Positions 1-64,000 of a stretch of DNA of 64,000 nucleotides are shown one piece after another. The position numbers were made by a program, and so were the translations under genes. The notes under the pieces were generated by a model. That model searched no databases, was not told the origin of the DNA, and saw nothing but the letters and a program-made list of their open reading frames with translations. Where the stretch lies: positions 81,108 through 145,107 of the forward strand of contig JBFMDH010000013.1 of assembly GCA_040754075.1 (NCBI GenBank), read 5' to 3'. The stretch's first letter is position 1. Each line of letters starts with the position of its first letter. This stretch comes from Acidobacteriota bacterium (GTDB lineage: Bacteria > Acidobacteriota > Blastocatellia > UBA7656).

Positions 1-38
1 CGTGAAAATCGAAGAGGCGATTGTTAGCCGATTGAAAC

Positions 39-77
39 ATGGCTTTCATACCTCTCCCCCATTTGCAAAGTGCGCAC
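39..77 (+). repeat. Spacer 1, identical to spacer at 1311-1349
   Basis: This 39-nt spacer, starting ATGGCTTTCATACC and ending AAAGTGCGCAC, is repeated without change at 1311-1349 (spacer 18). With the flanking repeats this makes 113 bp of identity in one array. Confidence 0.95.
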
Positions 78-189
78 GTGAAAATCGAAGAGGCGATTGT
101 TAGCCGATTGAAACTTGATGGTAATCAATCAAATGTCAGCGGGTTGACATATGTGAAAATCGAAGAGGCGATTGTTAGCCGATTGAAAC

Positions 190-227
190 GAGCCAGGAGA
201 CCAAACGTGAAGCGGAATACGCTCCGA
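190..227 (+). repeat. Spacer 3, identical to spacer at 1082-1119
   Basis: This 38-nt spacer, starting GAGCCAGGAGACC and ending ATACGCTCCGA, recurs exactly at 1082-1119 (spacer 15). The two duplicated spacers appear in opposite order in the two places: first, gap of one spacer, third; then fifteenth, gap of two spacers, eighteenth. Confidence 0.95.
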
Positions 228-2146
228 GTGAAAATCGAAGAGGCGATTGTTAGCCGATTGAAACGCCGGGAGCCATCATGAGACTGATTAGGGCATCATC
301 CAGTGAAAATCGAAGAGGCGATTGTTAGCCGATTGAAACGTGGAGTTGAGTATCCACCACCAACCGTGTCTCGCGCCGGTGAAAATCGAAGAGGCGATTG
401 TTAGCCGATTGAAACCCAACGTCCCCTCTTCGATCTCAAAGATCCTTATCGTGTGAAAATCGAAGAGGCGATTGTTAGCCGATTGAAACGACAGAATTGC
501 TTCCAACTTCGTGCGTATCTTTTCCCGTGAAAATCGAAGAGGCGATTGTTAGCCGATTGAAACACAATTACAGCTACTACACTACTGTCTTCATCTGAAG
601 TGAAAATCGAAGAGGCGATTGTTAGCCGATTGAAACGATGCCTGTGCGCATCCGTGTAGGAGCCTCCTTTCGGGTGAAAATCGAAGAGGCGATTGTTAGC
701 CGATTGAAACGTGGGTGATTCTTCTAAACGTCATCCTTCTCGTCGGTGTGAAAATCGAAGAGGCGATTGTTAGCCGATTGAAACGCAAATTGCGGCAATT
801 CGTTCGGGGATCATATAGTCCGAGTGAAAATCGAAGAGGCGATTGTTAGCCGATTGAAACGAAACTGGCTGCATAACCTGTCAATTGAACTCACGCGTGA
901 AAATCGAAGAGGCGATTGTTAGCCGATTGAAACATGGAGAAGACTCCATTCTTGCCATAGTCTTCACTTCGTGAAAATCGAAGAGGCGATTGTTAGCCGA
1001 TTGAAACATGCCCGACGGGCTGAGAGAAAATAATCAGCAAGACTGTGAAAATCGAAGAGGCGATTGTTAGCCGATTGAAACGAGCCAGGAGACCAAACGT
1101 GAAGCGGAATACGCTCCGAGTGAAAATCGAAGAGGCGATTGTTAGCCGATTGAAACGACGATAACCGCTATCCACGATAGATGAATTTTCATTTTTTTGT
1201 GAAAATCGAAGAGGCGATTGTTAGCCGATTGAAACCTTATGGCCTTCCGTGCATCTGGGAAACCCTGACTATCGTGAAAATCGAAGAGGCGATTGTTAGC
1301 CGATTGAAACATGGCTTTCATACCTCTCCCCCATTTGCAAAGTGCGCACGTGAAAATCGAAGAGGCGATTGTTAGCCGATTGAAACACCTACAACATTTC
1401 ACAAATCTGCTGACGATGACGGCCGGTGAAAATCGAAGAGGCGATTGTTAGCCGATTGAAACATGACCAGAAAAGCTATTCCTATTAGCACAGGATCCGT
1501 GAAAATCGAAGAGGCGATTGTTAGCCGATTGAAACCCTGCGGTTCTACTGCCGCCTGCGATTCTTGTTGATCCTGTGAAAATCGAAGAGGCGATTGTTAG
1601 CCGATTGAAACTTGACATTCAAAGGCCAGAAGCACACTTTGTCTTCGTGAAAATCGAAGAGGCGATTGTTAGCCGATTGAAACAAGATATCGCATTGTAG
1701 AGGAGACGCGGACGCCCCTGTGAAAATCGAAGAGGCGATTGTTAGCCGATTGAAACACGTTATGGCCGGGAAAGAACTGCCGAGCAACGTCATGGGTGAA
1801 AATCGAAGAGGCGATTGTTAGCCGATTGAAACGCTATCGTGCATGGCGCGTTCAGGAATCCTTGCTCGTCGTGAAAATCGAAGAGGCGATTGTTAGCCGA
1901 TTGAAACCGGGATTTACCCTGCTCAAAAATGCGAAATTCATCTGCGTGAAAATCGAAGAGGCGATTGTTAGCCGATTGAAACTCGATTCTAACGCTTGCC
2001 GCTTGCGCTTTTAACGCTTGCAGTGAAAATCGAAGAGGCGATTGTTAGCCGATTACCCACATTTTTTTCCAAGTCAATCCACCTGCCAATTTTCTGCGTA
2101 AATCTTTCGAGAAAACCCGACAACCTGATTTTGATGGAGGCAGCGC

Positions 2147-2869
2147 ATGGCACAGACGCAAACCCAAAACTCTTCCGCAGAAAAAATTACTGCACCGACG
2201 CAAACCAAATCCCGCATCTCGAAATGGAAAATCGTTCTGGCTCTGGCAATCATTCTGCTCGCCTATATCGCTTATGATCTATTTGCGCCGCGCCACTCGA
2301 AACTCCGCCAGTTCAATGCCGATGAAGTCGCCCGTCTTGAAACCGCCATGTGGCGTTCCTATTACGCCAAAGAGCGGGTCAAACTGTTCACCCAAATGTC
2401 CGAACTCCTCAGAACTCAGTACAACCTGCCGCTGGCGCGCTCGAACACCGTCGCTTATCAAGCCGCCAAAGCCGCTTTTGTCTTTAAAGACGGGCGCAAT
2501 CGCGCCGATTATGAAAAGGCGCTACCCAATTTAATCAATTACTACACCTCGATTCATCAGGTCAGCGATATTGATTTCGATATTGAAAAAGCGGCAAAGC
2601 TGGAATTGGAATGGTGGATTATTCACCGCGAAAGAAAACAGCATAAACCCGGCGACCTGGAACTCGCGCTTGCCGAGTTGCCCGCAGAAATTTATCGCAT
2701 TCCCACAGACCAATTGCTCGAACACGCGCGGCTTCGCGCCGAAGCCATGACCATACGCGACGACCGCGCCGAAGCCGGGGGCGTCAGCGAAGAAGATTGG
2801 CAACGCATCGGCGAACTCCTAAAAGCCTCGTGGAAATCTTTGCACACCGCAGTTCAACCAGCGCCCTGA
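2147..2869 (+). CDS. Membrane-anchored protein of unknown function
   Basis: A 240-residue protein with a good ribosome site (GGAGG about 8 bases before the ATG). A polar, Gln/Thr-rich N-terminus of about 25 residues is followed by one hydrophobic segment (about 28-46, IVLALAIILLAYIAYDLF) and a mostly helical soluble part rich in Glu, Arg and Leu. No signal peptidase site is obvious, so it is probably a single-pass protein with its C-terminus outside the cytoplasm. I do not recognise the family. It lies 90 bp past the broken CRISPR repeat, on the trailer side, and nothing in it resembles a Cas protein. Confidence 0.8.
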   Translation: MAQTQTQNSSAEKITAPTQTKSRISKWKIVLALAIILLAYIAYDLFAPRHSKLRQFNADEVARLETAMWRSYYAKERVKLFTQMSELLRTQYNLPLARSNTVAYQAAKAAFVFKDGRNRADYEKALPNLINYYTSIHQVSDIDFDIEKAAKLELEWWIIHRERKQHKPGDLELALAELPAEIYRIPTDQLLEHARLRAEAMTIRDDRAEAGGVSEEDWQRIGELLKASWKSLHTAVQPAP

Positions 2870-2967
2870 CCCTTTTGGCGATTGAATGCCGAAAAAATTG
2901 CCTGATACAAAAACTCTATCGGCAGGCGCGGGATTGAGCAGGCATTGCAGGGAGGGTTTTATGGAGT

Positions 2968-2985
2968 GCGGTGACTAGTCACCGC
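2968..2985. repeat. Perfect 18-bp palindrome
   Basis: The gap 2870-3187 (318 bp) has no gene. It contains GCGGTGACTAGTCACCGC, a perfect palindrome that can form an 8-bp stem. It lies about 100 bp after the stop of the gene at 2147. A short T-run follows, so it may stop transcription from the left, or it may be a dispersed palindromic repeat. A similar GC-rich palindrome is at 38673-38689. Confidence 0.5.
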
Positions 2986-3106
2986 TTTCGATTTGCAGAA
3001 AATCGCTTCCGGGTTCAACGTCTGTTCGTAGGCAAAAGCGAGTCGCGCGCCAAACTTTTATCACACCTCCAGTCTTGATTTCTGAATAATCTGCCGGGAG
3101 GTTCAG

Positions 3107-3147
3107 AATGAAAAATGGCTGGCAGACGAAACCATCTGCCAGCCATT
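3107..3147 (-). terminator. Rho-independent terminator of the sulfotransferase gene
   Basis: A perfect 13-bp stem (AATGGCTGGCAGA with its complement TCTGCCAGCCATT, 8-nt loop, 3114-3147). Read on the minus strand it is followed by a T-run and lies about 40 bp after the stop codon at 3188. Confidence 0.85.
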
Positions 3148-3187
3148 CCCGGGCAACCCATTAGGGTTTATCAAACTCTCGCTAAAC

Positions 3188-4159
3188 TCATAAAAGAGTG
3201 TTAATCACCAATGAGCTTAATGAATCATTCGGTGATTCGACTTTCGCGGATTGTTCAGCCGCCTCTTGCCCCTCGGCTTGCAAACTCTCTTTTTCCCATC
3301 CGAAATCGCTTCCCAAAAATTCGTAGAGTCGTTCGTTATAGGGCGCGAAAAATTTCGCCAACCGTTCGCGCAATTCCGGCTCCATCCGCGAATAACGGCG
3401 CTGTTCAAACGGCTCAAACCGTTTCGGTTGCCAATCCCTTAAACCCAAAAATCCAGTGACCCGCTCATAGACCCGTCGGGTATCGCCATAAAGGTCTTCG
3501 CTCTTTAGCGCCAGAATTTGCTCTTTGGGAAAGATTTCAAACCACGGTTGCAATTGCTCGATATAAATGCCGCGCAGCAAATAAGACATGCCTTTTTCAA
3601 AAGATTCCATCATTGTATGAAAATCCACATGGTGATTGCTCGTTATCAATCTCATCTCATCCAAGACCGCGCGCTCAAACGACCGGGTTTCGGGTTCATG
3701 CATATTGAAATTGGATAATGCGCGATTGATGGGGTTTCTCAGCAAGGCAATCAATTTCACTTCGGGAATATGTTCGCGAATCCGTCGGGGCGCCGCCTGG
3801 CTGTAGATATAATACGGGCTGGCTTCACCGGTTATCAGCCCATTTTTTCGCAGGTATTCGGTCTTCGCAAAATGCGATTTATACCAATCGATCCCCTTAT
3901 CATAAAGGAAATTGAAAAAGTGAATTTCTTTGGTAATCGCCGAATCAACATCCGGGTGCCAGGTCAAATAGTTGTAAAGCGAAGTTGACCCGCTACGTTG
4001 CGCGCCAATGATAATATAGTCCGGCAAAGCATAATCTGCCTTTCCGCTTCTTCTCTGAACCGTTTGCTCGTAAATATAAGTTCTAACCTTTGAAGGAACG
4101 TAAGACTTTAATTGATGAGAGTATTTTTCCAACAACACGTTTCGCTTAGGTTTACTCAT
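3188..4159 (-). CDS. Sulfotransferase family protein (PAPS-dependent)
   Basis: About 323 residues, the usual size for a single-domain bacterial sulfotransferase that moves sulfate from PAPS to a carbohydrate or small acceptor. The 5'-phosphosulfate loop is visible near residues 49-62 (IIGAQRSGSTSLYNYL). The 3'-phosphate motif follows near 139-152 (LLRNPINRALSNF) with its conserved Arg and Ser. It has no signal peptide or membrane segment, so it is cytoplasmic. I chose the ATG at 4159 because GGAGGG lies just upstream; a TTG one codon earlier would add a Met. The acceptor cannot be read from sequence. It is a single gene with its own terminator. Confidence 0.88.
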   Translation of the reverse strand: MSKPKRNVLLEKYSHQLKSYVPSKVRTYIYEQTVQRRSGKADYALPDYIIIGAQRSGSTSLYNYLTWHPDVDSAITKEIHFFNFLYDKGIDWYKSHFAKTEYLRKNGLITGEASPYYIYSQAAPRRIREHIPEVKLIALLRNPINRALSNFNMHEPETRSFERAVLDEMRLITSNHHVDFHTMMESFEKGMSYLLRGIYIEQLQPWFEIFPKEQILALKSEDLYGDTRRVYERVTGFLGLRDWQPKRFEPFEQRRYSRMEPELRERLAKFFAPYNERLYEFLGSDFGWEKESLQAEGQEAAEQSAKVESPNDSLSSLVINTLL

Positions 4160-4365
4160 CAACCCTCCACAAAAAATTAAATTATCCCGTAACAGGTAAT
4201 TGGTTTGGTGAGGTAATTATTTCCACTTCAACTATCAAACAGCTTGGGTGCAAGGCGACTACGTTTTTATTATTCAGGGGGTAAGGGAGAATGAACGGTG
4301 AACGAACAGAGGCAGTTTAAATTCAGCAAACGCGGATGTCAATAATGACCGGGAGTTATCAAATC

Positions 4366-4406
4366 GAAAAACCGGAAAAAGCCTCGTAAAAACTGGCTTT
4401 TTCCGG
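4366..4406 (-). terminator. Rho-independent terminator of the acyl-CoA operon
   Basis: A perfect 12-bp stem (CCGGAAAAAGCC and its complement, 11-nt loop, 4372-4406) followed on the minus strand by TTTTT. It lies directly after the stop at 4420 and closes the five-gene operon that starts at 11095. Confidence 0.88.
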
Positions 4407-4419
4407 TCTCTGCCAAAAA

Positions 4420-5535
4420 TCAATCTTTCGCATCGATGACCAGTTGCGCCAGTTTTTCGCGATGGAAAGTGGCATCTCCCATCATCAATTCATTGGCTTT
4501 GGCGCGTTTATAAAACAGGTGCAGGTTGTGTTCCCAGGTAAACCCGATACCGCCGTGACATTGAATGCCGAGGTTGCCGACTTCACGACCGGCATCCGAA
4601 CAATACGCCTTGGCAATCGACACCGCATTTCTTGAGAGCGGGTCATGTTCGGTGAGCGCCCACGCCGCATAATAAACTGCCGAACGCGAACTTTCCGTAT
4701 ACAGCAACATATCGGCGCAATGATGTTGAACCGCTTGATAAGAACCTATCGGCGCGCCGAATTGCTGCCGGGTTTTGGCATATTCAACTGTGGTATCAAG
4801 CGTCCATTGCATGCCGCCCAACATCTCCGCCGACAGCGCGATTGCCGCAACCCCCATTGAATATTCCAATGCCGCATTGATGCCCGATGCCATCGCGCCT
4901 TCAACGTACACATTATCGAAATCAACCTGGTAAATTTTGCGCGTTGCATCAATGCTCGGCGTCGGCGTAACCTTTACGCCATCAGTTCCCTTTTCAACCG
5001 GCAGAACCATTAAACCTTTTTCGCCGCGCGCCACCACGAGCATTAAATCCGCAACAGCGGCATCATTGACAAACTCTTTGCGCCCGTGAATGCGGAAACC
5101 TTCGCCATCGCGTTCGGCTTTGAGTTGCACCGCCGCCGGGTTCCAATCGGCGCTGGCTTCCAGCAAGGCGACCGTCGCTTTGACATCGCCTGCGGAAATT
5201 CCGTCAAGCCATTTGGCTTTCTGCTCTTCGCTCCCGGCTTTTTCGATTAACGCCGATGCCCAAAGCGTCGAGACGAAAGCGCCCGGCAAACAGGCACGTC
5301 CCATCTCTTCGGCAATCACTGCCATTTCAACCAGTCCCAGTCCGAGTCCGCCATACTGTTCGGGAATAATCAATCCCGTCCACCCCTGGTCAGCAATGGC
5401 GCGCCAGAGGTTGTCATCGTGCGCGGTATCGCTTGCCATCAATTCACGCACACGTTCGGGCGCACACTCACGCGAAAAAAAAGTGCGCGCTGAATCCTGC
5501 AATAATCTTTGTGGTTTACTTAAATCAAAATCCAT
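4420..5535 (-). CDS. Acyl-CoA dehydrogenase, FadE28-like subunit lacking the usual catalytic Glu
   Basis: 371 residues with the acyl-CoA dehydrogenase fold: N-terminal helical domain, middle beta domain, C-terminal helical domain with RQQFGAPIGSYQAVQHH and QCHGGIGFTWEHNLHLFYKRAK. The C-terminus runs on as ANELMMGD and lacks the EGTSEIQR-type segment that carries the catalytic Glu in most family members. This pattern is seen in the non-identical subunits of alpha2beta2 acyl-CoA dehydrogenases of mycobacterial steroid side-chain degradation. Its neighbour at 5709 has the missing motif. The ribosome site AAAGGAC is made by the repeat element just upstream. Inferred role: alpha,beta-desaturation of an acyl-CoA together with the neighbour. 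Confidence 0.88.
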   Translation of the reverse strand: MDFDLSKPQRLLQDSARTFFSRECAPERVRELMASDTAHDDNLWRAIADQGWTGLIIPEQYGGLGLGLVEMAVIAEEMGRACLPGAFVSTLWASALIEKAGSEEQKAKWLDGISAGDVKATVALLEASADWNPAAVQLKAERDGEGFRIHGRKEFVNDAAVADLMLVVARGEKGLMVLPVEKGTDGVKVTPTPSIDATRKIYQVDFDNVYVEGAMASGINAALEYSMGVAAIALSAEMLGGMQWTLDTTVEYAKTRQQFGAPIGSYQAVQHHCADMLLYTESSRSAVYYAAWALTEHDPLSRNAVSIAKAYCSDAGREVGNLGIQCHGGIGFTWEHNLHLFYKRAKANELMMGDATFHREKLAQLVIDAKD

Positions 5536-5708
5536 ACTTTGTCCTTTGTTATTTGTACTTGGTGCTTGGTACTTTGTACTTGGTGTTTGGTACTTGGGGT
5601 TGATTGTTAGCTTGGCTTGAGTATTAAAACTTGCTGAAAATTTTGAACAATCAATTTGTAGCTAACTCAAACGCCAATAGCCAAGCACCAGGTACAAAGT
5701 ACAACCAA
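5536..5708 (-). repeat. Gene-junction heptad element A (inverted arms)
   Basis: The whole gap between two minus-strand genes is filled by about 7-nt units. On the plus strand 5536-5600 reads as variants of GTACTTG, GTGCTTG and GTACTTT. The other arm (5681-5708, CCAAGCACCAGGTACAAAG) is an imperfect reverse complement. An inner pair TTGATTGTT / AACAATCAA adds more stem. On the coding strand it starts directly after the stop of the upstream gene and ends with ACAAAGGACAAAGT before the next ATG, so it supplies the ribosome site. It shares its unit family with element E. Confidence 0.8.
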
Positions 5709-6893
5709 CTATCTGGCATAGCCTTTCGGAAGACCCAACACCCGTTCAGCCACAATGTTGCGTTGAATTTCGCTGGTTCCCGCTTCGATGGTGTTGCCAC
5801 GGGTTCTCAAATACCCGTAGACCCATTTGCCGTCGTCTAAATCCCAGAGTTGCCCGTGCGCGCCGAGGATTTCCATCGCGTCGCGTTGGGTGCGTTGATT
5901 GAGTTCGCTCCAGAAAATTTTCTGAATCGAACCTTCGGGACCCGGTATCGGTGATTTGCTCAATTTGGAGATGGCGCGATTGCTGTTGAGTTTAAATATT
6001 TCCAGTTCCAAATACGCCTGGGCGATTTTCTGGCGGGCAATCGGGTCTTGCGCAATCGGTTTGCCGTTGCGTTGCAAAGTATTCACCTTTTCAACTAAGG
6101 CATCGAGCGTGCGTTTGATTTGAATGTAAATCCCCGCGCCGAGATTGGCGCGTTCATTCATCAACGTAGCGATTGCCGTATGCCAGCCCTTGTTGACTTC
6201 GCCTAACACATTTGCCACAGGGACTCGCACATTGGAGAAGAAAACTTCATTGAATCCCGAATCGCCGGTGATCTGTTTGAGAGGTCGAACCGACACGCCT
6301 TCGCTGTGCATATCAACCAGAAGCGCGGTGATGCCTTTATGTTTCGGCGCTTCAAAATCGGTTCTAACCAGCAATAAACACCAATCGGAAACATGCGCCA
6401 GTGAAGTCCAGATTTTTTGCCCGTTGACGATAAAATGGTCGCCATCGCGCACCGCTTTGGTTCCAAGTCCTGCGACATCGCTTCCGGCATTGGGTTCGGA
6501 AAAGCCCTGACACCAGATTTCTTCGCCGGATAAAATTTTCGGCAAGAAGCGTTTCTTCTGTTCTTCTGTGCCGACTGCAATAATCGTTGGCCCAATCAAA
6601 GAAAGCCCCAGAACATTAATCAACATCGGCGCATTGGCTCTTGCCCATTCTTCTTGAAAGATGGCTTGTTCAATCAAGGTAGCGCCGCGTCCGCCATATT
6701 CTTTTTTCCAGGAAATCCCCGCCCAACCGGCATCATAAACTTTTTTCTGCCAGGCTTTCAGATAAGCCAGCGATTCGGCGTTTTCTTCTTCGTTGAGTCC
6801 CGCGCCTTCAAAGGGCGGCGGAACATTCGCTTCCAGCCAAGCCCTGCACTCGTCGCGAAATTTTTCCTCTTCAGGCGTTAATCGTAAATCCAT
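5709..6893 (-). CDS. Acyl-CoA dehydrogenase, FadE29-like catalytic subunit
   Basis: 394 residues, full-length acyl-CoA dehydrogenase. Seen: the FAD/substrate motif WCQGFSEPNAGSDVAGLGT, the middle-domain segment ITGDSGFNEVFFSNVRVP, and the C-terminal YLRTRGNTIEAGTSEIQRN, in which the Glu of IEAGT is the expected catalytic base. It uses FAD and passes electrons to EtfAB, which is encoded in the same operon. AGGAG lies before the ATG. With the gene at 4420 it forms a FadE28/FadE29-like pair, so a heteromer is likely (inference). Typical substrates of such pairs are branched or ring-attached acyl-CoAs, but plain fatty acids are not excluded. Confidence 0.93.
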   Translation of the reverse strand: MDLRLTPEEEKFRDECRAWLEANVPPPFEGAGLNEEENAESLAYLKAWQKKVYDAGWAGISWKKEYGGRGATLIEQAIFQEEWARANAPMLINVLGLSLIGPTIIAVGTEEQKKRFLPKILSGEEIWCQGFSEPNAGSDVAGLGTKAVRDGDHFIVNGQKIWTSLAHVSDWCLLLVRTDFEAPKHKGITALLVDMHSEGVSVRPLKQITGDSGFNEVFFSNVRVPVANVLGEVNKGWHTAIATLMNERANLGAGIYIQIKRTLDALVEKVNTLQRNGKPIAQDPIARQKIAQAYLELEIFKLNSNRAISKLSKSPIPGPEGSIQKIFWSELNQRTQRDAMEILGAHGQLWDLDDGKWVYGYLRTRGNTIEAGTSEIQRNIVAERVLGLPKGYAR

Positions 6894-6906
6894 AAATTCT
6901 CCTCTT

Positions 6907-7069
6907 TAATGATAGGATTCAGGATACCGGATTCAGGGAAAGGAAAGTATGAAGTAGGAACGATGAATGATGAACAGCAAGCGTTATGTAGTTGTTCATC
7001 ATTTAACATTCCACCTTCATCGTTTCTTCTGCCCCTGACTCCTGAATCCGGTATCCTGAATCCTGTATT
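6907..7069 (-). repeat. Gene-junction heptad element B (23-bp perfect inverted arms)
   Basis: Arms 6915-6937 and 7041-7063 are perfect reverse complements (units GGATTCA, GGATACC, GGATTCA). The inverted relation continues less perfectly inward through units such as GATGAAC. On the coding strand it begins 4 nt after the stop at 7070 and ends just before the AGAGGAG ribosome site of the gene at 6893. It could form a long hairpin in the mRNA between these cistrons. Confidence 0.88.
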
Positions 7070-9139
7070 CTAACTAACCGACTGCCATAAAATTTCTGCA
7101 ACATCCATCACCCGCACATCGCGTTCACCCTTGCGCGCATTGATGCCGTCTTCGAGCATGGTGGTGCAGAAAGGACAACCGACGGCAACTATATCAGCGC
7201 CGGTTTCGAGTAACTGCCGCGCCCGTTCCTGATTGACGCGCTTATCTTTCGGCTCATCAATAAAACTCATGCCGCCGCCGCCGCCACAACAAAAACCATT
7301 CTCGCGTGATTGTGCAACTTCTACAGGAGCATTGCGCGACGCGATTTGCACCAGTTGTCTTGGCGCATCAAATATGCCGTTATGACGCCCAAGATAACAC
7401 GGGTCATGAAAGGTGATTTTCTTCTGGTTTTTATTTGAGGGAGCGATTTTCCCGTCACTCACTAATTTGGCTAAATATTCACTGTGATGAAAAACCTCGT
7501 AACTGCCGCCGAATTCCGGGTATTCATTGCGAAAGGTGTTGAAGCAATGCGGGCACGAGGTGATGATTTTTTTTACCCCGTAATTATTCAGCTTCGCAGT
7601 ATTTTCTCTGGCGAGCATGTCGAAAAGAAATTCATTGCCGATGCGTCGCGCCGGGTCGCCTGTGCATTTTTCTTCGCGTCCGAGAATCGCGAAATTGACT
7701 CCGGCTTTTTGCAGCAACTGCGCCGTGGCGCGAACCACCTTTTGATTTCGCTCGATTAATGCGCCGCCACAGCCGACCCAGAACAATACTTCAGCGTCTT
7801 TCGCATCAGCCATCGTCGGAATATTCAATCCTTCCGTCCAATCTATGCGCGTCGATTGCGTACCTTTGAACGGATGACCACGGGTTTCCATTGAAGTCAC
7901 CGCATCGCCCATAGTTTCAGGAAAATCGGCTTCTTCCATCACCAGGAAACGCCGCATATCGACAATCTTGGGCATCTGTTCGATGAAAACCGGGCAGGCT
8001 TCCATACACGCGCCGCAGGTCGTACATTGCCAGAGGGCTTCGGGTGCAGTTGCAGCAACCGCGCCGATGATGGGAATTGCGGATTGATTGCCGGTCTCAT
8101 TGCCGTTTGCGGCGTTTTTGTTTGACGAGTTGCCAATAGAAATACCGAAAGCTGCCAGAGGGTTGGCGTGCATGAATTTTTGCAAATCCAAAATGATGTC
8201 GCGCGGCGAAAGTTCTTTGCCGACGGTATTCGCGGGACAGACACTCGTGCAGCGCCCACACTCTGTGCAGGCGTCGAAATCAGCAAGGTCTTTCCAACTC
8301 CAACCGGCAAGGGTTTTCACACCCAACGGCTCGCCGGTTTCCATTGCTTTATCAATGTCGAGTTTTTTTAGCGACGCGCCGGTCGGATTAAGCGATGACG
8401 TGTAGATATTCAAGGGACCAAAAATGACGTGCGCCATTTTAGTGTAAGGTGCCCAGGCAATAAATCCGAAAACTAAAATTGCGTGTGTCCACCACGCGCC
8501 GAAATGCATTGCGCGCATGGCGTTCTTGCTCATCAATGCAGCAGAACCTTGCGCCAATAAAAACCCCACGGGCGACCATTTTCCCCAGGGGTCAAGGGTG
8601 GCGGCAATGCGCCATCCTTCGACTAAAAATCCAGTCAAAGCGATGAGAAAAATTGCCGTGAGAATTAACGTTGATTCTTCGGTATAAACCAGTTTTTTTG
8701 GTTTTAACGAAATCCGTCGCCAGAGCGCGATGCCGACGCCAACCAGTACCAACGCCCCGAATATATCGACGATGAATGATTGAAAGTAGAGATAGAAACT
8801 GCCCTGCATGATTGGAATGCCCAAATCATCGTGAATGGCAACAACAGTGGTGGCGATAGTGAGCATGATGAATCCGCTATAAATAAACGAATGAAAAACT
8901 CTCGCGTACTTTTCGCGAACCGTTCGCCCTTGAGCCGCCGCGTGTTTGATTAATCGCTTTATTCTGTCAGCCGGTCTATCAAAGCGATTTGCCGGAAGCC
9001 CGCGCCGCCACACTTGAACTCTGCGCCAGAATCCGTAACCTGCGGTCGCGATTGCTGCGACGAACATCAGATACATCACCCAGATAAATGAGTGTGGGAT
9101 ATTCCAATAAACTTCGCGTGTGGCAAATTCCGGGTTCAT
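7070..9139 (-). CDS. Membrane Fe-S oxidoreductase, EMO-type EtfAB:menaquinone oxidoreductase
   Basis: 689 residues in three parts. The N-terminal third has about six membrane helices with histidines like a NarI-type heme b subunit. The middle has two 4Fe-4S motifs (CTECGRCTSVCP and CTTCGACMEACP). The C-terminal half has two cysteine-rich CCG domains (key pieces GCGGALIE, CPHCFNTF, DPCYLGRHNG, CCGGGGG, GCPFCTTML). This is the layout of the membrane DUF224/HdrD-like proteins shown in fatty-acid-degrading syntrophs to move electrons from EtfAB to menaquinone. The next genes upstream are etfA and etfB, which supports this role. Start has only a weak ribosome site (GGTG) inside element C. Confidence 0.9.
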   Translation of the reverse strand: MNPEFATREVYWNIPHSFIWVMYLMFVAAIATAGYGFWRRVQVWRRGLPANRFDRPADRIKRLIKHAAAQGRTVREKYARVFHSFIYSGFIMLTIATTVVAIHDDLGIPIMQGSFYLYFQSFIVDIFGALVLVGVGIALWRRISLKPKKLVYTEESTLILTAIFLIALTGFLVEGWRIAATLDPWGKWSPVGFLLAQGSAALMSKNAMRAMHFGAWWTHAILVFGFIAWAPYTKMAHVIFGPLNIYTSSLNPTGASLKKLDIDKAMETGEPLGVKTLAGWSWKDLADFDACTECGRCTSVCPANTVGKELSPRDIILDLQKFMHANPLAAFGISIGNSSNKNAANGNETGNQSAIPIIGAVAATAPEALWQCTTCGACMEACPVFIEQMPKIVDMRRFLVMEEADFPETMGDAVTSMETRGHPFKGTQSTRIDWTEGLNIPTMADAKDAEVLFWVGCGGALIERNQKVVRATAQLLQKAGVNFAILGREEKCTGDPARRIGNEFLFDMLARENTAKLNNYGVKKIITSCPHCFNTFRNEYPEFGGSYEVFHHSEYLAKLVSDGKIAPSNKNQKKITFHDPCYLGRHNGIFDAPRQLVQIASRNAPVEVAQSRENGFCCGGGGGMSFIDEPKDKRVNQERARQLLETGADIVAVGCPFCTTMLEDGINARKGERDVRVMDVAEILWQSVS

Positions 9140-9145
9140 ATAATT

Positions 9146-9269
9146 TTTTCACCACCGAGACATCAAGAAGATAGGGAGAAAGGGAGAGAGGGAGAAGGGG
9201 AACAATCGAGGCTTCCCTTTCTCCCCTTCTCCCCTTCTCCCCTTCTTCTTTTCTGTGTCTCGGTGGTTC
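9146..9269 (-). repeat. Gene-junction element C (inverted arms, purine/pyrimidine tracts)
   Basis: Perfect 12-bp outer arms ACCACCGAGACA (9151-9162) and its complement (9256-9267). Inside them a purine run built of AGGGAGA-like units faces a pyrimidine run of CTTCTCCC units on the same strand. It spans the gap from the etfA stop (9273) almost to the ATG at 9139. The mirror-like purine/pyrimidine tract might form a triplex as well as a hairpin. Confidence 0.8.
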
Positions 9270-9272
9270 ATT

Positions 9273-10241
9273 TTATTTCTTGAGTTCTTTCAATCGCTCA
9301 ATCAAAAGCGGCACGACTTTGCGATAGTCCTCAACAATGCCGAAGCGGCAATGCTTAAAAATCGGCGCATCTTTATCGATATTAATCGCGGCTACACATT
9401 TTGAATCGGACATTCCTGCTAAATGCTGGCTCGCGCCGTGAATGGCAACGGCGATGTACAACCCCGGCGCAACTTTTTTTCCGGTCTGCCCGATTTGCCA
9501 CGAAGGCGGAACCCAACCGGAATCGCAAGCCGCGCGTGATGCGCCCATTTGCGCGCCCAGTATATCGGCAATCTTTCGCAATTCAATAAATGGTTCTGAG
9601 CCACCGAGTCCGCGACCGCCTGAGACAATGATTTTTGCATCTTCGAGTCGCGCTTCATCACCGGCTTCAACCTTGCGTTCGGTGATAGTTGCCGATAATT
9701 GCGCAGGCAATTCAACCGTCGCTTGTGAAATTTCCGCTTGCGTTCCGCGTGCCGGCGCGGTGTCAAAAGCGCGTGAGCGTAACCAAACGACCGCGGGCGA
9801 TTTTTTCAGTTCGATACTTGCCATCGCTTTGCCGCCATAAACGCTGCGGGTCACGCGAACTTTCCCATCGACAACGCTGAGCGCCAGCCCGTCTGCGCCG
9901 GCGCTGCCGCCCAGACGATGGGCAAGTCTTGGCGCAAGTTCCTGACTGTAAGTATCATTGCTCAGTAACACGGCGGCAGGTTGTTTGGCTTTACAAATTT
10001 CAGCGAGGGCACTTAAATAATTTTCGGTTTGATACTCCTGAAGCGCCGCCTGGTCAGCAATCGTTAAGACATCAACTACCGAAGCCACTGCCGATTTTGT
10101 TGCCTCATCCGCAACACCCAATAAAACGGCGTGGAGTTTACCGCCAAGTTCAGCGGCGAGCTTGCGACCGGCTCCGGCAACGCCCTGTGCGGCGCGGTCA
10201 TAACCAGCCGAAGCGAATAAACCAATAATGACATCTTTCAT
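9273..10241 (-). CDS. etfA: Electron transfer flavoprotein alpha subunit
   Basis: 322 residues, normal EtfA length. The C-terminal FAD domain is clear: VSGGRGLGG, then ASRAACDSGWVPPSWQIGQTGKKVAPGLY (read in parts), then AIHGASQHLAGMSDS and AINIDKDAPIF. With EtfB it forms the soluble dimer that takes electrons from acyl-CoA dehydrogenases. It lies between etfB, 44 bp upstream, and the membrane oxidoreductase downstream, so the electron path from dehydrogenase to quinone is encoded in one transcript. Confidence 0.96.
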   Translation of the reverse strand: MKDVIIGLFASAGYDRAAQGVAGAGRKLAAELGGKLHAVLLGVADEATKSAVASVVDVLTIADQAALQEYQTENYLSALAEICKAKQPAAVLLSNDTYSQELAPRLAHRLGGSAGADGLALSVVDGKVRVTRSVYGGKAMASIELKKSPAVVWLRSRAFDTAPARGTQAEISQATVELPAQLSATITERKVEAGDEARLEDAKIIVSGGRGLGGSEPFIELRKIADILGAQMGASRAACDSGWVPPSWQIGQTGKKVAPGLYIAVAIHGASQHLAGMSDSKCVAAINIDKDAPIFKHCRFGIVEDYRKVVPLLIERLKELKK

Positions 10242-10285
10242 ATTTTTTTCTCGATTAATTGATAAGCTATAAAACCGGATGATGG

Positions 10286-11095
10286 TTACATCGTGCCGGT
10301 TACTTCGATAATTTTTTGCGCGAATTTATCGACACGATCCTCTAAAGTGTCGCCTTCGGCAAACTCACAGTTGATTTCTTTCACAGGGATGTACAGGTCA
10401 ACAACTTCGTAATAACTGTTCCCGGCATTCATTTCATCGGGGGTGAGTCCAAGGTCGGCAATCGTCCATTTAGTCAATGGTTGGCGATAAGACATCATGA
10501 CATCGCGGGTTTTGGGAATGCGCGGAACGTTGAATTCATTATTGGTGACCGTAACCACAAGCGGCGTTTTTGCCACAACGGTATCAGCGCCGACATCGGT
10601 TTGGCGGTTGCAGGTTAATCCGCTATCCGTTGCCGTAATCGCATCAACGAAATTGACACAGGCGATAGCCAATTCTTCGGCAAGTAATCCGCCGGTCTGC
10701 CCGACGCCCCAATCGCCGGACTCGCGCCCGACCATCACCAGATCATATTCACCTTGTTTGCGGATTGCGGCGGCGAGCGTTTGCGCAACCGTCAGGGCAT
10801 CAGGATGGGGATTGCCTTCATTGAGGAGGTGAATCGCCGCGTCGGCTTTCATTGCCAGGGCTTTTCTAAGTGAATCTTCGGCGGAGTCCGCGCCATAGGA
10901 GATAACCGTGATTTTGCCGCCGACTTTTTCTTTTAATTGCAGGGCGGTTTCCAGGGCATTTTCACAAAAAATATTGGTGACCAGATTTGCTGAACCGCGA
11001 ACCGCTTCTTTCTTCTCAGCATCGACGCGAAAATCCCGCACCGGGATTTCGGGGTCGAGAATTTGTTTTAAACAGACAATGATATTGAGTGCCAT
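10286..11095 (-). CDS. etfB: Electron transfer flavoprotein beta subunit
   Basis: 269 residues, standard EtfB size. The N-terminus (MALNIIVCLKQILDPEIPVR) and the AMP-binding part (LVMVGRESGDWGVGQTGGLLAEEL) are typical, as is the recognition region TVVAKTPLVVTVTNNEFNVPRIP. AAGGAATCAT precedes the ATG. It is first in the minus-strand operon. Its upstream region of about 260 bp is shared with the divergent gene at 11359 and contains a TetR-type palindrome at 11257. Confidence 0.96.
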   Translation of the reverse strand: MALNIIVCLKQILDPEIPVRDFRVDAEKKEAVRGSANLVTNIFCENALETALQLKEKVGGKITVISYGADSAEDSLRKALAMKADAAIHLLNEGNPHPDALTVAQTLAAAIRKQGEYDLVMVGRESGDWGVGQTGGLLAEELAIACVNFVDAITATDSGLTCNRQTDVGADTVVAKTPLVVTVTNNEFNVPRIPKTRDVMMSYRQPLTKWTIADLGLTPDEMNAGNSYYEVVDLYIPVKEINCEFAEGDTLEDRVDKFAQKIIEVTGTM

Positions 11096-11206
11096 ATGAT
11101 TCCTTATCTGAGGTAAAAATGTTGCTTTGCGGACGACAAACTATCGCACCTTTAGTCTTTGCAGCAACCGTCTTTTGCATAATTTTATGAATATGATTTC
11201 TTTGGG

Positions 11207-11235
11207 TTGTACTTGAACGGTTGGATGCTTATAAT
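11207..11235 (+). promoter_or_regulatory. Sigma70-like promoter for the gene at 11359
   Basis: TTGTAC (11207-11212), a 17-nt spacer, then TATAAT (11230-11235). Transcription would start near 11242, so the palindrome at 11257-11272 falls in the first transcribed bases, where a repressor would block. Confidence 0.55.
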
Positions 11236-11256
11236 CTCGCTGGTTTTGCTTTTACT

Positions 11257-11272
11257 TACCGACCGTTCGGTA
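11257..11272. promoter_or_regulatory. TetR-type operator in the etfB / quinone oxidoreductase divergent region
   Basis: TACCGACCGTTCGGTA, palindromic except for one base pair. Its reverse complement differs by one base from TACCGAACGGTCAGTA found before the TetR gene at 26011. The form (ACCGnnCGGT core) is common for TetR-family operators of acyl-CoA genes. Confidence 0.65.
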
Positions 11273-11358
11273 GAAGTATCATGACCAAAAGGCAAACTGT
11301 CAAGTTCCAGACAAAGCATATTGAAAAATAATTTCCCTGTCAGAGAGGCGCTATTTCA

Positions 11359-12333
11359 ATGAAAGCATGGCTTGTCAAACAGTGGGGTGAACCGCAACAG
11401 ATGACCTTGGAAGAGATTGCCATTCCAACGCCGGCAGCCGGTGAAGTTCGCATAAAAAATCAGGCGTCGGCGGTAAATTTTTTCGACATTCTGCAAATTC
11501 AAGGCAAATACCAAATCAAACCACCCTTCCCTTTTTCACCCGGCGCAGAAGTTGCAGGCGTGGTCGATGCTGTCGGTGAAGGCGTTACCGGCTTCACCAT
11601 CGGCGACCGCGTTCAAGCCGGAGTATCGACCGGCGGTTATGCCGAATATGCCATCGCCAAAGCCAATCGGATTTTTAAAATTCCCGATGCCATGAGTTTT
11701 ACAGAAGCCGCCGCCATGTACATCGTCTACCAAACCGCTTATTTCGCGTTGAAGGAACGCGCGAAATTACAAGCGGGCGAATGGCTGCTGGTTCATTCAG
11801 GCGCAGGTGGGGTTGGCATGTCGGCGATTCAAATTGGCAAAGCTTTTGGCGCAAAGGTCATCGCTACTGCCGGAAGCGATGAAAAACTGGCATTCTGTAA
11901 ATCGCTTGGCGCAGATTTTACCCTGAGTTATCGCGATGATTCGTGGGTTGATGAAATCAAAAAAATCACCACAGGTCACGGAGTCGATGTTATTTATGAC
12001 CCGGTGGGTGGAGATGTTTTCGATTTATCCAGTAAATGCATCGCTACTTACGGGCGGTTGCTGGTCATAGGCTTTGCCGGTGGGCGCATTCCAACCATTG
12101 CCGCCAATCGAATTTTATTAAAGAACATCTCGATTGTCGGCGTGTTCTGGGGCGCACATATTGAAAAACACCCGGATTATCTGGCGCAATCACAGAACGA
12201 ATTATTCGCGATGTATACGGCGGGCAAAATCAAACCCATCGTTTCCAAAGCCTATGCGCTTGAAGATGCGCCGCAAGCTTTACAGACACTGGCTAATCGA
12301 CAGGCTTACGGCAAACTGGTTTTGACAATGTAA
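11359..12333 (+). CDS. NADPH:quinone oxidoreductase, zinc-free MDR family
   Basis: 324 residues, the length of QorA-like medium-chain reductases. An N-terminal GroES-like domain (SAVNFFDILQIQGKYQ, PGAEVAGVVDAVGEGV) is followed by a Rossmann domain with LVHSGAGGVGMSAIQIGKAFGA. The structural-zinc cysteine cluster of alcohol dehydrogenases is absent. The gene is divergent from etfB and shares the operator region. Likely action is NADPH-dependent reduction of a quinone, enone or enoyl-CoA; the substrate cannot be told from sequence. A terminator follows at 12381. Confidence 0.9.
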   Translation: MKAWLVKQWGEPQQMTLEEIAIPTPAAGEVRIKNQASAVNFFDILQIQGKYQIKPPFPFSPGAEVAGVVDAVGEGVTGFTIGDRVQAGVSTGGYAEYAIAKANRIFKIPDAMSFTEAAAMYIVYQTAYFALKERAKLQAGEWLLVHSGAGGVGMSAIQIGKAFGAKVIATAGSDEKLAFCKSLGADFTLSYRDDSWVDEIKKITTGHGVDVIYDPVGGDVFDLSSKCIATYGRLLVIGFAGGRIPTIAANRILLKNISIVGVFWGAHIEKHPDYLAQSQNELFAMYTAGKIKPIVSKAYALEDAPQALQTLANRQAYGKLVLTM

Positions 12334-12380
12334 TTTTATTTTCAAACCGGAATTTCCCAACCGCTCGTAATCGGTTTGGC

Positions 12381-12406
12381 TTACCCCTCAGACTGGGGTA
12401 ATTTTT
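12381..12406 (+). terminator. Rho-independent terminator
   Basis: TTACCCC, 7-nt loop, GGGGTAA, then TTTTT. It lies 48 bp after the stop of the quinone oxidoreductase gene and separates it from the next transcription unit. Confidence 0.75.
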
Positions 12407-12551
12407 ACTGCTCCGATTGCGACGAAATGACAAATCGACAATCAACGCTCAGGTTTAAATGAATCATTGTAAAAATTTTTAATCCTTGGTGGGCGTTATC
12501 TTCACAACAGACTTTTGGCAAACTCAATAATTTATAAGGAGGCCGTTTTTA

Positions 12552-13316
12552 ATGAGTAAAAGTAATTTGCAAGGTAAAGTCGCAATCGTAACCGGAGGCG
12601 GACGCGGCATTGGAAAAGCTATCGCTTTTCGTTTAGCTGAAGCCGGTGCCAATGTCGTCATCGCCAGTCGCAAAATGGATGTGTTACAGACAACCGCTGA
12701 AGAGTTCGCACCTTTACCGGGAAAAACTGTTCCGATGGAATGTCACGTCGGTCGCGCAGACCATATTGATAAATTGGTCAGTGATACCGAAAATCAACTT
12801 GGCGCGGTTGATATACTGGTCAATAACAGCGCCACCAATATCGGTCAGGGACCCTCGCTCAACGTTACCGACGAGATGTTTGCCAAAATGTTTGAAATCA
12901 ATGTTCTCTCATCTGTGAGGTTTATTAATCGTGTGGTTCCCAAAATGATCGAACGAAAAACCGGCGGTTCGATTATCAACATCGTCTCGATTGCCGGTCT
13001 GCGACCACAGGCAGGCGGCTTGCTTTACAGCGCCACCAAAGCGGCATTGATTATGATGACCAGAACCTGGGCGGTCGAATTTGGAAAACATGGGGTGCGC
13101 GTCAATGCCATCGCCCCCGGACTCATTCAAACCGATTTCAGCGAATATTTCTGGAAAAACGAACAATATGTTAAAGCCATCGAAGCCACCCAGCCGATTC
13201 CGCGTGTCGGCACCCCGGATGAAATCGGCGGCATGGCATTGTTTCTGGCATCTGATGAATCATCATTCATCACCGGTCAAACATTTGTCGTCGATGGCGG
13301 CGCAACCGCGAAGTAA
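12552..13316 (+). CDS. SDR-family oxidoreductase (3-oxoacyl reductase-like)
   Basis: 254 residues, classical short-chain dehydrogenase. Seen: the nucleotide-binding [10 protein letters not shown] near the start, NNSA after the fourth strand, the catalytic Ser in NIVSIAG, the YSATK catalytic pair, and [10 protein letters not shown] strong AAGGAGG ribosome site lies before the ATG. It likely oxidises or reduces a hydroxyacyl or alcohol intermediate with NAD(P). It opens the plus-strand run of acyl-CoA genes. The stop codon overlaps the first AGTAAAA unit of element D. Confidence 0.92.
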
Positions 13317-13366
13317 GTAAAAAGTAAAAAGTAAAAAGTAAAAAGTAAAAAGTAAAAAGTAAAAAG
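13316..13366 (+). repeat. Gene-junction heptad element D, (AGTAAAA)x7
   Basis: Seven perfect AGTAAAA units run from the last base of the stop codon of the SDR gene. Only a faint inverted partner (CTTTTTGCTTTT, about 13460) is visible in the remaining 187 bp before the next gene. That stretch also holds a small hairpin near 13418-13436 (ATCTCTTTTCGAGAT) and the AAAGGAA ribosome site. Confidence 0.9.
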
Positions 13367-13553
13367 TTGCGAGGTTATCCAACGCTGCGATAACCACCTG
13401 AGAACGATAAAAGGATAATCTCTTTTCGAGATTCTCAAGATTGTTTTCCCCACCGGCTTTTTGCTTTTGAATATTCACGGTTACTTGCGATAGCATCGGA
13501 CGCAGTGTCAATCTCCGTCTTTATCATTTCAGACCTGAAAGGAATTTACGGTT

Positions 13554-14756
13554 ATGCATTTTGAATACTCCGACAAAGTTAAAGATTTAATTAAACGGGT
13601 TCAGGGATTCGTCGAAGAATATGTTTACCCGAACGAAAAAACTTATTATGAACAAATCGCCGAAGGTGACCGCTGGCAACCCGTGCAAATCATCGAAGAT
13701 TTGAAACCGGTTGCCCGCAAACAAGGGTTATGGAATCTGTTTTTACCGGAAAGCGACCAGGGCGCGGGTCTCAGCAATCTCGAATATGCGCCGCTTTGTG
13801 AAATTATGGGGCGCTCGCCATTTGCCTCAGAAGTATTCAATTGCTCGGCTCCCGATACCGGCAATATGGAAGTGCTGGCGCGATATGGTTCCAAAGAGCA
13901 ACAGGATAAGTGGCTCACTCCGCTACTCAATGGTGAAATCCGCTCCTGTTTTGCGATGACCGAACCCGATGTCGCTTCATCGGATGCGACAAACATTCAA
14001 GCGAGTATCGCGCGCGACGGCGATGAATATGTCATCAACGGGCGGAAGTGGTGGAGTTCAGGAGCCGGTGACCCGCGTTGTAAAATCGCTATTTTTATGG
14101 GCAAAACCGACCCAACCGCACCCAAACATAAACAGCAATCCATGATTCTGGTGCCGATGGATGCGCCGGGGGTGAAAATCAGACGAATGCTCAATGTATT
14201 CGGATACGACCATGCGCCACATGGACATGGCGAAGTCGATTTTGAAAATGTGCGCGTCCCCGCTGCCAATATTTTGCTCGGTGAAGGACGCGGATTTGAG
14301 ATTGCTCAAGGCAGACTTGGTCCCGGACGCATTCATCATTGTATGCGGTTAATCGGACTTGCCGAACGTTCGCTCGAAGCCATGTGCAAACGTGTGAAAT
14401 CCCGAATTGCTTTCGGAAAACCGATTGCCGAACAAGGCACCATTCGCGCAGACATTGCCAATTCGCGAATGGAGATTGAACAGGCTCGGCTCTTAACCTT
14501 GAAAGCCGCCTATATGATGGACACCGTCGGCAATAAAGTCGCGCGCGCTGAAATCGCCATGATTAAAGTCGTCGCGCCGAATATGGCATTGCGGGTGATT
14601 GACCGCGCTTTGCAGGCACATGGTGGCGGCGGGGTGTGTGATGATTTCCCGCTGGCAGCCGCCTGGGCAAACGCCCGTACACTGAGACTCGCAGACGGAC
14701 CCGATGAAGTTCACCGTGAAGCCGTTGCCAAACTCGAATTGAAAAAGTATGACTAA
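13554..14756 (+). CDS. Acyl-CoA dehydrogenase, ACAD10/11-like
   Basis: 400 residues, complete acyl-CoA dehydrogenase. Seen: [18 protein letters not shown] (flavin/substrate loop), [32 protein letters not shown], and the C-terminal [19 protein letters not shown], in which ADGPDEVH replaces the EGT motif as in ACAD10/11-type enzymes. FAD enzyme; electrons presumably go to the EtfAB encoded on the other strand. It lies between two SDR genes, suggesting they share one pathway. Heptad elements flank it on both sides. Confidence 0.94.
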
Positions 14757-14912
14757 TGGTGCTCGGTACTTTGTACTTTGTACTTTGTGCTTTGTGCTTT
14801 GTTTTTTGGAGTTTGAGTCGACAGCAAATTCGTCATTCAGAATTTCAGCAGTTTTATTAATGCTCAAGCGAATCTAAAAACCAACATCAAGCACAAAGTA
14901 CCAAGCACCAAC
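14757..14912 (+). repeat. Gene-junction heptad element E (inverted arms)
   Basis: It starts with the first base after the stop codon. Left arm 14757-14778 (TGGTGCTCGGTACTTTG...) and right arm 14889-14910 match as reverse complements at 20 of 22 positions. The left arm continues as GTACTTT and GTGCTTT units. The right arm ends 6 nt before the GAGGAGA ribosome site of the next gene. The unit family is the same as in element A. Confidence 0.88.
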
Positions 14913-14927
14913 TCACTTGAGGAGAAG

Positions 14928-15719
14928 ATGAATTTAAAAGATAAGGTAACGGTTGTGACCGGCGGCGCGATGGGCATTGGTCGCGGACTTTGCGAACGAT
15001 TTGCCGCCGAAGGCGCTAGAGCCGTGGTGGTCGCAGATGTGGAAATAGAAAAGGCTGAAGCGGTCGCCAAAAAAATCGGCGGTCTCGCCATCCAAACCAA
15101 TGTCGCAAGCGAAGCCGACATCAAAAATCTGGTTGAACAAACGCTGGAAAAATTCGGGCAGATTGATTTGTTTTGCTCGAACGCCGGGATTGCAGGCGTT
15201 TACGGCGGCGCGGAAGTCAGCAACGAAGACTGGCAACGCATCTGGGAAGTGAATGTGATGGCGCACATTCTTGCGGCGCGTTATGTATTGCCGCCAATGC
15301 TGGCGCGTGGCGAAGGTTATCTGGTGAATACCGCATCGGCTGCCGGATTACTCAGTCAGATTAACGCCGCGCCCTATTCAGTCACCAAGCACGCGGCAGT
15401 TTCTTTTGCCGAATGGCTCGCGATTCAATATGGCGATCAGGGTATCAAAGTTTCTTGTTTATGCCCGCAAGGCGTCAGAACCCGTATGCTGCTTGGTGAA
15501 GACGGTAAGGGCGAAAATTTTCTGGTAGCAGGTTCGGTGTCGCCCGAAGAAGTTGCCGATTGTGTAGTAAAAGCCATCGCCGAAGAAAAATTTTTAATCC
15601 TGCCGCACCCGGAAGTCGCGGAGTATTTCCAACGCAAAGCCACGGATTATGACCGCTGGATTCGCGGAATGCGGAGACTCAAAACCAGCATCGAAAAATC
15701 GCCAGGAGGTAATCAATGA
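14928..15719 (+). CDS. SDR-family oxidoreductase
   Basis: 263 residues, classical [18 protein letters not shown] for cofactor binding, an Asp at the end of the second strand (VVADVE) that favours NAD(H), SNAG, the Ser of NTASAAG, YSVTK, and [16 protein letters not shown] precedes the ATG. Its stop overlaps the start of the RidA gene (ATGA), so the two are translationally coupled. Likely a hydroxyacyl-CoA or alcohol dehydrogenase in the same pathway as the adjacent acyl-CoA dehydrogenase. Confidence 0.92.
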
Positions 15720-16102
15720 ACAGTGTTTTAACTCCTAACGCACCGAAACCCGGCGGCCACTATTCACAGGCAATCGTTCATAACGGGCTGGTTTATGTTG
15801 CCGGTCAACTTTCGATTGACCCGGCAACCGGTGAGCGAAAATTAGGCTCAATCGAAGAACAAACCGAACAAGCCCTCAAAAATGTCTCGGCAATTTTGGA
15901 GGCTGCCGGAAGCGATTTAAATCATGTGCTGAAAACTACGGTTTATATTTCCGATATAGATTTGTGGGGACAGGTCAATGAAACCTATGCCAAAGTATTC
16001 GGCGACCATCGCCCGGCACGAGCCGTGATTCCCGTAAAAGATTTGCACTACGGATTTCAAATTGAAATCGAAGCCATCGCGGCTCTCAAAAGTAATGAGT
16101 AA
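15716..16102 (+). CDS. ridA: RidA family enamine/imine deaminase
   Basis: 128 residues, the family's normal size. Seen: [24 protein letters not shown], then [11 protein letters not shown] with the conserved Arg, and QIEIEAIA with the conserved Glu. Members hydrolyse reactive enamines and imines from PLP enzymes; some act on pathway intermediates. It overlaps the SDR by 4 bp. The last residues (Ser-Asn-Glu and stop) are written by the first AGTAATG units of heptad element F, so the repeat has replaced or extended the natural C-terminus. Confidence 0.92.
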
Positions 16103-16157
16103 TGAGTAATGAGTAATGAGTAATGAGTGATGAGCATTATTGTTCATCACATTTTTA
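16091..16157 (+). repeat. Gene-junction heptad element F, (AGTAATG)x5 plus AGTGATG
   Basis: Five perfect AGTAATG units and one variant begin inside the ridA coding sequence (16091) and run past its stop. A short hairpin, GTGATGA with TCATCAC, follows. The rest of the gap to 16236 shows weak inverted remnants (TTACCATTCAAACTTCACAC) and the ribosome site GGAGAAG. Confidence 0.9.
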
Positions 16158-16236
16158 CCATTCAAACTTCACACTTGAATTGATCGCTTTCCCTGTCCCC
16201 ATGCAAACCAGCCCCGAACAAAGTGGAGAAGAATAA

Positions 16237-16440
16237 ATGAGCGAAGAAACCAGAAAAATCATCGCCAGTAACCTCACAGCCGCTTTTTATAATGGTGTCG
16301 AACGTCGCATTGCCTATTTTGGTGAAGAGCGTCGAATGATTCCCTCATCACCGATGGAAGATGACCGCGTGCCGACGCTTTCAATGAAAGAGGTGTTTTA
16401 CGTTTACAACAGTTTTTTAAAAATGCTCGAAGAAGAATAA
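16237..16440 (+). CDS. Small acidic protein of unknown function
   Basis: 67 residues beginning MSEETRKIIASNL, with a GGAGAAG ribosome site at normal distance. It is hydrophilic, has no membrane segment and no motif I know. The middle is basic (ERRIAYFGEERR) and the C-terminus acidic. It lies 17 bp before the crotonase gene, whose own AGGAGG is in that gap, so the two are co-transcribed. A small accessory subunit for one of the acyl-CoA enzymes is possible but unproved. Confidence 0.7.
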   Translation: MSEETRKIIASNLTAAFYNGVERRIAYFGEERRMIPSSPMEDDRVPTLSMKEVFYVYNSFLKMLEEE

Positions 16441-16457
16441 ATCAGGAGGAAAATCAG

Positions 16458-17255
16458 ATGTCTGAGGATGTCATTTTAACCAAAGTTGAAGACCGGGTTG
16501 CGACCTTAACCTTTAATCGCCCGGATAAATTGAATGCCTTGAGTCGCGATTTAATATTTCAATCCATTGACACCTTGAAAAAATGGAGCAGTGACCCGGA
16601 AGTTGGCGCAATTATCATCACCGCCGCCGGTCGCGCGTTTTGTGCCGGAGGTGATGTGTCGGCGATGGCGCAACGACAGGAGGGTGAAGAAAAATCTCTT
16701 GAACAAAAAATCGACTGGTTGCGCGAAGGTCACGAACTTTCATGGACGATTTACAATTTACCCAAAGTGACCATCGCTGCGGTTAATGGTCACGCGATGG
16801 GCGCAGGGTTGGGAATTTGTTTATCCTGTGATTTGCGAATTGCTGCCGACACGGCGAAATTCGGAACCGCCTATGCCAAAGTCGGATTCGGCGGCGATTT
16901 CGGAACCACCTGGTTACTCACGCAGTATGCCGGAGCGCCGAAAGCCAAAGAGCTTTATTTTCTCGCAGAAATTATCGAAGCCCACGAAGCGCATCGCATC
17001 GGCTTATTAAACAGCGTGGTTCCCGCCGAGCATCTTCTCGCAACGGTCAATGATGTGGCGTCGAGAATCGCGCACGGTCCGCTCGTCAGTTTCCGTTACA
17101 TGAAAGCCAATGTGAATCTCGCCACCACGGTTGATTTTCGCACCATGCTTGACCGCGAATCGGAAACCCACATCCGTTGCGGCGAAACCGAAGACCACAA
17201 AGAAGGGGTGCGCGCTTTTCTTGAAAAACGTCCACCGGTTTTTAAAGGTCGATGA
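16458..17255 (+). CDS. Enoyl-CoA hydratase/isomerase (crotonase), PaaG-like
   Basis: 265 residues with the crotonase fold: FNRPDKLNALS, GRAFCAGGDVSAMA (oxyanion loop), NGHAMGAGLGICLSCDLRIAA. In the active-site segment FGTAYAKVGFGGDFGTTWLL (key residues) the first catalytic Glu of hydratases is replaced (Tyr at that place), and an Asp occupies the position used by PaaG/isomerase members. This suggests double-bond isomerisation or another crotonase reaction more than water addition. The ribosome site is AGGAGG. The operon continues into the genes at 17311 and 17743. Confidence 0.9.
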   Translation: MSEDVILTKVEDRVATLTFNRPDKLNALSRDLIFQSIDTLKKWSSDPEVGAIIITAAGRAFCAGGDVSAMAQRQEGEEKSLEQKIDWLREGHELSWTIYNLPKVTIAAVNGHAMGAGLGICLSCDLRIAADTAKFGTAYAKVGFGGDFGTTWLLTQYAGAPKAKELYFLAEIIEAHEAHRIGLLNSVVPAEHLLATVNDVASRIAHGPLVSFRYMKANVNLATTVDFRTMLDRESETHIRCGETEDHKEGVRAFLEKRPPVFKGR

Positions 17256-17310
17256 TAAAGAATTGTTTGGCAATCGGTGAATGTGCAATTTATTCGAGCG
17301 CGAGGTGATG

Positions 17311-17736
17311 ATGGCAAAGAACGTTTTGGTTGTTCTTCTATTCAGTGTGATGGTAACGGGGCTATTTGTAGTTGAGGGGTTTGGTAAGACCCCGACTTCG
17401 TTTGATGACCCGCCACCCCAGCGCATCAAATTTCAAAAAGGCGCATCATCGGCAATCGTCAAAGGCGTAATCAAAGGATATGCCTTCAAAGACTATGTGT
17501 TTTCGGCGCGTGCCGGTCAACACGCCAGGGTCACGTTGACTTCCGCAAATACTTACGCGGTTTTGGTGATTCGCGCTAAAAGTAATCCCGATGATAACCT
17601 CGCGGTTGAAGCGGTCGAATGGGATGATGATTTACCTGAAAGCGGAGATTATCTCATTCGCGTTTTAATGATGCGCGCAGGAGCGCGGCGTCCCGGCGCT
17701 ACTGCAAATTTTTCACTGAAGGTTGAAATCGAATAG
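17311..17736 (+). CDS. Secreted small beta-sandwich protein (PPC/lysozyme-inhibitor-like)
   Basis: About 141 residues. An N-terminal signal peptide (AKNVLVVLLFSVMVTGLFVVEGFG) is followed by one compact beta domain with DYVFSARAGQHARVTL and LPESGDYLIRVLMMR, a pattern of pre-peptidase C-terminal and PliG-type lysozyme-inhibitor domains. The start is chosen at the second of two adjacent ATGs because GAGG is 5 nt away; ATGs at 17308 and 17281 are alternatives. An exported protein between two cytoplasmic crotonases in one operon is odd. Function unknown. Confidence 0.75.
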   Translation: MAKNVLVVLLFSVMVTGLFVVEGFGKTPTSFDDPPPQRIKFQKGASSAIVKGVIKGYAFKDYVFSARAGQHARVTLTSANTYAVLVIRAKSNPDDNLAVEAVEWDDDLPESGDYLIRVLMMRAGARRPGATANFSLKVEIE

Positions 17737-17742
17737 GTGGTT

Positions 17743-18543
17743 ATGGAATTCAAACAAATCATCTACAGCAAAGAAAATCACCTTGCGACCATCACCTTGA
17801 ACCGTCCCGAAAAATTAAATGCCTATTCGGAAGTGATGGTGCATGAAATCATCGCCGCTTTAAGTGATGCGCGCGATGATGAGACGATTCGCGTAGTGAT
17901 GATTACCGGCAACGGTCGCGGCTTTTGTTCGGGTGGCGATGTGTCGCGAGACTTTCAATACCCATCGCGCTATCGCGGGCACAAAATGGAAGCCATGCTT
18001 GAGATGCGCGAGAATATGCACCAACTCATCACTTTGCTCAGGCGTTTCGATAAACCGACGATTGCGGCAATCAACGGCGCGGCGGTCGCTGGTGGTTTAA
18101 CGCTGGCGCTCAGTTGCGATTTTCGCATCGCCGTTGAGAGCGCCAAATTGGGCGATACCAGTTTGAAGTTCGGTTTGATACCTGATGAAGGCGGCGCATA
18201 TCTTTTCCCTAAATTCATGGGTTTACAAAATGCTTTAAAGATGTCGCTCTTTTCCGAAGTCTATTCGGCAATGCGAGCAAAGGAATTGGGCTTGGTGACT
18301 GAGGTAGTCCCCGATAGCCAGTTGATGCAAACCGCCAAAGCGTGGGCTGAACGATTAGCCGCAGGTCCACCGATTGCGATATGCATCACCAAACGCATGA
18401 TGTACAAACAACAAACGATGGATTTGGAAAACGCGCTTGAAGATGCGGCACTGGCGGTGATGATTACCAACTACACCGAAGACGTTAAAGAAGGCACAGC
18501 GGCATTCCATGAAAAACGCCAACCGAAATTCAAAGGGAAATAA
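17743..18543 (+). CDS. Enoyl-CoA hydratase/isomerase (crotonase)
   Basis: About 266 residues, crotonase fold: LNRPEKLNAYSE, GRGFCSGGDVSRDF, NGAAVAGGLTLALSCDFRIA, then LGDTSLKFGLIPDEGGAYLF. As in the sister gene at 16458 the first hydratase Glu is missing (Ser), and an Asp-Glu pair stands in the IPDEGG loop, so isomerase-type chemistry is likely. The ATG at 17743 follows AGGTGG closely; a GTG two codons earlier (17737) is the other candidate. It is 6 bp after the preceding stop and 12 bp before the thiolase-like gene, so one operon. Confidence 0.9.
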   Translation: MEFKQIIYSKENHLATITLNRPEKLNAYSEVMVHEIIAALSDARDDETIRVVMITGNGRGFCSGGDVSRDFQYPSRYRGHKMEAMLEMRENMHQLITLLRRFDKPTIAAINGAAVAGGLTLALSCDFRIAVESAKLGDTSLKFGLIPDEGGAYLFPKFMGLQNALKMSLFSEVYSAMRAKELGLVTEVVPDSQLMQTAKAWAERLAAGPPIAICITKRMMYKQQTMDLENALEDAALAVMITNYTEDVKEGTAAFHEKRQPKFKGK

Positions 18544-18555
18544 ATCAAAACCAGA

Positions 18556-19725
18556 ATGAGTTTGAAAAACCAAGCGGCAATTGTTGGCATTGGCGAAACC
18601 GATTATGTGAAAGGCTCGCCGCATTCGGAAGTTAAGTTGATGCTCAAAGCTTCGCGAGCCGCCATCGAAGACGCAGGGCTTAAACCAGGTGACATTGATG
18701 GCATCATACCGCCACCGCTGTTTACCACTGCCGAGGAACTCGCGGCAAATTTAGGCATTGAAAATTTACGTTACGCAACAACGGTTCATATGGGCGGCGC
18801 AAGCCCGGTTGCCGCTTTGCAAAGCGCCGCGATGGCAATTACTACAGGAGTCGCCAACCATGTTTTAATCACCCTTGGGTGGTTGGGCTACACGGCAATG
18901 CGCCCGAAACCGGATGCTCCGCGTCAAGGCAAACCGCTTACCAATCCATTCGCCAATAACACGCGCGATTTTTATTTTCCATACGGGGTGCTGGCTCCGG
19001 TTCAAGGTTATGCGTTTTTAGCCATGCGCCATAAACAACTTTACGGCATTCGAGACGACCACACCGCAGCCGTCGCCATCGCCTGTCGCAAACACGCGCA
19101 ATTGAATGAACGCGCTTTGATGCGTGGCAAGCCGATGACCTTGGAAAGTTATCTTGCTTCGCCGATGATATCCGAACCCTTTCGGCTTTTTGATTGTTCG
19201 CTTGAAAGCGACGGCGCGTGTGCTGTGGTGGTAACCGGTTTAGAAAGAGCGCGTGACCTGAAACCGGCTCCGGTAGCCATTCTTGGGGTTGGCGAAGGTC
19301 ATCCGTATCCGGCTGATGACATTGCCTCGAGAAAAGAGTTATTGAGAATCGGTTTAGCGAACGCTGCGCCGAGGGCATTTGCAATGGCTGAGATAAACCC
19401 GACGGATGTTGATTTCATTGAAATATACGATTGCTTTACCTATGTTGTGCTTTTACAGATTGAAGCGTTGGGGTTTTGCGGCATAGGCGAAAGCGGCGAT
19501 TTCGTCCGTGATGGAAATATCGAGTTGGGTGGGAAATTCCCTCTGAATACGCATGGTGGATTGCTCTCTCAGGCGCACACCTGGGGAATGAATCACATCG
19601 TTGAAGCGGTTCGCCAGTTACGCCATCAGGCAGGAGCCGCGCAGGTTCGAGATGCCAGACTTGGACTGGTCACGGGGTGGGGCGATCTGGGAGATGGAAG
19701 TCTCGCGATTCTTGCCAGAGTTTGA
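18556..19725 (+). CDS. SCP2-type thiolase-like protein (Ltp2-like retro-aldolase candidate)
   Basis: 389 residues with the thiolase fold of the nonspecific-lipid-transfer group. Seen: [28 protein letters not shown] at the place where true thiolases carry the nucleophilic Cys (no Cys here), [22 protein letters not shown], and [17 protein letters not shown]. The lost Cys and the following DUF35 gene match the Ltp/DUF35 pair that cleaves steroid side chains by retro-aldol reaction in actinobacteria. The substrate in this organism is unknown. It is last in the crotonase operon. Confidence 0.87.
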
Positions 19726-19959
19726 AACGGTAAGGAGAGCGTGTGAAAAATAATTCATTCGCTTCCATCAAAAGAGCCAATATTGCAGTGGCAATTCGCC
19801 CCTAAGCAGTAATGACGATGACAACCTGCTCCGACTCCGAAAAGGTTTACCAATTACCCGATACCAAAATTGAAAAACGCGGGTAAGAATCCGGTAAACC
19901 GGCTCACTAACAAATTTATTTGACCAGTTGATGAATTTCACAGAAAAGGACTTTTTTTA
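19726..19959 (+). other. Gap with a possible 20-codon relic reading frame
   Basis: GGAGAG followed by GTG at 19743 opens a frame of 20 codons (MKNNSFASIKRANIAVAIRP, stop 19803-19805). It looks like the remains of a start region more than a gene. The rest holds no clear promoter. CCGGTAAACCGG near 19890 is a small palindrome. Confidence 0.3.
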
Positions 19960-20370
19960 ATGATTCAACCGGAACCGGTCGAAGAATTGAATAAACAATA
20001 CTGGTCGCATTGCGCGGCAAAGCGTCTATGTTTTCAGCGATGTAACGATTGCGGCGGGTGGCGACATATTCCGAGACCCATATGTGCCGAGTGCGGTTCG
20101 ACGGATTGGGAATGGACAGCGTCGTGTGGGCGCGGGAAGGTTTTTTCATGGACTGTAACCCATGCGCCTTTGCATATGGCTTTCGCCTCCCAGGTTCCCT
20201 ATGCAGTTATCATTGTCGAATTGGAAGAGGGGGTGCGAATGCTGAGCGGGTTAAAAAATTGTCCGGTCGATGAAGTTGAACTGGATATGCCCGTTGAAGT
20301 CGTTTTCGAGAGCCTCAATGAAACCGCAGCGATACCATTTTTTCAGCCGGTTGATGACGCGAAAAAGTGA
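19960..20370 (+). CDS. DUF35 / OB-fold zinc-ribbon acyl-CoA-binding protein
   Basis: 136 residues. An N-terminal helix is followed by a rubredoxin-like zinc ribbon (CNDCGGWRHIPRPICAEC, residues about 29-46) and a C-terminal OB-fold (GKVFSWTVTHAP, YAVIIVELEEGVRMLSGL). This is the architecture of ChsH2-DUF35 and related partners that bind CoA esters for SCP2-type thiolases and aldolases. The thiolase-like gene is directly upstream, so the two probably form one complex. The end of the gene faces a convergent minus-strand gene. Confidence 0.9.
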   Translation: MIQPEPVEELNKQYWSHCAAKRLCFQRCNDCGGWRHIPRPICAECGSTDWEWTASCGRGKVFSWTVTHAPLHMAFASQVPYAVIIVELEEGVRMLSGLKNCPVDEVELDMPVEVVFESLNETAAIPFFQPVDDAKK

Positions 20371-20403
20371 AAGGCAAAGCGAGGAATCACTTTCACCTGT
20401 TGT

Positions 20404-20706
20404 CTAAGCCAATCCCCGTATTTTTGCGAACCACCAACGCAGTCCAACAAACAAGAATCGCCAGTCTTTGAAAAACTCCGGCGGTTTGCCTTCCACCCAA
20501 TGACCGATGAATTGAAAAATCCAGCCGATGACAAACATCGCAAGCGGCACAAGCCAGATGGACTTTACAAAAATTGCGATGATTGCCAACGGAATTGACG
20601 CGGCAATCAAGGGAATACCAATGGTGTGGCAAAAGCGATTAACGGGATGTTGATGGCTTTTTGCATATTCAGCTATCCAATTTTCCCAGGGTCGCCCGGC
20701 TAACAT
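20404..20706 (-). CDS. Mpo1-like (DUF962) membrane protein, 2-hydroxy fatty acid dioxygenase family
   Basis: 100 residues. Conserved family pieces are clear: SHQHPVNRFCHTIGIP with three His, and FIGHWVEGKPPEFFKDWRFLFVG with another His. Two hydrophobic segments lie between them. The yeast family member Mpo1 is an iron(II) dioxygenase that removes one carbon from 2-hydroxy fatty acids (alpha-oxidation). The conserved His set is intact. It lies 17 bp after an esterase gene on the same strand and next to beta-oxidation genes, in keeping with a role in unusual fatty acids. Confidence 0.88.
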   Translation of the reverse strand: MLAGRPWENWIAEYAKSHQHPVNRFCHTIGIPLIAASIPLAIIAIFVKSIWLVPLAMFVIGWIFQFIGHWVEGKPPEFFKDWRFLFVGLRWWFAKIRGLA

Positions 20707-20723
20707 GGTTTCACCTCCAAAAT

Positions 20724-21614
20724 TTATGCGGTGTGCGTTTTGTAAAAATCCCCGATTCGATTGATTGCCTCGCGCCCTTCTTTCAACATCGGATGAAAGA
20801 AATGCCAGACATGAACCATGTCTTCCCAGATTTCAAGGGTGACGGGGACACCGGCTTCTTTCGCGCGTTTTTCAAGGTTGAGGGAATCATCCAGTAATAT
20901 CTCTTCGGTTCCGACTTGAATCAAAAGCGGCGGCAAGCCTTGCAGGTCAGCGTACAGTGGCGAAGCGAGCGGCGTTTTAGCATCCTGTCCCTGTAAATAT
21001 GCGGTTGCCATCTGGATTAAAATTGTCTCGGTGCAAATCGGGTCAGCTTCGGCTTTGGTTAGAATACTTTCGGCAGAATTCGTTAAGTCTACCCAGGGAG
21101 AAATACAAATTCCGCCCGCCGGAAGTTCAATCCCCTGTTCGCGCAAGGCAACCAGTGTCGCAATCGTCAATCCGCCACCTGCCGAATCTCCGGCAATCAT
21201 GATGTTATTGGCTTCAATTCCCTGTTCGAGTAAACAGCGATAAGCCGCCACGCTATCTTCGACCGCTGCCGGGTGGGGATTTTCCGGGGCGAGACGATAA
21301 TTGAGCGATAGCACCGATGCGCCGGTTGCCTGACTGATGGCGGCTACCTGATGACGATGCGAATTCGTCGAACCGATAATGTATCCGCCGCCATGTACAT
21401 AGAGCACGGTTTTAGCCTCGGTAGCCAGGTCGGCTTTAACCCATTCGGCTTTTACGCCGTTCACCTCGACAGGTTGCAGAGTTACCTCTGCCGGTAAGGG
21501 AAACGATTGACCCATTTGATCATAAACCGCGCGCAATTCCGCTAAAGACAAGGAACTGGAATCGGGAAAAGAAGCGAGTAAATCGCGAACCGCCTGCATA
21601 TCCTGGCTTGCCAT
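20724..21614 (-). CDS. Alpha/beta hydrolase, hormone-sensitive-lipase-type esterase
   Basis: 296 residues, HSL family size. Seen: the oxyanion motif HGGGYIIGS, the nucleophile elbow GDSAGG, DPICTE, an acid residue in GTEEILLDDS and the catalytic His in MVHVWHFF. There is no signal peptide, so it is cytoplasmic. It hydrolyses short to medium acyl esters. AAGGAGATTTA precedes the ATG. It is transcribed together with the Mpo1-like gene. Confidence 0.93.
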   Translation of the reverse strand: MASQDMQAVRDLLASFPDSSSLSLAELRAVYDQMGQSFPLPAEVTLQPVEVNGVKAEWVKADLATEAKTVLYVHGGGYIIGSTNSHRHQVAAISQATGASVLSLNYRLAPENPHPAAVEDSVAAYRCLLEQGIEANNIMIAGDSAGGGLTIATLVALREQGIELPAGGICISPWVDLTNSAESILTKAEADPICTETILIQMATAYLQGQDAKTPLASPLYADLQGLPPLLIQVGTEEILLDDSLNLEKRAKEAGVPVTLEIWEDMVHVWHFFHPMLKEGREAINRIGDFYKTHTA

Positions 21615-21744
21615 TAAATCTCCTTTTGCAATTTCGATTATTGAGGCACGCAGATTTTACACAATCCGATTTGCTCTTAGAAATCAAAATGGCTTAAATT
21701 TCAAATTGTCTGTGACGACCTTATTAATCAATATCAAGGAATAA

Positions 21745-22041
21745 TTGAACGCTATGGAACAACCGATTTGGAATTTTGAACAGCAACCGGCAACCGAACC
21801 GCTCGATGAGACCAGCATCAACCTGCGGGCTTATTTCGATAGAATGCCGGATGAAAAATTACGTCAATATTCACAGAACTGGACAAATGAACAGGTCATC
21901 GAATGGGATGGTAATTTTACTGATGAAGGAAACCTGTTGATACTTTGTTGTGAACGGGATGTAGAAATCGCTGAATATCGTCAAGTTATCGCTCAATGTA
22001 TCGAATACCGCGACCGTGAGAGAGAGGCGATTCCAGCGTAA
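21745..22041 (+). CDS. Small soluble protein of unknown function
   Basis: 98 residues if translation starts at TTG 21745, which has AAGGA at a usable distance; the ATG at 21754 is too far from that site but would remove only three residues. It is acidic, rich in Gln, Glu and Trp near the N-terminus, with no membrane segment and no known motif. It is a single gene, divergent from the esterase. Confidence 0.65.
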
Positions 22042-22089
22042 ATCGCCAATTCATCCCCATATCCCGCCAATTAAAAATTTCTTTTTCTA

Positions 22090-22132
22090 CCCCTTATAGG
22101 GGATTGTATGGATTATTTTTTTCAAATATAAT
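22090..22132 (+). promoter_or_regulatory. Promoter with adjoining palindrome, before the C25 peptidase
   Basis: TTGTAT (22104-22109), 17-nt spacer, TATAAT (22127-22132). CCCCTTATAGGGG (22090-22102) is a palindrome touching the -35 box, so it may be an operator. The whole gap 22042-22399 has no other gene; it leaves an mRNA leader of about 260 nt with local stems such as CAGAA(9 nt)TTCTG near 22280, whose purpose I cannot name. Confidence 0.55.
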
Positions 22133-22399
22133 CTCCGCGTCATCCCCCCAAACCAGGGTAATGATAATCAAGTAATTGATGAACCAAGGTTAAAATTTTT
22201 AGAGACTACCTCCCTCTTTAAAACCTGAAAAAATTACTCGTCGAAAAAAATAATAAATCTGTAAAAGATTAAACCGATACAGAACGGTTCCCATTCTGTA
22301 AAGCCATTAACCGCTATATCGCAGGAGATAGCCAAAAGTTTTTTGAATTTTATGATTTCTTATTTGGAACAAGAAATCATCCAGAGAAGGAGATCGGTT

Positions 22400-25300
22400 A
22401 TGAATCGCCCCCAGAATTTAATATCGAATTCTAAAATGTCAGGAGTTTCCAATAGCTTTTTAAAAAGGCTACGGGGAAATTTTGCAAAACTCTTACCACT
22501 TACATTTATCATCCTAGCCTTTACCTGTTCGGCGTCTGCACAAGCAACCTTTGTTAGTTCTACATCGGGTTCGACGACTAACAGTCATAATGCCAATAGT
22601 GTAACGATATCCGGTTTTACGGTTCCGTCTGGATTAAACTCATCCCTGCTGGTTGTGAGTGTCGCCATTCGTGAAGAAAATAATGACAATTTACCCTTTG
22701 ATAAATTTGTCGGTTCCGTCTCCTATGGTTCAACAACCTTTACAGCCGGAAACAATGGGGGACAAATTGGTGCGTTTGATAAATCCGGTGGCGGTCCCAA
22801 ACAAGTTCGCATAGAAATGTGGTATTTGAAAATGCCCACGCCCGGAACCAATTCGATAACCGTTACCCTGGCGAATAACCAAACCGGGGAGTTTGCAATT
22901 GGTGTGGCGCTCTTTCATTTCGTTCATCCAATTAATCCCTTTAGAACGCAAACCACATTATGTACAACTCCAACAGGGGCGACGGAAACCCCATCAACCA
23001 ATTTTGTGGGGGAACAATCAGATGCGGGTACTGGTAACTCGATTGTCGATGTGCATGTCACTTCTGAGGAAGAAGATTTAATCGTCACTGCTATTGCAAC
23101 CGATGACACGGCATCACCCAATCCGTTAATTTCAGAAGCGGGCTTTCCGGTTCATACCCAATATGCCATCAGCAGTTCCAATTTTGGAGCAAATGGAGCC
23201 GCACAAGGGTTAAGCGGCTATACTGCGACAACGACATGCTCGGTAACCGGTTGGAAAATTACCGGAAACCAACCTTATGCCTTGATGGGCATTGCATTAA
23301 TCGGTGGCTCTGCGCCAACTGCGGTTACTATGCAATCTTATAATGCCGTGCAAAATGGCAGAACGGTCAAAATCGAATGGCAAACCCAAAATGAAATTGA
23401 CAACCTCGGCTTTAATATTTATCGAGAAGCCAAAGGCATTAGAACCCGAATCAATTCCGAACTCATTGCCGGGTCAGCATTAAAAATCGGCGGAGCCATT
23501 CGCAACCAGAGCGGCAATCGGTACTCGTGGTTCGATACTTTACCCAAGAAAAGTAAAAATGCCTCGTACTGGATTGAAGAGGTCGATACGAAAGGGGAAA
23601 CCACCCTTTTCGGGCCGATGGCTCCAGCCCTGACTTCCGATAAAGCCGGATTCACCGCAACTGGAAATGAGGGGATGTTGCTATCAAAATTAGCAAATTC
23701 CATCAATCTGGCGAATCCATCAAGTGAAACCACATTCATTGAAACCAAAGCGTCGCCGGTTGAATTAACCGCCGCAACGGTTCAAGGTCAATTCAGTTTA
23801 GCCGGCAAAGCCGCTGTAAAAATCGCCGTCAATAAAGAGGGATGGTATCAGATTAGCCAACCGCAATTGGTTGCTGCCGGATTGAATTCCGCTGTTGACT
23901 CCAGATATTTACAACTCTTTGTCGATGGCGTCGAACAACCCCTCTCTGTCCTTGCCAATAAAAGCGGTGGGTTCGATAGTTCATCAAGTATCGGGTTTTA
24001 CGGATTGCCACTGGATACGCCATCAACTGATACACATGTTTACTGGCTCACCGTCGGCTCACAGCCCGGCTTGCGTATGGTGAAATCCAAATCGACCGGA
24101 CCCAATTCGGCAGCTCTTAATTTCACTTCGACGGTCGAAAGAAAAGATCGCTTTATCTATTTTTCCGGTTTAATCAATGGCGACACTGAAAATTTCTTTG
24201 GCAGCTTCATCTATTCCCAACCGGTTTCGCAAACCTTAAACCTCAAAAACGTCGATTTAACTTCGGCGCAATCGGCGGTTTTGGAAATCTCCATGCAAGG
24301 CGTAACTCAGATTGCTCATCGTGTTCTGGTGGAACTCAATGGCACTAGCCTCGGAGAAATCGATTATGAAGGGCAACAAAAAGGATACAGTCAATTCAGT
24401 GTACCCAATAGCCAATTAAGAGAAGGCATCAACACCATTCGCCTGGTGGGGGCAAACGGTAGTTCTGATTTCAACCTGGTGGATTATATTCGTCTGACCT
24501 ATAAACACAGTTTCAATGCTGATAACGACAGCCTGAAATTACTGGTTTCGGGTAAAGAGCAGGTAACGATTAACGGCTTCACCTCACCATCCATTCGGGT
24601 CTTTGATCTTACCAATCCGAACGCGGTTCAGGAATTGGAAGGAACGGTTAAAGACAATCGCGGCAGCTATTCAATCAAAGTTGGCGCGAAAGATAGTGGT
24701 CAAAGAATCTTGTATGCTTTGGCATCCAGCCAGTCCAAAGCCCCTGTGAGCATCACCGCTAATTCCCTTTCCAATTTGGCGGCTACCTCGAATGCGGCGA
24801 ATTTACTAATCATCTCGCCCGGCGCGTTTTCTGCGGCAGCGGAAAATTTAAAAACTGCCCGACAGAGCGAAGGCTATCAAACGGCGGTAATCAATATTGA
24901 GGATGTTTATGATGAATTCAGTTACGGGAATAAATCTCCTCAAGCGATTAAAAGTTTCTTTGAGTATGCCAAAAACAATTGGCAGGTTGCGCCAAAATTT
25001 GCCGTTCTGGTGGGCGACGCGACCTATGACCCCAGAAACTATCTGGGTTACGGGTACAACGATATGATTCCGACCAAATTGCTCGGCACCACTCAACTGG
25101 AAACGGCATCGGATGATTGGTTGACGGATTTCGATAATGATGGCATCCCGGAGATTGCCATCGGGCGTCTGCCGGTTAAAACCTCGGACGAAGCCTCAGC
25201 GATGGTTTTCAAATTGTTGAGTTATCCGTCAAATAAACCTTCGGCGAGCGCTTTGTTGGTTAGCGATGTCAATGACCCGAAATTCAGCTTTGAACAAGCC

Positions 25301-25816
25301 AATAACACTTTAACCACAATCCTTCAGGGTCATTTACAGGTTACAGAATTGCAACGCGGCGATTATCCGGGAAATACTGCTGCTGCCAAAGCGCAATTCA
25401 TCGCTGAACTCGACAGTGGTAAAGCATTCGTTAATTATGTCGGTCACGGTTATGTATCGGTGTGGCGAGATAATCTTTTCACCTCGAATGACGCGCGGGT
25501 TTTAACCAATAATAAACTTCCGGTGTTTGTCGGCATTACCTGTATGAATGGTTATTTCCAGGATGTTTTACAGGATTCGCTCGGCAAGGCGATGATGAAG
25601 TCGCAGGGCGGAAGTATCGCTTCCTGGGTTTCATCCGGGATTACCTCACCTGAGGAACAGACCTTGATCAATCAGGAATTTTACCGACAGTTATTTAGCG
25701 GCAGCGGTGAAATCACGATTGGCGAAGCCGCGGCTCGCGCGAAATTGGCAATCACCAACAAAGAACTAAGAAAAACCTATATTTTGCTTGGTGACCCAAC
25801 CTTGAAATTCCGCTAA
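22400..25816 (+). CDS. Secreted C25 (gingipain-like) cysteine peptidase
   Basis: About 1138 residues. I chose the ATG at 22400 because GAAGGAGAT lies before it and a signal peptide follows (LLPLTFIILAFTCSASA); a TTG start 19 codons earlier has no support. The N-terminal half is beta-rich with no named domain; the segment after residue 270 resembles surface beta-sandwich modules. The C-terminal 400 residues are the peptidase: LVGDATYDPRNYLG, SDDWLTDFDNDGIPEIAIGRLPV, His in FVNYVGHGY, Cys in VGITCMNGYF, closing YILLGDPTLKF. It probably cleaves proteins outside the cell. I see no type IX sorting domain at the C-terminus. Confidence 0.9.
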   Translation: MNRPQNLISNSKMSGVSNSFLKRLRGNFAKLLPLTFIILAFTCSASAQATFVSSTSGSTTNSHNANSVTISGFTVPSGLNSSLLVVSVAIREENNDNLPFDKFVGSVSYGSTTFTAGNNGGQIGAFDKSGGGPKQVRIEMWYLKMPTPGTNSITVTLANNQTGEFAIGVALFHFVHPINPFRTQTTLCTTPTGATETPSTNFVGEQSDAGTGNSIVDVHVTSEEEDLIVTAIATDDTASPNPLISEAGFPVHTQYAISSSNFGANGAAQGLSGYTATTTCSVTGWKITGNQPYALMGIALIGGSAPTAVTMQSYNAVQNGRTVKIEWQTQNEIDNLGFNIYREAKGIRTRINSELIAGSALKIGGAIRNQSGNRYSWFDTLPKKSKNASYWIEEVDTKGETTLFGPMAPALTSDKAGFTATGNEGMLLSKLANSINLANPSSETTFIETKASPVELTAATVQGQFSLAGKAAVKIAVNKEGWYQISQPQLVAAGLNSAVDSRYLQLFVDGVEQPLSVLANKSGGFDSSSSIGFYGLPLDTPSTDTHVYWLTVGSQPGLRMVKSKSTGPNSAALNFTSTVERKDRFIYFSGLINGDTENFFGSFIYSQPVSQTLNLKNVDLTSAQSAVLEISMQGVTQIAHRVLVELNGTSLGEIDYEGQQKGYSQFSVPNSQLREGINTIRLVGANGSSDFNLVDYIRLTYKHSFNADNDSLKLLVSGKEQVTINGFTSPSIRVFDLTNPNAVQELEGTVKDNRGSYSIKVGAKDSGQRILYALASSQSKAPVSITANSLSNLAATSNAANLLIISPGAFSAAAENLKTARQSEGYQTAVINIEDVYDEFSYGNKSPQAIKSFFEYAKNNWQVAPKFAVLVGDATYDPRNYLGYGYNDMIPTKLLGTTQLETASDDWLTDFDNDGIPEIAIGRLPVKTSDEASAMVFKLLSYPSNKPSASALLVSDVNDPKFSFEQANNTLTTILQGHLQVTELQRGDYPGNTAAAKAQFIAELDSGKAFVNYVGHGYVSVWRDNLFTSNDARVLTNNKLPVFVGITCMNGYFQDVLQDSLGKAMMKSQGGSIASWVSSGITSPEEQTLINQEFYRQLFSGSGEITIGEAAARAKLAITNKELRKTYILLGDPTLKFR

Positions 25817-25836
25817 ACAGCCATAGATTCACCATA

Positions 25837-25878
25837 AAAAAGCAGGGGCGACATTTACAAATCGTCCCTGCTTTTTTT
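25837..25878 (+). terminator. Rho-independent terminator of the peptidase gene
   Basis: A 15-bp stem (AAAAAGCAGGGGCGA with its complement, one G-T pair, 10-nt loop) ending in seven T, 20 bp after the stop codon. Confidence 0.9.
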
Positions 25879-25946
25879 GTTGAAGCTTTTTATTTTTTTT
25901 CGTCCTCATCTTCTTGACGAAGGCAAGTTTAGCAGAGTAGTTTCCT

Positions 25947-25962
25947 ACCGAACGGTCAGTAG
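25947..25962. promoter_or_regulatory. TetR operator before the TetR gene
   Basis: TACCGAACGGTCAGTA, 15 of 16 bases identical to the reverse complement of the palindrome at 11257-11272. It lies 48 bp before the TetR start and just after a possible promoter (TTGACG at 25914, weak -10 near 25937), so self-repression is likely. Confidence 0.65.
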
Positions 25963-26010
25963 CTTTAACCGTTTGAACGCTCTACCCAACAGATAAATTG
26001 TCGCAAACAA

Positions 26011-26649
26011 ATGAAAGCACAAAAAAAAACTGCAAAACCGACGGATGCCAAACGGCTGGCGGAAATTTATAACATCGCTGCCAGAATCATCTGTGATAAA
26101 GGCTTCGATGCGATGTCCATGAATGATATTGCGCGGGCAGTCGGAATGACCAAAGCCGGGCTTTATCATTATATTCATGGGAAAAAGGAGATGCTGTTTG
26201 AAATCATGAGCTACGGCATGGATATGCTCGATCAAGGCGTCATCGCTCCCGCAAGTCAAATCGAAGACCCGGAACTGCGATTGAGAACCATCATTTATAA
26301 TCACGCGCAACTGATTACCAAAGGCAGCAACGCCATCACGGTTCTGGTTGATGAAGTCGCCGGGTTGTCTCCTGCGAATCGAAAAAAAATTCGTCAACGC
26401 AAACGGGTCTATTTCGATTTTGTTCGCGACACTCTCGAACGCCTTAAAAGCGCGGGAAAACTTGCAGAGGTCAATACTACGGTTGCGGCTTTCAGCATAC
26501 TCGGAATGTTGCTATGGATTTCTCGATGGTATGACGCAAGTGGTAAACTGACTGCCGAGCAAGTTTCAGATGAAATATTAAAAGTCGCTGTGGGTGGCAC
26601 TTTACGCTCTCCACAACGGTTATTACGTTCCGCTCTCAAATCGAATTAA
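26011..26649 (+). CDS. TetR-family transcriptional regulator of acyl-CoA metabolism
   Basis: 212 residues. The N-terminal helix-turn-helix (MNDIARAVGMTKAGLYHYIHGKKEML) is typical TetR. The C-terminal part is all-helical and would bind a ligand, probably an acyl-CoA given the neighbours. A palindrome upstream fits autoregulation, and its near copy before etfB and the quinone oxidoreductase suggests a wider regulon. The next gene, an acyl-CoA ligase, begins 23 bp later. The ribosome site is weak. Confidence 0.92.
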   Translation: MKAQKKTAKPTDAKRLAEIYNIAARIICDKGFDAMSMNDIARAVGMTKAGLYHYIHGKKEMLFEIMSYGMDMLDQGVIAPASQIEDPELRLRTIIYNHAQLITKGSNAITVLVDEVAGLSPANRKKIRQRKRVYFDFVRDTLERLKSAGKLAEVNTTVAAFSILGMLLWISRWYDASGKLTAEQVSDEILKVAVGGTLRSPQRLLRSALKSN

Positions 26650-26672
26650 TTATCTAAAAGGCAGGGGTATTT

Positions 26673-28388
26673 ATGTCGGCTCCGAATATTCAACCCGAAA
26701 GAAGCAATACTCAGGAACTTTCTTCATATGCAGTTAAACCCTGGTTAAAAAGTTATGATTTCTGGGTCCCCGAAAATATCAATTACTCCGAACAATCCGT
26801 CTATCAAATTCTCGGTTTAGCATCTTCGATGTATGCGGACAAAAAAGCGGCGGCATTTTTAGGAGCCGAATTCACCTTCGCAGAAATCAAACGCCATGCC
26901 GATAAACTGGCTTTTGCTCTACATCAATTAGGCGTCGCGAAAGGTGACCGCGTCGGCATCATGCTGCCCAATTGCCCGCAATATATGATTACCGCATTTG
27001 CTATTTTGCGGCTCGGCGCTATCGTCGTAAATATCAATCCGATTTATACCCCCCGCGAGGTCGAACTGGTTGCCAAAGATTCCGGGTTTAAAGCCATCAT
27101 CGCCTTTGATCTGGTTGCGCCTTTGATTGCGGGAGTGCAAAAAAATACCCATATCGAACAGGTGATTATCACAAGCCTTCTCGACTATTCTGCAAAACCC
27201 GAAGATGCGCCACCCGCTCCCGACGGCACGCTCGCTTTCAAACAATTAATCGAGGATGCAGGCGATAACCAACCACCGCGAGTCGCCATCAATGCCCGCG
27301 AAGATGTAGCAGTTTTACAGTACACCGGTGGCACGACGGGAGTTCCCAAAGCCGCGATGCTGACGCATTACAATATTTTTGCCAATGTCTTGCAGATGCA
27401 TTTGTGGTCGCGGGAATTTTTTCGCCCAGCCGAAGGGCGCATTCTTCTCGTATTACCGCTCTATCATGTTTATGCCTTTACCTGCGGCATGATGCTCGCC
27501 ACCTGGCAAGGTTCGATGTTGGTGATGATTCCCAAATATGACGTAACCATGGTTTTGCAAGCCATTCAAAAATATCAACCGACCTACTTTCCCGCCGCGC
27601 CGACTATTCTGATTTCGCTTCTCAATCATCCCGATGCCAAAAAATATGGACTCGATAAAGTGAATCGTTTCGGCAGCGGTTCCGCGCCTTTGCCGGTAGA
27701 GGTCATCGAACAATTTGAAAATATGAGCGGCGTGACGGTTTACGAAGGTTATGGATTATCGGAAGCTTCGCCGACGACGCATTCGACCCCGACACTGGCA
27801 AAACGCAAAGTCGGCAGCGTCGGTCTGCCGCTCACCGGTGTTGAATGCAAAATCGTTGATTTGGAAACCGGCGAACACGAAGTTCCGGTTGGTCAAGACG
27901 GGGAGCTTTGCATTCGTGGACCCCAGGTCATGAAGGGGTATTGGAACAAACCCGAAGAGACCGAACTCGCTTTGCGTAATGGATGGCTTCACACAGGCGA
28001 CATCGCCAACATGGATGAAGATGGATTTTTTTACATCGTACAACGCAAAAAAGACATGGTGATTGTCAGCGGGTTTAATGTCTATCCGGGCGAGGTCGAA
28101 GATGTCTTGTTCACCCACCCTGCGGTAATGGAAACGGCGGTGATTGGCGTCCCGGATGAATATCGCGGGGAACGTGTAAAAGCCTTTGTGGTGATTAAGC
28201 CCGGCTCGAATACCACAGAAGAGGAATTGCTGGAACATTGCAAAGCCAATCTCGCGAAGTACAAAGTTCCCGCCAGTATCGAATTTGTTGAAAGTTTACC
28301 GAAATCGAATGTCGGAAAAATTTTGCGTCGCGCCTTGCGCGATTTGGAAGAAGAACGCAGAAAAAATTCACAAATCAGTGATGAATAA
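26673..28388 (+). CDS. fadD: Long-chain fatty acid-CoA ligase (AMP-forming)
   Basis: 571 residues, usual for FadD. Seen: the P-loop-like [62 protein letters not shown] and the C-terminal catalytic Lys in [10 protein letters not shown]. It activates fatty acids to acyl-CoA with ATP and so feeds the dehydrogenases of this window. It is co-transcribed with the TetR gene and is therefore probably under the same operator. Confidence 0.93.
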
Positions 28389-28404
28389 AAGCGAGGAAAC
28401 CCAG

Positions 28405-29547
28405 ATGAAATCCCTGATGATTTCAAAAACCTTTTTACTATTATTTATCGCACTTTTCGGGCTTTCGGCTTTAGATGTAAATGCGCAAACCCGGCGAACC
28501 CGACCACGAACCCGGCGGGCGCCGGTCGCCAAACCGAAAACCACGACACCTCCGGCTACCACAACAACGACCACACCCACTGAAACCAAAAAAGCCGAAA
28601 CTCCGAAACCGCCTGAGAAAAAGAGCGAACCCGAAGAGAAACCGGAACCGATTCTTCCTGGCCCAACCATCTGGCGAAATCCCGGCAAGGTTGAAAAACT
28701 CGATTTTCAATATGGCAAAGGCGGCGCGGCGAACGCCCCGCTGCCACCTTTTAATTTTATCGAAGAGGATAAAAGCGGCAGCAATCCCAAAGTGAAAGTG
28801 AAAGATGCCAACGGTAAAACCTGGGGCGTGAAATGGGGCAGCGAAGTTCATTCGGAAGTGTTCGCATCCAAACTGGTTTGGGCAGCGGGTTATTATGTTG
28901 AACCGGCATTTTTCTTAAAGTCGGGAAAAATTATTGGCGCGATAAATTTGACTCGAGCGGCAAAATACATCGCCGCTGACGGTAGTTTTAAAGATGCCCG
29001 ATTTGAATTGAAAGAATCCGGTATCAAGAAAATGCAAGGCAAAGAGAGTTGGTTGTGGGATAAAAACCCTTTCCTTGGCACCAAAGAATTGAACGGCTTA
29101 AAAATCATGATTATGCTGACTTCAAATTGGGACAGCAAAGACCAACGTGATGCGAGTCGCGGTTCCAATACGGCAATTTTCAAAGTCAAAGCCACCGGCG
29201 AAGAACGATTCCTGATGACCGATTGGGGCGGTTCGATGGGTAAATGGGGCGGCGTTTTTTCGAGAGAAAAATGGGATTGTGACGGATTTGCCAAACAGTC
29301 CAGAGACTTTATCAAAGGCGTGAAAAACGGCTTCATTGAATTCGGCTACAAAGGGCAACGCACAGATGAAATCCGCACCCGCATCACCCCGGCAGACGCC
29401 AAGTGGTTATTGCAATATATCGGTAAAATCACCGATGCCCAGTTAAGAACCGGGCTTCAGGCAAGCGCCGCGACCCCTGAAGAAGTTGAATGTTTTACCA
29501 GAGCGATTATGGAACGAATCAGCCAGCTTAAACGCATTGCTGAGTAG
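28405..29547 (+). CDS. Exported protein with Pro/Thr linker and unknown C-terminal domain
   Basis: 380 residues from the ATG with GAGGAAA before it (an upstream in-frame ATG overlaps fadD and lacks support). A signal peptide (ISKTFLLLFIALFGLSALDVNA) is followed by an Arg/Pro/Thr/Lys/Glu-rich linker to about residue 85. Then comes a 290-residue domain with conserved-looking pieces MLTSNWDSKDQRD, RFLMTDWGGSMGKWGG and WDCDGFAKQSRDFI. The Asn-Trp-Asp and Asp-Trp-Gly-Gly spacing faintly recalls HipA/PI-kinase-like folds, but I cannot assign it. It lies 16 bp after fadD, hence same operon. Confidence 0.75.
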   Translation: MKSLMISKTFLLLFIALFGLSALDVNAQTRRTRPRTRRAPVAKPKTTTPPATTTTTTPTETKKAETPKPPEKKSEPEEKPEPILPGPTIWRNPGKVEKLDFQYGKGGAANAPLPPFNFIEEDKSGSNPKVKVKDANGKTWGVKWGSEVHSEVFASKLVWAAGYYVEPAFFLKSGKIIGAINLTRAAKYIAADGSFKDARFELKESGIKKMQGKESWLWDKNPFLGTKELNGLKIMIMLTSNWDSKDQRDASRGSNTAIFKVKATGEERFLMTDWGGSMGKWGGVFSREKWDCDGFAKQSRDFIKGVKNGFIEFGYKGQRTDEIRTRITPADAKWLLQYIGKITDAQLRTGLQASAATPEEVECFTRAIMERISQLKRIAE

Positions 29548-29588
29548 ATTGATTAATAAACAGATTTTTTACCAAAGGAGCAATTTTT

Positions 29589-31724
29589 ATGAGCGAACTC
29601 GTTACCTTAACCAGACAAGATGGAATTGGCATTATTACTGTCAACAACCCGCCGGTAAACGCCTTGAGTCCCGGCGTTCCCGAAGGCATCGCTGCCGCCG
29701 TCGAAGAAATCGAACGCGATGAAACGCTCAAGGGCGGCATTCTCATCGGTTCAGGGCAAACTTTCATTGCCGGCGCCGACATTAAAGAATTTGGGAAAAT
29801 CACCTCCGGTGAACGCCGCGAAGGCGTCGGACTGGTTCCCGTTCTATATAAAATCGAAAGTTCCTCAAAGCCGCTCGTCGCGGCTATTCATGGGACTGCG
29901 CTTGGCGGCGGACTGGAAGTCGCGATGGCTTTTCATTATCGCGTCGCGGTTCCCGCTGCACAGGTCGGTCAACCGGAAGTCAACCTCGGCATCATTCCCG
30001 GCGCTGCCGGAACCCAACGTCTGCCAAGACTCGCAGGCGTCGCCAAAGCCGTTGAGATGTGCGCCTTCGGCGCGCCGATTAAAGCCGGTGAAGCATTGAA
30101 AGTCGGCATTGTTGACAAAGTAATTGATGGCGATTTGCTCAGCGGCGCAATCGAATTTTTACAGGAAAAAATCGCCAGCGGTGAAACGCCGCGCCGCACC
30201 CGCGATTTTATTGACAAACTCGGTGATGAGACGACCAACGCAGAAATTTTCGCACAGGCGCGCAAACAAGCCGCTAAAGTCCGTCGCGGTCAACCCGCTG
30301 CGATTGCCGCGATTGATGCGGTTGAAGCGGCAACCCAATTATCTTTTGAAGAAGGTTGCAAACGCGAAGAAGAACTCTTTGTCAAATGCCTCTTCTCAAC
30401 CGAGTCGAAAGCCATGATTCATGCGTTTTTCGGTGAACGCGCAGTCGGAAAAATTCCCGGCATCGGCAAAGACGTGCAAACTTACGAAATCAAAAAAGCC
30501 GCAGTCATCGGCGCAGGCACGATGGGCGGTGGCATCGCCATGAATTATGCCAACGCCGGGATTCCGGTTTTACTCAAAGAAACGTCGCAGGAACTTTTGG
30601 ACAAAGGCTTGGCGGTGATTCGCAAAAACTATCAGAACTCGGTCAACAAAGGTCGTTTCCCGCAGGAAGTCATGGATAAACGCATGGGGTTGATTACCCC
30701 GACGACAACTTATGATGGCTTTGAAGAAGTTGACATCGTTACCGAAGCGGTCTTTGAAAACATGGCATTGAAAAAAGAGGTTTTCGGTGAACTCGATAAA
30801 ATCTGCAAACCGACCTGCATTCTGGCGTCAAATACTTCAACGCTTGATATTGATGAAATCGCTTCGGCAACCTCGCGCCCGCAGATGGTTATCGGGAATC
30901 ATTATTTCAGTCCGGCAAATGTCATGCGATTGTTGGAAATCGTGCGCGGTAAAGCCACCAGCAACGAAGTGATTGCCACATCGATGGGACTGGCTAAAAA
31001 ACTCAAGAAAGTTGGCGTTTTAGTTGGCAATTGTCGCGGCTTCGTTGGCAATCGTATGCTTGGACCTTATGGACGCGAAGCGTTGTTCCTGATTGAAGAG
31101 GGCGCAACGCCCGAACAGGTTGACGGCGCGTTGTATGAATTCGGACTCGCGATGGGCTATCTTTCGATGAGCGACCTCGCGGGCGTTGATGTCGGCTGGC
31201 GTGTGCGTCAAGAGGCAAAACATCTGGAAAAACCCGGATTGCGTTATCCGATTATTGCAGACCGGTTGTATGAACTTGGTCGTTACGGTCAGAAAACCGG
31301 CGCAGGGTTTTACAAATATGATGAGAACCGCAACCGGATTTCCGACCCGGAAATTGAAGCAATGTTCAAACAGATGGCAACCGAAGCCGGAATCGAACAA
31401 CGCGACATCAGCAAAGAAGAGATTATCGAGCGAACGATGTATGCATTAATTAACGAAGGCGCAAAAATTTTAGAAGAAGGCATCGCGCTGCGCGCCGTTG
31501 ACATAGATATTATTTACCTGAACGGTTACGGCTTCCCTGTGTGGCGTGGGGGCCCGATGTTTTATGCCGACACGGTCGGACTCAAAAAAGTCTATGACCG
31601 CATCTCAGAATTCCACGCCGAGCACGGCGAACATTGGGAACCGGCACCGCTACTCAAACAACTTGCTGACCAAGGCAAAACCTTCGCCGATTTCGACAAA
31701 GGCAACATCGCGAAATCCGCCTAG
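29589..31724 (+). CDS. fadJ: FadJ-like fused enoyl-CoA hydratase / 3-hydroxyacyl-CoA dehydrogenase
   Basis: 711 residues, two enzymes in one chain. Residues 1-190 form the crotonase domain with GQTFIAGADIKEF and GQPEVNLGIIPGAAGTQRLPR, in which the hydratase Glu is kept. Residues about 300-480 form the NAD-binding domain (VIGAGTMGGGIAMNYANAG), then GNHYFSPANVMRLLEIV with the catalytic His, followed by two C-terminal dehydrogenase domains. It does the second and third steps of beta-oxidation. CAAAGGAG precedes the ATG. The thiolase needed to finish the cycle is 3 kb downstream (34698). Confidence 0.95.
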   Translation: MSELVTLTRQDGIGIITVNNPPVNALSPGVPEGIAAAVEEIERDETLKGGILIGSGQTFIAGADIKEFGKITSGERREGVGLVPVLYKIESSSKPLVAAIHGTALGGGLEVAMAFHYRVAVPAAQVGQPEVNLGIIPGAAGTQRLPRLAGVAKAVEMCAFGAPIKAGEALKVGIVDKVIDGDLLSGAIEFLQEKIASGETPRRTRDFIDKLGDETTNAEIFAQARKQAAKVRRGQPAAIAAIDAVEAATQLSFEEGCKREEELFVKCLFSTESKAMIHAFFGERAVGKIPGIGKDVQTYEIKKAAVIGAGTMGGGIAMNYANAGIPVLLKETSQELLDKGLAVIRKNYQNSVNKGRFPQEVMDKRMGLITPTTTYDGFEEVDIVTEAVFENMALKKEVFGELDKICKPTCILASNTSTLDIDEIASATSRPQMVIGNHYFSPANVMRLLEIVRGKATSNEVIATSMGLAKKLKKVGVLVGNCRGFVGNRMLGPYGREALFLIEEGATPEQVDGALYEFGLAMGYLSMSDLAGVDVGWRVRQEAKHLEKPGLRYPIIADRLYELGRYGQKTGAGFYKYDENRNRISDPEIEAMFKQMATEAGIEQRDISKEEIIERTMYALINEGAKILEEGIALRAVDIDIIYLNGYGFPVWRGGPMFYADTVGLKKVYDRISEFHAEHGEHWEPAPLLKQLADQGKTFADFDKGNIAKSA

Positions 31725-31840
31725 CTTGATGGCGGCAATTGCAGGAAACGGGTTGAGAGGCTTACCTTCAATTACCCTAAAGGGTGTTAAGGAATAAGCC
31801 TCCAACCGTTGGCTCAGAGGTTCTTGGAGGTTCTTTGTAG

Positions 31841-33118
31841 ATGAAAACTCGATTGTTGGTCATTTTGATTTCTTTTGTGGTTCTATTCTCAACCGGGTTT
31901 TTCGCGACAACCCGCGAGTCGAGTGCAGCTAGTCCAACTTTTTCAAAAGATGTAGCGCCGATTCTCTATAAAAATTGCGCAACTTGTCACCGGGCAGGAA
32001 GCATTGCGCCAATGTCTTTGTTCACCTATCAGGAGACTCGCCCCTGGTCGAAATCCATTCGCGAACAAGTCATCACCGGGCAGATGCCGCCCTGGCATGC
32101 GACCGACCCTCACGGAACCTTTTTAAATGACCGACGATTGAGCGAAGCTGAAAAAGATATTCTGGTTCGTTGGGTAGATGCTGGCTCTCCGCAAGGCAAC
32201 CCAAAAGATTTACCGCAGCCGCCATCATTTTCTGATGATTGGGAAATCGGTAAACCCGATGTGGTTTTAAGTATGGCGAATGAATACACCGTTCCCGAAG
32301 ATGGCACAATCTCTTATCAATACTTTCCAGTGCCGACCAAATTCAAAGAAGATAAATGGATACAAGCAATCGAAGTCAAACCCGGCGCGCGCAGTGTGGT
32401 TCACCATGTCCTGGTGTTTGTCCGTGAACCGGATGGCAAAGGGCGTCCGATGCCCTTCAAACAGGTGATTCCCAATTTTTCGATTTCGCGTGGTGGCGCG
32501 GGTTCATTGATTGCCACCACCGCACCGGGAACCAATGCGATGACCTACAAACCGGGCGAGGCAATATTAGTGAAAGCCGGGGCGGTGTTGCTTTTACAAA
32601 TGCATTACACTACTAACGGAACGGCTGCAAAAGACAAGACCAGCGTTGGAATGATTTTCGCCAAACAACCGCCGCAGATGGAAATTATCACCAGCGCCTT
32701 TATCAATCCCATGTTCGTTATTCCTCCGGGAGCCAGTAATCATCAGGTTGATTCGGCAATCGAATTCACCGAGGATTCGCATATTCTGGGACTGGTTCCT
32801 CATACACACTTGCGAGGCAAAAGCTGGTCTTATCGTTTAGTCTTTCCCGATGGTCGAAAAGAAAATGTGCTGTCGGTTCCGAAATATGATTTCAACTGGC
32901 AAACCTACTATATGTTTGCCAAACCGTTGGCTGCGCCAAAAGGAGCCAGGCTTGAAGCAACCGCTCATTACGACAATTCAACTGCCAATCTATTTAATCC
33001 CGATCCCAGGGCGACAGTGAGGTGGGGCGATCAAACGTGGGAAGAGATGCAATATACCGGCATCACCTACACGATTGATAAACCGAAAAGCCAAATCACG
33101 ACCCAGGGTAATCGTTAA
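31841..33118 (+). CDS. Exported cytochrome c / copper type II monooxygenase-like fusion
   Basis: 425 residues. A signal peptide is followed by a cytochrome c domain with one CATCH heme site (residues 46-50). The remainder resembles the two-domain catalytic core of copper type II, ascorbate-dependent monooxygenases (PHM/DBM). Copper ligands can be placed: VVHHVLVF, QMHYTT, HTHLRG and EEM in the last part. It probably works in the periplasm with electrons delivered through the heme instead of ascorbate (inference). GGAGG precedes the ATG. Similar proteins are common in Acidobacteria and Planctomycetes; substrates are not known to me. Confidence 0.85.
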   Translation: MKTRLLVILISFVVLFSTGFFATTRESSAASPTFSKDVAPILYKNCATCHRAGSIAPMSLFTYQETRPWSKSIREQVITGQMPPWHATDPHGTFLNDRRLSEAEKDILVRWVDAGSPQGNPKDLPQPPSFSDDWEIGKPDVVLSMANEYTVPEDGTISYQYFPVPTKFKEDKWIQAIEVKPGARSVVHHVLVFVREPDGKGRPMPFKQVIPNFSISRGGAGSLIATTAPGTNAMTYKPGEAILVKAGAVLLLQMHYTTNGTAAKDKTSVGMIFAKQPPQMEIITSAFINPMFVIPPGASNHQVDSAIEFTEDSHILGLVPHTHLRGKSWSYRLVFPDGRKENVLSVPKYDFNWQTYYMFAKPLAAPKGARLEATAHYDNSTANLFNPDPRATVRWGDQTWEEMQYTGITYTIDKPKSQITTQGNR

Positions 33119-33162
33119 TTTGATTGGCAAATCACTAACTTTGGGCTGGTATAAAAATATCT

Positions 33163-33876
33163 ATGACAGAAATCTCCGTTATCAATGACATAGATATTAT
33201 CGCTTTCGATGCGGACGATACGCTCTGGCATAACGAGTCGATTTTTTATTCAACGCACGACCGCTTCAAAGCGTTACTCTCGAAATATCACGATGAAGCG
33301 TGGATTGCCGACCGGCTTTACAAGACTGAATCGCGCAACATCCTGCATTTCGGTTACGGCGTAAAGGGATTTACCCTGTCGATGATTGAAACCGCGATTG
33401 AACTTTCCGAAGGTCGCATCACCGCTACAGAAATTCAAAACCTCATTGAAATCGGCAAAGAGATGATGAACGCGCCGGTTGAACTCCTGGATGGAGTTTA
33501 TGAATCAGTAGCAACGCTCGCGCAATCCTATGAATTGATGCTCATCACTAAAGGCGACCTGTTTCATCAGGAAGCGAAAATCGCGCGTTCGGGTCTTGGC
33601 GATTTTTTCAGTCGCATCGAAGTTGTCAGTGAAAAAGAACAGCGTGTTTATGAGCGCATCATCCGTAAACACCACATTGCCCCGCAACATTTTGTTATGA
33701 TAGGAAACTCTTTGAAATCCGACATCCTCCCTGTCGTTGCCATCGGTGGAATCGCCATTCACATTCCCTACAAAACCGAATGGATTCATGAGCGAGTTTC
33801 CGAAAACGAATTGACCGGCAAACATTTCCTCACGGTTGAACACATCAGCCATTTGCCGAATTTGTTTTCAAAGTAA
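33163..33876 (+). CDS. HAD-superfamily hydrolase
   Basis: 237 residues. Motif I is AFDADDTLW (Asp nucleophile near residue 16), motif II is LITKGD, and the last motif is MIGNSLKSDILPVVAIGG. The helical cap between motifs I and II is of the C1 type. Probable small-molecule phosphatase; substrate unknown. There is no clear ribosome site before the ATG. The GNAT gene follows after 16 bp. Confidence 0.9.
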   Translation: MTEISVINDIDIIAFDADDTLWHNESIFYSTHDRFKALLSKYHDEAWIADRLYKTESRNILHFGYGVKGFTLSMIETAIELSEGRITATEIQNLIEIGKEMMNAPVELLDGVYESVATLAQSYELMLITKGDLFHQEAKIARSGLGDFFSRIEVVSEKEQRVYERIIRKHHIAPQHFVMIGNSLKSDILPVVAIGGIAIHIPYKTEWIHERVSENELTGKHFLTVEHISHLPNLFSK

Positions 33877-33892
33877 TTGCGGGAGTTTTTTA

Positions 33893-34630
33893 ATGCAACC
33901 ACAAAGTCAGGTCTTTTTACAGGATAAAATCATGCAGTTGGCGAATGCTCTGCCGGACATTCCCAGATTCGTCGAAACGCGCGGCATGTTACGTTCCCAC
34001 GCTTGCGAAATTTTCGGACTGAGCGAAGGAAAAATACTCAGTTTTGTTGTTCGCAGTTTGCAAACCGGTTTGATTGCGGTGATCGGCACCCCTTCCGTTC
34101 AAGCCATCAAACGCGCCGTGCAACAAAACACTCAGCAAAACGCGGTTCTGGCTTTCGATGACAATATTCGCGTGGTCGCCGAAAGTTTATCCGGTTGGAA
34201 AGTTGAACGCGCCATTTTGCATCAGCGAATCAACTCGATTCGTTTAGCCGATGTGCCGAAAAACACTGTGCGTTATTTGAATGCCGAGGAGATTCGCGAC
34301 AATGCCGAAATACCTGCGGGATTAAAAAACGAATTGATAATTGCCGCGAAAGCCACCAGTGTGGCGGCTACCATCATTGATGATAAACCGGTGTCATTCT
34401 GTTATGCGGGATGGGAAACCGAAACGCTTTGGGATGTGTCGATTGACACCCTGAAAGCTTATCGCGGTCATGGTCACGCGCTCGCCTGTGTGACTTTCCT
34501 AATCAATGAAATGAATGCGCGAAATAAACAGCCGGTTTGGGGCGCGGTTGAATCGAACGCCGCGTCTTTGAAACTCGCAAAAAAACTTTTCTTTGAGCCG
34601 GTTGATGCGCTCTTTGTATTTGAACATTAA
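33893..34630 (+). CDS. GNAT-family acetyltransferase
   Basis: 245 residues starting at the ATG preceded by GGGAG; an upstream in-frame start overlaps the HAD gene and is unlikely. The C-terminal third carries the acetyl-CoA loop (LKAYRGHGHALACVTFLINEM) and the usual SNAASLKLAKKLFF. The N-terminal 120 residues look like a second, degenerate GNAT-like half. The substrate is unknown. It is co-transcribed with the HAD gene. Confidence 0.82.
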   Translation: MQPQSQVFLQDKIMQLANALPDIPRFVETRGMLRSHACEIFGLSEGKILSFVVRSLQTGLIAVIGTPSVQAIKRAVQQNTQQNAVLAFDDNIRVVAESLSGWKVERAILHQRINSIRLADVPKNTVRYLNAEEIRDNAEIPAGLKNELIIAAKATSVAATIIDDKPVSFCYAGWETETLWDVSIDTLKAYRGHGHALACVTFLINEMNARNKQPVWGAVESNAASLKLAKKLFFEPVDALFVFEH

Positions 34631-34697
34631 AGCGAAAAGGCTTAAAGTTGAAAATCATTCAAATTTTAATCAAACAGTAAAATAGAAAGGATCACCT

Positions 34698-35885
34698 ATG
34701 AGAGAGGCAGTCATCGTAGATAGTGTCAGAACCGCGTTATGCAAATCATTTCGTGGCTCTTTCAATTTAACTAGACCCGAAGATTTATTGGCACACGTTA
34801 TCAAATCGGTTATGGAGCGCAACCCCCAGGTTGCCAAAGAAGAGGTTGAAGATGTGATTGTCGGGTGCGGGCAACCACACGGAAAACAGGGCAACAATGT
34901 TGCACGGGTTTCTACCTTACTCGCAGGACTCCCGGCTTCAACCGCCGCCATCACCATCAATCGTTTCTGTTCATCCGGTTTGCAATCGGTCGCCTATGCC
35001 GCACATCAAATTCTCAACGAAGGCGTTGATGTAGCCATTGGCGGCGGACTCGAAAGCATTACCATGATGAGCCGCGATTATGACCCGCATCCAGTGGCGC
35101 TGGAAAAATATCCAGGGGTTTATATGGTGATGGGCGACACCGCCGAAGTCGTCGCCAAACGTTATAACATCAGCCGCCAGTCGCAGGATGAATTATCACT
35201 GCTCAGTCAACAACGCACGGCACGCGCGCAAGCCGAAGGCTTGTTCAATGATGAAATCGTGCCGATGCAGGTGACGCGCGGCATTTTCGATAAGAAGACC
35301 GGCGAGATTGTTGAAAAACAGGAATTCGTCGCCGATAAAGACGAGTGCAATCGTCCCGACACCACAATTGAAGGGTTGCTGGCGCTCAAACCGCACTTTG
35401 ACCAGACCAGTGGACAAGGCACAGTCACTGCCGGAAACTCATCGCAACTTTCCGATGGCGCTTCGGCGACGCTGGTGATGTCCAGGGAACGCGCCGATAA
35501 ATTGGGACTCAAATACAAAATGATTTTCCGTGGCTTCAATGTCGCGGGTTGTGAACCCGATGAAATGGGCATCGGACCCGTTTTTGCGGTGCCGAAATTA
35601 TTAAAACGGTTCGGGCTGCAAGTCGATGACGTAGATGTTTACGAACTCAACGAAGCGTTCGCGGTTCAAGTCGTCTATTGCCGCGACCGTCTCGGCATCA
35701 ATCCTGAAAAATTAAATCCCAACGGCGGGTCAATCGCTATCGGTCATCCGTTCGGTATGACCGGCTCAAGGCTCGTCGGCACCATCGCCAATGAAATGTT
35801 GCGCCGCAAACATAAATGGGGCGTCGTCACCATGTGCATCGGCGGCGGACAAGGAGCAGCAGGTTTATTTGAAGCCTGTAATTAG
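34698..35885 (+). CDS. Acetyl-CoA acyltransferase (thiolase)
   Basis: 395 residues, standard thiolase. Seen: the nucleophilic Cys in NRFCSSGLQS, GGGLESITMM, GHPFGMTGSR with the catalytic His, and CIGGGQGAAGLFE with the second Cys. AAAGGAT precedes the ATG. It would do the final, chain-shortening step after FadJ. The last base of its stop codon is the first base of heptad element G. Confidence 0.95.
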   Translation: MREAVIVDSVRTALCKSFRGSFNLTRPEDLLAHVIKSVMERNPQVAKEEVEDVIVGCGQPHGKQGNNVARVSTLLAGLPASTAAITINRFCSSGLQSVAYAAHQILNEGVDVAIGGGLESITMMSRDYDPHPVALEKYPGVYMVMGDTAEVVAKRYNISRQSQDELSLLSQQRTARAQAEGLFNDEIVPMQVTRGIFDKKTGEIVEKQEFVADKDECNRPDTTIEGLLALKPHFDQTSGQGTVTAGNSSQLSDGASATLVMSRERADKLGLKYKMIFRGFNVAGCEPDEMGIGPVFAVPKLLKRFGLQVDDVDVYELNEAFAVQVVYCRDRLGINPEKLNPNGGSIAIGHPFGMTGSRLVGTIANEMLRRKHKWGVVTMCIGGGQGAAGLFEACN

Positions 35886-35987
35886 TCATTGGTCATTCGT
35901 CCCTTGTCATTGGTTCAATTCGGAAAAACACTTTGTTTAATCAAGGCGCGCTAATTGCGAATGACCGATGACAAAGGACAAAATTCG
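35885..35987 (+). repeat. Gene-junction heptad element G (inverted arms)
   Basis: Units GTCATTG, GTCATTC, GTCCCTT, GTCATTG start on the last base of the thiolase stop codon. The other arm (35957-35987, GCGAATGACCGATGACAAAG...) is an imperfect reverse complement. It lies between two co-directional genes; the remaining 80 bp to 36069 are AT-rich and end in the AAAGGAG ribosome site. Confidence 0.82.
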
Positions 35988-36068
35988 TAACTCACATCTG
36001 ATTAAAAACGTAGTTAAGTCGAAGCTTTCTTCTTATTTTCAAATCAAACAACATAGAAAAGGAGCGTT

Positions 36069-37577
36069 ATGTGGATAAGAAAAGGTGACAGAGATGCCAG
36101 GAAAGGGGTGATTTCGCCCGTTCCAACGCAAATCGTTTCAAACGAAGAGTTCATTCCCCGCCCCCAAAATGAACGACAGAAAAAGGTTGAAAATCTCATC
36201 GGTGAAATGTCCGAAGCGCGCGCCAAAAAACTGGGTTTATCGCGCCGCGCCTTCATGTCAACCTCGATGGGGATGGCGACCTGCTTTCTGGCGATGAATA
36301 AAGTTTATGGCAAGGTGTTCGAGGTCGAAGATGTCGAGACCTGGGAAGACGCTGCCAATTTCGAGAAATGGCCGAAGAGCGAATACTTTATCATTGATGT
36401 GCAATCGCATTTCACCAATGGTTTGGCTCTCGGTTTTCGCTCTATGGAATTCGCCAAAAATATGGGCTTCCAAAATCTCAAAGACGACAAAGAATCTTAT
36501 AGCTTCAGAAACTTTGTCAAAGAGATGTATTTCGACAGCGAAACCTCAATTTGCGTCATCTCTGGTGTGCCCAGTATGGAAAAAAATAAGGATGAAAGCG
36601 GCAAGCTTCTAGTTGGCCCAGCCCGCGACAAAGGCGTATTACCAAGTTGGTTGATGGCGCAAAGCAAAAAGAAAATCAATGAACTCGCGGGTTCGCAACG
36701 CGCCTTGTGTCAAGGCAATCTCGCGCCCAATCACTATTGGGACAAGACCGCCAATAAGCTTGATAAAGCCGCGACCCTTGAACAGATGGAACGCGAAGTC
36801 AAACTTTATGGCATCGATTCGTGGAAATGGTATTGCCATTTCGATCCAGGTAAATCCGGTGGTGGATTCCAGTTGGATGATGACAATGCCCAGTGGTTTA
36901 TCGAGCAATCTCGCAAAATGGGGGTCAAACTCATCAGCACCCACAAGGGCTTCTCGTATCAATCACGCACCCTTGGTCACCTTGCGAATCCCAAAGACGT
37001 GGAGAAAGCGGCGCTCAGAAATCCCGATTTCAATTTCGTGGTTTACCACTCGGCATTGAAACACGGACCTAATGAACCAAACTGGAAAGAGAACAATATG
37101 TATGACCCGACCACCGGCGATTTCGAGTGGCATAAAATTCTGATGGACATCAAGGTTCGCAATCCGCAAATCAATAACATCAATTGTGAAATCGGCAGCT
37201 TCTTCAATGTCCTGATCATTGCCGACCCGGTGATGGCAATGCATGGCATCGGCAAAAACGTTAAAACCTATGGCTCTGACCATGTCATATGGGGAACCGA
37301 TTGTCTGTGGTGGGGTTCGCCGCAATGGGCAATTGATGCCTTCAAACGTTTCCAGATTAGCGACGAAATGTGCGAAAAATTTGGCTACACGAAACTCACC
37401 AAACAGGACAAAGCCAATATTTTGGGCTTGAATGCCGCCAAACTTTACAAAGTCAAACTCAAGGCAAAACGCAAAGCCTTGCCAACAGACACCCTCGACA
37501 AACTCAAAGCCGAGTATATCGAACGCGGCGGCGAACGCAGCAACGCCGCTTATGGTTGGGTGCGCGCCAGCGACTAA
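36069..37577 (+). CDS. Tat-exported amidohydrolase-2 (COG2159-type) protein
   Basis: 502 residues. After about 55 polar residues comes a Tat-like signal ([21 protein letters not shown], twin Arg 59-60), so export is likely though the leading part is unusually long. The rest is a TIM-barrel amidohydrolase: IIDVQSHF (the first of the usual metal His pair is Gln), [17 protein letters not shown], and [16 protein letters not shown] with the conserved Asp. Such enzymes are metal-dependent decarboxylases or hydrolases. AAAGGAG precedes the ATG and a terminator follows. Confidence 0.85.
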
Positions 37578-37589
37578 ATCATTCACCAG

Positions 37590-37627
37590 AAGAGGAACGA
37601 GTGAATTCATTCGTTCCTCTTTTCTTT
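37590..37627 (+). terminator. Rho-independent terminator of the amidohydrolase gene
   Basis: AAGAGGAACGA (37590-37600) pairs with TCGTTCCTCTT (37611-37621) and a GAATTC core extends the stem; T-rich bases follow. It lies 12 bp after the stop codon. Confidence 0.8.
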
Positions 37628-37645
37628 CCTCGTTGTTTTAATCTT

Positions 37646-38659
37646 ATGTCTCCAGAAAGTTTTACCTACCATCTGCGTGTCGCTATTTTGTTCACTGCAA
37701 TTTTCGTTATCGGCTGGGCTTCGATAAGCCATATCGTAAACGCGCATCAGGAACAAAAACTCGACCCGACAGCCTGGGGTAAAAATCATGCAGGCGAGCC
37801 GGTTCCCGATTTCGTAACCGGCGGGGAATGTCTCTTCTGTCATCGCAATACGATTGGCGCAACCTGGCAGAAAAATGCCCACGGCGTGACCATTCAACAA
37901 CGAGAAGACGCGCCACAGTGGAAGGATATTTTTCTGGGACAACTGAAACTCGCGCCGCTCGCCAAAGAGATTGAATTTTATTTAGGCAGTCGCAATCATT
38001 TGCGATTCTTGAAAAAATCGGGATACGGAAAATTTGCCATATTAAATACCCATGCAACACTTGACGCTAACGATAAGGTGACAAACTGGACAGATGCAGA
38101 AACTCCAACCTGGGATAAAGATAAATTCGCCAATCGTTGTGTCGGTTGTCATGCAACCGGAGTTGACGAAAAAAATAAAACCTTCGCGCAGTTTGGACAT
38201 GATTGTTATGTTTGTCACGGCGTGGTCAATCTCGAACATACCAACAACACATCGTTGATTCTGTTATCGAAAAAAAGCAGAACGCAACCACAGGTGGTCA
38301 CTTCGATTTGCGCTTCGTGCCATTTACGTGGAGGGACGGCGAAATCAACAGGGCTTCCCTACCCCAACAACTTTGTTCCCGGAGATAATCTCTTTCAGGA
38401 TTATCAGGTCGATTTTGCCAAAGCCGATGATGAAAGTTTGAACGCCGGCGACCGGCACGTTTATCGTAATGTTCGCGATGTGGTGATATTTGGCAAAACC
38501 GTGACTTGTTTAAGCTGCCATTCGGTGCATGGCAATTCCGCGACCAAACACCGACTGACTCCGAAAACCGCGATTTGTTCCGATTGCCACAATACTGAAA
38601 CCAGTGTTTATAAACCCGCGAAAGCCTACACGGTTAAAAGTCCGCTTTGTGAATATTGA
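37646..38659 (+). CDS. Membrane-anchored or exported hexaheme c-type cytochrome
   Basis: About 337 residues. An N-terminal hydrophobic segment (VAILFTAIFVIGWASISHIV) is followed by six CxxCH heme sites: CLFCH, CVGCH, CYVCH, CASCH, CLSCH, CSDCH, with extra His for axial ligation. The pattern resembles cytochrome c554/NrfA-like multihemes that carry electrons in the periplasm. Starts upstream of 37646 overlap the terminator or the preceding gene and are rejected. The electron partner is unknown. Confidence 0.87.
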   Translation: MSPESFTYHLRVAILFTAIFVIGWASISHIVNAHQEQKLDPTAWGKNHAGEPVPDFVTGGECLFCHRNTIGATWQKNAHGVTIQQREDAPQWKDIFLGQLKLAPLAKEIEFYLGSRNHLRFLKKSGYGKFAILNTHATLDANDKVTNWTDAETPTWDKDKFANRCVGCHATGVDEKNKTFAQFGHDCYVCHGVVNLEHTNNTSLILLSKKSRTQPQVVTSICASCHLRGGTAKSTGLPYPNNFVPGDNLFQDYQVDFAKADDESLNAGDRHVYRNVRDVVIFGKTVTCLSCHSVHGNSATKHRLTPKTAICSDCHNTETSVYKPAKAYTVKSPLCEY

Positions 38660-38672
38660 TTGAGAAAGTAGT

Positions 38673-38689
38673 CGCGGTCAGAGACCGCG
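38673..38689. repeat. GC-rich palindrome
   Basis: CGCGGTC, 3-nt loop, GACCGCG. It lies in the 134-bp gap between two converging genes and may end transcription, or belong to the same kind of dispersed palindrome as 2968-2985. Confidence 0.4.
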
Positions 38690-38793
38690 CTCTAAACCTG
38701 TTTGATTTACTTAAAAGTACCCTGCCCAAAAAATATTATGTTCGTTCGGTTATTTCCGCTTGCTTCGTATTCTCTTTGTGTCGGTTCCATCGT

Positions 38794-40182
38794 TTATCGA
38801 AAAACGATTTCCGAATGATTAAGGGTCGCGTCTTTAATCTCGGTAGAATACTGTAGCACCTTGCCGTTAATGGTTTCGTCGCCGACCAATTCTTTGATGG
38901 TGAGGTGTTGGTTTTCACCGAACAGATTCAATAAGGCTTTTTTGATTTCCGCCTCATCACCCCAACCGCCGCGTATTTTGAAAATCAAAGAACGGTCTTC
39001 ACATTGATGTAATGAGAACTGCCCGATAGGAAACGGTTCAAGCGCCTGCGTCACATCGATGTTGTTAATCAAACGGTCATCCGCAGTAAGAAACATGATC
39101 GGCTGCCTGCCCTCGAATTGCACAAGAGTCGGGTAGGCTTTGTCGAAATTCAAAGCGGCGAAATCTCCTGTGCGATACCGCAACAAAGGTAAGAAGGGGT
39201 TTCGTCCGCAGGTTAAAGTGATTTCACCACGAACGCCCGGCAGACAAAGATTCCCTTCATCATCCAGAATTTCGACAAACAAATCATGAGGTACGATTTC
39301 ATAATTTTTTGCATCGACGCTGGCGGCGATAAATCGGGATTCGTTCATCGAATAGACATCAATGACGGGACACTCAAAATGATTTTCAAATTTGGTTTTG
39401 AGTGCAGGCAATAACATCATTGCCGATGAAACCAGGGCTTTGGGTTTAGTTTGCAGGGGTATTTTCATCAAGGCAAGAAAAGCTATCGGGTCGCCGGTGA
39501 AGATTTCCGGTTGCAAATCGTTTATAAATTTTTCTATGTCGGCAGGATGTTTCCAATCATTCGGATTGAGATTGATTTTCACATAACCCGCACAATCGAA
39601 ATAGGTCGAAACTGTCGCATAGGTAAGCGTCGAATTTTGGGCGCAGACATTCACAGCGAAAACTCGTTCAGCGCCCCCTTCGATTTTCACGCCGACACGC
39701 GCAAGCGCAAATTGCAAACACGGCAAATATTTCGTTGAAACCTCGGGGTGAGACAAAATATCAAACGATTTTCCGGTTGTTCCCGAAGTGTAATAAACCA
39801 GCATCTCATCTAAACTTTGCGAGTCTGGCACAAATGCCCACTGTTGGTTTTCCAAATCTTTTCGCGAAAAGGCGGGTAGTGATAAAAAGTTTTCGGCGGT
39901 TCGTTTGTAGCTACGATAAAACGGCACATCGATTAAACAGCGGTCGGCAAAATTCAAAACCCAATCAGGTATCTCGCCGGGTTTCCAACCTGCTCTTTTA
40001 TTTGCCAACTCTTTTTCAAAGTTTCTGACTTCAGTTAATCCATCAATAGATAATTGGTCGCCACAGGCATAATTATAATTTGGCGCAAATTCATGTTCCC
40101 GCAACCGGTTTAACATCCTAAGTCCGGCTTCGGTCAGATTAGGAAATCGTTCGCGGTCTTCAAGGTAATGAATCATTTTCAT
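38794..40182 (-). CDS. AMP-forming adenylate ligase, PaaK/CapK-like
   Basis: About 462 residues from the ATG 7 bp after nadR. The core signature YYTSGTTGKSF is present. Later motifs are YSMNESR, GRNPFLPLLRYRTGDFA and a small C-terminal domain (QCEDRSLIFKIRGG). Relatives activate aryl or acyl acids to CoA esters (phenylacetate-CoA ligase) or serve in capsule and natural-product clusters. It is last in a pnuC-nadR operon, which gives no obvious acid substrate. Confidence 0.82.
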   Translation of the reverse strand: MKMIHYLEDRERFPNLTEAGLRMLNRLREHEFAPNYNYACGDQLSIDGLTEVRNFEKELANKRAGWKPGEIPDWVLNFADRCLIDVPFYRSYKRTAENFLSLPAFSRKDLENQQWAFVPDSQSLDEMLVYYTSGTTGKSFDILSHPEVSTKYLPCLQFALARVGVKIEGGAERVFAVNVCAQNSTLTYATVSTYFDCAGYVKINLNPNDWKHPADIEKFINDLQPEIFTGDPIAFLALMKIPLQTKPKALVSSAMMLLPALKTKFENHFECPVIDVYSMNESRFIAASVDAKNYEIVPHDLFVEILDDEGNLCLPGVRGEITLTCGRNPFLPLLRYRTGDFAALNFDKAYPTLVQFEGRQPIMFLTADDRLINNIDVTQALEPFPIGQFSLHQCEDRSLIFKIRGGWGDEAEIKKALLNLFGENQHLTIKELVGDETINGKVLQYSTEIKDATLNHSEIVFR

Positions 40183-40189
40183 TGGTGTT

Positions 40190-41212
40190 TTACCTTTTAT
40201 CAATGCCGTGTTGATTTGAATCTTTATCGGAAAACAGGCTGGTAATGGCGGCAACCGCTTTTTGAAATCGCTCCTGGTAATTTCCCGAAATTACCACGAA
40301 ACGACGACCGCGATTTTCCAATTCCTGTTTAAACCAATTGAAAAAATATTCCCGTTTATCGGGTTCCGGTCGTTGCCAATCATCAACCCATTCTACATCA
40401 ATATCCAACAACAGGTATAAATCGTATGTGCGTTCATCAGCTAGCGCGCGAATTTCATTAGCGCACTGACCCATATAATGCTGGCTGTAAATACAGGTGG
40501 TGATTAAATCGGTATCACAAATCAAGACGCGGTTAGCAACCCTCGCCAGCTTATCTTCAGACTCAAGCTGACCCACGGCAATTTGGGGGAAATCCTCCGG
40601 TTCGACCCAAGCGCCTTTTTTATCGAGATAATCGCGGGCAAATTCGGGAACCCAGACGGTATTAAAATGTCCGGCTAACTTTTCTGCAAGGGTGGTTTTT
40701 CCTGTTGATTCAGGACCATAGATTACCACCCGTTTGACAAAATAAGGGCGAACCGGTTCAGGAATAAATTCCCAGTTTGCAAAGGGGTTTTCCCGAATTT
40801 TAGTTGCCGAAACCGGAACCGCCTGGCGCGATAAATCGCACATCAGATGTCGCGCGCCAAGTTGCCGCGCCAGTTCTTCGCCGTAATCTTCAGATGTAAA
40901 TACCAGGTCTGGCCCCGTAGGTATAAATTTTCGGATACTGGTTTTCCAGATTGCCCAGAAATCGGGATGCTCATTAGGGTATTGCGGATTCTCATCCGTC
41001 AGGTGACAGACGCGGGCTTGCGGATAAAGCTCTTTGACCCACTCATAACGCAAATGACCGGGAATCGGTTCGGCTTCCAATGTCCCCACTATGATGGTCA
41101 GGTGGTCTACTCGCGCAAGCGCAAACTCAATCAGATATTGATGCCCTTTATGAACCGGCATGAATTTTCCTAAAATCATCCCGGTTGTAAATTGTTTTAT
41201 GCCTTCAACCAT
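40190..41212 (-). CDS. nadR: Bifunctional NMN adenylyltransferase / ribosylnicotinamide kinase
   Basis: 340 residues. N-terminal nucleotidyltransferase with GKFMPVHKGH (HxGH-type, residues 15-24) and SATKIRENP. C-terminal kinase with Walker A GPESTGKT (166-173), then CDTDLITTCIYS. It phosphorylates nicotinamide riboside and adenylates NMN to NAD. The start inside the pnuC end (16-bp overlap) fits homolog length; no helix-turn-helix of the enterobacterial repressor type precedes it. It acts with PnuC next door. Confidence 0.93.
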   Translation of the reverse strand: MVEGIKQFTTGMILGKFMPVHKGHQYLIEFALARVDHLTIIVGTLEAEPIPGHLRYEWVKELYPQARVCHLTDENPQYPNEHPDFWAIWKTSIRKFIPTGPDLVFTSEDYGEELARQLGARHLMCDLSRQAVPVSATKIRENPFANWEFIPEPVRPYFVKRVVIYGPESTGKTTLAEKLAGHFNTVWVPEFARDYLDKKGAWVEPEDFPQIAVGQLESEDKLARVANRVLICDTDLITTCIYSQHYMGQCANEIRALADERTYDLYLLLDIDVEWVDDWQRPEPDKREYFFNWFKQELENRGRRFVVISGNYQERFQKAVAAITSLFSDKDSNQHGIDKR

Positions 41213-41763
41213 TCCAGGTATCCGATAATTGCCAAAATTAGAAATAGCAGATAAAGCCCTGCGGTTAAATAGAGTTTCTGTTTCACGCCTAAAAAAATCA
41301 CGATCAAATTTACCAGAACCCAAACCACCCAGTTTTCAATATATTTTTTAGCCAGCATCCATTGCGCAATCAAACTCAGCACGGTCGCCGCTGAATCCGC
41401 CAGTGGTCTGGCATTATCGGTAAATTTAATAAAATATAAATTCATAAAAATAATGCCGATAATTGCCACCATCAAAAGAACCAAATTCAAGGTCAACGGG
41501 GAATGCGAGATGGGTAACTCCGAATTCCCTTCACCGCCTCGCAACCATTCGTACCAACCATAAATTTGCAAAGCGATAAACATGACCTGTAACCACATAT
41601 TGGCATACAATTTCGCGCGGTAAAAAACGATGAAATAAAAGACCACGCCAACAATGCCAAATGCCCATTGTCCGATATGGACTTTAATTGTCAGCACCAC
41701 CGAAATGAAACTGAAAACCACAGCGAAAACTTCCCAGTAATTGAGTGAGCGAATTTTCATCAT
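41197..41763 (-). CDS. pnuC: Nicotinamide riboside transporter
   Basis: 188 residues, about seven membrane helices, PnuC size. Seen: the typical QIYGWYEWLRGG and the C-terminal helix pair (ENWVVWVLVNLIVIFLGVKQKLYLTAGLYLLFLILAIIGYLEW, read in parts). It moves nicotinamide riboside by facilitated diffusion, trapped by NadR kinase. It overlaps nadR by 16 bp. Confidence 0.93.
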   Translation of the reverse strand: MMKIRSLNYWEVFAVVFSFISVVLTIKVHIGQWAFGIVGVVFYFIVFYRAKLYANMWLQVMFIALQIYGWYEWLRGGEGNSELPISHSPLTLNLVLLMVAIIGIIFMNLYFIKFTDNARPLADSAATVLSLIAQWMLAKKYIENWVVWVLVNLIVIFLGVKQKLYLTAGLYLLFLILAIIGYLEWLKA

Positions 41764-41842
41764 TCTGTTATCGAAAATATTTGGCGTTTAATTTAAAGCG
41801 GTTATTTTGCGTGTAAAAGTTCAGGCGCGCCAGTCACGATTG

Positions 41843-41876
41843 AAAAAAAAGCCGGACTAATTTTGTCCGGCTTTTA
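41843..41876 (-). terminator. Rho-independent terminator of glgP
   Basis: GCCGGAC, 7-nt loop, GTCCGGC, flanked by A-runs and T-runs. Read on the minus strand it ends in eight T and lies 25 bp after the glgP stop. Confidence 0.9.
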
Positions 41877-41899
41877 TCAGGGGTAAGGAATTGAACCAT

Positions 41900-44350
41900 T
41901 TAATGATTTTTCAACTTCCAGATTTCCTCAGCATATTCTTGAATCGTTCGATCACTTGAAAACCTGCCGATTCTTGCGACATTCAAAATCGCTTTACGAT
42001 ACCACTCGGAGGTCTTTCGATATTCACGCATTGCTTTTTGCTGAGTTTCCACATAAGACTGAAAATCAGCGAGTAAGAAATAGTCATCGCGATTCAGCAA
42101 GGTATCGAAAATCCATTTAAACAGTCCCGGTTCACAACAACAGAAACGGTTTGAGTTCAAGCTATTCAAAACCCGTTTTAAATTGGCATCATTTTCGTAA
42201 TAATTTCGCGGATTATAAGTGCGCGAATTCACCATTTGTTGAATCTCATCTGCCGAAAGTCCAAATATAAATATGTTGTCAACACCGACCTCTTCCTTGA
42301 TTTCGATATTCGCGCCATCAAGTGTGCCGATGGTCAGCGCGCCATTCATTGCAAATTTCATGTTACCGGTTCCTGATGCCTCTTTTCCGGCAGTCGAAAT
42401 TTGTTCACTTAAATCTGCTGCGGGTATTAACTTTTCTGCAAGCGAAACCCGATAATCCGGCACAAAAACCACTTTCAACATATCCTGAACGCTGCGGTCT
42501 CGATTAATCACCCTCGCCACATTGTTAATCAGTTTGATGATTTGTTTGGCAGCCCAATAACCCGGCGCGGCTTTGCCCGCAAAAATAAAGGTTTTGGCTA
42601 CCACTGGCGATTGGTCATCTTCAACTATTCGCAAATATTCATGGATGATGTTCAAAACATTAAGCAATTGTCGCTTGTATTCATGGATGCGTTTCGCCTG
42701 AATGTCGAACATCGAATCGGGGTTGACCACAAATCCGGTTGTTTCTTTGATTATTTGGGCTAATTCGATTTTGTTCTCTCGCTTGATGCGGCGAAAATCC
42801 TTTTGAAAATCTCGATTGGTCGCAAGAGGTTCCAACCCCTGGAGTTTCGTGAGGTCGGTAATCCATCCCGCACCGATTTTTGAATTGATTAACTCGGCAA
42901 GCTTGGGGTTGGCTTTCAAAAGCCAGCGCCGCTGGGTTACACCGTTGGTTTTATTATTAAAACGTTCGGGGTAAATATCATAAAAATCCTTGAAAAGATT
43001 TTTCTTCACTAAATCGGTATGAAGCGCCGCCACGCCATTAACCGAATGACTGCCAACCAGCGCGAGGTGTCCCATGCGAATCTGTTTTTCGTCTCCTTCT
43101 TCGATGATCGACATGCGGCGAAACCGTTGCTGGTCTTCGGGAAAAACATTGGCGACAGATTCCAAAAACCGGCGGTTGATTTCGTAAATGATTTGCAAAT
43201 GTCTTGGCAAAACCCGCTCAAATAACGCGACAGACCAACGCTCCAGAGCCTCGGGCAATAGGGTATGATTGGTGTACCCAAGCGTCGCCAGAGTTATTTC
43301 CCAGGCTTTATCCCATTCCATTTCCATTTCGTCGATGAAATATCGCATGAGTTCTGCAACGACCAGCGCCGGATGCGTGTCATTAATTTGGATGGCAACT
43401 TTATTCGGGAATTCATCGAATGAATCGTGGGTTTTCAAATACCGATTCACAATATCACGAACCGAACAGGCAACCAGAAAATATTCCTGAATCAACCTGA
43501 GTTCACGACCTGATTCGACGGCATCAGATGGATACAGCACTTTGGAAACATTTTCAGATGCGATTTTTTGTTCAACCGCTTTCAGGTAATCTCCCTGATT
43601 GAATATTTCCATATCAAATTCATCGGAAGAGACTGCCGAATATAATCGCAAATAATTTACTGTCTTTCCGCCATAGCCAACGATTGGCATATCGTAGGGA
43701 ATTCCGATAATCACTTGCCAATTCATCCACATGGGATTGTAATGATTATCACGATCTCCGGTATGTTCAATTTGTCCATAAACCGGAACAAAGACCGCCT
43801 CGTCTGGGCGTTCAATCAGCCACGGCGAACCTGATGCTTTCCAATGGTCGGGTTTTTCCTTTTGATAGCCGTCTTTTATCTGTTGTTGAAACAGCCCGTA
43901 ATCGTAATTGATGCCATAACCAAATCCGGGATAATTCATAGTTGCCAGCGAATCCAGAAAACAGGCAGCCAATCGTCCCAGTCCGCCATTCCCCAAAGCG
44001 GCATCTTTCTCTTGTTCGACCACCTCTTCAAGGTCAATACCCATTTGCATCAATGCCAGTTTGCAACCGTCGTATAAATTCAGATTGTATAAACTATTCG
44101 ATAACGCCCGCCCCATTAAAAATTCCATTGAAAGATAGTAAAGCCGTTTGGCATCCCGCTGTTCATAACGGTCTTCGGTTTCCAGCAGCTTTTCAAAAAG
44201 CTGGTCGCGAACCGCCAGTGCTGTCACCATGAATTTATCGCGCGCAGTCAAATCATCTTCCCGACGCCCAAGCGTGAAGCGCATGTGCCGTCTGAGTGAA
44301 TTCTGTAAAAATACAAGATTATCGGTGATCAGTTTTTTTCTGGTTTCCAT
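41900..44350 (-). CDS. glgP: Glycogen/starch phosphorylase
   Basis: 816 residues, normal for the long GlgP form. Seen: the N-terminal RLYYLSMEFLMGRALSN, AALGNGGLGRLAACFLDS, NDTHPALVVAELMRYF, GVAALHTDLVK, and the PLP site EASGTGNMKFAMNGALTIGT with its Lys. It releases glucose-1-phosphate from glycogen, the substrate of GalU (61165), so it can feed the polysaccharide operon next to it. A single gene with its own terminator. Confidence 0.97.
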   Translation of the reverse strand: METRKKLITDNLVFLQNSLRRHMRFTLGRREDDLTARDKFMVTALAVRDQLFEKLLETEDRYEQRDAKRLYYLSMEFLMGRALSNSLYNLNLYDGCKLALMQMGIDLEEVVEQEKDAALGNGGLGRLAACFLDSLATMNYPGFGYGINYDYGLFQQQIKDGYQKEKPDHWKASGSPWLIERPDEAVFVPVYGQIEHTGDRDNHYNPMWMNWQVIIGIPYDMPIVGYGGKTVNYLRLYSAVSSDEFDMEIFNQGDYLKAVEQKIASENVSKVLYPSDAVESGRELRLIQEYFLVACSVRDIVNRYLKTHDSFDEFPNKVAIQINDTHPALVVAELMRYFIDEMEMEWDKAWEITLATLGYTNHTLLPEALERWSVALFERVLPRHLQIIYEINRRFLESVANVFPEDQQRFRRMSIIEEGDEKQIRMGHLALVGSHSVNGVAALHTDLVKKNLFKDFYDIYPERFNNKTNGVTQRRWLLKANPKLAELINSKIGAGWITDLTKLQGLEPLATNRDFQKDFRRIKRENKIELAQIIKETTGFVVNPDSMFDIQAKRIHEYKRQLLNVLNIIHEYLRIVEDDQSPVVAKTFIFAGKAAPGYWAAKQIIKLINNVARVINRDRSVQDMLKVVFVPDYRVSLAEKLIPAADLSEQISTAGKEASGTGNMKFAMNGALTIGTLDGANIEIKEEVGVDNIFIFGLSADEIQQMVNSRTYNPRNYYENDANLKRVLNSLNSNRFCCCEPGLFKWIFDTLLNRDDYFLLADFQSYVETQQKAMREYRKTSEWYRKAILNVARIGRFSSDRTIQEYAEEIWKLKNH

Positions 44351-44495
44351 ATGCCTACCTCTTTAATCCGAGTCATTAAAAACCAATTTTTTAAACCAAC
44401 GGTGAAGACACTTTTGGGATTGGTTTTAATCGACCAGCATCTTGAGAACTGCAAAGGGGCAACAAATCAATAATCAATTCACTCGAAGGGGATAT

Positions 44496-45650
44496 TTATC
44501 TGGCGCAGGCATTCTGAATTACCTGCATCGTTTTTTGTGCAGTCGCTTCCCAGGTAAAGCATCGGCTTCGTTGGTATCCGCGCTCGGCTAAGTCCTGGCG
44601 CAATGCATCATTGGTCAAAATCATTTTCAGAGTCTCAGTCAGGTGTTCGACCTCGTATGGGTCAAATAAAAGACCCGCATCGCCTGCGACTTCCGGCATA
44701 GAGGAAAGATTCGAGCACGCCACCGGGACTTTACAGGACATCGCTTCCAGAACCGGCAGACCGAAGCCTTCATATAGTGACGGGAAAACAAACAATTCCG
44801 AGCCGCAAAACAAATCCGGTAAATCTTCTGTGCGTACAAACCCGGTAAACATGATGTCATTCTTAAACGGCGAAGCCTCTGCAAGACGGTGCACTTCCGC
44901 AGCGCCATTCCAATCGCTTCCGGCAAGCACCAGTTGATGGGGCAAATGTTCACGCGCTTTCAACAGGTTGAATGCTTCAATTAATTTCGCATGATTTTTT
45001 CCGGGGTGTTCGATGCGCGAGATAAACAACATATAGGGTTGTGTCACGCTAAATTTATTCGCCACCCGGTGGAAAGATTCTTCCTGGTCTCGCGGAAAAT
45101 AAATTTTCGGGTCTGCGGCTAGCGGCGTAACCGTGACGAATTCTTCGGGGACCCGCGCGTATTCTACGATGTCGCGTTTACTCGATTCGCTGACGGTTAA
45201 AATTCTGGTGAGTCGGCGAATCAAAAACGGTAATACCCTGGTGATATAAAACATTCTCGCCGGGTCGTATTTAGCCTTTACATGAATGCTTGAGAAGTCA
45301 TGCACGGTTCCAACAGTGGGACAAGGTGAAGACATGGGCAGCCGGCGGTTTCCTGCCGGCAGAAACATCACATCATATTTTTGTCGTTTACAGATGTGCG
45401 GTAACCTTGATTGATGCCACGCGACATTGCGAATCGGGTTTTGAATTTTTTCACTAAAACATAAGGATTTGAGACCATTTTCGCGAGGAACGAAAATATC
45501 TTTTTCGTTTTCATAAACCATTACTTCAAATTGCGCAGCATTTTCCATTTTAGAAAATTCATTTAATAGATTAATGATGTATTGGCTGATGCCGGATTTT
45601 CCGCCATCTCCCCCAAAGGTCGTCACTCCGACTTTTAAATGACCGGACAT
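44496..45650 (-). CDS. GT4-family glycosyltransferase
   Basis: About 384 residues. The start is placed at the ATG after AAGGAGG inside the end of the preceding gene (16-bp overlap). The N-domain is VGVTTFGGDGGKSGISQYI; the C-domain has FISRIEHPGKNHAKLIEAF and the nucleotide-sugar site LFVFPSLYEGFGLPVLEAM (EGFGLPVLE) followed by VPVACSNLSSMPEVAG. A retaining enzyme that adds a sugar from an NDP-sugar donor. Last gene of the polysaccharide operon. Confidence 0.92.
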   Translation of the reverse strand: MSGHLKVGVTTFGGDGGKSGISQYIINLLNEFSKMENAAQFEVMVYENEKDIFVPRENGLKSLCFSEKIQNPIRNVAWHQSRLPHICKRQKYDVMFLPAGNRRLPMSSPCPTVGTVHDFSSIHVKAKYDPARMFYITRVLPFLIRRLTRILTVSESSKRDIVEYARVPEEFVTVTPLAADPKIYFPRDQEESFHRVANKFSVTQPYMLFISRIEHPGKNHAKLIEAFNLLKAREHLPHQLVLAGSDWNGAAEVHRLAEASPFKNDIMFTGFVRTEDLPDLFCGSELFVFPSLYEGFGLPVLEAMSCKVPVACSNLSSMPEVAGDAGLLFDPYEVEHLTETLKMILTNDALRQDLAERGYQRSRCFTWEATAQKTMQVIQNACAR

Positions 45651-46864
45651 AGCGCCTCCTTCCCGACCTGCAAACAACTTTCAAGCTGAATTAAATAATC
45701 TTCAAACCCATAAACTGAGCGGTAACGTTGATAGGCGTTATATCCATACTTGGTTGCCAATTCATCATTAATCAAAATTCTTTCAATTGCGGTTGCCATC
45801 GCATCGGTGTCCTGTTCAGGAACCAGTACGCCTGTTGAATTTTGCTCTAACCAGTCGGGAATTCCGCCGACGGCAAAACCCACCACCGGTCGACCATGAC
45901 GCATCGCCTCCAATCCAATCATGCCAAAGGGTTCGGGCCAACGAGATGGAACAACGACAACTTTGGCGGCATCGTAGAACATATTGAGTTGCGAGTTATT
46001 TACCCATCCGCGAAATTTGACACGGTTTCCCAACCCCAGTTCTCGACTTAACTTTTCCAACTCCACCACCGCATTGCCTGTGCCAACCAATGAAGCTGTA
46101 AAATCGCATCTGATTTTTTTAAGCGCCTTTAACATTAAATCAACGCCTTTGCCGCGAATCAGTTGTCCAACATAGAGTATCTGTTTTTCTTTGGGCACCG
46201 GCATCGGTTTTTCGACCGGCGCTTTGACCACCGGCGGCAAAGTAAATACCCGATCAGACGGGAACCCATTCATCAACAGTTCATCGCGCATAAATCGGCT
46301 GCCAACGAGCAAAGTGTCGAACTGATAATTTCGTCGCATCTCGTTAATTTTTTTATTGATGTTGACAAACTTCACACCCAGTAAAGATTTGGGGGCGCGT
46401 TCAAGGAAAGCGCCATCCAGGAAACATCGCCAACTGACCGGTTGCGTACAAACCTTTTCACTTTTCGCAAAATATTTATGCCGACGCGGGCAACACAAAT
46501 CATGGTCATGAATCATTCGGACAGTCTTGACATTGTGAAGCGAATCCACAAATTCGCCCATATCCGGGACTTTGTGAAAATAGACCACATCAGGAGAAAT
46601 AGATTGCAAAATCTCTTTAAAAGAAAGCGGTGCTTGATTTCTTGTCCGCTCTCCATTTGATTGCGAAGCGTTTTGCATTAACTCTTTACAATAAAAAGTC
46701 TCGGTGAACAGTTGCTGATATTCAAAAGTATTGCGGTTGGTTCGTTCACCATAAACGAGAAAACATTGATGACCGCGTAATCGCAACCCTTCGGCGGTAT
46801 CAGCCACATTTTGTTCAACCCCACCGAAATACCCGCATTTTTGATTAACGAAGAGGATTTTCAT
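45635..46864 (-). CDS. GT4-family glycosyltransferase
   Basis: 409 residues from the ATG preceded by GAGGAGG, overlapping the previous gene by 20 bp. N-terminal KILFVNQKCGYFGGVEQNV; C-domain YVGQLIRGKGVDLMLKAL and VVPSRWPEPFGMIGLEAMRHGRPVVGF (EPFGMIGLE acid pair). A cysteine-rich middle (MIHDHDLCCPRRHKYF) occurs in several GT4 enzymes. Adds a sugar to a lipid-linked oligosaccharide; specificity unknown. Confidence 0.92.
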   Translation of the reverse strand: MKILFVNQKCGYFGGVEQNVADTAEGLRLRGHQCFLVYGERTNRNTFEYQQLFTETFYCKELMQNASQSNGERTRNQAPLSFKEILQSISPDVVYFHKVPDMGEFVDSLHNVKTVRMIHDHDLCCPRRHKYFAKSEKVCTQPVSWRCFLDGAFLERAPKSLLGVKFVNINKKINEMRRNYQFDTLLVGSRFMRDELLMNGFPSDRVFTLPPVVKAPVEKPMPVPKEKQILYVGQLIRGKGVDLMLKALKKIRCDFTASLVGTGNAVVELEKLSRELGLGNRVKFRGWVNNSQLNMFYDAAKVVVVPSRWPEPFGMIGLEAMRHGRPVVGFAVGGIPDWLEQNSTGVLVPEQDTDAMATAIERILINDELATKYGYNAYQRYRSVYGFEDYLIQLESCLQVGKEALCPVI

Positions 46865-48086
46865 CAATCGCCTCCTCATAAATGTTGATCAGTTTACCGG
46901 TGATACTGTCCCAGCTATATTCCGAGCGAGCCTTTTGGTTCCCGGCATCAGCCAGCGATTTCCGTTTTTCAGAATCCTTGATTAACGTCATATACGCCTT
47001 TATGAACGTCTGTTCATTGGCAGTATCAAATAACAATCCATCTTTGCCATCTTCGACAAAAGCAGGAATGCCACCGACACGATGGGCAATGACCGGTAAA
47101 CCGGCTGCCCAGGCTTCAAGAATGACAATGCCAAAGGGTTCATGGATGGAGGGCAGTAGAAATATGTCAGCGGCTTTATAGGCGTCTTTTAAATCGGAAC
47201 TCTCGCTATCTAAACCCGAAATCAACGTCACGCGATTTTCCAATTCCATTTCATTCACGACACTCAACAATTTTTTATAGTAGTCATCATTGGTGATGTG
47301 ACCGATGAGAACCAGATGCGCATGGGCATCTCCCTTGATGAGTTCGGGCAATAATTGCACCGGGAATAGTTGATTTTTTTGCGGGTCGATGCGACCAACG
47401 GTCAATAAAACATTGGCATTTTGCGGAATGTTATATTTGCTCCGAAAAGCTCGCCCGTTTCCTTGTGCAAATTTCTCCGGGTCAACGCCATTGGGCAAAT
47501 AGACAACTTTTTTATTGGGATAGCGCTTCTGGGTTTCAATCTGTTCTGGTTTTCCAACACAAAGGATGACGGCGGCATCGTCCATCACCCGACGTGAACC
47601 GACAACCCAACCCAACGCTTTTCCCCACTCATAACTTCCCATCGTCGGTTCCGTCCAGGCTTTTGCTTCATCGGTTGGAACATCAAACAAGCCACCGTGT
47701 AAGGAAACGATGTAAGGGATTTTTCGTTTTTGTGCGACAAAACGGGCAATGCCGCCCAGTCGTTTTCCTGTGTGTAGATGAATGAGATTGAGCGATGGGA
47801 ATTTTTGCAGCGCGCGCATCAGTGAAAATGAGAAGAGGTTTCCGCCTTTGTGGTCTAACTGGTGTTTTGCTTCTTTTCTTAATCCCAGGTACGGATAAAA
47901 ATAGTTGAAGCGATGGATTTCGATATTATCCAGCTTTTCTAAGTTGGAAGCAGCCAGCGCATTCGGACAAAAAATTTCCGTATGATGTCCCATTTTTTCG
48001 AGACGCTTACTGGTTTCGAGAATGACGGTTTCGGTTCCACCCCATTCGCTTTTGACAAACCGGCGTGGCAATTGAATTACATTCAT
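46845..48086 (-). CDS. GT4-family glycosyltransferase
   Basis: 413 residues. N-terminal RFVKSEWGGTETVILETSKRL; C-domain LLTVGRIDPQKNQLFPVQLL and IFLLPSIHEPFGIVILEAWAAGLPVIAH (EPFGIVILE). It starts about 190 bp after the Wzc-like gene, the largest gap in this operon, and has a poor ribosome site. It is the first of three adjacent GT4 genes. Confidence 0.92.
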   Translation of the reverse strand: MNVIQLPRRFVKSEWGGTETVILETSKRLEKMGHHTEIFCPNALAASNLEKLDNIEIHRFNYFYPYLGLRKEAKHQLDHKGGNLFSFSLMRALQKFPSLNLIHLHTGKRLGGIARFVAQKRKIPYIVSLHGGLFDVPTDEAKAWTEPTMGSYEWGKALGWVVGSRRVMDDAAVILCVGKPEQIETQKRYPNKKVVYLPNGVDPEKFAQGNGRAFRSKYNIPQNANVLLTVGRIDPQKNQLFPVQLLPELIKGDAHAHLVLIGHITNDDYYKKLLSVVNEMELENRVTLISGLDSESSDLKDAYKAADIFLLPSIHEPFGIVILEAWAAGLPVIAHRVGGIPAFVEDGKDGLLFDTANEQTFIKAYMTLIKDSEKRKSLADAGNQKARSEYSWDSITGKLINIYEEAIDENPLR

Positions 48087-48130
48087 AAATCATTGGGTAT
48101 TGGTTTCGTTAAAGTTTTTCTCAACTGTTC

Positions 48131-48274
48131 CAATCAACTCCTTTCAGCAACTTTCCCGCGCCTCGTATAGCAATTTTCCAAAGTCATCAACCGATTGTTG
48201 CAATGTGCTCTGCTTCTCAACTGTTTTACTCCCGATTGCCGAGGAAACAGATTTGCAATCACCGGTAGCTTCAT
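48131..48274 (-). CDS. Possible 47-residue basic peptide
   Basis: An ATG one base after the stop of the Wzc-like gene opens a 47-codon frame (MKLPVIANLFPRQSG at the start, many Arg and Asn). The position favours re-initiation by ribosomes, but there is no ribosome site, no homologue known to me, and the frame may be chance. The rest of the gap to 48087 shows AAAGGAG and nothing else. Confidence 0.25.
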
Positions 48275-48275
48275 C

Positions 48276-50756
48276 TCAATCTTTTTCCAGATAAATGGAA
48301 TCAATACCATTCAAAATTGTGCCGATAACCGGCGCACCGGCTGATTCGATTCTGCTCATCGCCTTTTTCAAGGTTGCGCCGGTACACATTCTGCCTTGAA
48401 CCACCAAAACGATGGCATCTGCCCATTGCGCCAAAACCTCTGCATCAACATAAGGCAGAATCGGCGGGCTATCGATGATCACCACATCATATTTTTCCGA
48501 GGCATTTATGAAGAGTTGCCGCATCTTTGAAGTCCCTAAATCTTCGGGAATAACTTCGCACCCAATTTGCGGTAAACAATCCACATTGGGCAGTACCGTT
48601 TGAAAAATCGCATCATCAAAACTCACAGCCGGCTCATCAAGAAAAGCGCCCAACCCTTTCATTCCATTTGAAGGTTTATCAATTAATCCGGCAATATCCT
48701 GACGATTTGCCCATCGTCGTCTTTCCTTCCTCTGATGATAGATTTGCAGGTAACCCGCAAAGAATGCTGCCGGTGATGAAATTACCGCGATGCCTTTTTT
48801 AATGACTGATCGGGAAAACCTCAGCGGCGGTTTAATAAATTCAGGAAGCCGTTTTCTTAACGGCGCAATAATCTTTCTACCCGATTCGATGATTCCTGTT
48901 TCAATATCCGCCGGTAAAATCCGACCTTTTTGCTCATCGTTTTCAGTGAGTTTCACCCAATCCCGTAGCGAGGGAATGCCATTGCGCATTCGGATTTGGG
49001 AATCAATCAATAAAACCCTATCGCCCTGACGACCGAGGCTGGCAGCGAGATTGGTTGCCACCCAGGTTGTCCCTTCCCCGTGCGATGCACTGGCGAGAAG
49101 AATTCTTGCGCCGTGATGATTAACCTGACGGCGAATTTTTCGAGTGGTCATTTTTAAATTCTCAACTAAGGCTATTTCTTTTGATTCAAACAGCCGTTCG
49201 CCTTCCGGTAATTTCGGTATAACACCGATTACCGGTATGCTGAGTTTGGCTTTTAAATCTCCAGCGGATTTAACCGTCGTATCCATCAACTCTGAACCAA
49301 CGGCTGCAACAAAGCCCAGTACCAATCCGGCAACCGCAATAACGATAAACAGAATCGCGCGGTTGGATTTCACCGGCGCAACCGGAGGCTTGGCTTCCGC
49401 TACCAGAACAAAATCCGATGATTCGGAATCGTGTACGCGATGCGCCTTAACCAATAGGTCTTCGAGAGTTTTCTTTTCTGATTCCAAGGTTGTCACATCA
49501 CGGCTATAAGCCACATACTGGCGTTCAAGTTTGGGCATTTCATCAATTTGCGATTTGACTTTATCGCGCACCGCTTTTAAATGTTCGGCACGTTCGGAAA
49601 GCGATGAGCGTTGCAGTTCCAGATCAAATTGCTTGAGCAGCATACTCTGTAAAACAGGGGCGCTCGCTGAACCGGCTTTACTCGGTATGACAACCTTATC
49701 GAGGTCTTTAATTTGTTCTCGCCACTCTTTGATTTGTTCCGTATCAACCGCAATCGCTTTGAGTTTTTCAAAAGCTGCCTGGATTTTGGCAAAATCAACA
49801 TCCGATATCAGACCTTGAGCGCGCAACCTTTTGGCGGTTTCAAATTCAACCTCCTTTTCGGTATATTCCGCCATTCGCGCTCTGTGCAGTTTGTCATCAT
49901 CAATCGCCTCTCTTAACCGTTGCAGCCTGACGTTATTTACGGTGACGGATTCCATCTCGCTGGCGGATTCAGACTGCTCTTTTGCGACCCGTCTCTTTAA
50001 GTCTTCGATAATTCTTTCAATATTTTTTAATTGTAATTCGTTGGACTGTTGCTCGATTTTTGCCTGTTCAAAAAGCAGTTCAACAGAATTGAGTTGTTCC
50101 AATGCCCACTGAGATTGTTTGCTCAAATCAATTAAGGTGTTTGCTGTGGTGTATTGCAGCAGTTTAGCGTCCGCTTCTCTTAATTTTTCTCGAATAATTT
50201 TTAATCTGGCTTCCAGGTCATGAATTTGGGTTGCAGCCTCTTCCCTGCGCAATTTCAATTGGCTTTCGATAAACACCTCGCGAAAGATGTTCGCTAAATC
50301 GGCAGCTCCTTTAGCGGAATCCCATTTCACATCAAGAATGATTAACGTCGTGCCTTTTTCGAGCGTGATTTCGCAAGCGGCGGCAATCGATTTTAATGTG
50401 GCTTTCAATTCTAAACGTTTGCGTATCTCTTCAAGATTCGATTGCATTTTTATCATTTCGATTTGGGTCGTCAGGGAGAGCGGTTTATATGGGTCGTCTT
50501 CTTCCGGTGCAGGTGGTGGTTTATACAACATCACCGTTTCGGCTTCGTATACCTCTTGATGTTTGATAGATGAAATCAAGAAAGCCAGGATCAGGAAGAC
50601 CGCAATAAATCCGATAACCACATTTCGCCTTTTCCAAATCCCTAATAAAAGCGTGCGAATATCTAATGGAAATCCGCCGCTTTCGCCAGCCTGACCAGCC
50701 GATTGTCCGTATGCCGTATTTGTATTTTTTTCAATTTCTCTGGTTTCGCTCACCAT
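48276..50756 (-). CDS. Wzc-like polysaccharide co-polymerase with degenerate kinase P-loop
   Basis: About 826 residues. An N-terminal Wzz domain (membrane helix near residues 45-65), a long coiled-coil periplasmic part, a second helix (ILFIVIAVAGLVLGFVAAVGSEL) and a BY-kinase-like domain. In the P-loop HGEGTTW the essential Lys is Thr (residue 563), and Walker A' VLLIDSQIR lacks its second Asp. Walker B VVIIDSPP remains. About 90 extra residues are inserted after A', and the C-terminus has one Tyr instead of a cluster. Probably controls chain length without kinase activity. GGAGG is just before the ATG at 50756; a GTG lies one codon earlier. Confidence 0.88.
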   Translation of the reverse strand: MVSETREIEKNTNTAYGQSAGQAGESGGFPLDIRTLLLGIWKRRNVVIGFIAVFLILAFLISSIKHQEVYEAETVMLYKPPPAPEEDDPYKPLSLTTQIEMIKMQSNLEEIRKRLELKATLKSIAAACEITLEKGTTLIILDVKWDSAKGAADLANIFREVFIESQLKLRREEAATQIHDLEARLKIIREKLREADAKLLQYTTANTLIDLSKQSQWALEQLNSVELLFEQAKIEQQSNELQLKNIERIIEDLKRRVAKEQSESASEMESVTVNNVRLQRLREAIDDDKLHRARMAEYTEKEVEFETAKRLRAQGLISDVDFAKIQAAFEKLKAIAVDTEQIKEWREQIKDLDKVVIPSKAGSASAPVLQSMLLKQFDLELQRSSLSERAEHLKAVRDKVKSQIDEMPKLERQYVAYSRDVTTLESEKKTLEDLLVKAHRVHDSESSDFVLVAEAKPPVAPVKSNRAILFIVIAVAGLVLGFVAAVGSELMDTTVKSAGDLKAKLSIPVIGVIPKLPEGERLFESKEIALVENLKMTTRKIRRQVNHHGARILLASASHGEGTTWVATNLAASLGRQGDRVLLIDSQIRMRNGIPSLRDWVKLTENDEQKGRILPADIETGIIESGRKIIAPLRKRLPEFIKPPLRFSRSVIKKGIAVISSPAAFFAGYLQIYHQRKERRRWANRQDIAGLIDKPSNGMKGLGAFLDEPAVSFDDAIFQTVLPNVDCLPQIGCEVIPEDLGTSKMRQLFINASEKYDVVIIDSPPILPYVDAEVLAQWADAIVLVVQGRMCTGATLKKAMSRIESAGAPVIGTILNGIDSIYLEKD

Positions 50757-50787
50757 CACCTCCGGGTTCTTGGCTCGATAATCAGTT

Positions 50788-52377
50788 TTATGATTTCAAA
50801 ACCACCTGTTTCGCCGGGCGATTCATCAATCGTTTGAGGACTTTTTCTTTGAAGTAGTCACGTTCCTTTTTTTCAAAACCGATAAACCAAAAGGTCGAAA
50901 AGAATAACGTCACTCCGATAGCTTCAAGAACTGCCACTTCCAAAAGGTTTTTCAGCGGATAAAAGCGTTGAAAGACATAAAGAAAACCAACTAACAAGAT
51001 TGCCGGGGGAATGCTCGGCAACACGGTTCTCGAATAAAAGCGCCAAAGTGACAGGTGATAGAGTTTTCCGGCTTTGACCTGAATGACGCCGATTTGTAAA
51101 GGCAACGTCACCGCAAAGGTTGCGATTGAAACGCCAACGATGCCAAACGGTTTGATTAATAAAATTGAGAAAATAATATTTAGAATTTGACTCGCCAAGG
51201 TCGCCATCGCGATGAATTTCTGTTGCCCGACCATGCTTAAAATGTTGTTGGTGTTACCGTGTATCACCCCTAAAAAATTTGCCGCAATCAGCCATTGACA
51301 CGCCGGAACCGCAAGTTCAAATCCGGGTCCCGTCCAAACGCGAATCAGCGGTTCGCTCAGTACCGCCAATCCGAGGAGCAACGGTGTGGCAAACGCTACC
51401 GCCAGCTTGGTGCCGCGCTCCCAGACGGCGCGAATATTGGCAACCTCTCCTGCCGCATGTAGTTCAGCCACCACCGGCGATAAATTTTTGATCAGTTGAA
51501 AACAAAATTGTGAACTCTTTTCCGAAAGGCGCATGGAAATCGCATAAACCGCAACCATTTCAAGCGGCAAAAATGCCTTGATGATAATCGAATCAACCCG
51601 CGTATAAATAAATCTGGAGACTTGGATAATCGTGAAATAAATCGAAAACGAACCAATTTCTTTAATAATTTTGCGATCAAAAATTTTCGGTGAAAGTTGA
51701 ATGTCAGGAATGGTCTTTTTCACATGAATGCCGATGACAATCATCGGTAACACACCTAAAACCAGATTCACCACGGCGAACGCTTTAATGTCTGGAAGGA
51801 TGGATAAAACGATTAACGAAGCGATGAAATATAAAATTGCCGCGATGGTTTTATACACATTTGCCACACTGGCTTTTTGGTAACCGGCGATGACGCCGCG
51901 AAACATGCCAAGCGGCATCAACATAGCTGAGCGCGCGCCGAGCACAATCAGCACAAATTTCGCAGCCCCCGAATAAGCATCGGGAATATCAAATAACCGG
52001 TTAAAAAACAGCAGACTCAACAAAACGCCTGAAAGCAAAAGCGCACCAATCCCAGCATAAACCCAAAACATCGTGCCGACGATTTTCTTCAGGCGCTCGC
52101 TATCGCCTCGCCCTTTGGCATCGGCAACATACTTGACGATGGATGCGGCAAAACCTAAATCGGCTAATTCAAACAGAGAGACGAATGCCCAGATTAACGA
52201 CCATAATCCGAAGCTATCTTTACCCAGGGTTTTAATTAAAAACGGAATTAAAATCAGCATGGTGATGGCATCGACGATGTCATCGGCGTAGCTGGTTAAG
52301 GTATTCAATAAAATATTTCGCGAACGGTCTTTTTTGAGCGCGTCTGGCTGAACCTGATGCTCAATTGTTTCAGACAT
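50788..52377 (-). CDS. Wzx-like polysaccharide flippase
   Basis: About 529 residues with 12-14 membrane helices of the MATE/MVF superfamily: LIPFLIKTLGKDSFGLWSLI near the N-terminus, then LGARSAMLMPLGMFRGVIAGYQ. It would flip the undecaprenyl-linked repeat unit across the inner membrane. The start at the ATG with AAGGCAGG fits better than the upstream in-frame start that overlaps the previous gene. It lies between the polymerase candidate and the Wzc-like gene, as in Wzx/Wzy systems. Confidence 0.92.
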   Translation of the reverse strand: MSETIEHQVQPDALKKDRSRNILLNTLTSYADDIVDAITMLILIPFLIKTLGKDSFGLWSLIWAFVSLFELADLGFAASIVKYVADAKGRGDSERLKKIVGTMFWVYAGIGALLLSGVLLSLLFFNRLFDIPDAYSGAAKFVLIVLGARSAMLMPLGMFRGVIAGYQKASVANVYKTIAAILYFIASLIVLSILPDIKAFAVVNLVLGVLPMIVIGIHVKKTIPDIQLSPKIFDRKIIKEIGSFSIYFTIIQVSRFIYTRVDSIIIKAFLPLEMVAVYAISMRLSEKSSQFCFQLIKNLSPVVAELHAAGEVANIRAVWERGTKLAVAFATPLLLGLAVLSEPLIRVWTGPGFELAVPACQWLIAANFLGVIHGNTNNILSMVGQQKFIAMATLASQILNIIFSILLIKPFGIVGVSIATFAVTLPLQIGVIQVKAGKLYHLSLWRFYSRTVLPSIPPAILLVGFLYVFQRFYPLKNLLEVAVLEAIGVTLFFSTFWFIGFEKKERDYFKEKVLKRLMNRPAKQVVLKS

Positions 52378-52414
52378 AACCTGCCTTAAAGGCAAACCAC
52401 AAGATAGCCATCTG

Positions 52415-53800
52415 TCAGTTTGCATTTGCGCTTTGATAAGCAGGAATTTTTTTGGGGGCAATGATATTTCCGATGGCAACCATCAGACCGGAAAGCAATA
52501 AAAACAGGTAATAAACCTGCGTCTGTCGAAAAATCCATTCAAGCAAGCCTTGTAAATGTAAGGTTGCAAATCCGATCAGCAGACCTAATAAAATGGCTTT
52601 GTAAAAATCGTCCTGAGATTTAAAAAATAGAAAGAGGTTACGAATATAAAATGCCGCAAGATAAGCGATAAATACGAACATTCCGAACTGACCGATTTCC
52701 GCGCCATACAGTCGATAAATATGGTGGCAGGTTCCCAGTCGGCTTTCGCCCTGCTTGCTTTCCCGGAATGCTTCCGGGTCTTGCAAATCAATCTTATCCG
52801 GGTACACATACCAGTAATAATCGGTGTTGGCTAAAGTCCAGGAATAAGCGTTCAATCCGACGCCAAAAAACTTATCTTTCATCATCGCGTCCGCCGCGGT
52901 ATTAAAATATTCGCGTGTCGCTTCGGACTCTTTCGGAGCATTTTCAAATCGCTGAATAATTTTTGGCGCAGCCATTGTTCCGATAATTGCCATCGCTACT
53001 ACACCCAATGCGACAACGCCGAACTTCCGCGCTGTCGGTTTCATTAAAACGGAAATCGCCACAACCAGACTTAATGAGCCGAACATAATAATGAGTCCGG
53101 CGCGGGATTTGGTAAAAATAACTGAAACAACCCCTAATAAAATCGCCAGGATGGCGAGGTAATTTTTCTTTTTGGTCAAGGTTCCCGACAGGTAAAGCGC
53201 CAGTGCCGATGGGATGATTAAATCAATATACATCGCCAGAGAGTTGGGATGTGGAAAACTTCCCGTCGAACGGTTCACCACTGCCTTGGTTATATATTTC
53301 GCCCAGATGACATTGATTCCTTGAAAAACCACAGCGGCAATGACACCCGAAATAACGGCTTCGACGTCCTCGCGTTCTTTAATGATATTGACGATGACCC
53401 AAAATAGAATGTAACCGCGAATAAATTTATGCAGAGTAAACAAACCAAAATAAGCGACTGGAGTTCCAATCAAAGAGATTGCCGAAATGATCAACAGGAC
53501 AACAAAGAGGGTGGTGTTATAAGGCACCCAGATGATTTTCTTTTTGGTTCCGCCCAGAATAGTAAACACAAAAAAGCTGAGAAAAAACAGGTCGGGAACC
53601 GTAACCCCAAAGCCTCTATCTACGCCGCGATAATTGACAAAAAACACTTCCTGATAAAAAGGCTTGGTTATCAGGCAGGTAAAAAAAGCCATGATGGATA
53701 ACATCGGTCTTCGCCAGCGAGGTTGCGAAAACAGTAAACCGGTAATCAGCGGAACCCCGATGAACCACATCAGGATGCCAAGCATCGATGCCGTCGTCAT
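52415..53800 (-). CDS. O-antigen ligase/polymerase-like membrane protein (Wzy candidate)
   Basis: 461 residues with about 11-12 membrane helices. Seen: TGSFPHPNSLAMYI and IFTKSRAGLIIM, typical of the O-antigen ligase (Wzy_C) family, and a large outer loop with YYWYVYPDKIDLQDP. It is the likely polymerase of the repeat unit. Its ATG overlaps the stop of the kinase-like gene by 4 bp (ATGA). Confidence 0.9.
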   Translation of the reverse strand: MTTASMLGILMWFIGVPLITGLLFSQPRWRRPMLSIMAFFTCLITKPFYQEVFFVNYRGVDRGFGVTVPDLFFLSFFVFTILGGTKKKIIWVPYNTTLFVVLLIISAISLIGTPVAYFGLFTLHKFIRGYILFWVIVNIIKEREDVEAVISGVIAAVVFQGINVIWAKYITKAVVNRSTGSFPHPNSLAMYIDLIIPSALALYLSGTLTKKKNYLAILAILLGVVSVIFTKSRAGLIIMFGSLSLVVAISVLMKPTARKFGVVALGVVAMAIIGTMAAPKIIQRFENAPKESEATREYFNTAADAMMKDKFFGVGLNAYSWTLANTDYYWYVYPDKIDLQDPEAFRESKQGESRLGTCHHIYRLYGAEIGQFGMFVFIAYLAAFYIRNLFLFFKSQDDFYKAILLGLLIGFATLHLQGLLEWIFRQTQVYYLFLLLSGLMVAIGNIIAPKKIPAYQSANAN

Positions 53801-54729
53801 AAGCTATCGCCCTCCCGGTAAGCGGTGCGGGCAAAGGTTGCTATCCCTCTCAAAGCCTGTAACCAATCCTTAGGTGAATGGGCTGTAAGTTTCAACATCA
53901 ACCAACGCCGTCGGTGATATTCAAAATAAAATTGTCGGGCAATGAGCGGAAATTTCAGTTCACTTAATTCCGCTGTAAAACTTTGCCATAATTCCGTTTT
54001 CAATTTTTGCGGAATGAACATATTCGCCAATGCGAATTTGAGATTATAAATATCATTTAGAATGTGGCTCTGAAAATTGGTGTTGGCAAAATCGATTAAA
54101 CCTACACGCGCCCGGCTGACATGGATATTTCTAAACACCAGGTCGCCATGAACAAACGATGCACCGACGTTGGCGTCTTGAAACCGTTGAGCGAGGCGGT
54201 CTGCCTGCCGGGTAAAATGATTGAAAATAGTTTTCCCAATGACCGGCAATGATTCCAGTTTTTGCGAGGTGTAGGTTAAATACTCAAAAACGAATGAGGT
54301 GGATAAGGCATCAGCGTCAAAGGTTTTTTCGTAAAATTCCTTTAATAACTTACCGAGAAGTTGCATTGCGCGATTGGCGCGCTTTCGCTCTTTCGTATCT
54401 CGCGCGGCGCGCCAAATTAACGCTGTCAAAGTTTCGCCCTCGACAAAACCGATGATAAGCAAATTGCTTTTGGCGTTGAGCTTTAAGGTTTTTGAGTCAA
54501 TCAAATTCAAATTGCCGCAGGCAAATTGGTGATAAAAATTAAGCGCTCTGGCTTCGGCTTCAATCAAAGACGAATCGGCGGTTTTATATTTTTTGATAAT
54601 GACAGGGGTGTCCTGTATGGTGGCGCGATAAATCCGGCAATAAGCGTTCTCTTTAATCAGACTTAAAGTGGCAATTTCAAAACCGCTTTCAACCGAGATT
54701 TCCGCTTTGAGATTTATCGCTGTCGCCAT
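53797..54729 (-). CDS. APH-fold kinase-like phosphotransferase
   Basis: 310 residues with a small-molecule kinase fold: PVIIKKYK (ATP Lys), SFVHGDLVFRNIHV (catalytic loop HGDLxxxN) and VGLIDFANTN (metal Asp). The family includes aminoglycoside phosphotransferases, choline kinases and LPS sugar kinases. In a polysaccharide operon it may phosphorylate a sugar or alcohol used as decoration (inference). It overlaps both neighbours by 1-4 bp, so it is tightly coupled to the nucleotidyltransferase upstream. Confidence 0.85.
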   Translation of the reverse strand: MATAINLKAEISVESGFEIATLSLIKENAYCRIYRATIQDTPVIIKKYKTADSSLIEAEARALNFYHQFACGNLNLIDSKTLKLNAKSNLLIIGFVEGETLTALIWRAARDTKERKRANRAMQLLGKLLKEFYEKTFDADALSTSFVFEYLTYTSQKLESLPVIGKTIFNHFTRQADRLAQRFQDANVGASFVHGDLVFRNIHVSRARVGLIDFANTNFQSHILNDIYNLKFALANMFIPQKLKTELWQSFTAELSELKFPLIARQFYFEYHRRRWLMLKLTAHSPKDWLQALRGIATFARTAYREGDSL

Positions 54730-55850
54730 TAATTAAACCGCCTCCAGACCTCGATAAATTTCGCGCTCTCGGTATCCCAATCCTTAACCGTCGAATGGCA
54801 AACGCCCAGTAAAATCGGCAATGTTCGGAACAATGCTTCGCGGGGATAGCTGAGCGATAATTTTTTTATTTGCAAATTACGAATGAAATTTCGCAAGGCA
54901 TATTTAAAGGTGTTTTGTTGAGGCTCGCGAATCCCTATCCAATTGGCATACTCATCGAGTGAATTGAATTTCTGTCGCGTGCGATAGGATTCGATATGTA
55001 AATAAACGATACCCCAGTTTTCAGCCAATACCTGTAAACGAAATTCATCAATGGTGGTATTGGAAATATCGTCAGGCGAAAATTTGAAGATCAATGCCTT
55101 ATTGTATAAACCGGTTAAATTCATAGCTGCAACTTCAGCATTTTCTTTTGCCAGGTTGGCAAGCAGTTGATTGCGACCTCGATAAGCGGTTTGATATTGA
55201 CGGTAGGTAATTAGTAAGGCATCGCCCAATGCCAGCGCACACTTATAATAATTGCGACGAATAAAATCGGAGTCTTGACCGCTTTCTACCTTTCGCGCAA
55301 TTCGCATTGCCCAAAGTAATCCAGCCCCGCGGTTGAGAAGTAAACGGCTTGCCTCAATAACCGGTAATTTATCTTTCAGCGTCTCAGGCGCATAATCATT
55401 TAAAATATTTTTATCCCCTTGGATAACGATGTGACCATTCAATAAATCCTGCCACATTAAACAATTTGGCAGATGCTGAATATCTTTGAGGTCTAACGGG
55501 CGACTGAAATCGACATGAATACCCAGATTTTTGGCATATTTCTCGCTTATTCGATGAAGAGCTTTATAATCAATTCGCGTTTTTTCTTTTACAACCAACA
55601 CCAAATCCAAATCATTATAAGGCTGTTCAATGCCATCCTTATAAACAACCCCGCCTTCCCCCCGACCATATCCGCCACCCAAAATCAGGGCTATCAGGTT
55701 TTCCCCAAGCGCCAGATAAACCGCTTCACTGATGCGATTCAATGATTCATTTAATCGAAAATTGAACGCGGGCGAAGCCTGTCGGGCATAAACCAACTCA
55801 GCAGAGTTTATCGTCTCAAGACAATTTATGGTTTTAATAATTTGAGACAT
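54729..55850 (-). CDS. Pol-beta-type nucleotidyltransferase protein
   Basis: 373 residues. Residues about 58-90 carry LILGGGYGRGEGG and YNDLDLVLVV, the GG...G and DxD motifs of the Pol-beta nucleotidyltransferase fold; a third acid is in GIHVDFSRP. The remaining 250 residues are helical and lack a known domain. It may move a nucleotide to a small molecule or a protein. The stop and the next start share one base (TAATG), linking it to the kinase-like gene. Confidence 0.82.
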   Translation of the reverse strand: MSQIIKTINCLETINSAELVYARQASPAFNFRLNESLNRISEAVYLALGENLIALILGGGYGRGEGGVVYKDGIEQPYNDLDLVLVVKEKTRIDYKALHRISEKYAKNLGIHVDFSRPLDLKDIQHLPNCLMWQDLLNGHIVIQGDKNILNDYAPETLKDKLPVIEASRLLLNRGAGLLWAMRIARKVESGQDSDFIRRNYYKCALALGDALLITYRQYQTAYRGRNQLLANLAKENAEVAAMNLTGLYNKALIFKFSPDDISNTTIDEFRLQVLAENWGIVYLHIESYRTRQKFNSLDEYANWIGIREPQQNTFKYALRNFIRNLQIKKLSLSYPREALFRTLPILLGVCHSTVKDWDTESAKFIEVWRRFN

Positions 55851-55878
55851 GTTTTTAGCCTCTTAGCCAACGGGTTGC

Positions 55879-56730
55879 TTAATGCCGGCTTTCCTTTAAT
55901 CCGGTGACAAACCCGGCGCGACGACCAAGCAATTGCGACATTCTTAAAAACGGCGAAAACCCTGCGGATTTGAACTCCCGTCGGGATAGGCAATATTGCA
56001 AATCACTTAATACCTGTCGGGTGAAAGGCAGCAAAGAATATCGCAAGAAGGATTTCTGCCAATTTTCCCAGGCGAAAATTGCCGCATCAGCGCGTCCTTC
56101 GCCGAATTGCCGTTTGTAAAATTGTTTTAATGAATAATTATGTGAATGTGAAACCACGGATTGCGGCACATATTCAACTTCATATCCGGCTTGTTTGGCA
56201 CGCCACGTCCACTCGATATCCTCGGAATAGTGAAGCTGTTCGTTAAACGGCATCTTTTCCCAAACCGAACGTCTGATAGCCGAAGATGCCATCGAAAAAC
56301 AATGACGCCAATATTTTTGGCGCTCGCCATCGCCAAACGTATCTTCGGTGTCTTTGGCATATAAAGGTTGGCAATCGGTTCGCGGAATCTGTCGTCCAAA
56401 AACTGCCGCAACCTTGTCACTGTGAAACCCCTTTAGTAATTCTTCGAGCCAACGGTCATTTTGCGGCGTGCAATCCGAATTCAAAAAAACTACAAATTCA
56501 CCATCGGTTAATCGCATTCCCTGATTCAACACACGTCCCGGCACATAAGTTCCTTGCGGGATATTGAGCAATTGATGAGCATATTTCTCTGCTTCCTGAG
56601 TGGTGCCATCGCTTGATTGATTGTCCAAAACCAGCAATTGGAAATCGTGATTCTGGCGTTTAACCCTTGCGAGGGTTTCCACAACCAACGGCATATCGTT
56701 ATGTGAACGCATGACTATCCACGTTTCCAT
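55879..56730 (-). CDS. GT2-family glycosyltransferase
   Basis: 283 residues, GT-A fold: WIVMRSHNDMPLVVETL, LVLDNQSSDGT, VVFLNSDCTP (the DxD-like metal site is NSDC), then YSEDIEWTWRAKQAGYEVEYVPQSVVSH. An inverting enzyme, cytoplasmic face, probably rhamnosyl- or similar transferase by resemblance; donor unknown. It follows the AlkP-fold gene after 8 bp. Confidence 0.92.
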   Translation of the reverse strand: METWIVMRSHNDMPLVVETLARVKRQNHDFQLLVLDNQSSDGTTQEAEKYAHQLLNIPQGTYVPGRVLNQGMRLTDGEFVVFLNSDCTPQNDRWLEELLKGFHSDKVAAVFGRQIPRTDCQPLYAKDTEDTFGDGERQKYWRHCFSMASSAIRRSVWEKMPFNEQLHYSEDIEWTWRAKQAGYEVEYVPQSVVSHSHNYSLKQFYKRQFGEGRADAAIFAWENWQKSFLRYSLLPFTRQVLSDLQYCLSRREFKSAGFSPFLRMSQLLGRRAGFVTGLKESRH

Positions 56731-56738
56731 AAATCACT

Positions 56739-57887
56739 TTAATCCAAATCCGGTACGGACATTTTCATCAACTGGAACAGTCCGTCGAGCCGTTGAGGCA
56801 TTCGAGCAGGGGATACATTACTTGCAAGCATGGCGATTGAATCCTTATCCAAAGCGTCATAGCCATGCATACCCGCAAGGCGTGCTTCCCCCATAAAACT
56901 GGGATTGATGAGCACACCGGGGTTGGTCAAAAAAAACAGGTCGCCATATTCATGATTGGCAAAATTGCAGCCATATTCATTCAAATCATTTTCCCGGAGT
57001 ATTCGACCTCGCGGTTCTTCTTGAAGCGCCTGAATAATTTTTGTGCGAGCCGTATCATTCAGGAACCAGAAGCGCGCCATCGTCGAGTCGTACATTGCGG
57101 CGTAATCTTCACCAAACTTCAAACCGAGTTTATCGATGCGCGCCATCAAATTGCACTCATCGGTGGTATTGGTCATGCCGTGGTCTGAAAAAATATAGAG
57201 GTTGACTTGGGAATATTTTTGCTCAGCCAGTTTGACGATTCTTCGCAGGTTACGGTCATACCATTGAATCTTTTCTTCGACGATTGGGGCTTCCGTACCG
57301 TGAGCATGAAGAATGGCATCCATCGCTGCTAAATAAACATACGCAAAGGTGACACCACCGTTGTCAATCGCCCTTTCCAGCGCCAATAAATTATCCGCTT
57401 CTTTGGCTCGCCAATCCGACAGATAGAACGGAATGTTGCGCTCGCGAAGTTTGTCAAAAATGGTTGGGGAGCCGTCGTTAATTCCACCTGTCTGGTAGAG
57501 GTCTCGTTTTTCCGAATAATCGAACAGGGGCAAATAGTCAAACGGCAGGTTGTAAATTTGGAAATAGCCGGTATAGCCGTAAAATTTCTGAATAACTTTA
57601 CTCATCATTCGGCGAACCCGCCCGCGCCGAGTAATCGAATCGGGCAAAATGCTCAAGCAACGACACAACGAAAACGGCGAATTTTCCGGGTCATATTTGA
57701 AAAAGGACAGGTGTCGATGTTCATATGGCATTTTGCCCGTCAATATCGTCGGGATGCAGGTAGAGCTATAGCCAAGCACGGTTCCCAGCGGCGCTTTGGT
57801 AGTCAGGAAATCATCCATAAAATGGTGCTGCTGTAAGATTTCCCAACCGAACGCATCAATGAAGGTAAAGATACTGATGGATTTCAT
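56739..57887 (-). CDS. Alkaline-phosphatase-superfamily phosphodiesterase/phosphatase
   Basis: 382 residues. Metal and nucleophile sites of the nucleotide pyrophosphatase/phosphodiesterase group are placed: FIDAFGW (Asp 11), SSTCIPTILTG (Thr 43 as likely nucleophile), LHAHGTEAP, and FSDHGMT. There is no signal peptide or membrane helix, so it acts inside the cell, unlike exported phosphoethanolamine transferases. In this operon it may remove or move a phospho-group on a sugar-lipid precursor (inference). Confidence 0.87.
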   Translation of the reverse strand: MKSISIFTFIDAFGWEILQQHHFMDDFLTTKAPLGTVLGYSSTCIPTILTGKMPYEHRHLSFFKYDPENSPFSLCRCLSILPDSITRRGRVRRMMSKVIQKFYGYTGYFQIYNLPFDYLPLFDYSEKRDLYQTGGINDGSPTIFDKLRERNIPFYLSDWRAKEADNLLALERAIDNGGVTFAYVYLAAMDAILHAHGTEAPIVEEKIQWYDRNLRRIVKLAEQKYSQVNLYIFSDHGMTNTTDECNLMARIDKLGLKFGEDYAAMYDSTMARFWFLNDTARTKIIQALQEEPRGRILRENDLNEYGCNFANHEYGDLFFLTNPGVLINPSFMGEARLAGMHGYDALDKDSIAMLASNVSPARMPQRLDGLFQLMKMSVPDLD

Positions 57888-57912
57888 TGGCTATTGCTTA
57901 GACCTTCGACAA

Positions 57913-58251
57913 TTAATTTTCAAATGCCCGAATCGCTTCATCTTTACAGTTATAGATGTCAAAAATGCGATGCATCCTGACGAGTTCAAAAAGCGCGCGC
58001 ACGGGTTTACCCAGTGAACAAAGTTTTAAATCACCGCCCTGAGCATTCAATTGCCGCAAACAGGACAAAATCGCGCCAAGTCCGGAACTGTCAACAAAGT
58101 TCACCCGCTCTAAATCGAAAACCACTTTTTTGCGCTCATTAATTACCGAACCAACGTCGCGTTTGAATTCTTTAACATTGCTGGCATCCAGCGTATCTGT
58201 TGGCAAAAACACCACTGTTACACTTCCTACTCTTTCTAAAATCGGTTCCAT
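57913..58251 (-). CDS. STAS-domain anti-sigma factor antagonist
   Basis: 112 residues from the ATG with AGGAGG 8 nt before it; this ATG overlaps the stop of the phosphatase gene (TAATG). It is a lone STAS domain with the phosphorylation site FVDSSGLGA (Ser 55), as in SpoIIAA/RsbV. It would bind an anti-sigma kinase when dephosphorylated by the neighbouring PP2C protein. That kinase activity may be the phosphatase gene's own ATPase domain. Confidence 0.94.
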   Translation of the reverse strand: MEPILERVGSVTVVFLPTDTLDASNVKEFKRDVGSVINERKKVVFDLERVNFVDSSGLGAILSCLRQLNAQGGDLKLCSLGKPVRALFELVRMHRIFDIYNCKDEAIRAFEN

Positions 58252-60401
58252 TAACAATTCCTCCTAATTTTTTTCTTCATCACAATGAAATTTTTTCCGC
58301 TCTCATCGCAGAAATACTCAACCGAGTCCATAATCGAATCGATGATGAACAAACCAAAACCTCCATCACGCGAGCCATCAAACGATGGGGGAACCACCTT
58401 ATTCGGATTAAAATGGCGTCCTAGATGGTGGATTTGAAATCCCAAGGTTCCTGATAAATATTCAGCCTCAAGATGAATCAACTGATTGGGGTCACTATCG
58501 TAGGCATGCAAAATGATATTGGTAATCGCTTCATTGATTGCCAGTTTTAACTGTGCCACGATTTCGCTTTCGGGTTTTAAAGAAAGCAACCTATCACTTA
58601 CTTCTTCAACAAATTTTCTTGCCGCTTTCAGGCTTTGCAGATTGGATTTGAGTTCAATTTCCATTCGGTCACTGTGACTCTCCGGCTGTGGTTTTGACTC
58701 CTGAAAATGTTTGACCTCTGCTGTTGACGCGGGTTCGATTTTCACGGCTACACAGGTAAAATCATCGGCAAATTTTTCTGATTGGGTAAATTCAATAACC
58801 GTTTTGCGAATCGCCTGAACCAGATCGGTTTCCGATAATTCCTGAAATTTCATAATGCAATCGGCCAGGCGAGCCTCGCCAAACATCTCCCCATTCGGAC
58901 TTTTTGCTTCGGTTACCCCGTCGGAATAAAAAATGAAAACGTCCCCGAACCGAAATTCTCTTTCTACCTGTTTGTAGGTTTCATTGGGATAGATTCCCAG
59001 CGGCAAATTTTCGCCTTCCAACATGAAATACTGCTTTTCATTTTTTTGATAATGAATGGTCTTGGTATGCCCACAATCGACAAAGCAAAGCTTTTGCTTT
59101 TGCGTATCAAACCTCGCATAACAAATCGTAACGAAGCTATCGAATTCCATCAGTTGTTGAGTTAATTGGGCGTGTACCCGACGCAGGATTTCTTCGGGTG
59201 CCGGAAGTCCCGAGGGGTGTTGCAAATTGGCTAATTGACCGGCAGCCCGCATGATTTGATTTTTGGTTCCGGCTCCGAGAAGGGCAGCCGGTATCCCTTT
59301 GCCCATCACGTCTCCAACAATGACATCCAGGCAATTTTCTTCATGTTTGATAAAATCATAAAAATCCCCGTCAATGCGTTGTGATGGAATACTCATAGCC
59401 GAGATTTTCAAACCGGCTATATTTTCAGGGATTTTTCCAAGCAATAGGGTTTGTTGGATTTTGGAACCGATTTCTATCTCTTGAACCAATTTGGCATTTT
59501 CAATTGATTCCTGCATCAATCGTTCATTTTCAAGAACGATGGCTCCCTGATGCGTGAGCGCCTCAATTAATTTTTTTGCCCGCGAATCGAAAACCGGTGC
59601 GCTCCGGTCTTCACTCCAAATCTCAATAGCGCCTAAAACCGCGTGACGAGTCGCAATCGGCACCACCAGAACTCCGGTTGCCAGTGCCAATTCAGGGTCG
59701 GATTCGCGAAATTCATCGATACGCGATATCGAATTGATGATGAACGTCTTCCCTTCTTCGACGGCTTTGTGGATGAGACCGTAGCCATCAAACCGTTTAT
59801 CAATATGAGTGATATGTTTCCGGGCAACCGGTTCCAAGCCTTTTTCAGAATTAATCCAAAAAATCGCTTTCAAATTCTCATGAATCGAAACCGCTTTATC
59901 CATGATGCGCCGCAATACCATTCGCGGATTTTTCAAAACCCGCAAATCGGTGCTGATTTCATATATGGTTTCCAGACTTTCCCAACTGATACTGAGTTCT
60001 TCCAGAAGTGATTCTTCCTGATTTTGCATCGCGACTTTTTCAATGGCTTTTTCAATCAGCCGTGAAAAGACCTCTCGCAAATGGCTTTGGGTTTCTTCAA
60101 AACATAAAAGCAGGTTACCGATTGGCGAATATTCAAAGCTGATCTCCAGCCGCTCCTGTTTTCGCAGGGTTGAACAGGCAAAGGAGTTTATGGAGTCGTC
60201 TTTAAAACCCAGACATGAACAGTTTTTATTTTTAATCAACCATTGCCAATCCGAGTTGGATTCAAAACCGATGCTAATCCCAAGCGCATACGCCAGCGGT
60301 TCGGCAATGCCACCGAACTCTTCCAAAAATCTATCCCTTATAGATATGGTTTGCGGCGCAAGGGCGTAATCTGGCAGCGTATTAAGGGCGTTTGTACTCA
60401 A
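58251..60401 (-). CDS. GAF - SpoIIE-type PP2C phosphatase - HATPase fusion
   Basis: 716 residues from a TTG with GGAG before it. Order: N-terminal unknown region (1-130), GAF sensor (about 140-300), PP2C domain (about 315-550) with metal Asp in RIDGDFYDF, VGDVMGKGIPAALL, FYSDGVTEA and FADDFTCVAVK, then a GHKL ATPase domain (about 590-716) with NEAITNIILHAY and DGGFGLFIIDS. One protein thus has the phosphatase and the anti-sigma-kinase type domain of a partner switch. It overlaps the response regulator gene by 20 bp, which probably controls it. Confidence 0.94.
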   Translation of the reverse strand: MSTNALNTLPDYALAPQTISIRDRFLEEFGGIAEPLAYALGISIGFESNSDWQWLIKNKNCSCLGFKDDSINSFACSTLRKQERLEISFEYSPIGNLLLCFEETQSHLREVFSRLIEKAIEKVAMQNQEESLLEELSISWESLETIYEISTDLRVLKNPRMVLRRIMDKAVSIHENLKAIFWINSEKGLEPVARKHITHIDKRFDGYGLIHKAVEEGKTFIINSISRIDEFRESDPELALATGVLVVPIATRHAVLGAIEIWSEDRSAPVFDSRAKKLIEALTHQGAIVLENERLMQESIENAKLVQEIEIGSKIQQTLLLGKIPENIAGLKISAMSIPSQRIDGDFYDFIKHEENCLDVIVGDVMGKGIPAALLGAGTKNQIMRAAGQLANLQHPSGLPAPEEILRRVHAQLTQQLMEFDSFVTICYARFDTQKQKLCFVDCGHTKTIHYQKNEKQYFMLEGENLPLGIYPNETYKQVEREFRFGDVFIFYSDGVTEAKSPNGEMFGEARLADCIMKFQELSETDLVQAIRKTVIEFTQSEKFADDFTCVAVKIEPASTAEVKHFQESKPQPESHSDRMEIELKSNLQSLKAARKFVEEVSDRLLSLKPESEIVAQLKLAINEAITNIILHAYDSDPNQLIHLEAEYLSGTLGFQIHHLGRHFNPNKVVPPSFDGSRDGGFGLFIIDSIMDSVEYFCDESGKNFIVMKKKIRRNC

Positions 60402-60837
60402 AATTCGTCTCCGGGTTGGTTAATACAATCGGCTTTTTATGCGGGGGCAAGCCAAATTCGAGTAATATTTTTACCAGCGATGATGGCGCGATGGGTTTGG
60501 CGCACGAGGCATTCGCTCCGGCTTCCAGGAAATCTCCCTGATTATCTTCAAATGACCGGGCGGTTAGAACGATTATCGTGAGGTTGTCGAACGCCTGGTT
60601 CGCGCGTATATGATTGATGACATCCAAACCGGACATCCCCGGTAAGACAAAATCGAGAAGTAAGCCATCAGGTTGGAAACGATTGATGACTTCAATCGCC
60701 TGTTCGCCGCTATAGGCAACCGCTACGTCGTACCCTTCTTTTTTCAGAATAAATTCCAGAAATCTGGCGATATGACGTTCATCATCGACAACTAATATTT
60801 TGGTTTTGTGACTGTGATCCGAACTGTTGTTAAACAT
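60382..60837 (-). CDS. Stand-alone response regulator receiver
   Basis: About 151 residues from the ATG giving MFNNSSDHSHKTK; a TTG 12 codons upstream is less likely. CheY-like: VVDDE acid pair, phosphoacceptor Asp 62 in LLDFVLPG, Thr 92 in VLTAR, Lys 114 in CAKPIA. It has no output domain. Being first in the operon and overlapping the PP2C gene, it probably acts on that protein. The sensor kinase is not in this window. Confidence 0.93.
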   Translation of the reverse strand: MFNNSSDHSHKTKILVVDDERHIARFLEFILKKEGYDVAVAYSGEQAIEVINRFQPDGLLLDFVLPGMSGLDVINHIRANQAFDNLTIIVLTARSFEDNQGDFLEAGANASCAKPIAPSSLVKILLEFGLPPHKKPIVLTNPETNFEYKRP

Positions 60838-61164
60838 GTTCCACTCGGCTTTAGGAAGTTCGTAAAGGAACAAGTTAAACTTGTCGGGGAGGAAGGTTGG
60901 TTAATGCGCTTAGCAATTGGAAAGTTTGAAGCGATTTCCCGCTTATACTTTCAGCAATGAGAAAAAGCTTTTTTTACTGGCTTTTTCTTAATTTTTTGTT
61001 CAAACAAGGGAATTTCTTTTGTCTTCTAAAATTACCGCCCCCAAGTTAGCATAGACCTCGTTATTTGTCGTGAGTTTTTTTTCAGCCCCCTGGGGTTTTA
61101 TCTGAACCCCAAATTAGTGATAATTTTTCTATTCCCCCTTAAACAATATTTGGAGTAAATACGA
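60838..61164. promoter_or_regulatory. Divergent control region between the exopolysaccharide operon and galU
   Basis: 327 bp without a gene. It contains ACAAGTTAAACTTGT (60870-60884), a perfect 15-bp palindrome 33 bp before the response regulator start, a good operator candidate. AGAAAAAGC / GCTTTTTCT with a T-run (60960-60988) is a terminator-like hairpin on the plus strand. TGGGGTT / AACCCCA (61091-61111) is a hairpin in the probable galU leader. Clear -35/-10 boxes were not found. Confidence 0.5.
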
Positions 61165-62022
61165 ATGAACGTTAAAACTGGAATCATTGCAGCGGCTGGC
61201 TCGGGAACCCGTATGTTGCCGGTGACTTTAGGCTATCCCAAAGAGTTGCTTCCCATCATCAACAAACCGGCATTGCAACTCATTGTTGAAGAGTTCATTG
61301 ATGCGGGCTTAAATAAAGTGGTCATCGTTACCGGAGCCAATCCCGACCCTTTGCACAGGCAATATGATTTAGCGGCTGCGCCACCGCACGGCAAATACCC
61401 GGCACTGGATGAGTTTGTAAACAAACTCGAGGGGATTGAAATTGTCTTTGAACCCCAAAAGGGACCTTATGGCAATGGCACACCGTTGTTGGTTGCGCGT
61501 CCCCATATCCCCGAAGGCGAAGGATTTGTTTACGCTTATGGCGACGACATCATTAAAGCCAAAACTTCGTTTGCCAGACAACTCATCGAAAAACACCAAC
61601 AAACAGACGCAGTGGTTGTTGGCACACAAAAGGTCGCCTGGGAAGACGTGGTGCGTTATGGGATTGCTCAAATTAAAGAGGGATCCACTGAAAACGAATT
61701 ATTCGATGTGATTGAAAAACCGGCGCGTGAAGAAGCCGCATCGAATCTGGCGATGTTCGGAAGATTTGTGCTGTCTCCGGCAATCATTCAAATCTTATCG
61801 GAAATTCCTTTAGGCAAATCGAATGAATTATGGCTAACCGATAGTGTCCGCGAATACATTAAACGCGGCGGAAAAGTGGTTGCCGAATCGGTTAAAGATG
61901 GCGAATGGCTAACCATCGGCGACCCGATTAATTATTTAAAAACCTTGATGGAATATGCGCTTTCCGACGAAGAAATTCGCAAGGCGCTCGAACCCCGAAT
62001 CCATCATTTGTTGAACCGCTAA
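61165..62022 (+). CDS. galU: UTP-glucose-1-phosphate uridylyltransferase
   Basis: 285 residues, GalU length. Seen: IIAAAGSGTRMLPVTLGYPKELLPI (nucleotide-binding signature, key GSGTRMLP and PKE), YGDDIIKA with the metal Asp, VIEKP, and WLTIGDP. It makes UDP-glucose, the donor or precursor for the glycosyltransferases around it, from glucose-1-phosphate that GlgP can supply. GGAG precedes the ATG. It is followed by a perfect 14-bp stem-loop. Confidence 0.95.
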   Translation: MNVKTGIIAAAGSGTRMLPVTLGYPKELLPIINKPALQLIVEEFIDAGLNKVVIVTGANPDPLHRQYDLAAAPPHGKYPALDEFVNKLEGIEIVFEPQKGPYGNGTPLLVARPHIPEGEGFVYAYGDDIIKAKTSFARQLIEKHQQTDAVVVGTQKVAWEDVVRYGIAQIKEGSTENELFDVIEKPAREEAASNLAMFGRFVLSPAIIQILSEIPLGKSNELWLTDSVREYIKRGGKVVAESVKDGEWLTIGDPINYLKTLMEYALSDEEIRKALEPRIHHLLNR

Positions 62023-62048
62023 ATAGATTAGCGAATTAACCTGAATTT

Positions 62049-62084
62049 CATTTAGCTCAAATAACCATTGATTTGAGCTAAATG
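62049..62084 (+). terminator. Stem-loop after galU
   Basis: CATTTAGCTCAAAT, 8-nt loop, and its exact complement. T-rich but not a pure T-run follows, so it may be a terminator or an mRNA-stabilising hairpin. The rest of the gap to 62234 shows no gene. Confidence 0.65.
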
Positions 62085-62234
62085 ACGGGTTATTTTGTGC
62101 CTGAAAATAAATCATTTTCCTGGGAATCGATTTTAAGTCTTTACCTAAACCCCTCCTACTTGTAAATCCTCAGCTCAAATTCATTGCCCCTCACTCCTGG
62201 GTTATCGGTTTATCGAATCAATGGATATTGCTCT

Positions 62235-62963
62235 ATGTTGGAAGACGCTTATTACAAAACTTCGCTCATCGATGAAGTTTATCAGCGACATGCAGGAATC
62301 GGGTTAACGAAAAACTGGCGATTTCTCAAGAAAAAATATGTGTGGGTTACGGTAATCGCCAGCGCCAAAATCCTGAAACGAGCCATTGATATTATCGCTG
62401 CTGCCAGCGGCTTATTGCTGTTATCGCCGGTTTTTTTATTTGTGGCGCTTTCAATAAAACTGACCGATAGAGGGCAGATACTTTTCTGGCAAACTCGTGT
62501 GGGGTTATGGGGAAAAGAATTTTCCTTTCCCAAATTTCGTTCCATGGTTATCAATGCCGAAGCTTTGAAAGACCGGTTATTGGAGCAAAATGATCATGGG
62601 GATGGCATCACCTTCAAAATGAAAAAAGACCCGCGTATCACCTGGATTGGGCGAATTATTCGCAAATTCAGCATTGATGAATTGCCGCAACTCTGGTGCG
62701 TGTTAAAAGGCGATATGTCGCTTGTGGGCCCACGCCCTCCGGTTCCGCGCGAAGTGGCGCTATATACGCTGGCAGACCGCAGACGTCTGGATGTGGTTCC
62801 GGGGCTTACCTGCATCTGGCAGGTAAGCGGGCGGGGTGACATTCCCTTTCACGAACAGGTCAAACTCGATGTCCAATATATCGAAAGTCACAGTGTGTGG
62901 TTCGATATTTTATTACTTTTGAAAACCATTCCGGCAGTGATTCTAGGTAAAGGCGCTTATTGA
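62235..62963 (+). CDS. Phosphoglycosyl transferase (bacterial sugar transferase)
   Basis: About 242 residues from the ATG MLEDAYYK; an upstream in-frame start at 62184 is possible as neither has a good ribosome site. A hydrophobic re-entrant helix (IIAAASGLLLLSPVFLFVALSI) precedes the catalytic part with FWQTRVG, FPKFRSMV, FSIDELPQLWCVLKGDMSLVGPRPP (Asp-Glu pair present) and PGLTCIWQVSGRG. It moves a sugar-1-phosphate from UDP-sugar to undecaprenyl phosphate, the first step of the repeat unit. The next gene starts 1 base after its stop. Confidence 0.93.
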   Translation: MLEDAYYKTSLIDEVYQRHAGIGLTKNWRFLKKKYVWVTVIASAKILKRAIDIIAAASGLLLLSPVFLFVALSIKLTDRGQILFWQTRVGLWGKEFSFPKFRSMVINAEALKDRLLEQNDHGDGITFKMKKDPRITWIGRIIRKFSIDELPQLWCVLKGDMSLVGPRPPVPREVALYTLADRRRLDVVPGLTCIWQVSGRGDIPFHEQVKLDVQYIESHSVWFDILLLLKTIPAVILGKGAY

Positions 62964-62964
62964 T

Positions 62965-64000
62965 ATGGCAATCAATCGACCTCCTAAACCGGTGATTAAC
63001 GAAGCGTATAAACGGGAACTTTATCTGCAATTTTCCCGCATCGGAATTTTGCGATTAAGAGTGAAAAGATTGATGCGGGGTTTCACCTGGTTTTTTATTA
63101 TCCAATTGCTTTCAACCTCGAAACGTGTGGTCGATTTCAATATCGCTTTGCTACTCACCATCCTCCTTTCACCTTTGTTGATAATCTCCGTGTTACTGCT
63201 AAAACCAACCGGACATGTTTTATTGAAAACGCGAAAACTCGGACGATGGTGTGCCCCATTTGATGAATTCGCCTTTCGAGTGCCTGGTCATTTAATCGGA
63301 CGGTTAATCAGGAAAACCGGCATTTCAAAACTCCCGGTATTATTCAATATTTGGCAGGGGGATATGTCATTTGTCGGACCACGCGCCGCGCTTCCCGGAG
63401 AATTAAGTCCGCGCGATAAGCTTGTCAGACGTCGTTACAATGTTCGACCCGGCTTAATTTGTCTCTGGTGGATTCGCAATCGCGCCAATATCGATTATGG
63501 CAACGAAGCGCTCTCAGACAGTGAATACATCGACAACCAGAGTTTGATGGGTGATTTGGCGATTGCTTTGCGGGCTATTCCGGCAATCCTTTATGGCAAA
63601 GGCGTGGTTACCGCTCCCGACCAATTAAAAATCCTGGGGGCGAAAATTGTTAATCTCACAATGCAAGAGACGGTTGATACCATCCTTGAAAAACTTCGTG
63701 GACACACCAGCAATCAAATCTGTTTTATCAATGCCGATTGCGCCAATCTCGCCTATGACGATAGGGAGTATTTGGGAATTCTCAATCAGGCAGAATTGAC
63801 GCTTGCCGATGGAATCGGGATGAAACTTGCCGGAAAAATTTTACATCAGGAAATTAAACAAAACGTCAACGGTACAGACCTCTTCCCAAGATTATGTGCG
63901 GCATTAGAAAGCACCGATAAAAAAATCTACCTGCTTGGCGCAAAACCCGGTATCGCCAATCTGGTCAAAGAGTGGATTCATTCAAATTATCCTCAGACGA
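62965..64000 (+). CDS. Degraded phosphoglycosyl-transferase domain fused to WecG/TagA glycosyltransferase (partial)
   Basis: The frame opens at ATG 62965 and is still open at the window edge (345 codons). Residues about 45-210 are a bacterial sugar transferase domain with a hydrophobic helix, GDMSFVGPRAALPGE and VRPGLICLW. The catalytic Asp-Glu of the sister gene (SIDELPQ) is replaced by GISKLPV (Ser 121, Lys 122), so catalysis is unlikely. From about residue 222 a GT26 domain follows: INADCANLAY, LADGIGMKLAGK, NVNGTDLF. The GT26 part probably adds the second sugar (N-acetylmannosaminuronate-type in WecG). The fusion and the lost dyad are read directly; the role is inference. Confidence 0.87.
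   Translation, partial: MAINRPPKPVINEAYKRELYLQFSRIGILRLRVKRLMRGFTWFFIIQLLSTSKRVVDFNIALLLTILLSPLLIISVLLLKPTGHVLLKTRKLGRWCAPFDEFAFRVPGHLIGRLIRKTGISKLPVLFNIWQGDMSFVGPRAALPGELSPRDKLVRRRYNVRPGLICLWWIRNRANIDYGNEALSDSEYIDNQSLMGDLAIALRAIPAILYGKGVVTAPDQLKILGAKIVNLTMQETVDTILEKLRGHTSNQICFINADCANLAYDDREYLGILNQAELTLADGIGMKLAGKILHQEIKQNVNGTDLFPRLCAALESTDKKIYLLGAKPGIANLVKEWIHSNYPQT

Follow-up and report, generated by a model that had tools for sequence, protein, structure and literature searches.

A conserved phosphoglycosyl transferase domain, predicted to be non-catalytic, fused to a WecG/TagA glycosyltransferase in an acidobacterial exopolysaccharide locus

How the enzymes that begin bacterial polysaccharide assembly at the membrane meet, and how they are controlled, is the question addressed here. 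The closest described initiating enzymes are the monotopic phosphoglycosyl transferases (PGTs), small like PglC or large like WbaP and EpsZ (PMC10942596, PMC12802240). The key residues of PglC are the pair Asp93-Glu94, Lys59, Arg88, the motif DX12P of a re-entrant membrane helix, and Asp168, which stabilises that helix (PMC12802240); the uridine-binding motif of PGTs is PRP (PMC10653937). On the side of the second step, the reference enzymes are TagA/TarA and WecG, of family GT26 (PMC6493773, PDB 7MPK, 5WB4). The catalytic and substrate residues of TagA used below are taken from PMC6493773: its Arg83 sits near the lipid diphosphate of the acceptor, and it binds the membrane through a C-terminal appendage that its activity needs.

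Three described control systems also enter the comparison. The non-catalytic protein GMPPA controls GMPPB (PDB 7D72, PMC11228364), and the PGT EpsZ is controlled by its partner EpsW (PMC12802240); we cite both as precedents that may work alike, and claim no membership in either. In Vibrio fischeri, the STAS protein SypA of the SypA/SypE switch is set by serine phosphorylation and controls polysaccharide (PMC4517449).

The gene that we study, a fusion of a PGT-like domain and a GT26 domain, has in common with PglC and WbaP/EpsZ the fold, the DX12P helix, the equivalent of Asp168 and the GPR motif, but it lacks the Asp-Glu pair, Lys59, most often Arg88, and the substrate loop; it has an added GT26 domain, and neither a 4-TM bundle nor a DUF. 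With TagA/TarA and WecG it shares the GT26 fold, Asp65, Gln167, Arg214, Arg221 and the C-terminal membrane appendage, and it departs from them by its N-terminal pseudo-PGT domain and by two replacements, Thr37 by Phe and Arg83 by Asn.

The locus and the fusion gene

The window is a stretch of 64,000 nucleotides of a 7.58 Mb genome (G000:C13:81108-145107). Beyond its end we use record L009 of the same genome, whose positions become window positions by adding 59892. The features are the following:

44496..48086, minus strand: three GT4 glycosyltransferases, in an order kept beside the cassette or the fusion in several other loci
48276..53800, minus strand: Wzc-like chain-length/ATPase protein, Wzx-like flippase, Wzy_C polymerase/ligase
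57913..60873, minus strand: STAS protein, GAF-SpoIIE-HATPase protein, response regulator
61165..62022, plus strand: sugar-1-phosphate nucleotidyltransferase (GalU-like), first gene of the plus-strand run
62235..62963, plus strand: small active PGT, a single PGT domain with no 4-TM/DUF region (PF02397, E=7.6e-63)
62965..64000, plus strand: fusion gene, 466 aa, complete in the genome to window-equivalent 64365
62965..63612, plus strand: pseudo-PGT domain of the fusion, residues 1-216 (PF02397, 98.7 bits, cut-off 27)
63133..63174, plus strand: re-entrant helix motif DX12P, Asp57-Pro70
63325..63330, plus strand: Ser121-Lys122, at the catalytic Asp-Glu position in the alignment with homologues
63619..64000, plus strand: GT26 (WecG/TagA) domain of the fusion, residues 219-466, continuing past the window (PF03808, 214.7 bits)

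The GT4 trio, the Wzc-like protein, the flippase and the Wzy_C protein, all on the minus strand and upstream, identify the home of the cassette as a Wzx/Wzy exopolysaccharide locus. A gene of the type I phosphodiesterase/nucleotide pyrophosphatase family (56739-57887) also lies within it. On the plus strand, the order is GalU-like nucleotidyltransferase, small active PGT, fusion, a third gene of 497 amino acids, haem-NO-binding protein and hybrid histidine kinase. A single base separates the stop of the active PGT from the start of the fusion, and the stop of the fusion and the start of the third gene overlap by the four bases ATGA, a spacing that suggests translational coupling.

The small active PGT starts at ATG 62235, with TTG 62184 also possible in frame, and stops at 62963. 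Its motif SIDELPQ contains the catalytic pair Asp165-Glu166, numbered from TTG 62184. At 259 amino acids it lacks the N-terminal 4-TM bundle and the DUF of the large PGTs (WbaP/TIGR03025), and the TIGR03025 profile matches it only from profile position 253 of 445, below the cut-off. Judging from its family and its intact active site, it would load the first sugar-phosphate onto undecaprenyl phosphate.

A sequence-only reading of the window had proposed that the gene at 62965 repeats the fold of this neighbour and runs on into a GT26 domain. Both parts are borne out: with 98.7 bits for Bac_transf and 214.7 bits for Glyco_tran_WecG, the two-domain fusion is far above chance. In the model of a fusion homologue that is 59% identical (mean pLDDT 80), the PGT part matches PglC with a TM score of 0.70-0.72, normalised to PglC, and the GT26 part matches TagA with 0.93-0.97. 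Followed past position 64000, as that reading had advised, the gene (L009:3073-4473) proves complete and ends 365 bases beyond the window.

Residues lost and residues kept

Residues were compared in 27 active partners, 17 fusions and 30 third genes; an extended set of fusions contains 25 distinct homologues. The catalytic Asp-Glu pair and the equivalents of K59 and R88 are present in 27/27 active partners, a set that includes the PGT of the window itself. In the fusion, the alignment confirms Ser-Lys at the place of Asp-Glu. A homologue with an intact pair, which would speak against calling the domain dead, was sought in other genomes: none of the 25 distinct fusions carries one, so that the pair is lost throughout. 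Glu94 is found in 0/25, Asp93 is kept in two, both without the Glu, and the two positions vary freely among the homologues. The loss of the dyad had thus been seen correctly, but the change is not limited to it: the equivalent of K59 is found in 0/17 fusions versus all active partners, that of R88 in 3/17, and every fusion homologue aligned there lacks about 30 residues of the substrate loop, the stretch that holds KFRSM and KxDPR in the active neighbour.

No orthologous fusion with a live dyad was found among the homologues, and the sole live PGT-WecG fusion seen is reverse-ordered. This gene (L120:2747-4255, genome G028) joins the same two families as WecG then PGT, has an intact DELPQ, and is no orthologue; it is probably a true bifunctional enzyme of the first and second steps.

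What the fusions keep is the membrane part. The DX12P motif is invariant in the 24 homologues that cover it, the equivalent of Asp168 (Asp197) is present in 25/25, the Arg of GPR in 24/25, and the C-terminal core is retained; the polar residues R173, E181, D185 and Y188 are nearly invariant in the pseudo-PGT domain. With the helix and its stabilising Asp invariant while the catalytic residues are lost, the earlier suggestion that the dead domain holds the membrane is well supported by these sequences. The PR of the PRP motif is retained, so that residual nucleotide binding by the pseudo-PGT is possible.

The ratio dN/dS, from simple Nei-Gojobori counts on two close pairs of fusions, is 0.15 and 0.26 in the pseudo-PGT and 0.10 and 0.13 in the GT26 domain: the pseudo-PGT domain is under purifying selection. 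The absence of the dyad, the kept membrane residues, the intact GT26 domain and this selection together define a conserved pseudo-PGT, that is, by its residues, a PGT without catalysis. In a quick tree of PGT domains, those of the third genes group with support 100 and those of the fusions with 88, while the active partners form one group except for one other PGT. These groups separate across phyla, and, since the branches are long, they are to be read only as separate, old lineages.

In the GT26 half, the catalytic Asp282 lies at 63808-63810. The equivalents of TagA D65, Q167, R214 and R221 are present in 25/25 fusions, and Arg224 is Arg or Lys; T37 is replaced by Phe in 25/25, and R83 by Asn in 24/25. 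The two replacements imply that acceptor or donor binding differs from that of TagA. From these residues, GT26 catalysis is likely intact, with altered substrate contacts. Most standalone GT26 proteins of the phylum keep Arg83, and a few have Asn (L119, L121); Thr37 varies widely in the family, so that neither position strictly marks the family. Those few standalone proteins weaken the case for reading the loss of Arg83 as a sign of acceptor hand-over peculiar to the fusion.

The TagA-type C-terminal appendage is present in the fusion. Since standalone TagA anchors by this appendage, an extra anchor is not strictly needed, and the value added by the pseudo-PGT is likely docking or substrate capture.

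Distribution and the third gene

The third gene lies just past the window (L009:4470-5963, window-equivalent 64362-65855). Its product consists of a nucleotidyltransferase-like N-domain, a left-handed beta-helix and a C-terminal pseudo-PGT without the dyad. The nucleotidyltransferase signature GxGxR...PK is absent from it and from the homologue rows aligned over that region. The 30 third genes compared have lost more PGT residues than the fusions, and their PGT is dead in the homologues too. The model of a homologue (mean pLDDT 77, with the beta-helix weak) resembles proteins that combine a nucleotidyltransferase with a beta-helix, the GMPPA/GMPPB complex among them. In four pairs of third genes, the nucleotidyltransferase part has a dN/dS of 0.05-0.27 and the PGT part one of 0.10-0.26.

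A scan started from the third gene, with one genome per species, finds it conserved in 33 loci of several phyla. A small active PGT is present in the fetched flank of 27 of them, three of the other six being cut by contig ends, and the fusion in 19, once in broken frames. The third protein, rather than the fusion, is thus the tighter partner of the active PGT. In a Zixibacteriota record (L076:6652-9377), the reading of the fusion and of the third gene is broken up into several frames, by sequencing error or by decay.

A scan that begins at the third gene is silent on fusions without it, and separate searches were consequently made with the PGT half of the fusion. Its 25 distinct homologues come from Acidobacteriota, 'Deltaproteobacteria', Hydrogenedentes, Planctomycetota and Riflebacteria. 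The fusion is present in 8/396 genomes of the phylum Acidobacteriota, and in 2/297, 5/68 and 3/40 genomes of three other phyla, these three counts including the centre genome of each search. It is absent from the other seven genomes of the order of its source; being present across the phylum and beyond, it is nevertheless no local oddity.

Each of the eight Acidobacteriota fusion loci has the active PGT directly upstream or at most a few kb off, with the third gene nearby. Linkage is looser outside this phylum. In G408 and G787, of the Riflebacteria phylum, the pair of PGT and third gene lies on a contig other than that of the fusion; some 30 kb separate the PGT from the fusion in G516; G713, G755 and G788 carry the fusion, and both the third gene and a small PGT of that clade were looked for there and not found. 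A universal linkage of the fusion to the active PGT is therefore rejected, and the fusion is evidently able to function beside a different first enzyme.

What the dead domains may do

We consider it likely that the fusion is the membrane-anchored second-step glycosyltransferase of the exopolysaccharide pathway, with its dead PGT half as anchor, and that the third gene supplies a second pseudo-PGT subunit. The GT26 half, whose catalytic residues are intact, would add the second sugar to the Und-PP-sugar that the active PGT produces. Held by the fold and the re-entrant helix of the pseudo-PGT, both kept in sequence and model, the GT26 active site would be fixed at the cytoplasmic face, the side on which the first enzyme acts; the pseudo-PGT most likely also docks onto the active PGT or onto its lipid product. 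The third protein would probably be a scaffold or a nucleotide-sugar-sensing subunit of the same priming complex.

The sequence-only reading had the dead domain take over the first lipid-linked sugar of the active neighbour and pass it to the GT26 part, and such a hand-over is plausible. Its strict form, a relay that takes the Und-PP-sugar of the active PGT to the fusion's own GT26 site with no release into the membrane pool, appears rather doubtful. It would account for the tight synteny and gene spacing in Acidobacteriota, for the lipid-side elements kept while the sugar-nucleotide loop is deleted, and for the Asn at acceptor-side position 83, as if the acceptor were held differently; however, the partner is unlinked or missing in several genomes, position 83 has changed in a few standalone proteins as well, and the two lost residues K59 and R88 orient the substrate in PglC. 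The evident freedom of the fusion to pair with other first enzymes speaks against an obligatory relay in which each fusion would be tied to the one gene next to it. By analogy with GMPPA and EpsW, the pseudo-PGTs might instead bind the active PGT and switch it on or off, with the degraded nucleotidyltransferase as sensor and SpoIIE/STAS as switch. Regulation of this kind agrees with the make-up of the third gene, which unites pseudo-nucleotidyltransferase, beta-helix and pseudo-PGT in every homologue whose alignment covers them, with its presence beside the active PGT in loci that lack the fusion, with the GT26-STAS fusions described below, with the recurrence of STAS (17/33) and SpoIIE (13/33) homologues in the cassette loci, and with the precedent of EpsZ (PMC12802240), but alone it leaves the fusion of GT26 to a dead domain unexplained, and we hold it to be unlikely.

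Two further explanations fare much worse. Purifying selection and the four nearly invariant polar residues could mean that the pseudo-PGT is still an enzyme through other residues, for instance for another transfer or a hydrolysis on undecaprenyl phosphates; this is very improbable, since the domain has lost the dyad, K59 and the entire sugar-nucleotide loop, and homologues differ freely at the dyad positions. For a decaying duplicate or an assembly artefact, nothing speaks beyond the loss of catalytic residues, and the same architecture in 25 distinct homologues of several phyla, the low dN/dS and the separate tree group refute it, leaving it virtually no chance. The dead-plus-live design, in most cases accompanied by a second dead copy, recurs in several phyla, which marks a conserved part of the assembly and not a broken gene.

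Like GMPPA beside GMPPB, the third protein has a dead nucleotidyltransferase and a beta-helix and is encoded beside a live enzyme, and it might work in the same manner; unlike GMPPA, it carries a pseudo-PGT as well, and the live enzyme at its side would belong to the PGTs, not to the nucleotidyltransferases. We propose, tentatively, an undescribed exopolysaccharide priming complex of several phyla in which a small live PGT is joined by two dedicated pseudo-PGT proteins, one a tether for the second glycosyltransferase and the other a doubly dead sensor-scaffold of nucleotidyltransferase and PGT, gated by a SpoIIE/STAS phospho-switch. Text searches of the available papers found no description of pseudo-PGTs, and as far as that literature goes the two conserved pseudo-PGT proteins would be new.

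The inactive version of the initiating enzyme that the second enzyme carries is conserved, apparently for the sake of its membrane part, and is a natural handle on substrate hand-over; the second pseudo-PGT and the link to STAS open a way to test how signals could reach the committed step. For annotation, there is also a warning: a match to PF02397 need not mean an active transferase.

As in V. fischeri, the STAS protein is encoded with the polysaccharide locus, whereas in some relatives here the GT26 protein carries one or two STAS-like domains of its own, as read from the sequence (L062:9545-11089, L067:4905-7019, L092, L107). These fusions would point to the priming glycosyltransferase as the STAS target in the present systems, and suggest, as a lead only, that STAS may act directly on the second-step GT26 enzyme. 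Directly downstream of the cassette, at L009:6074-8908, lie the haem-NO-binding protein and then the hybrid histidine kinase, the latter named from its sequence without a profile search; homologues of this kinase occur in 7/33 cassette loci.
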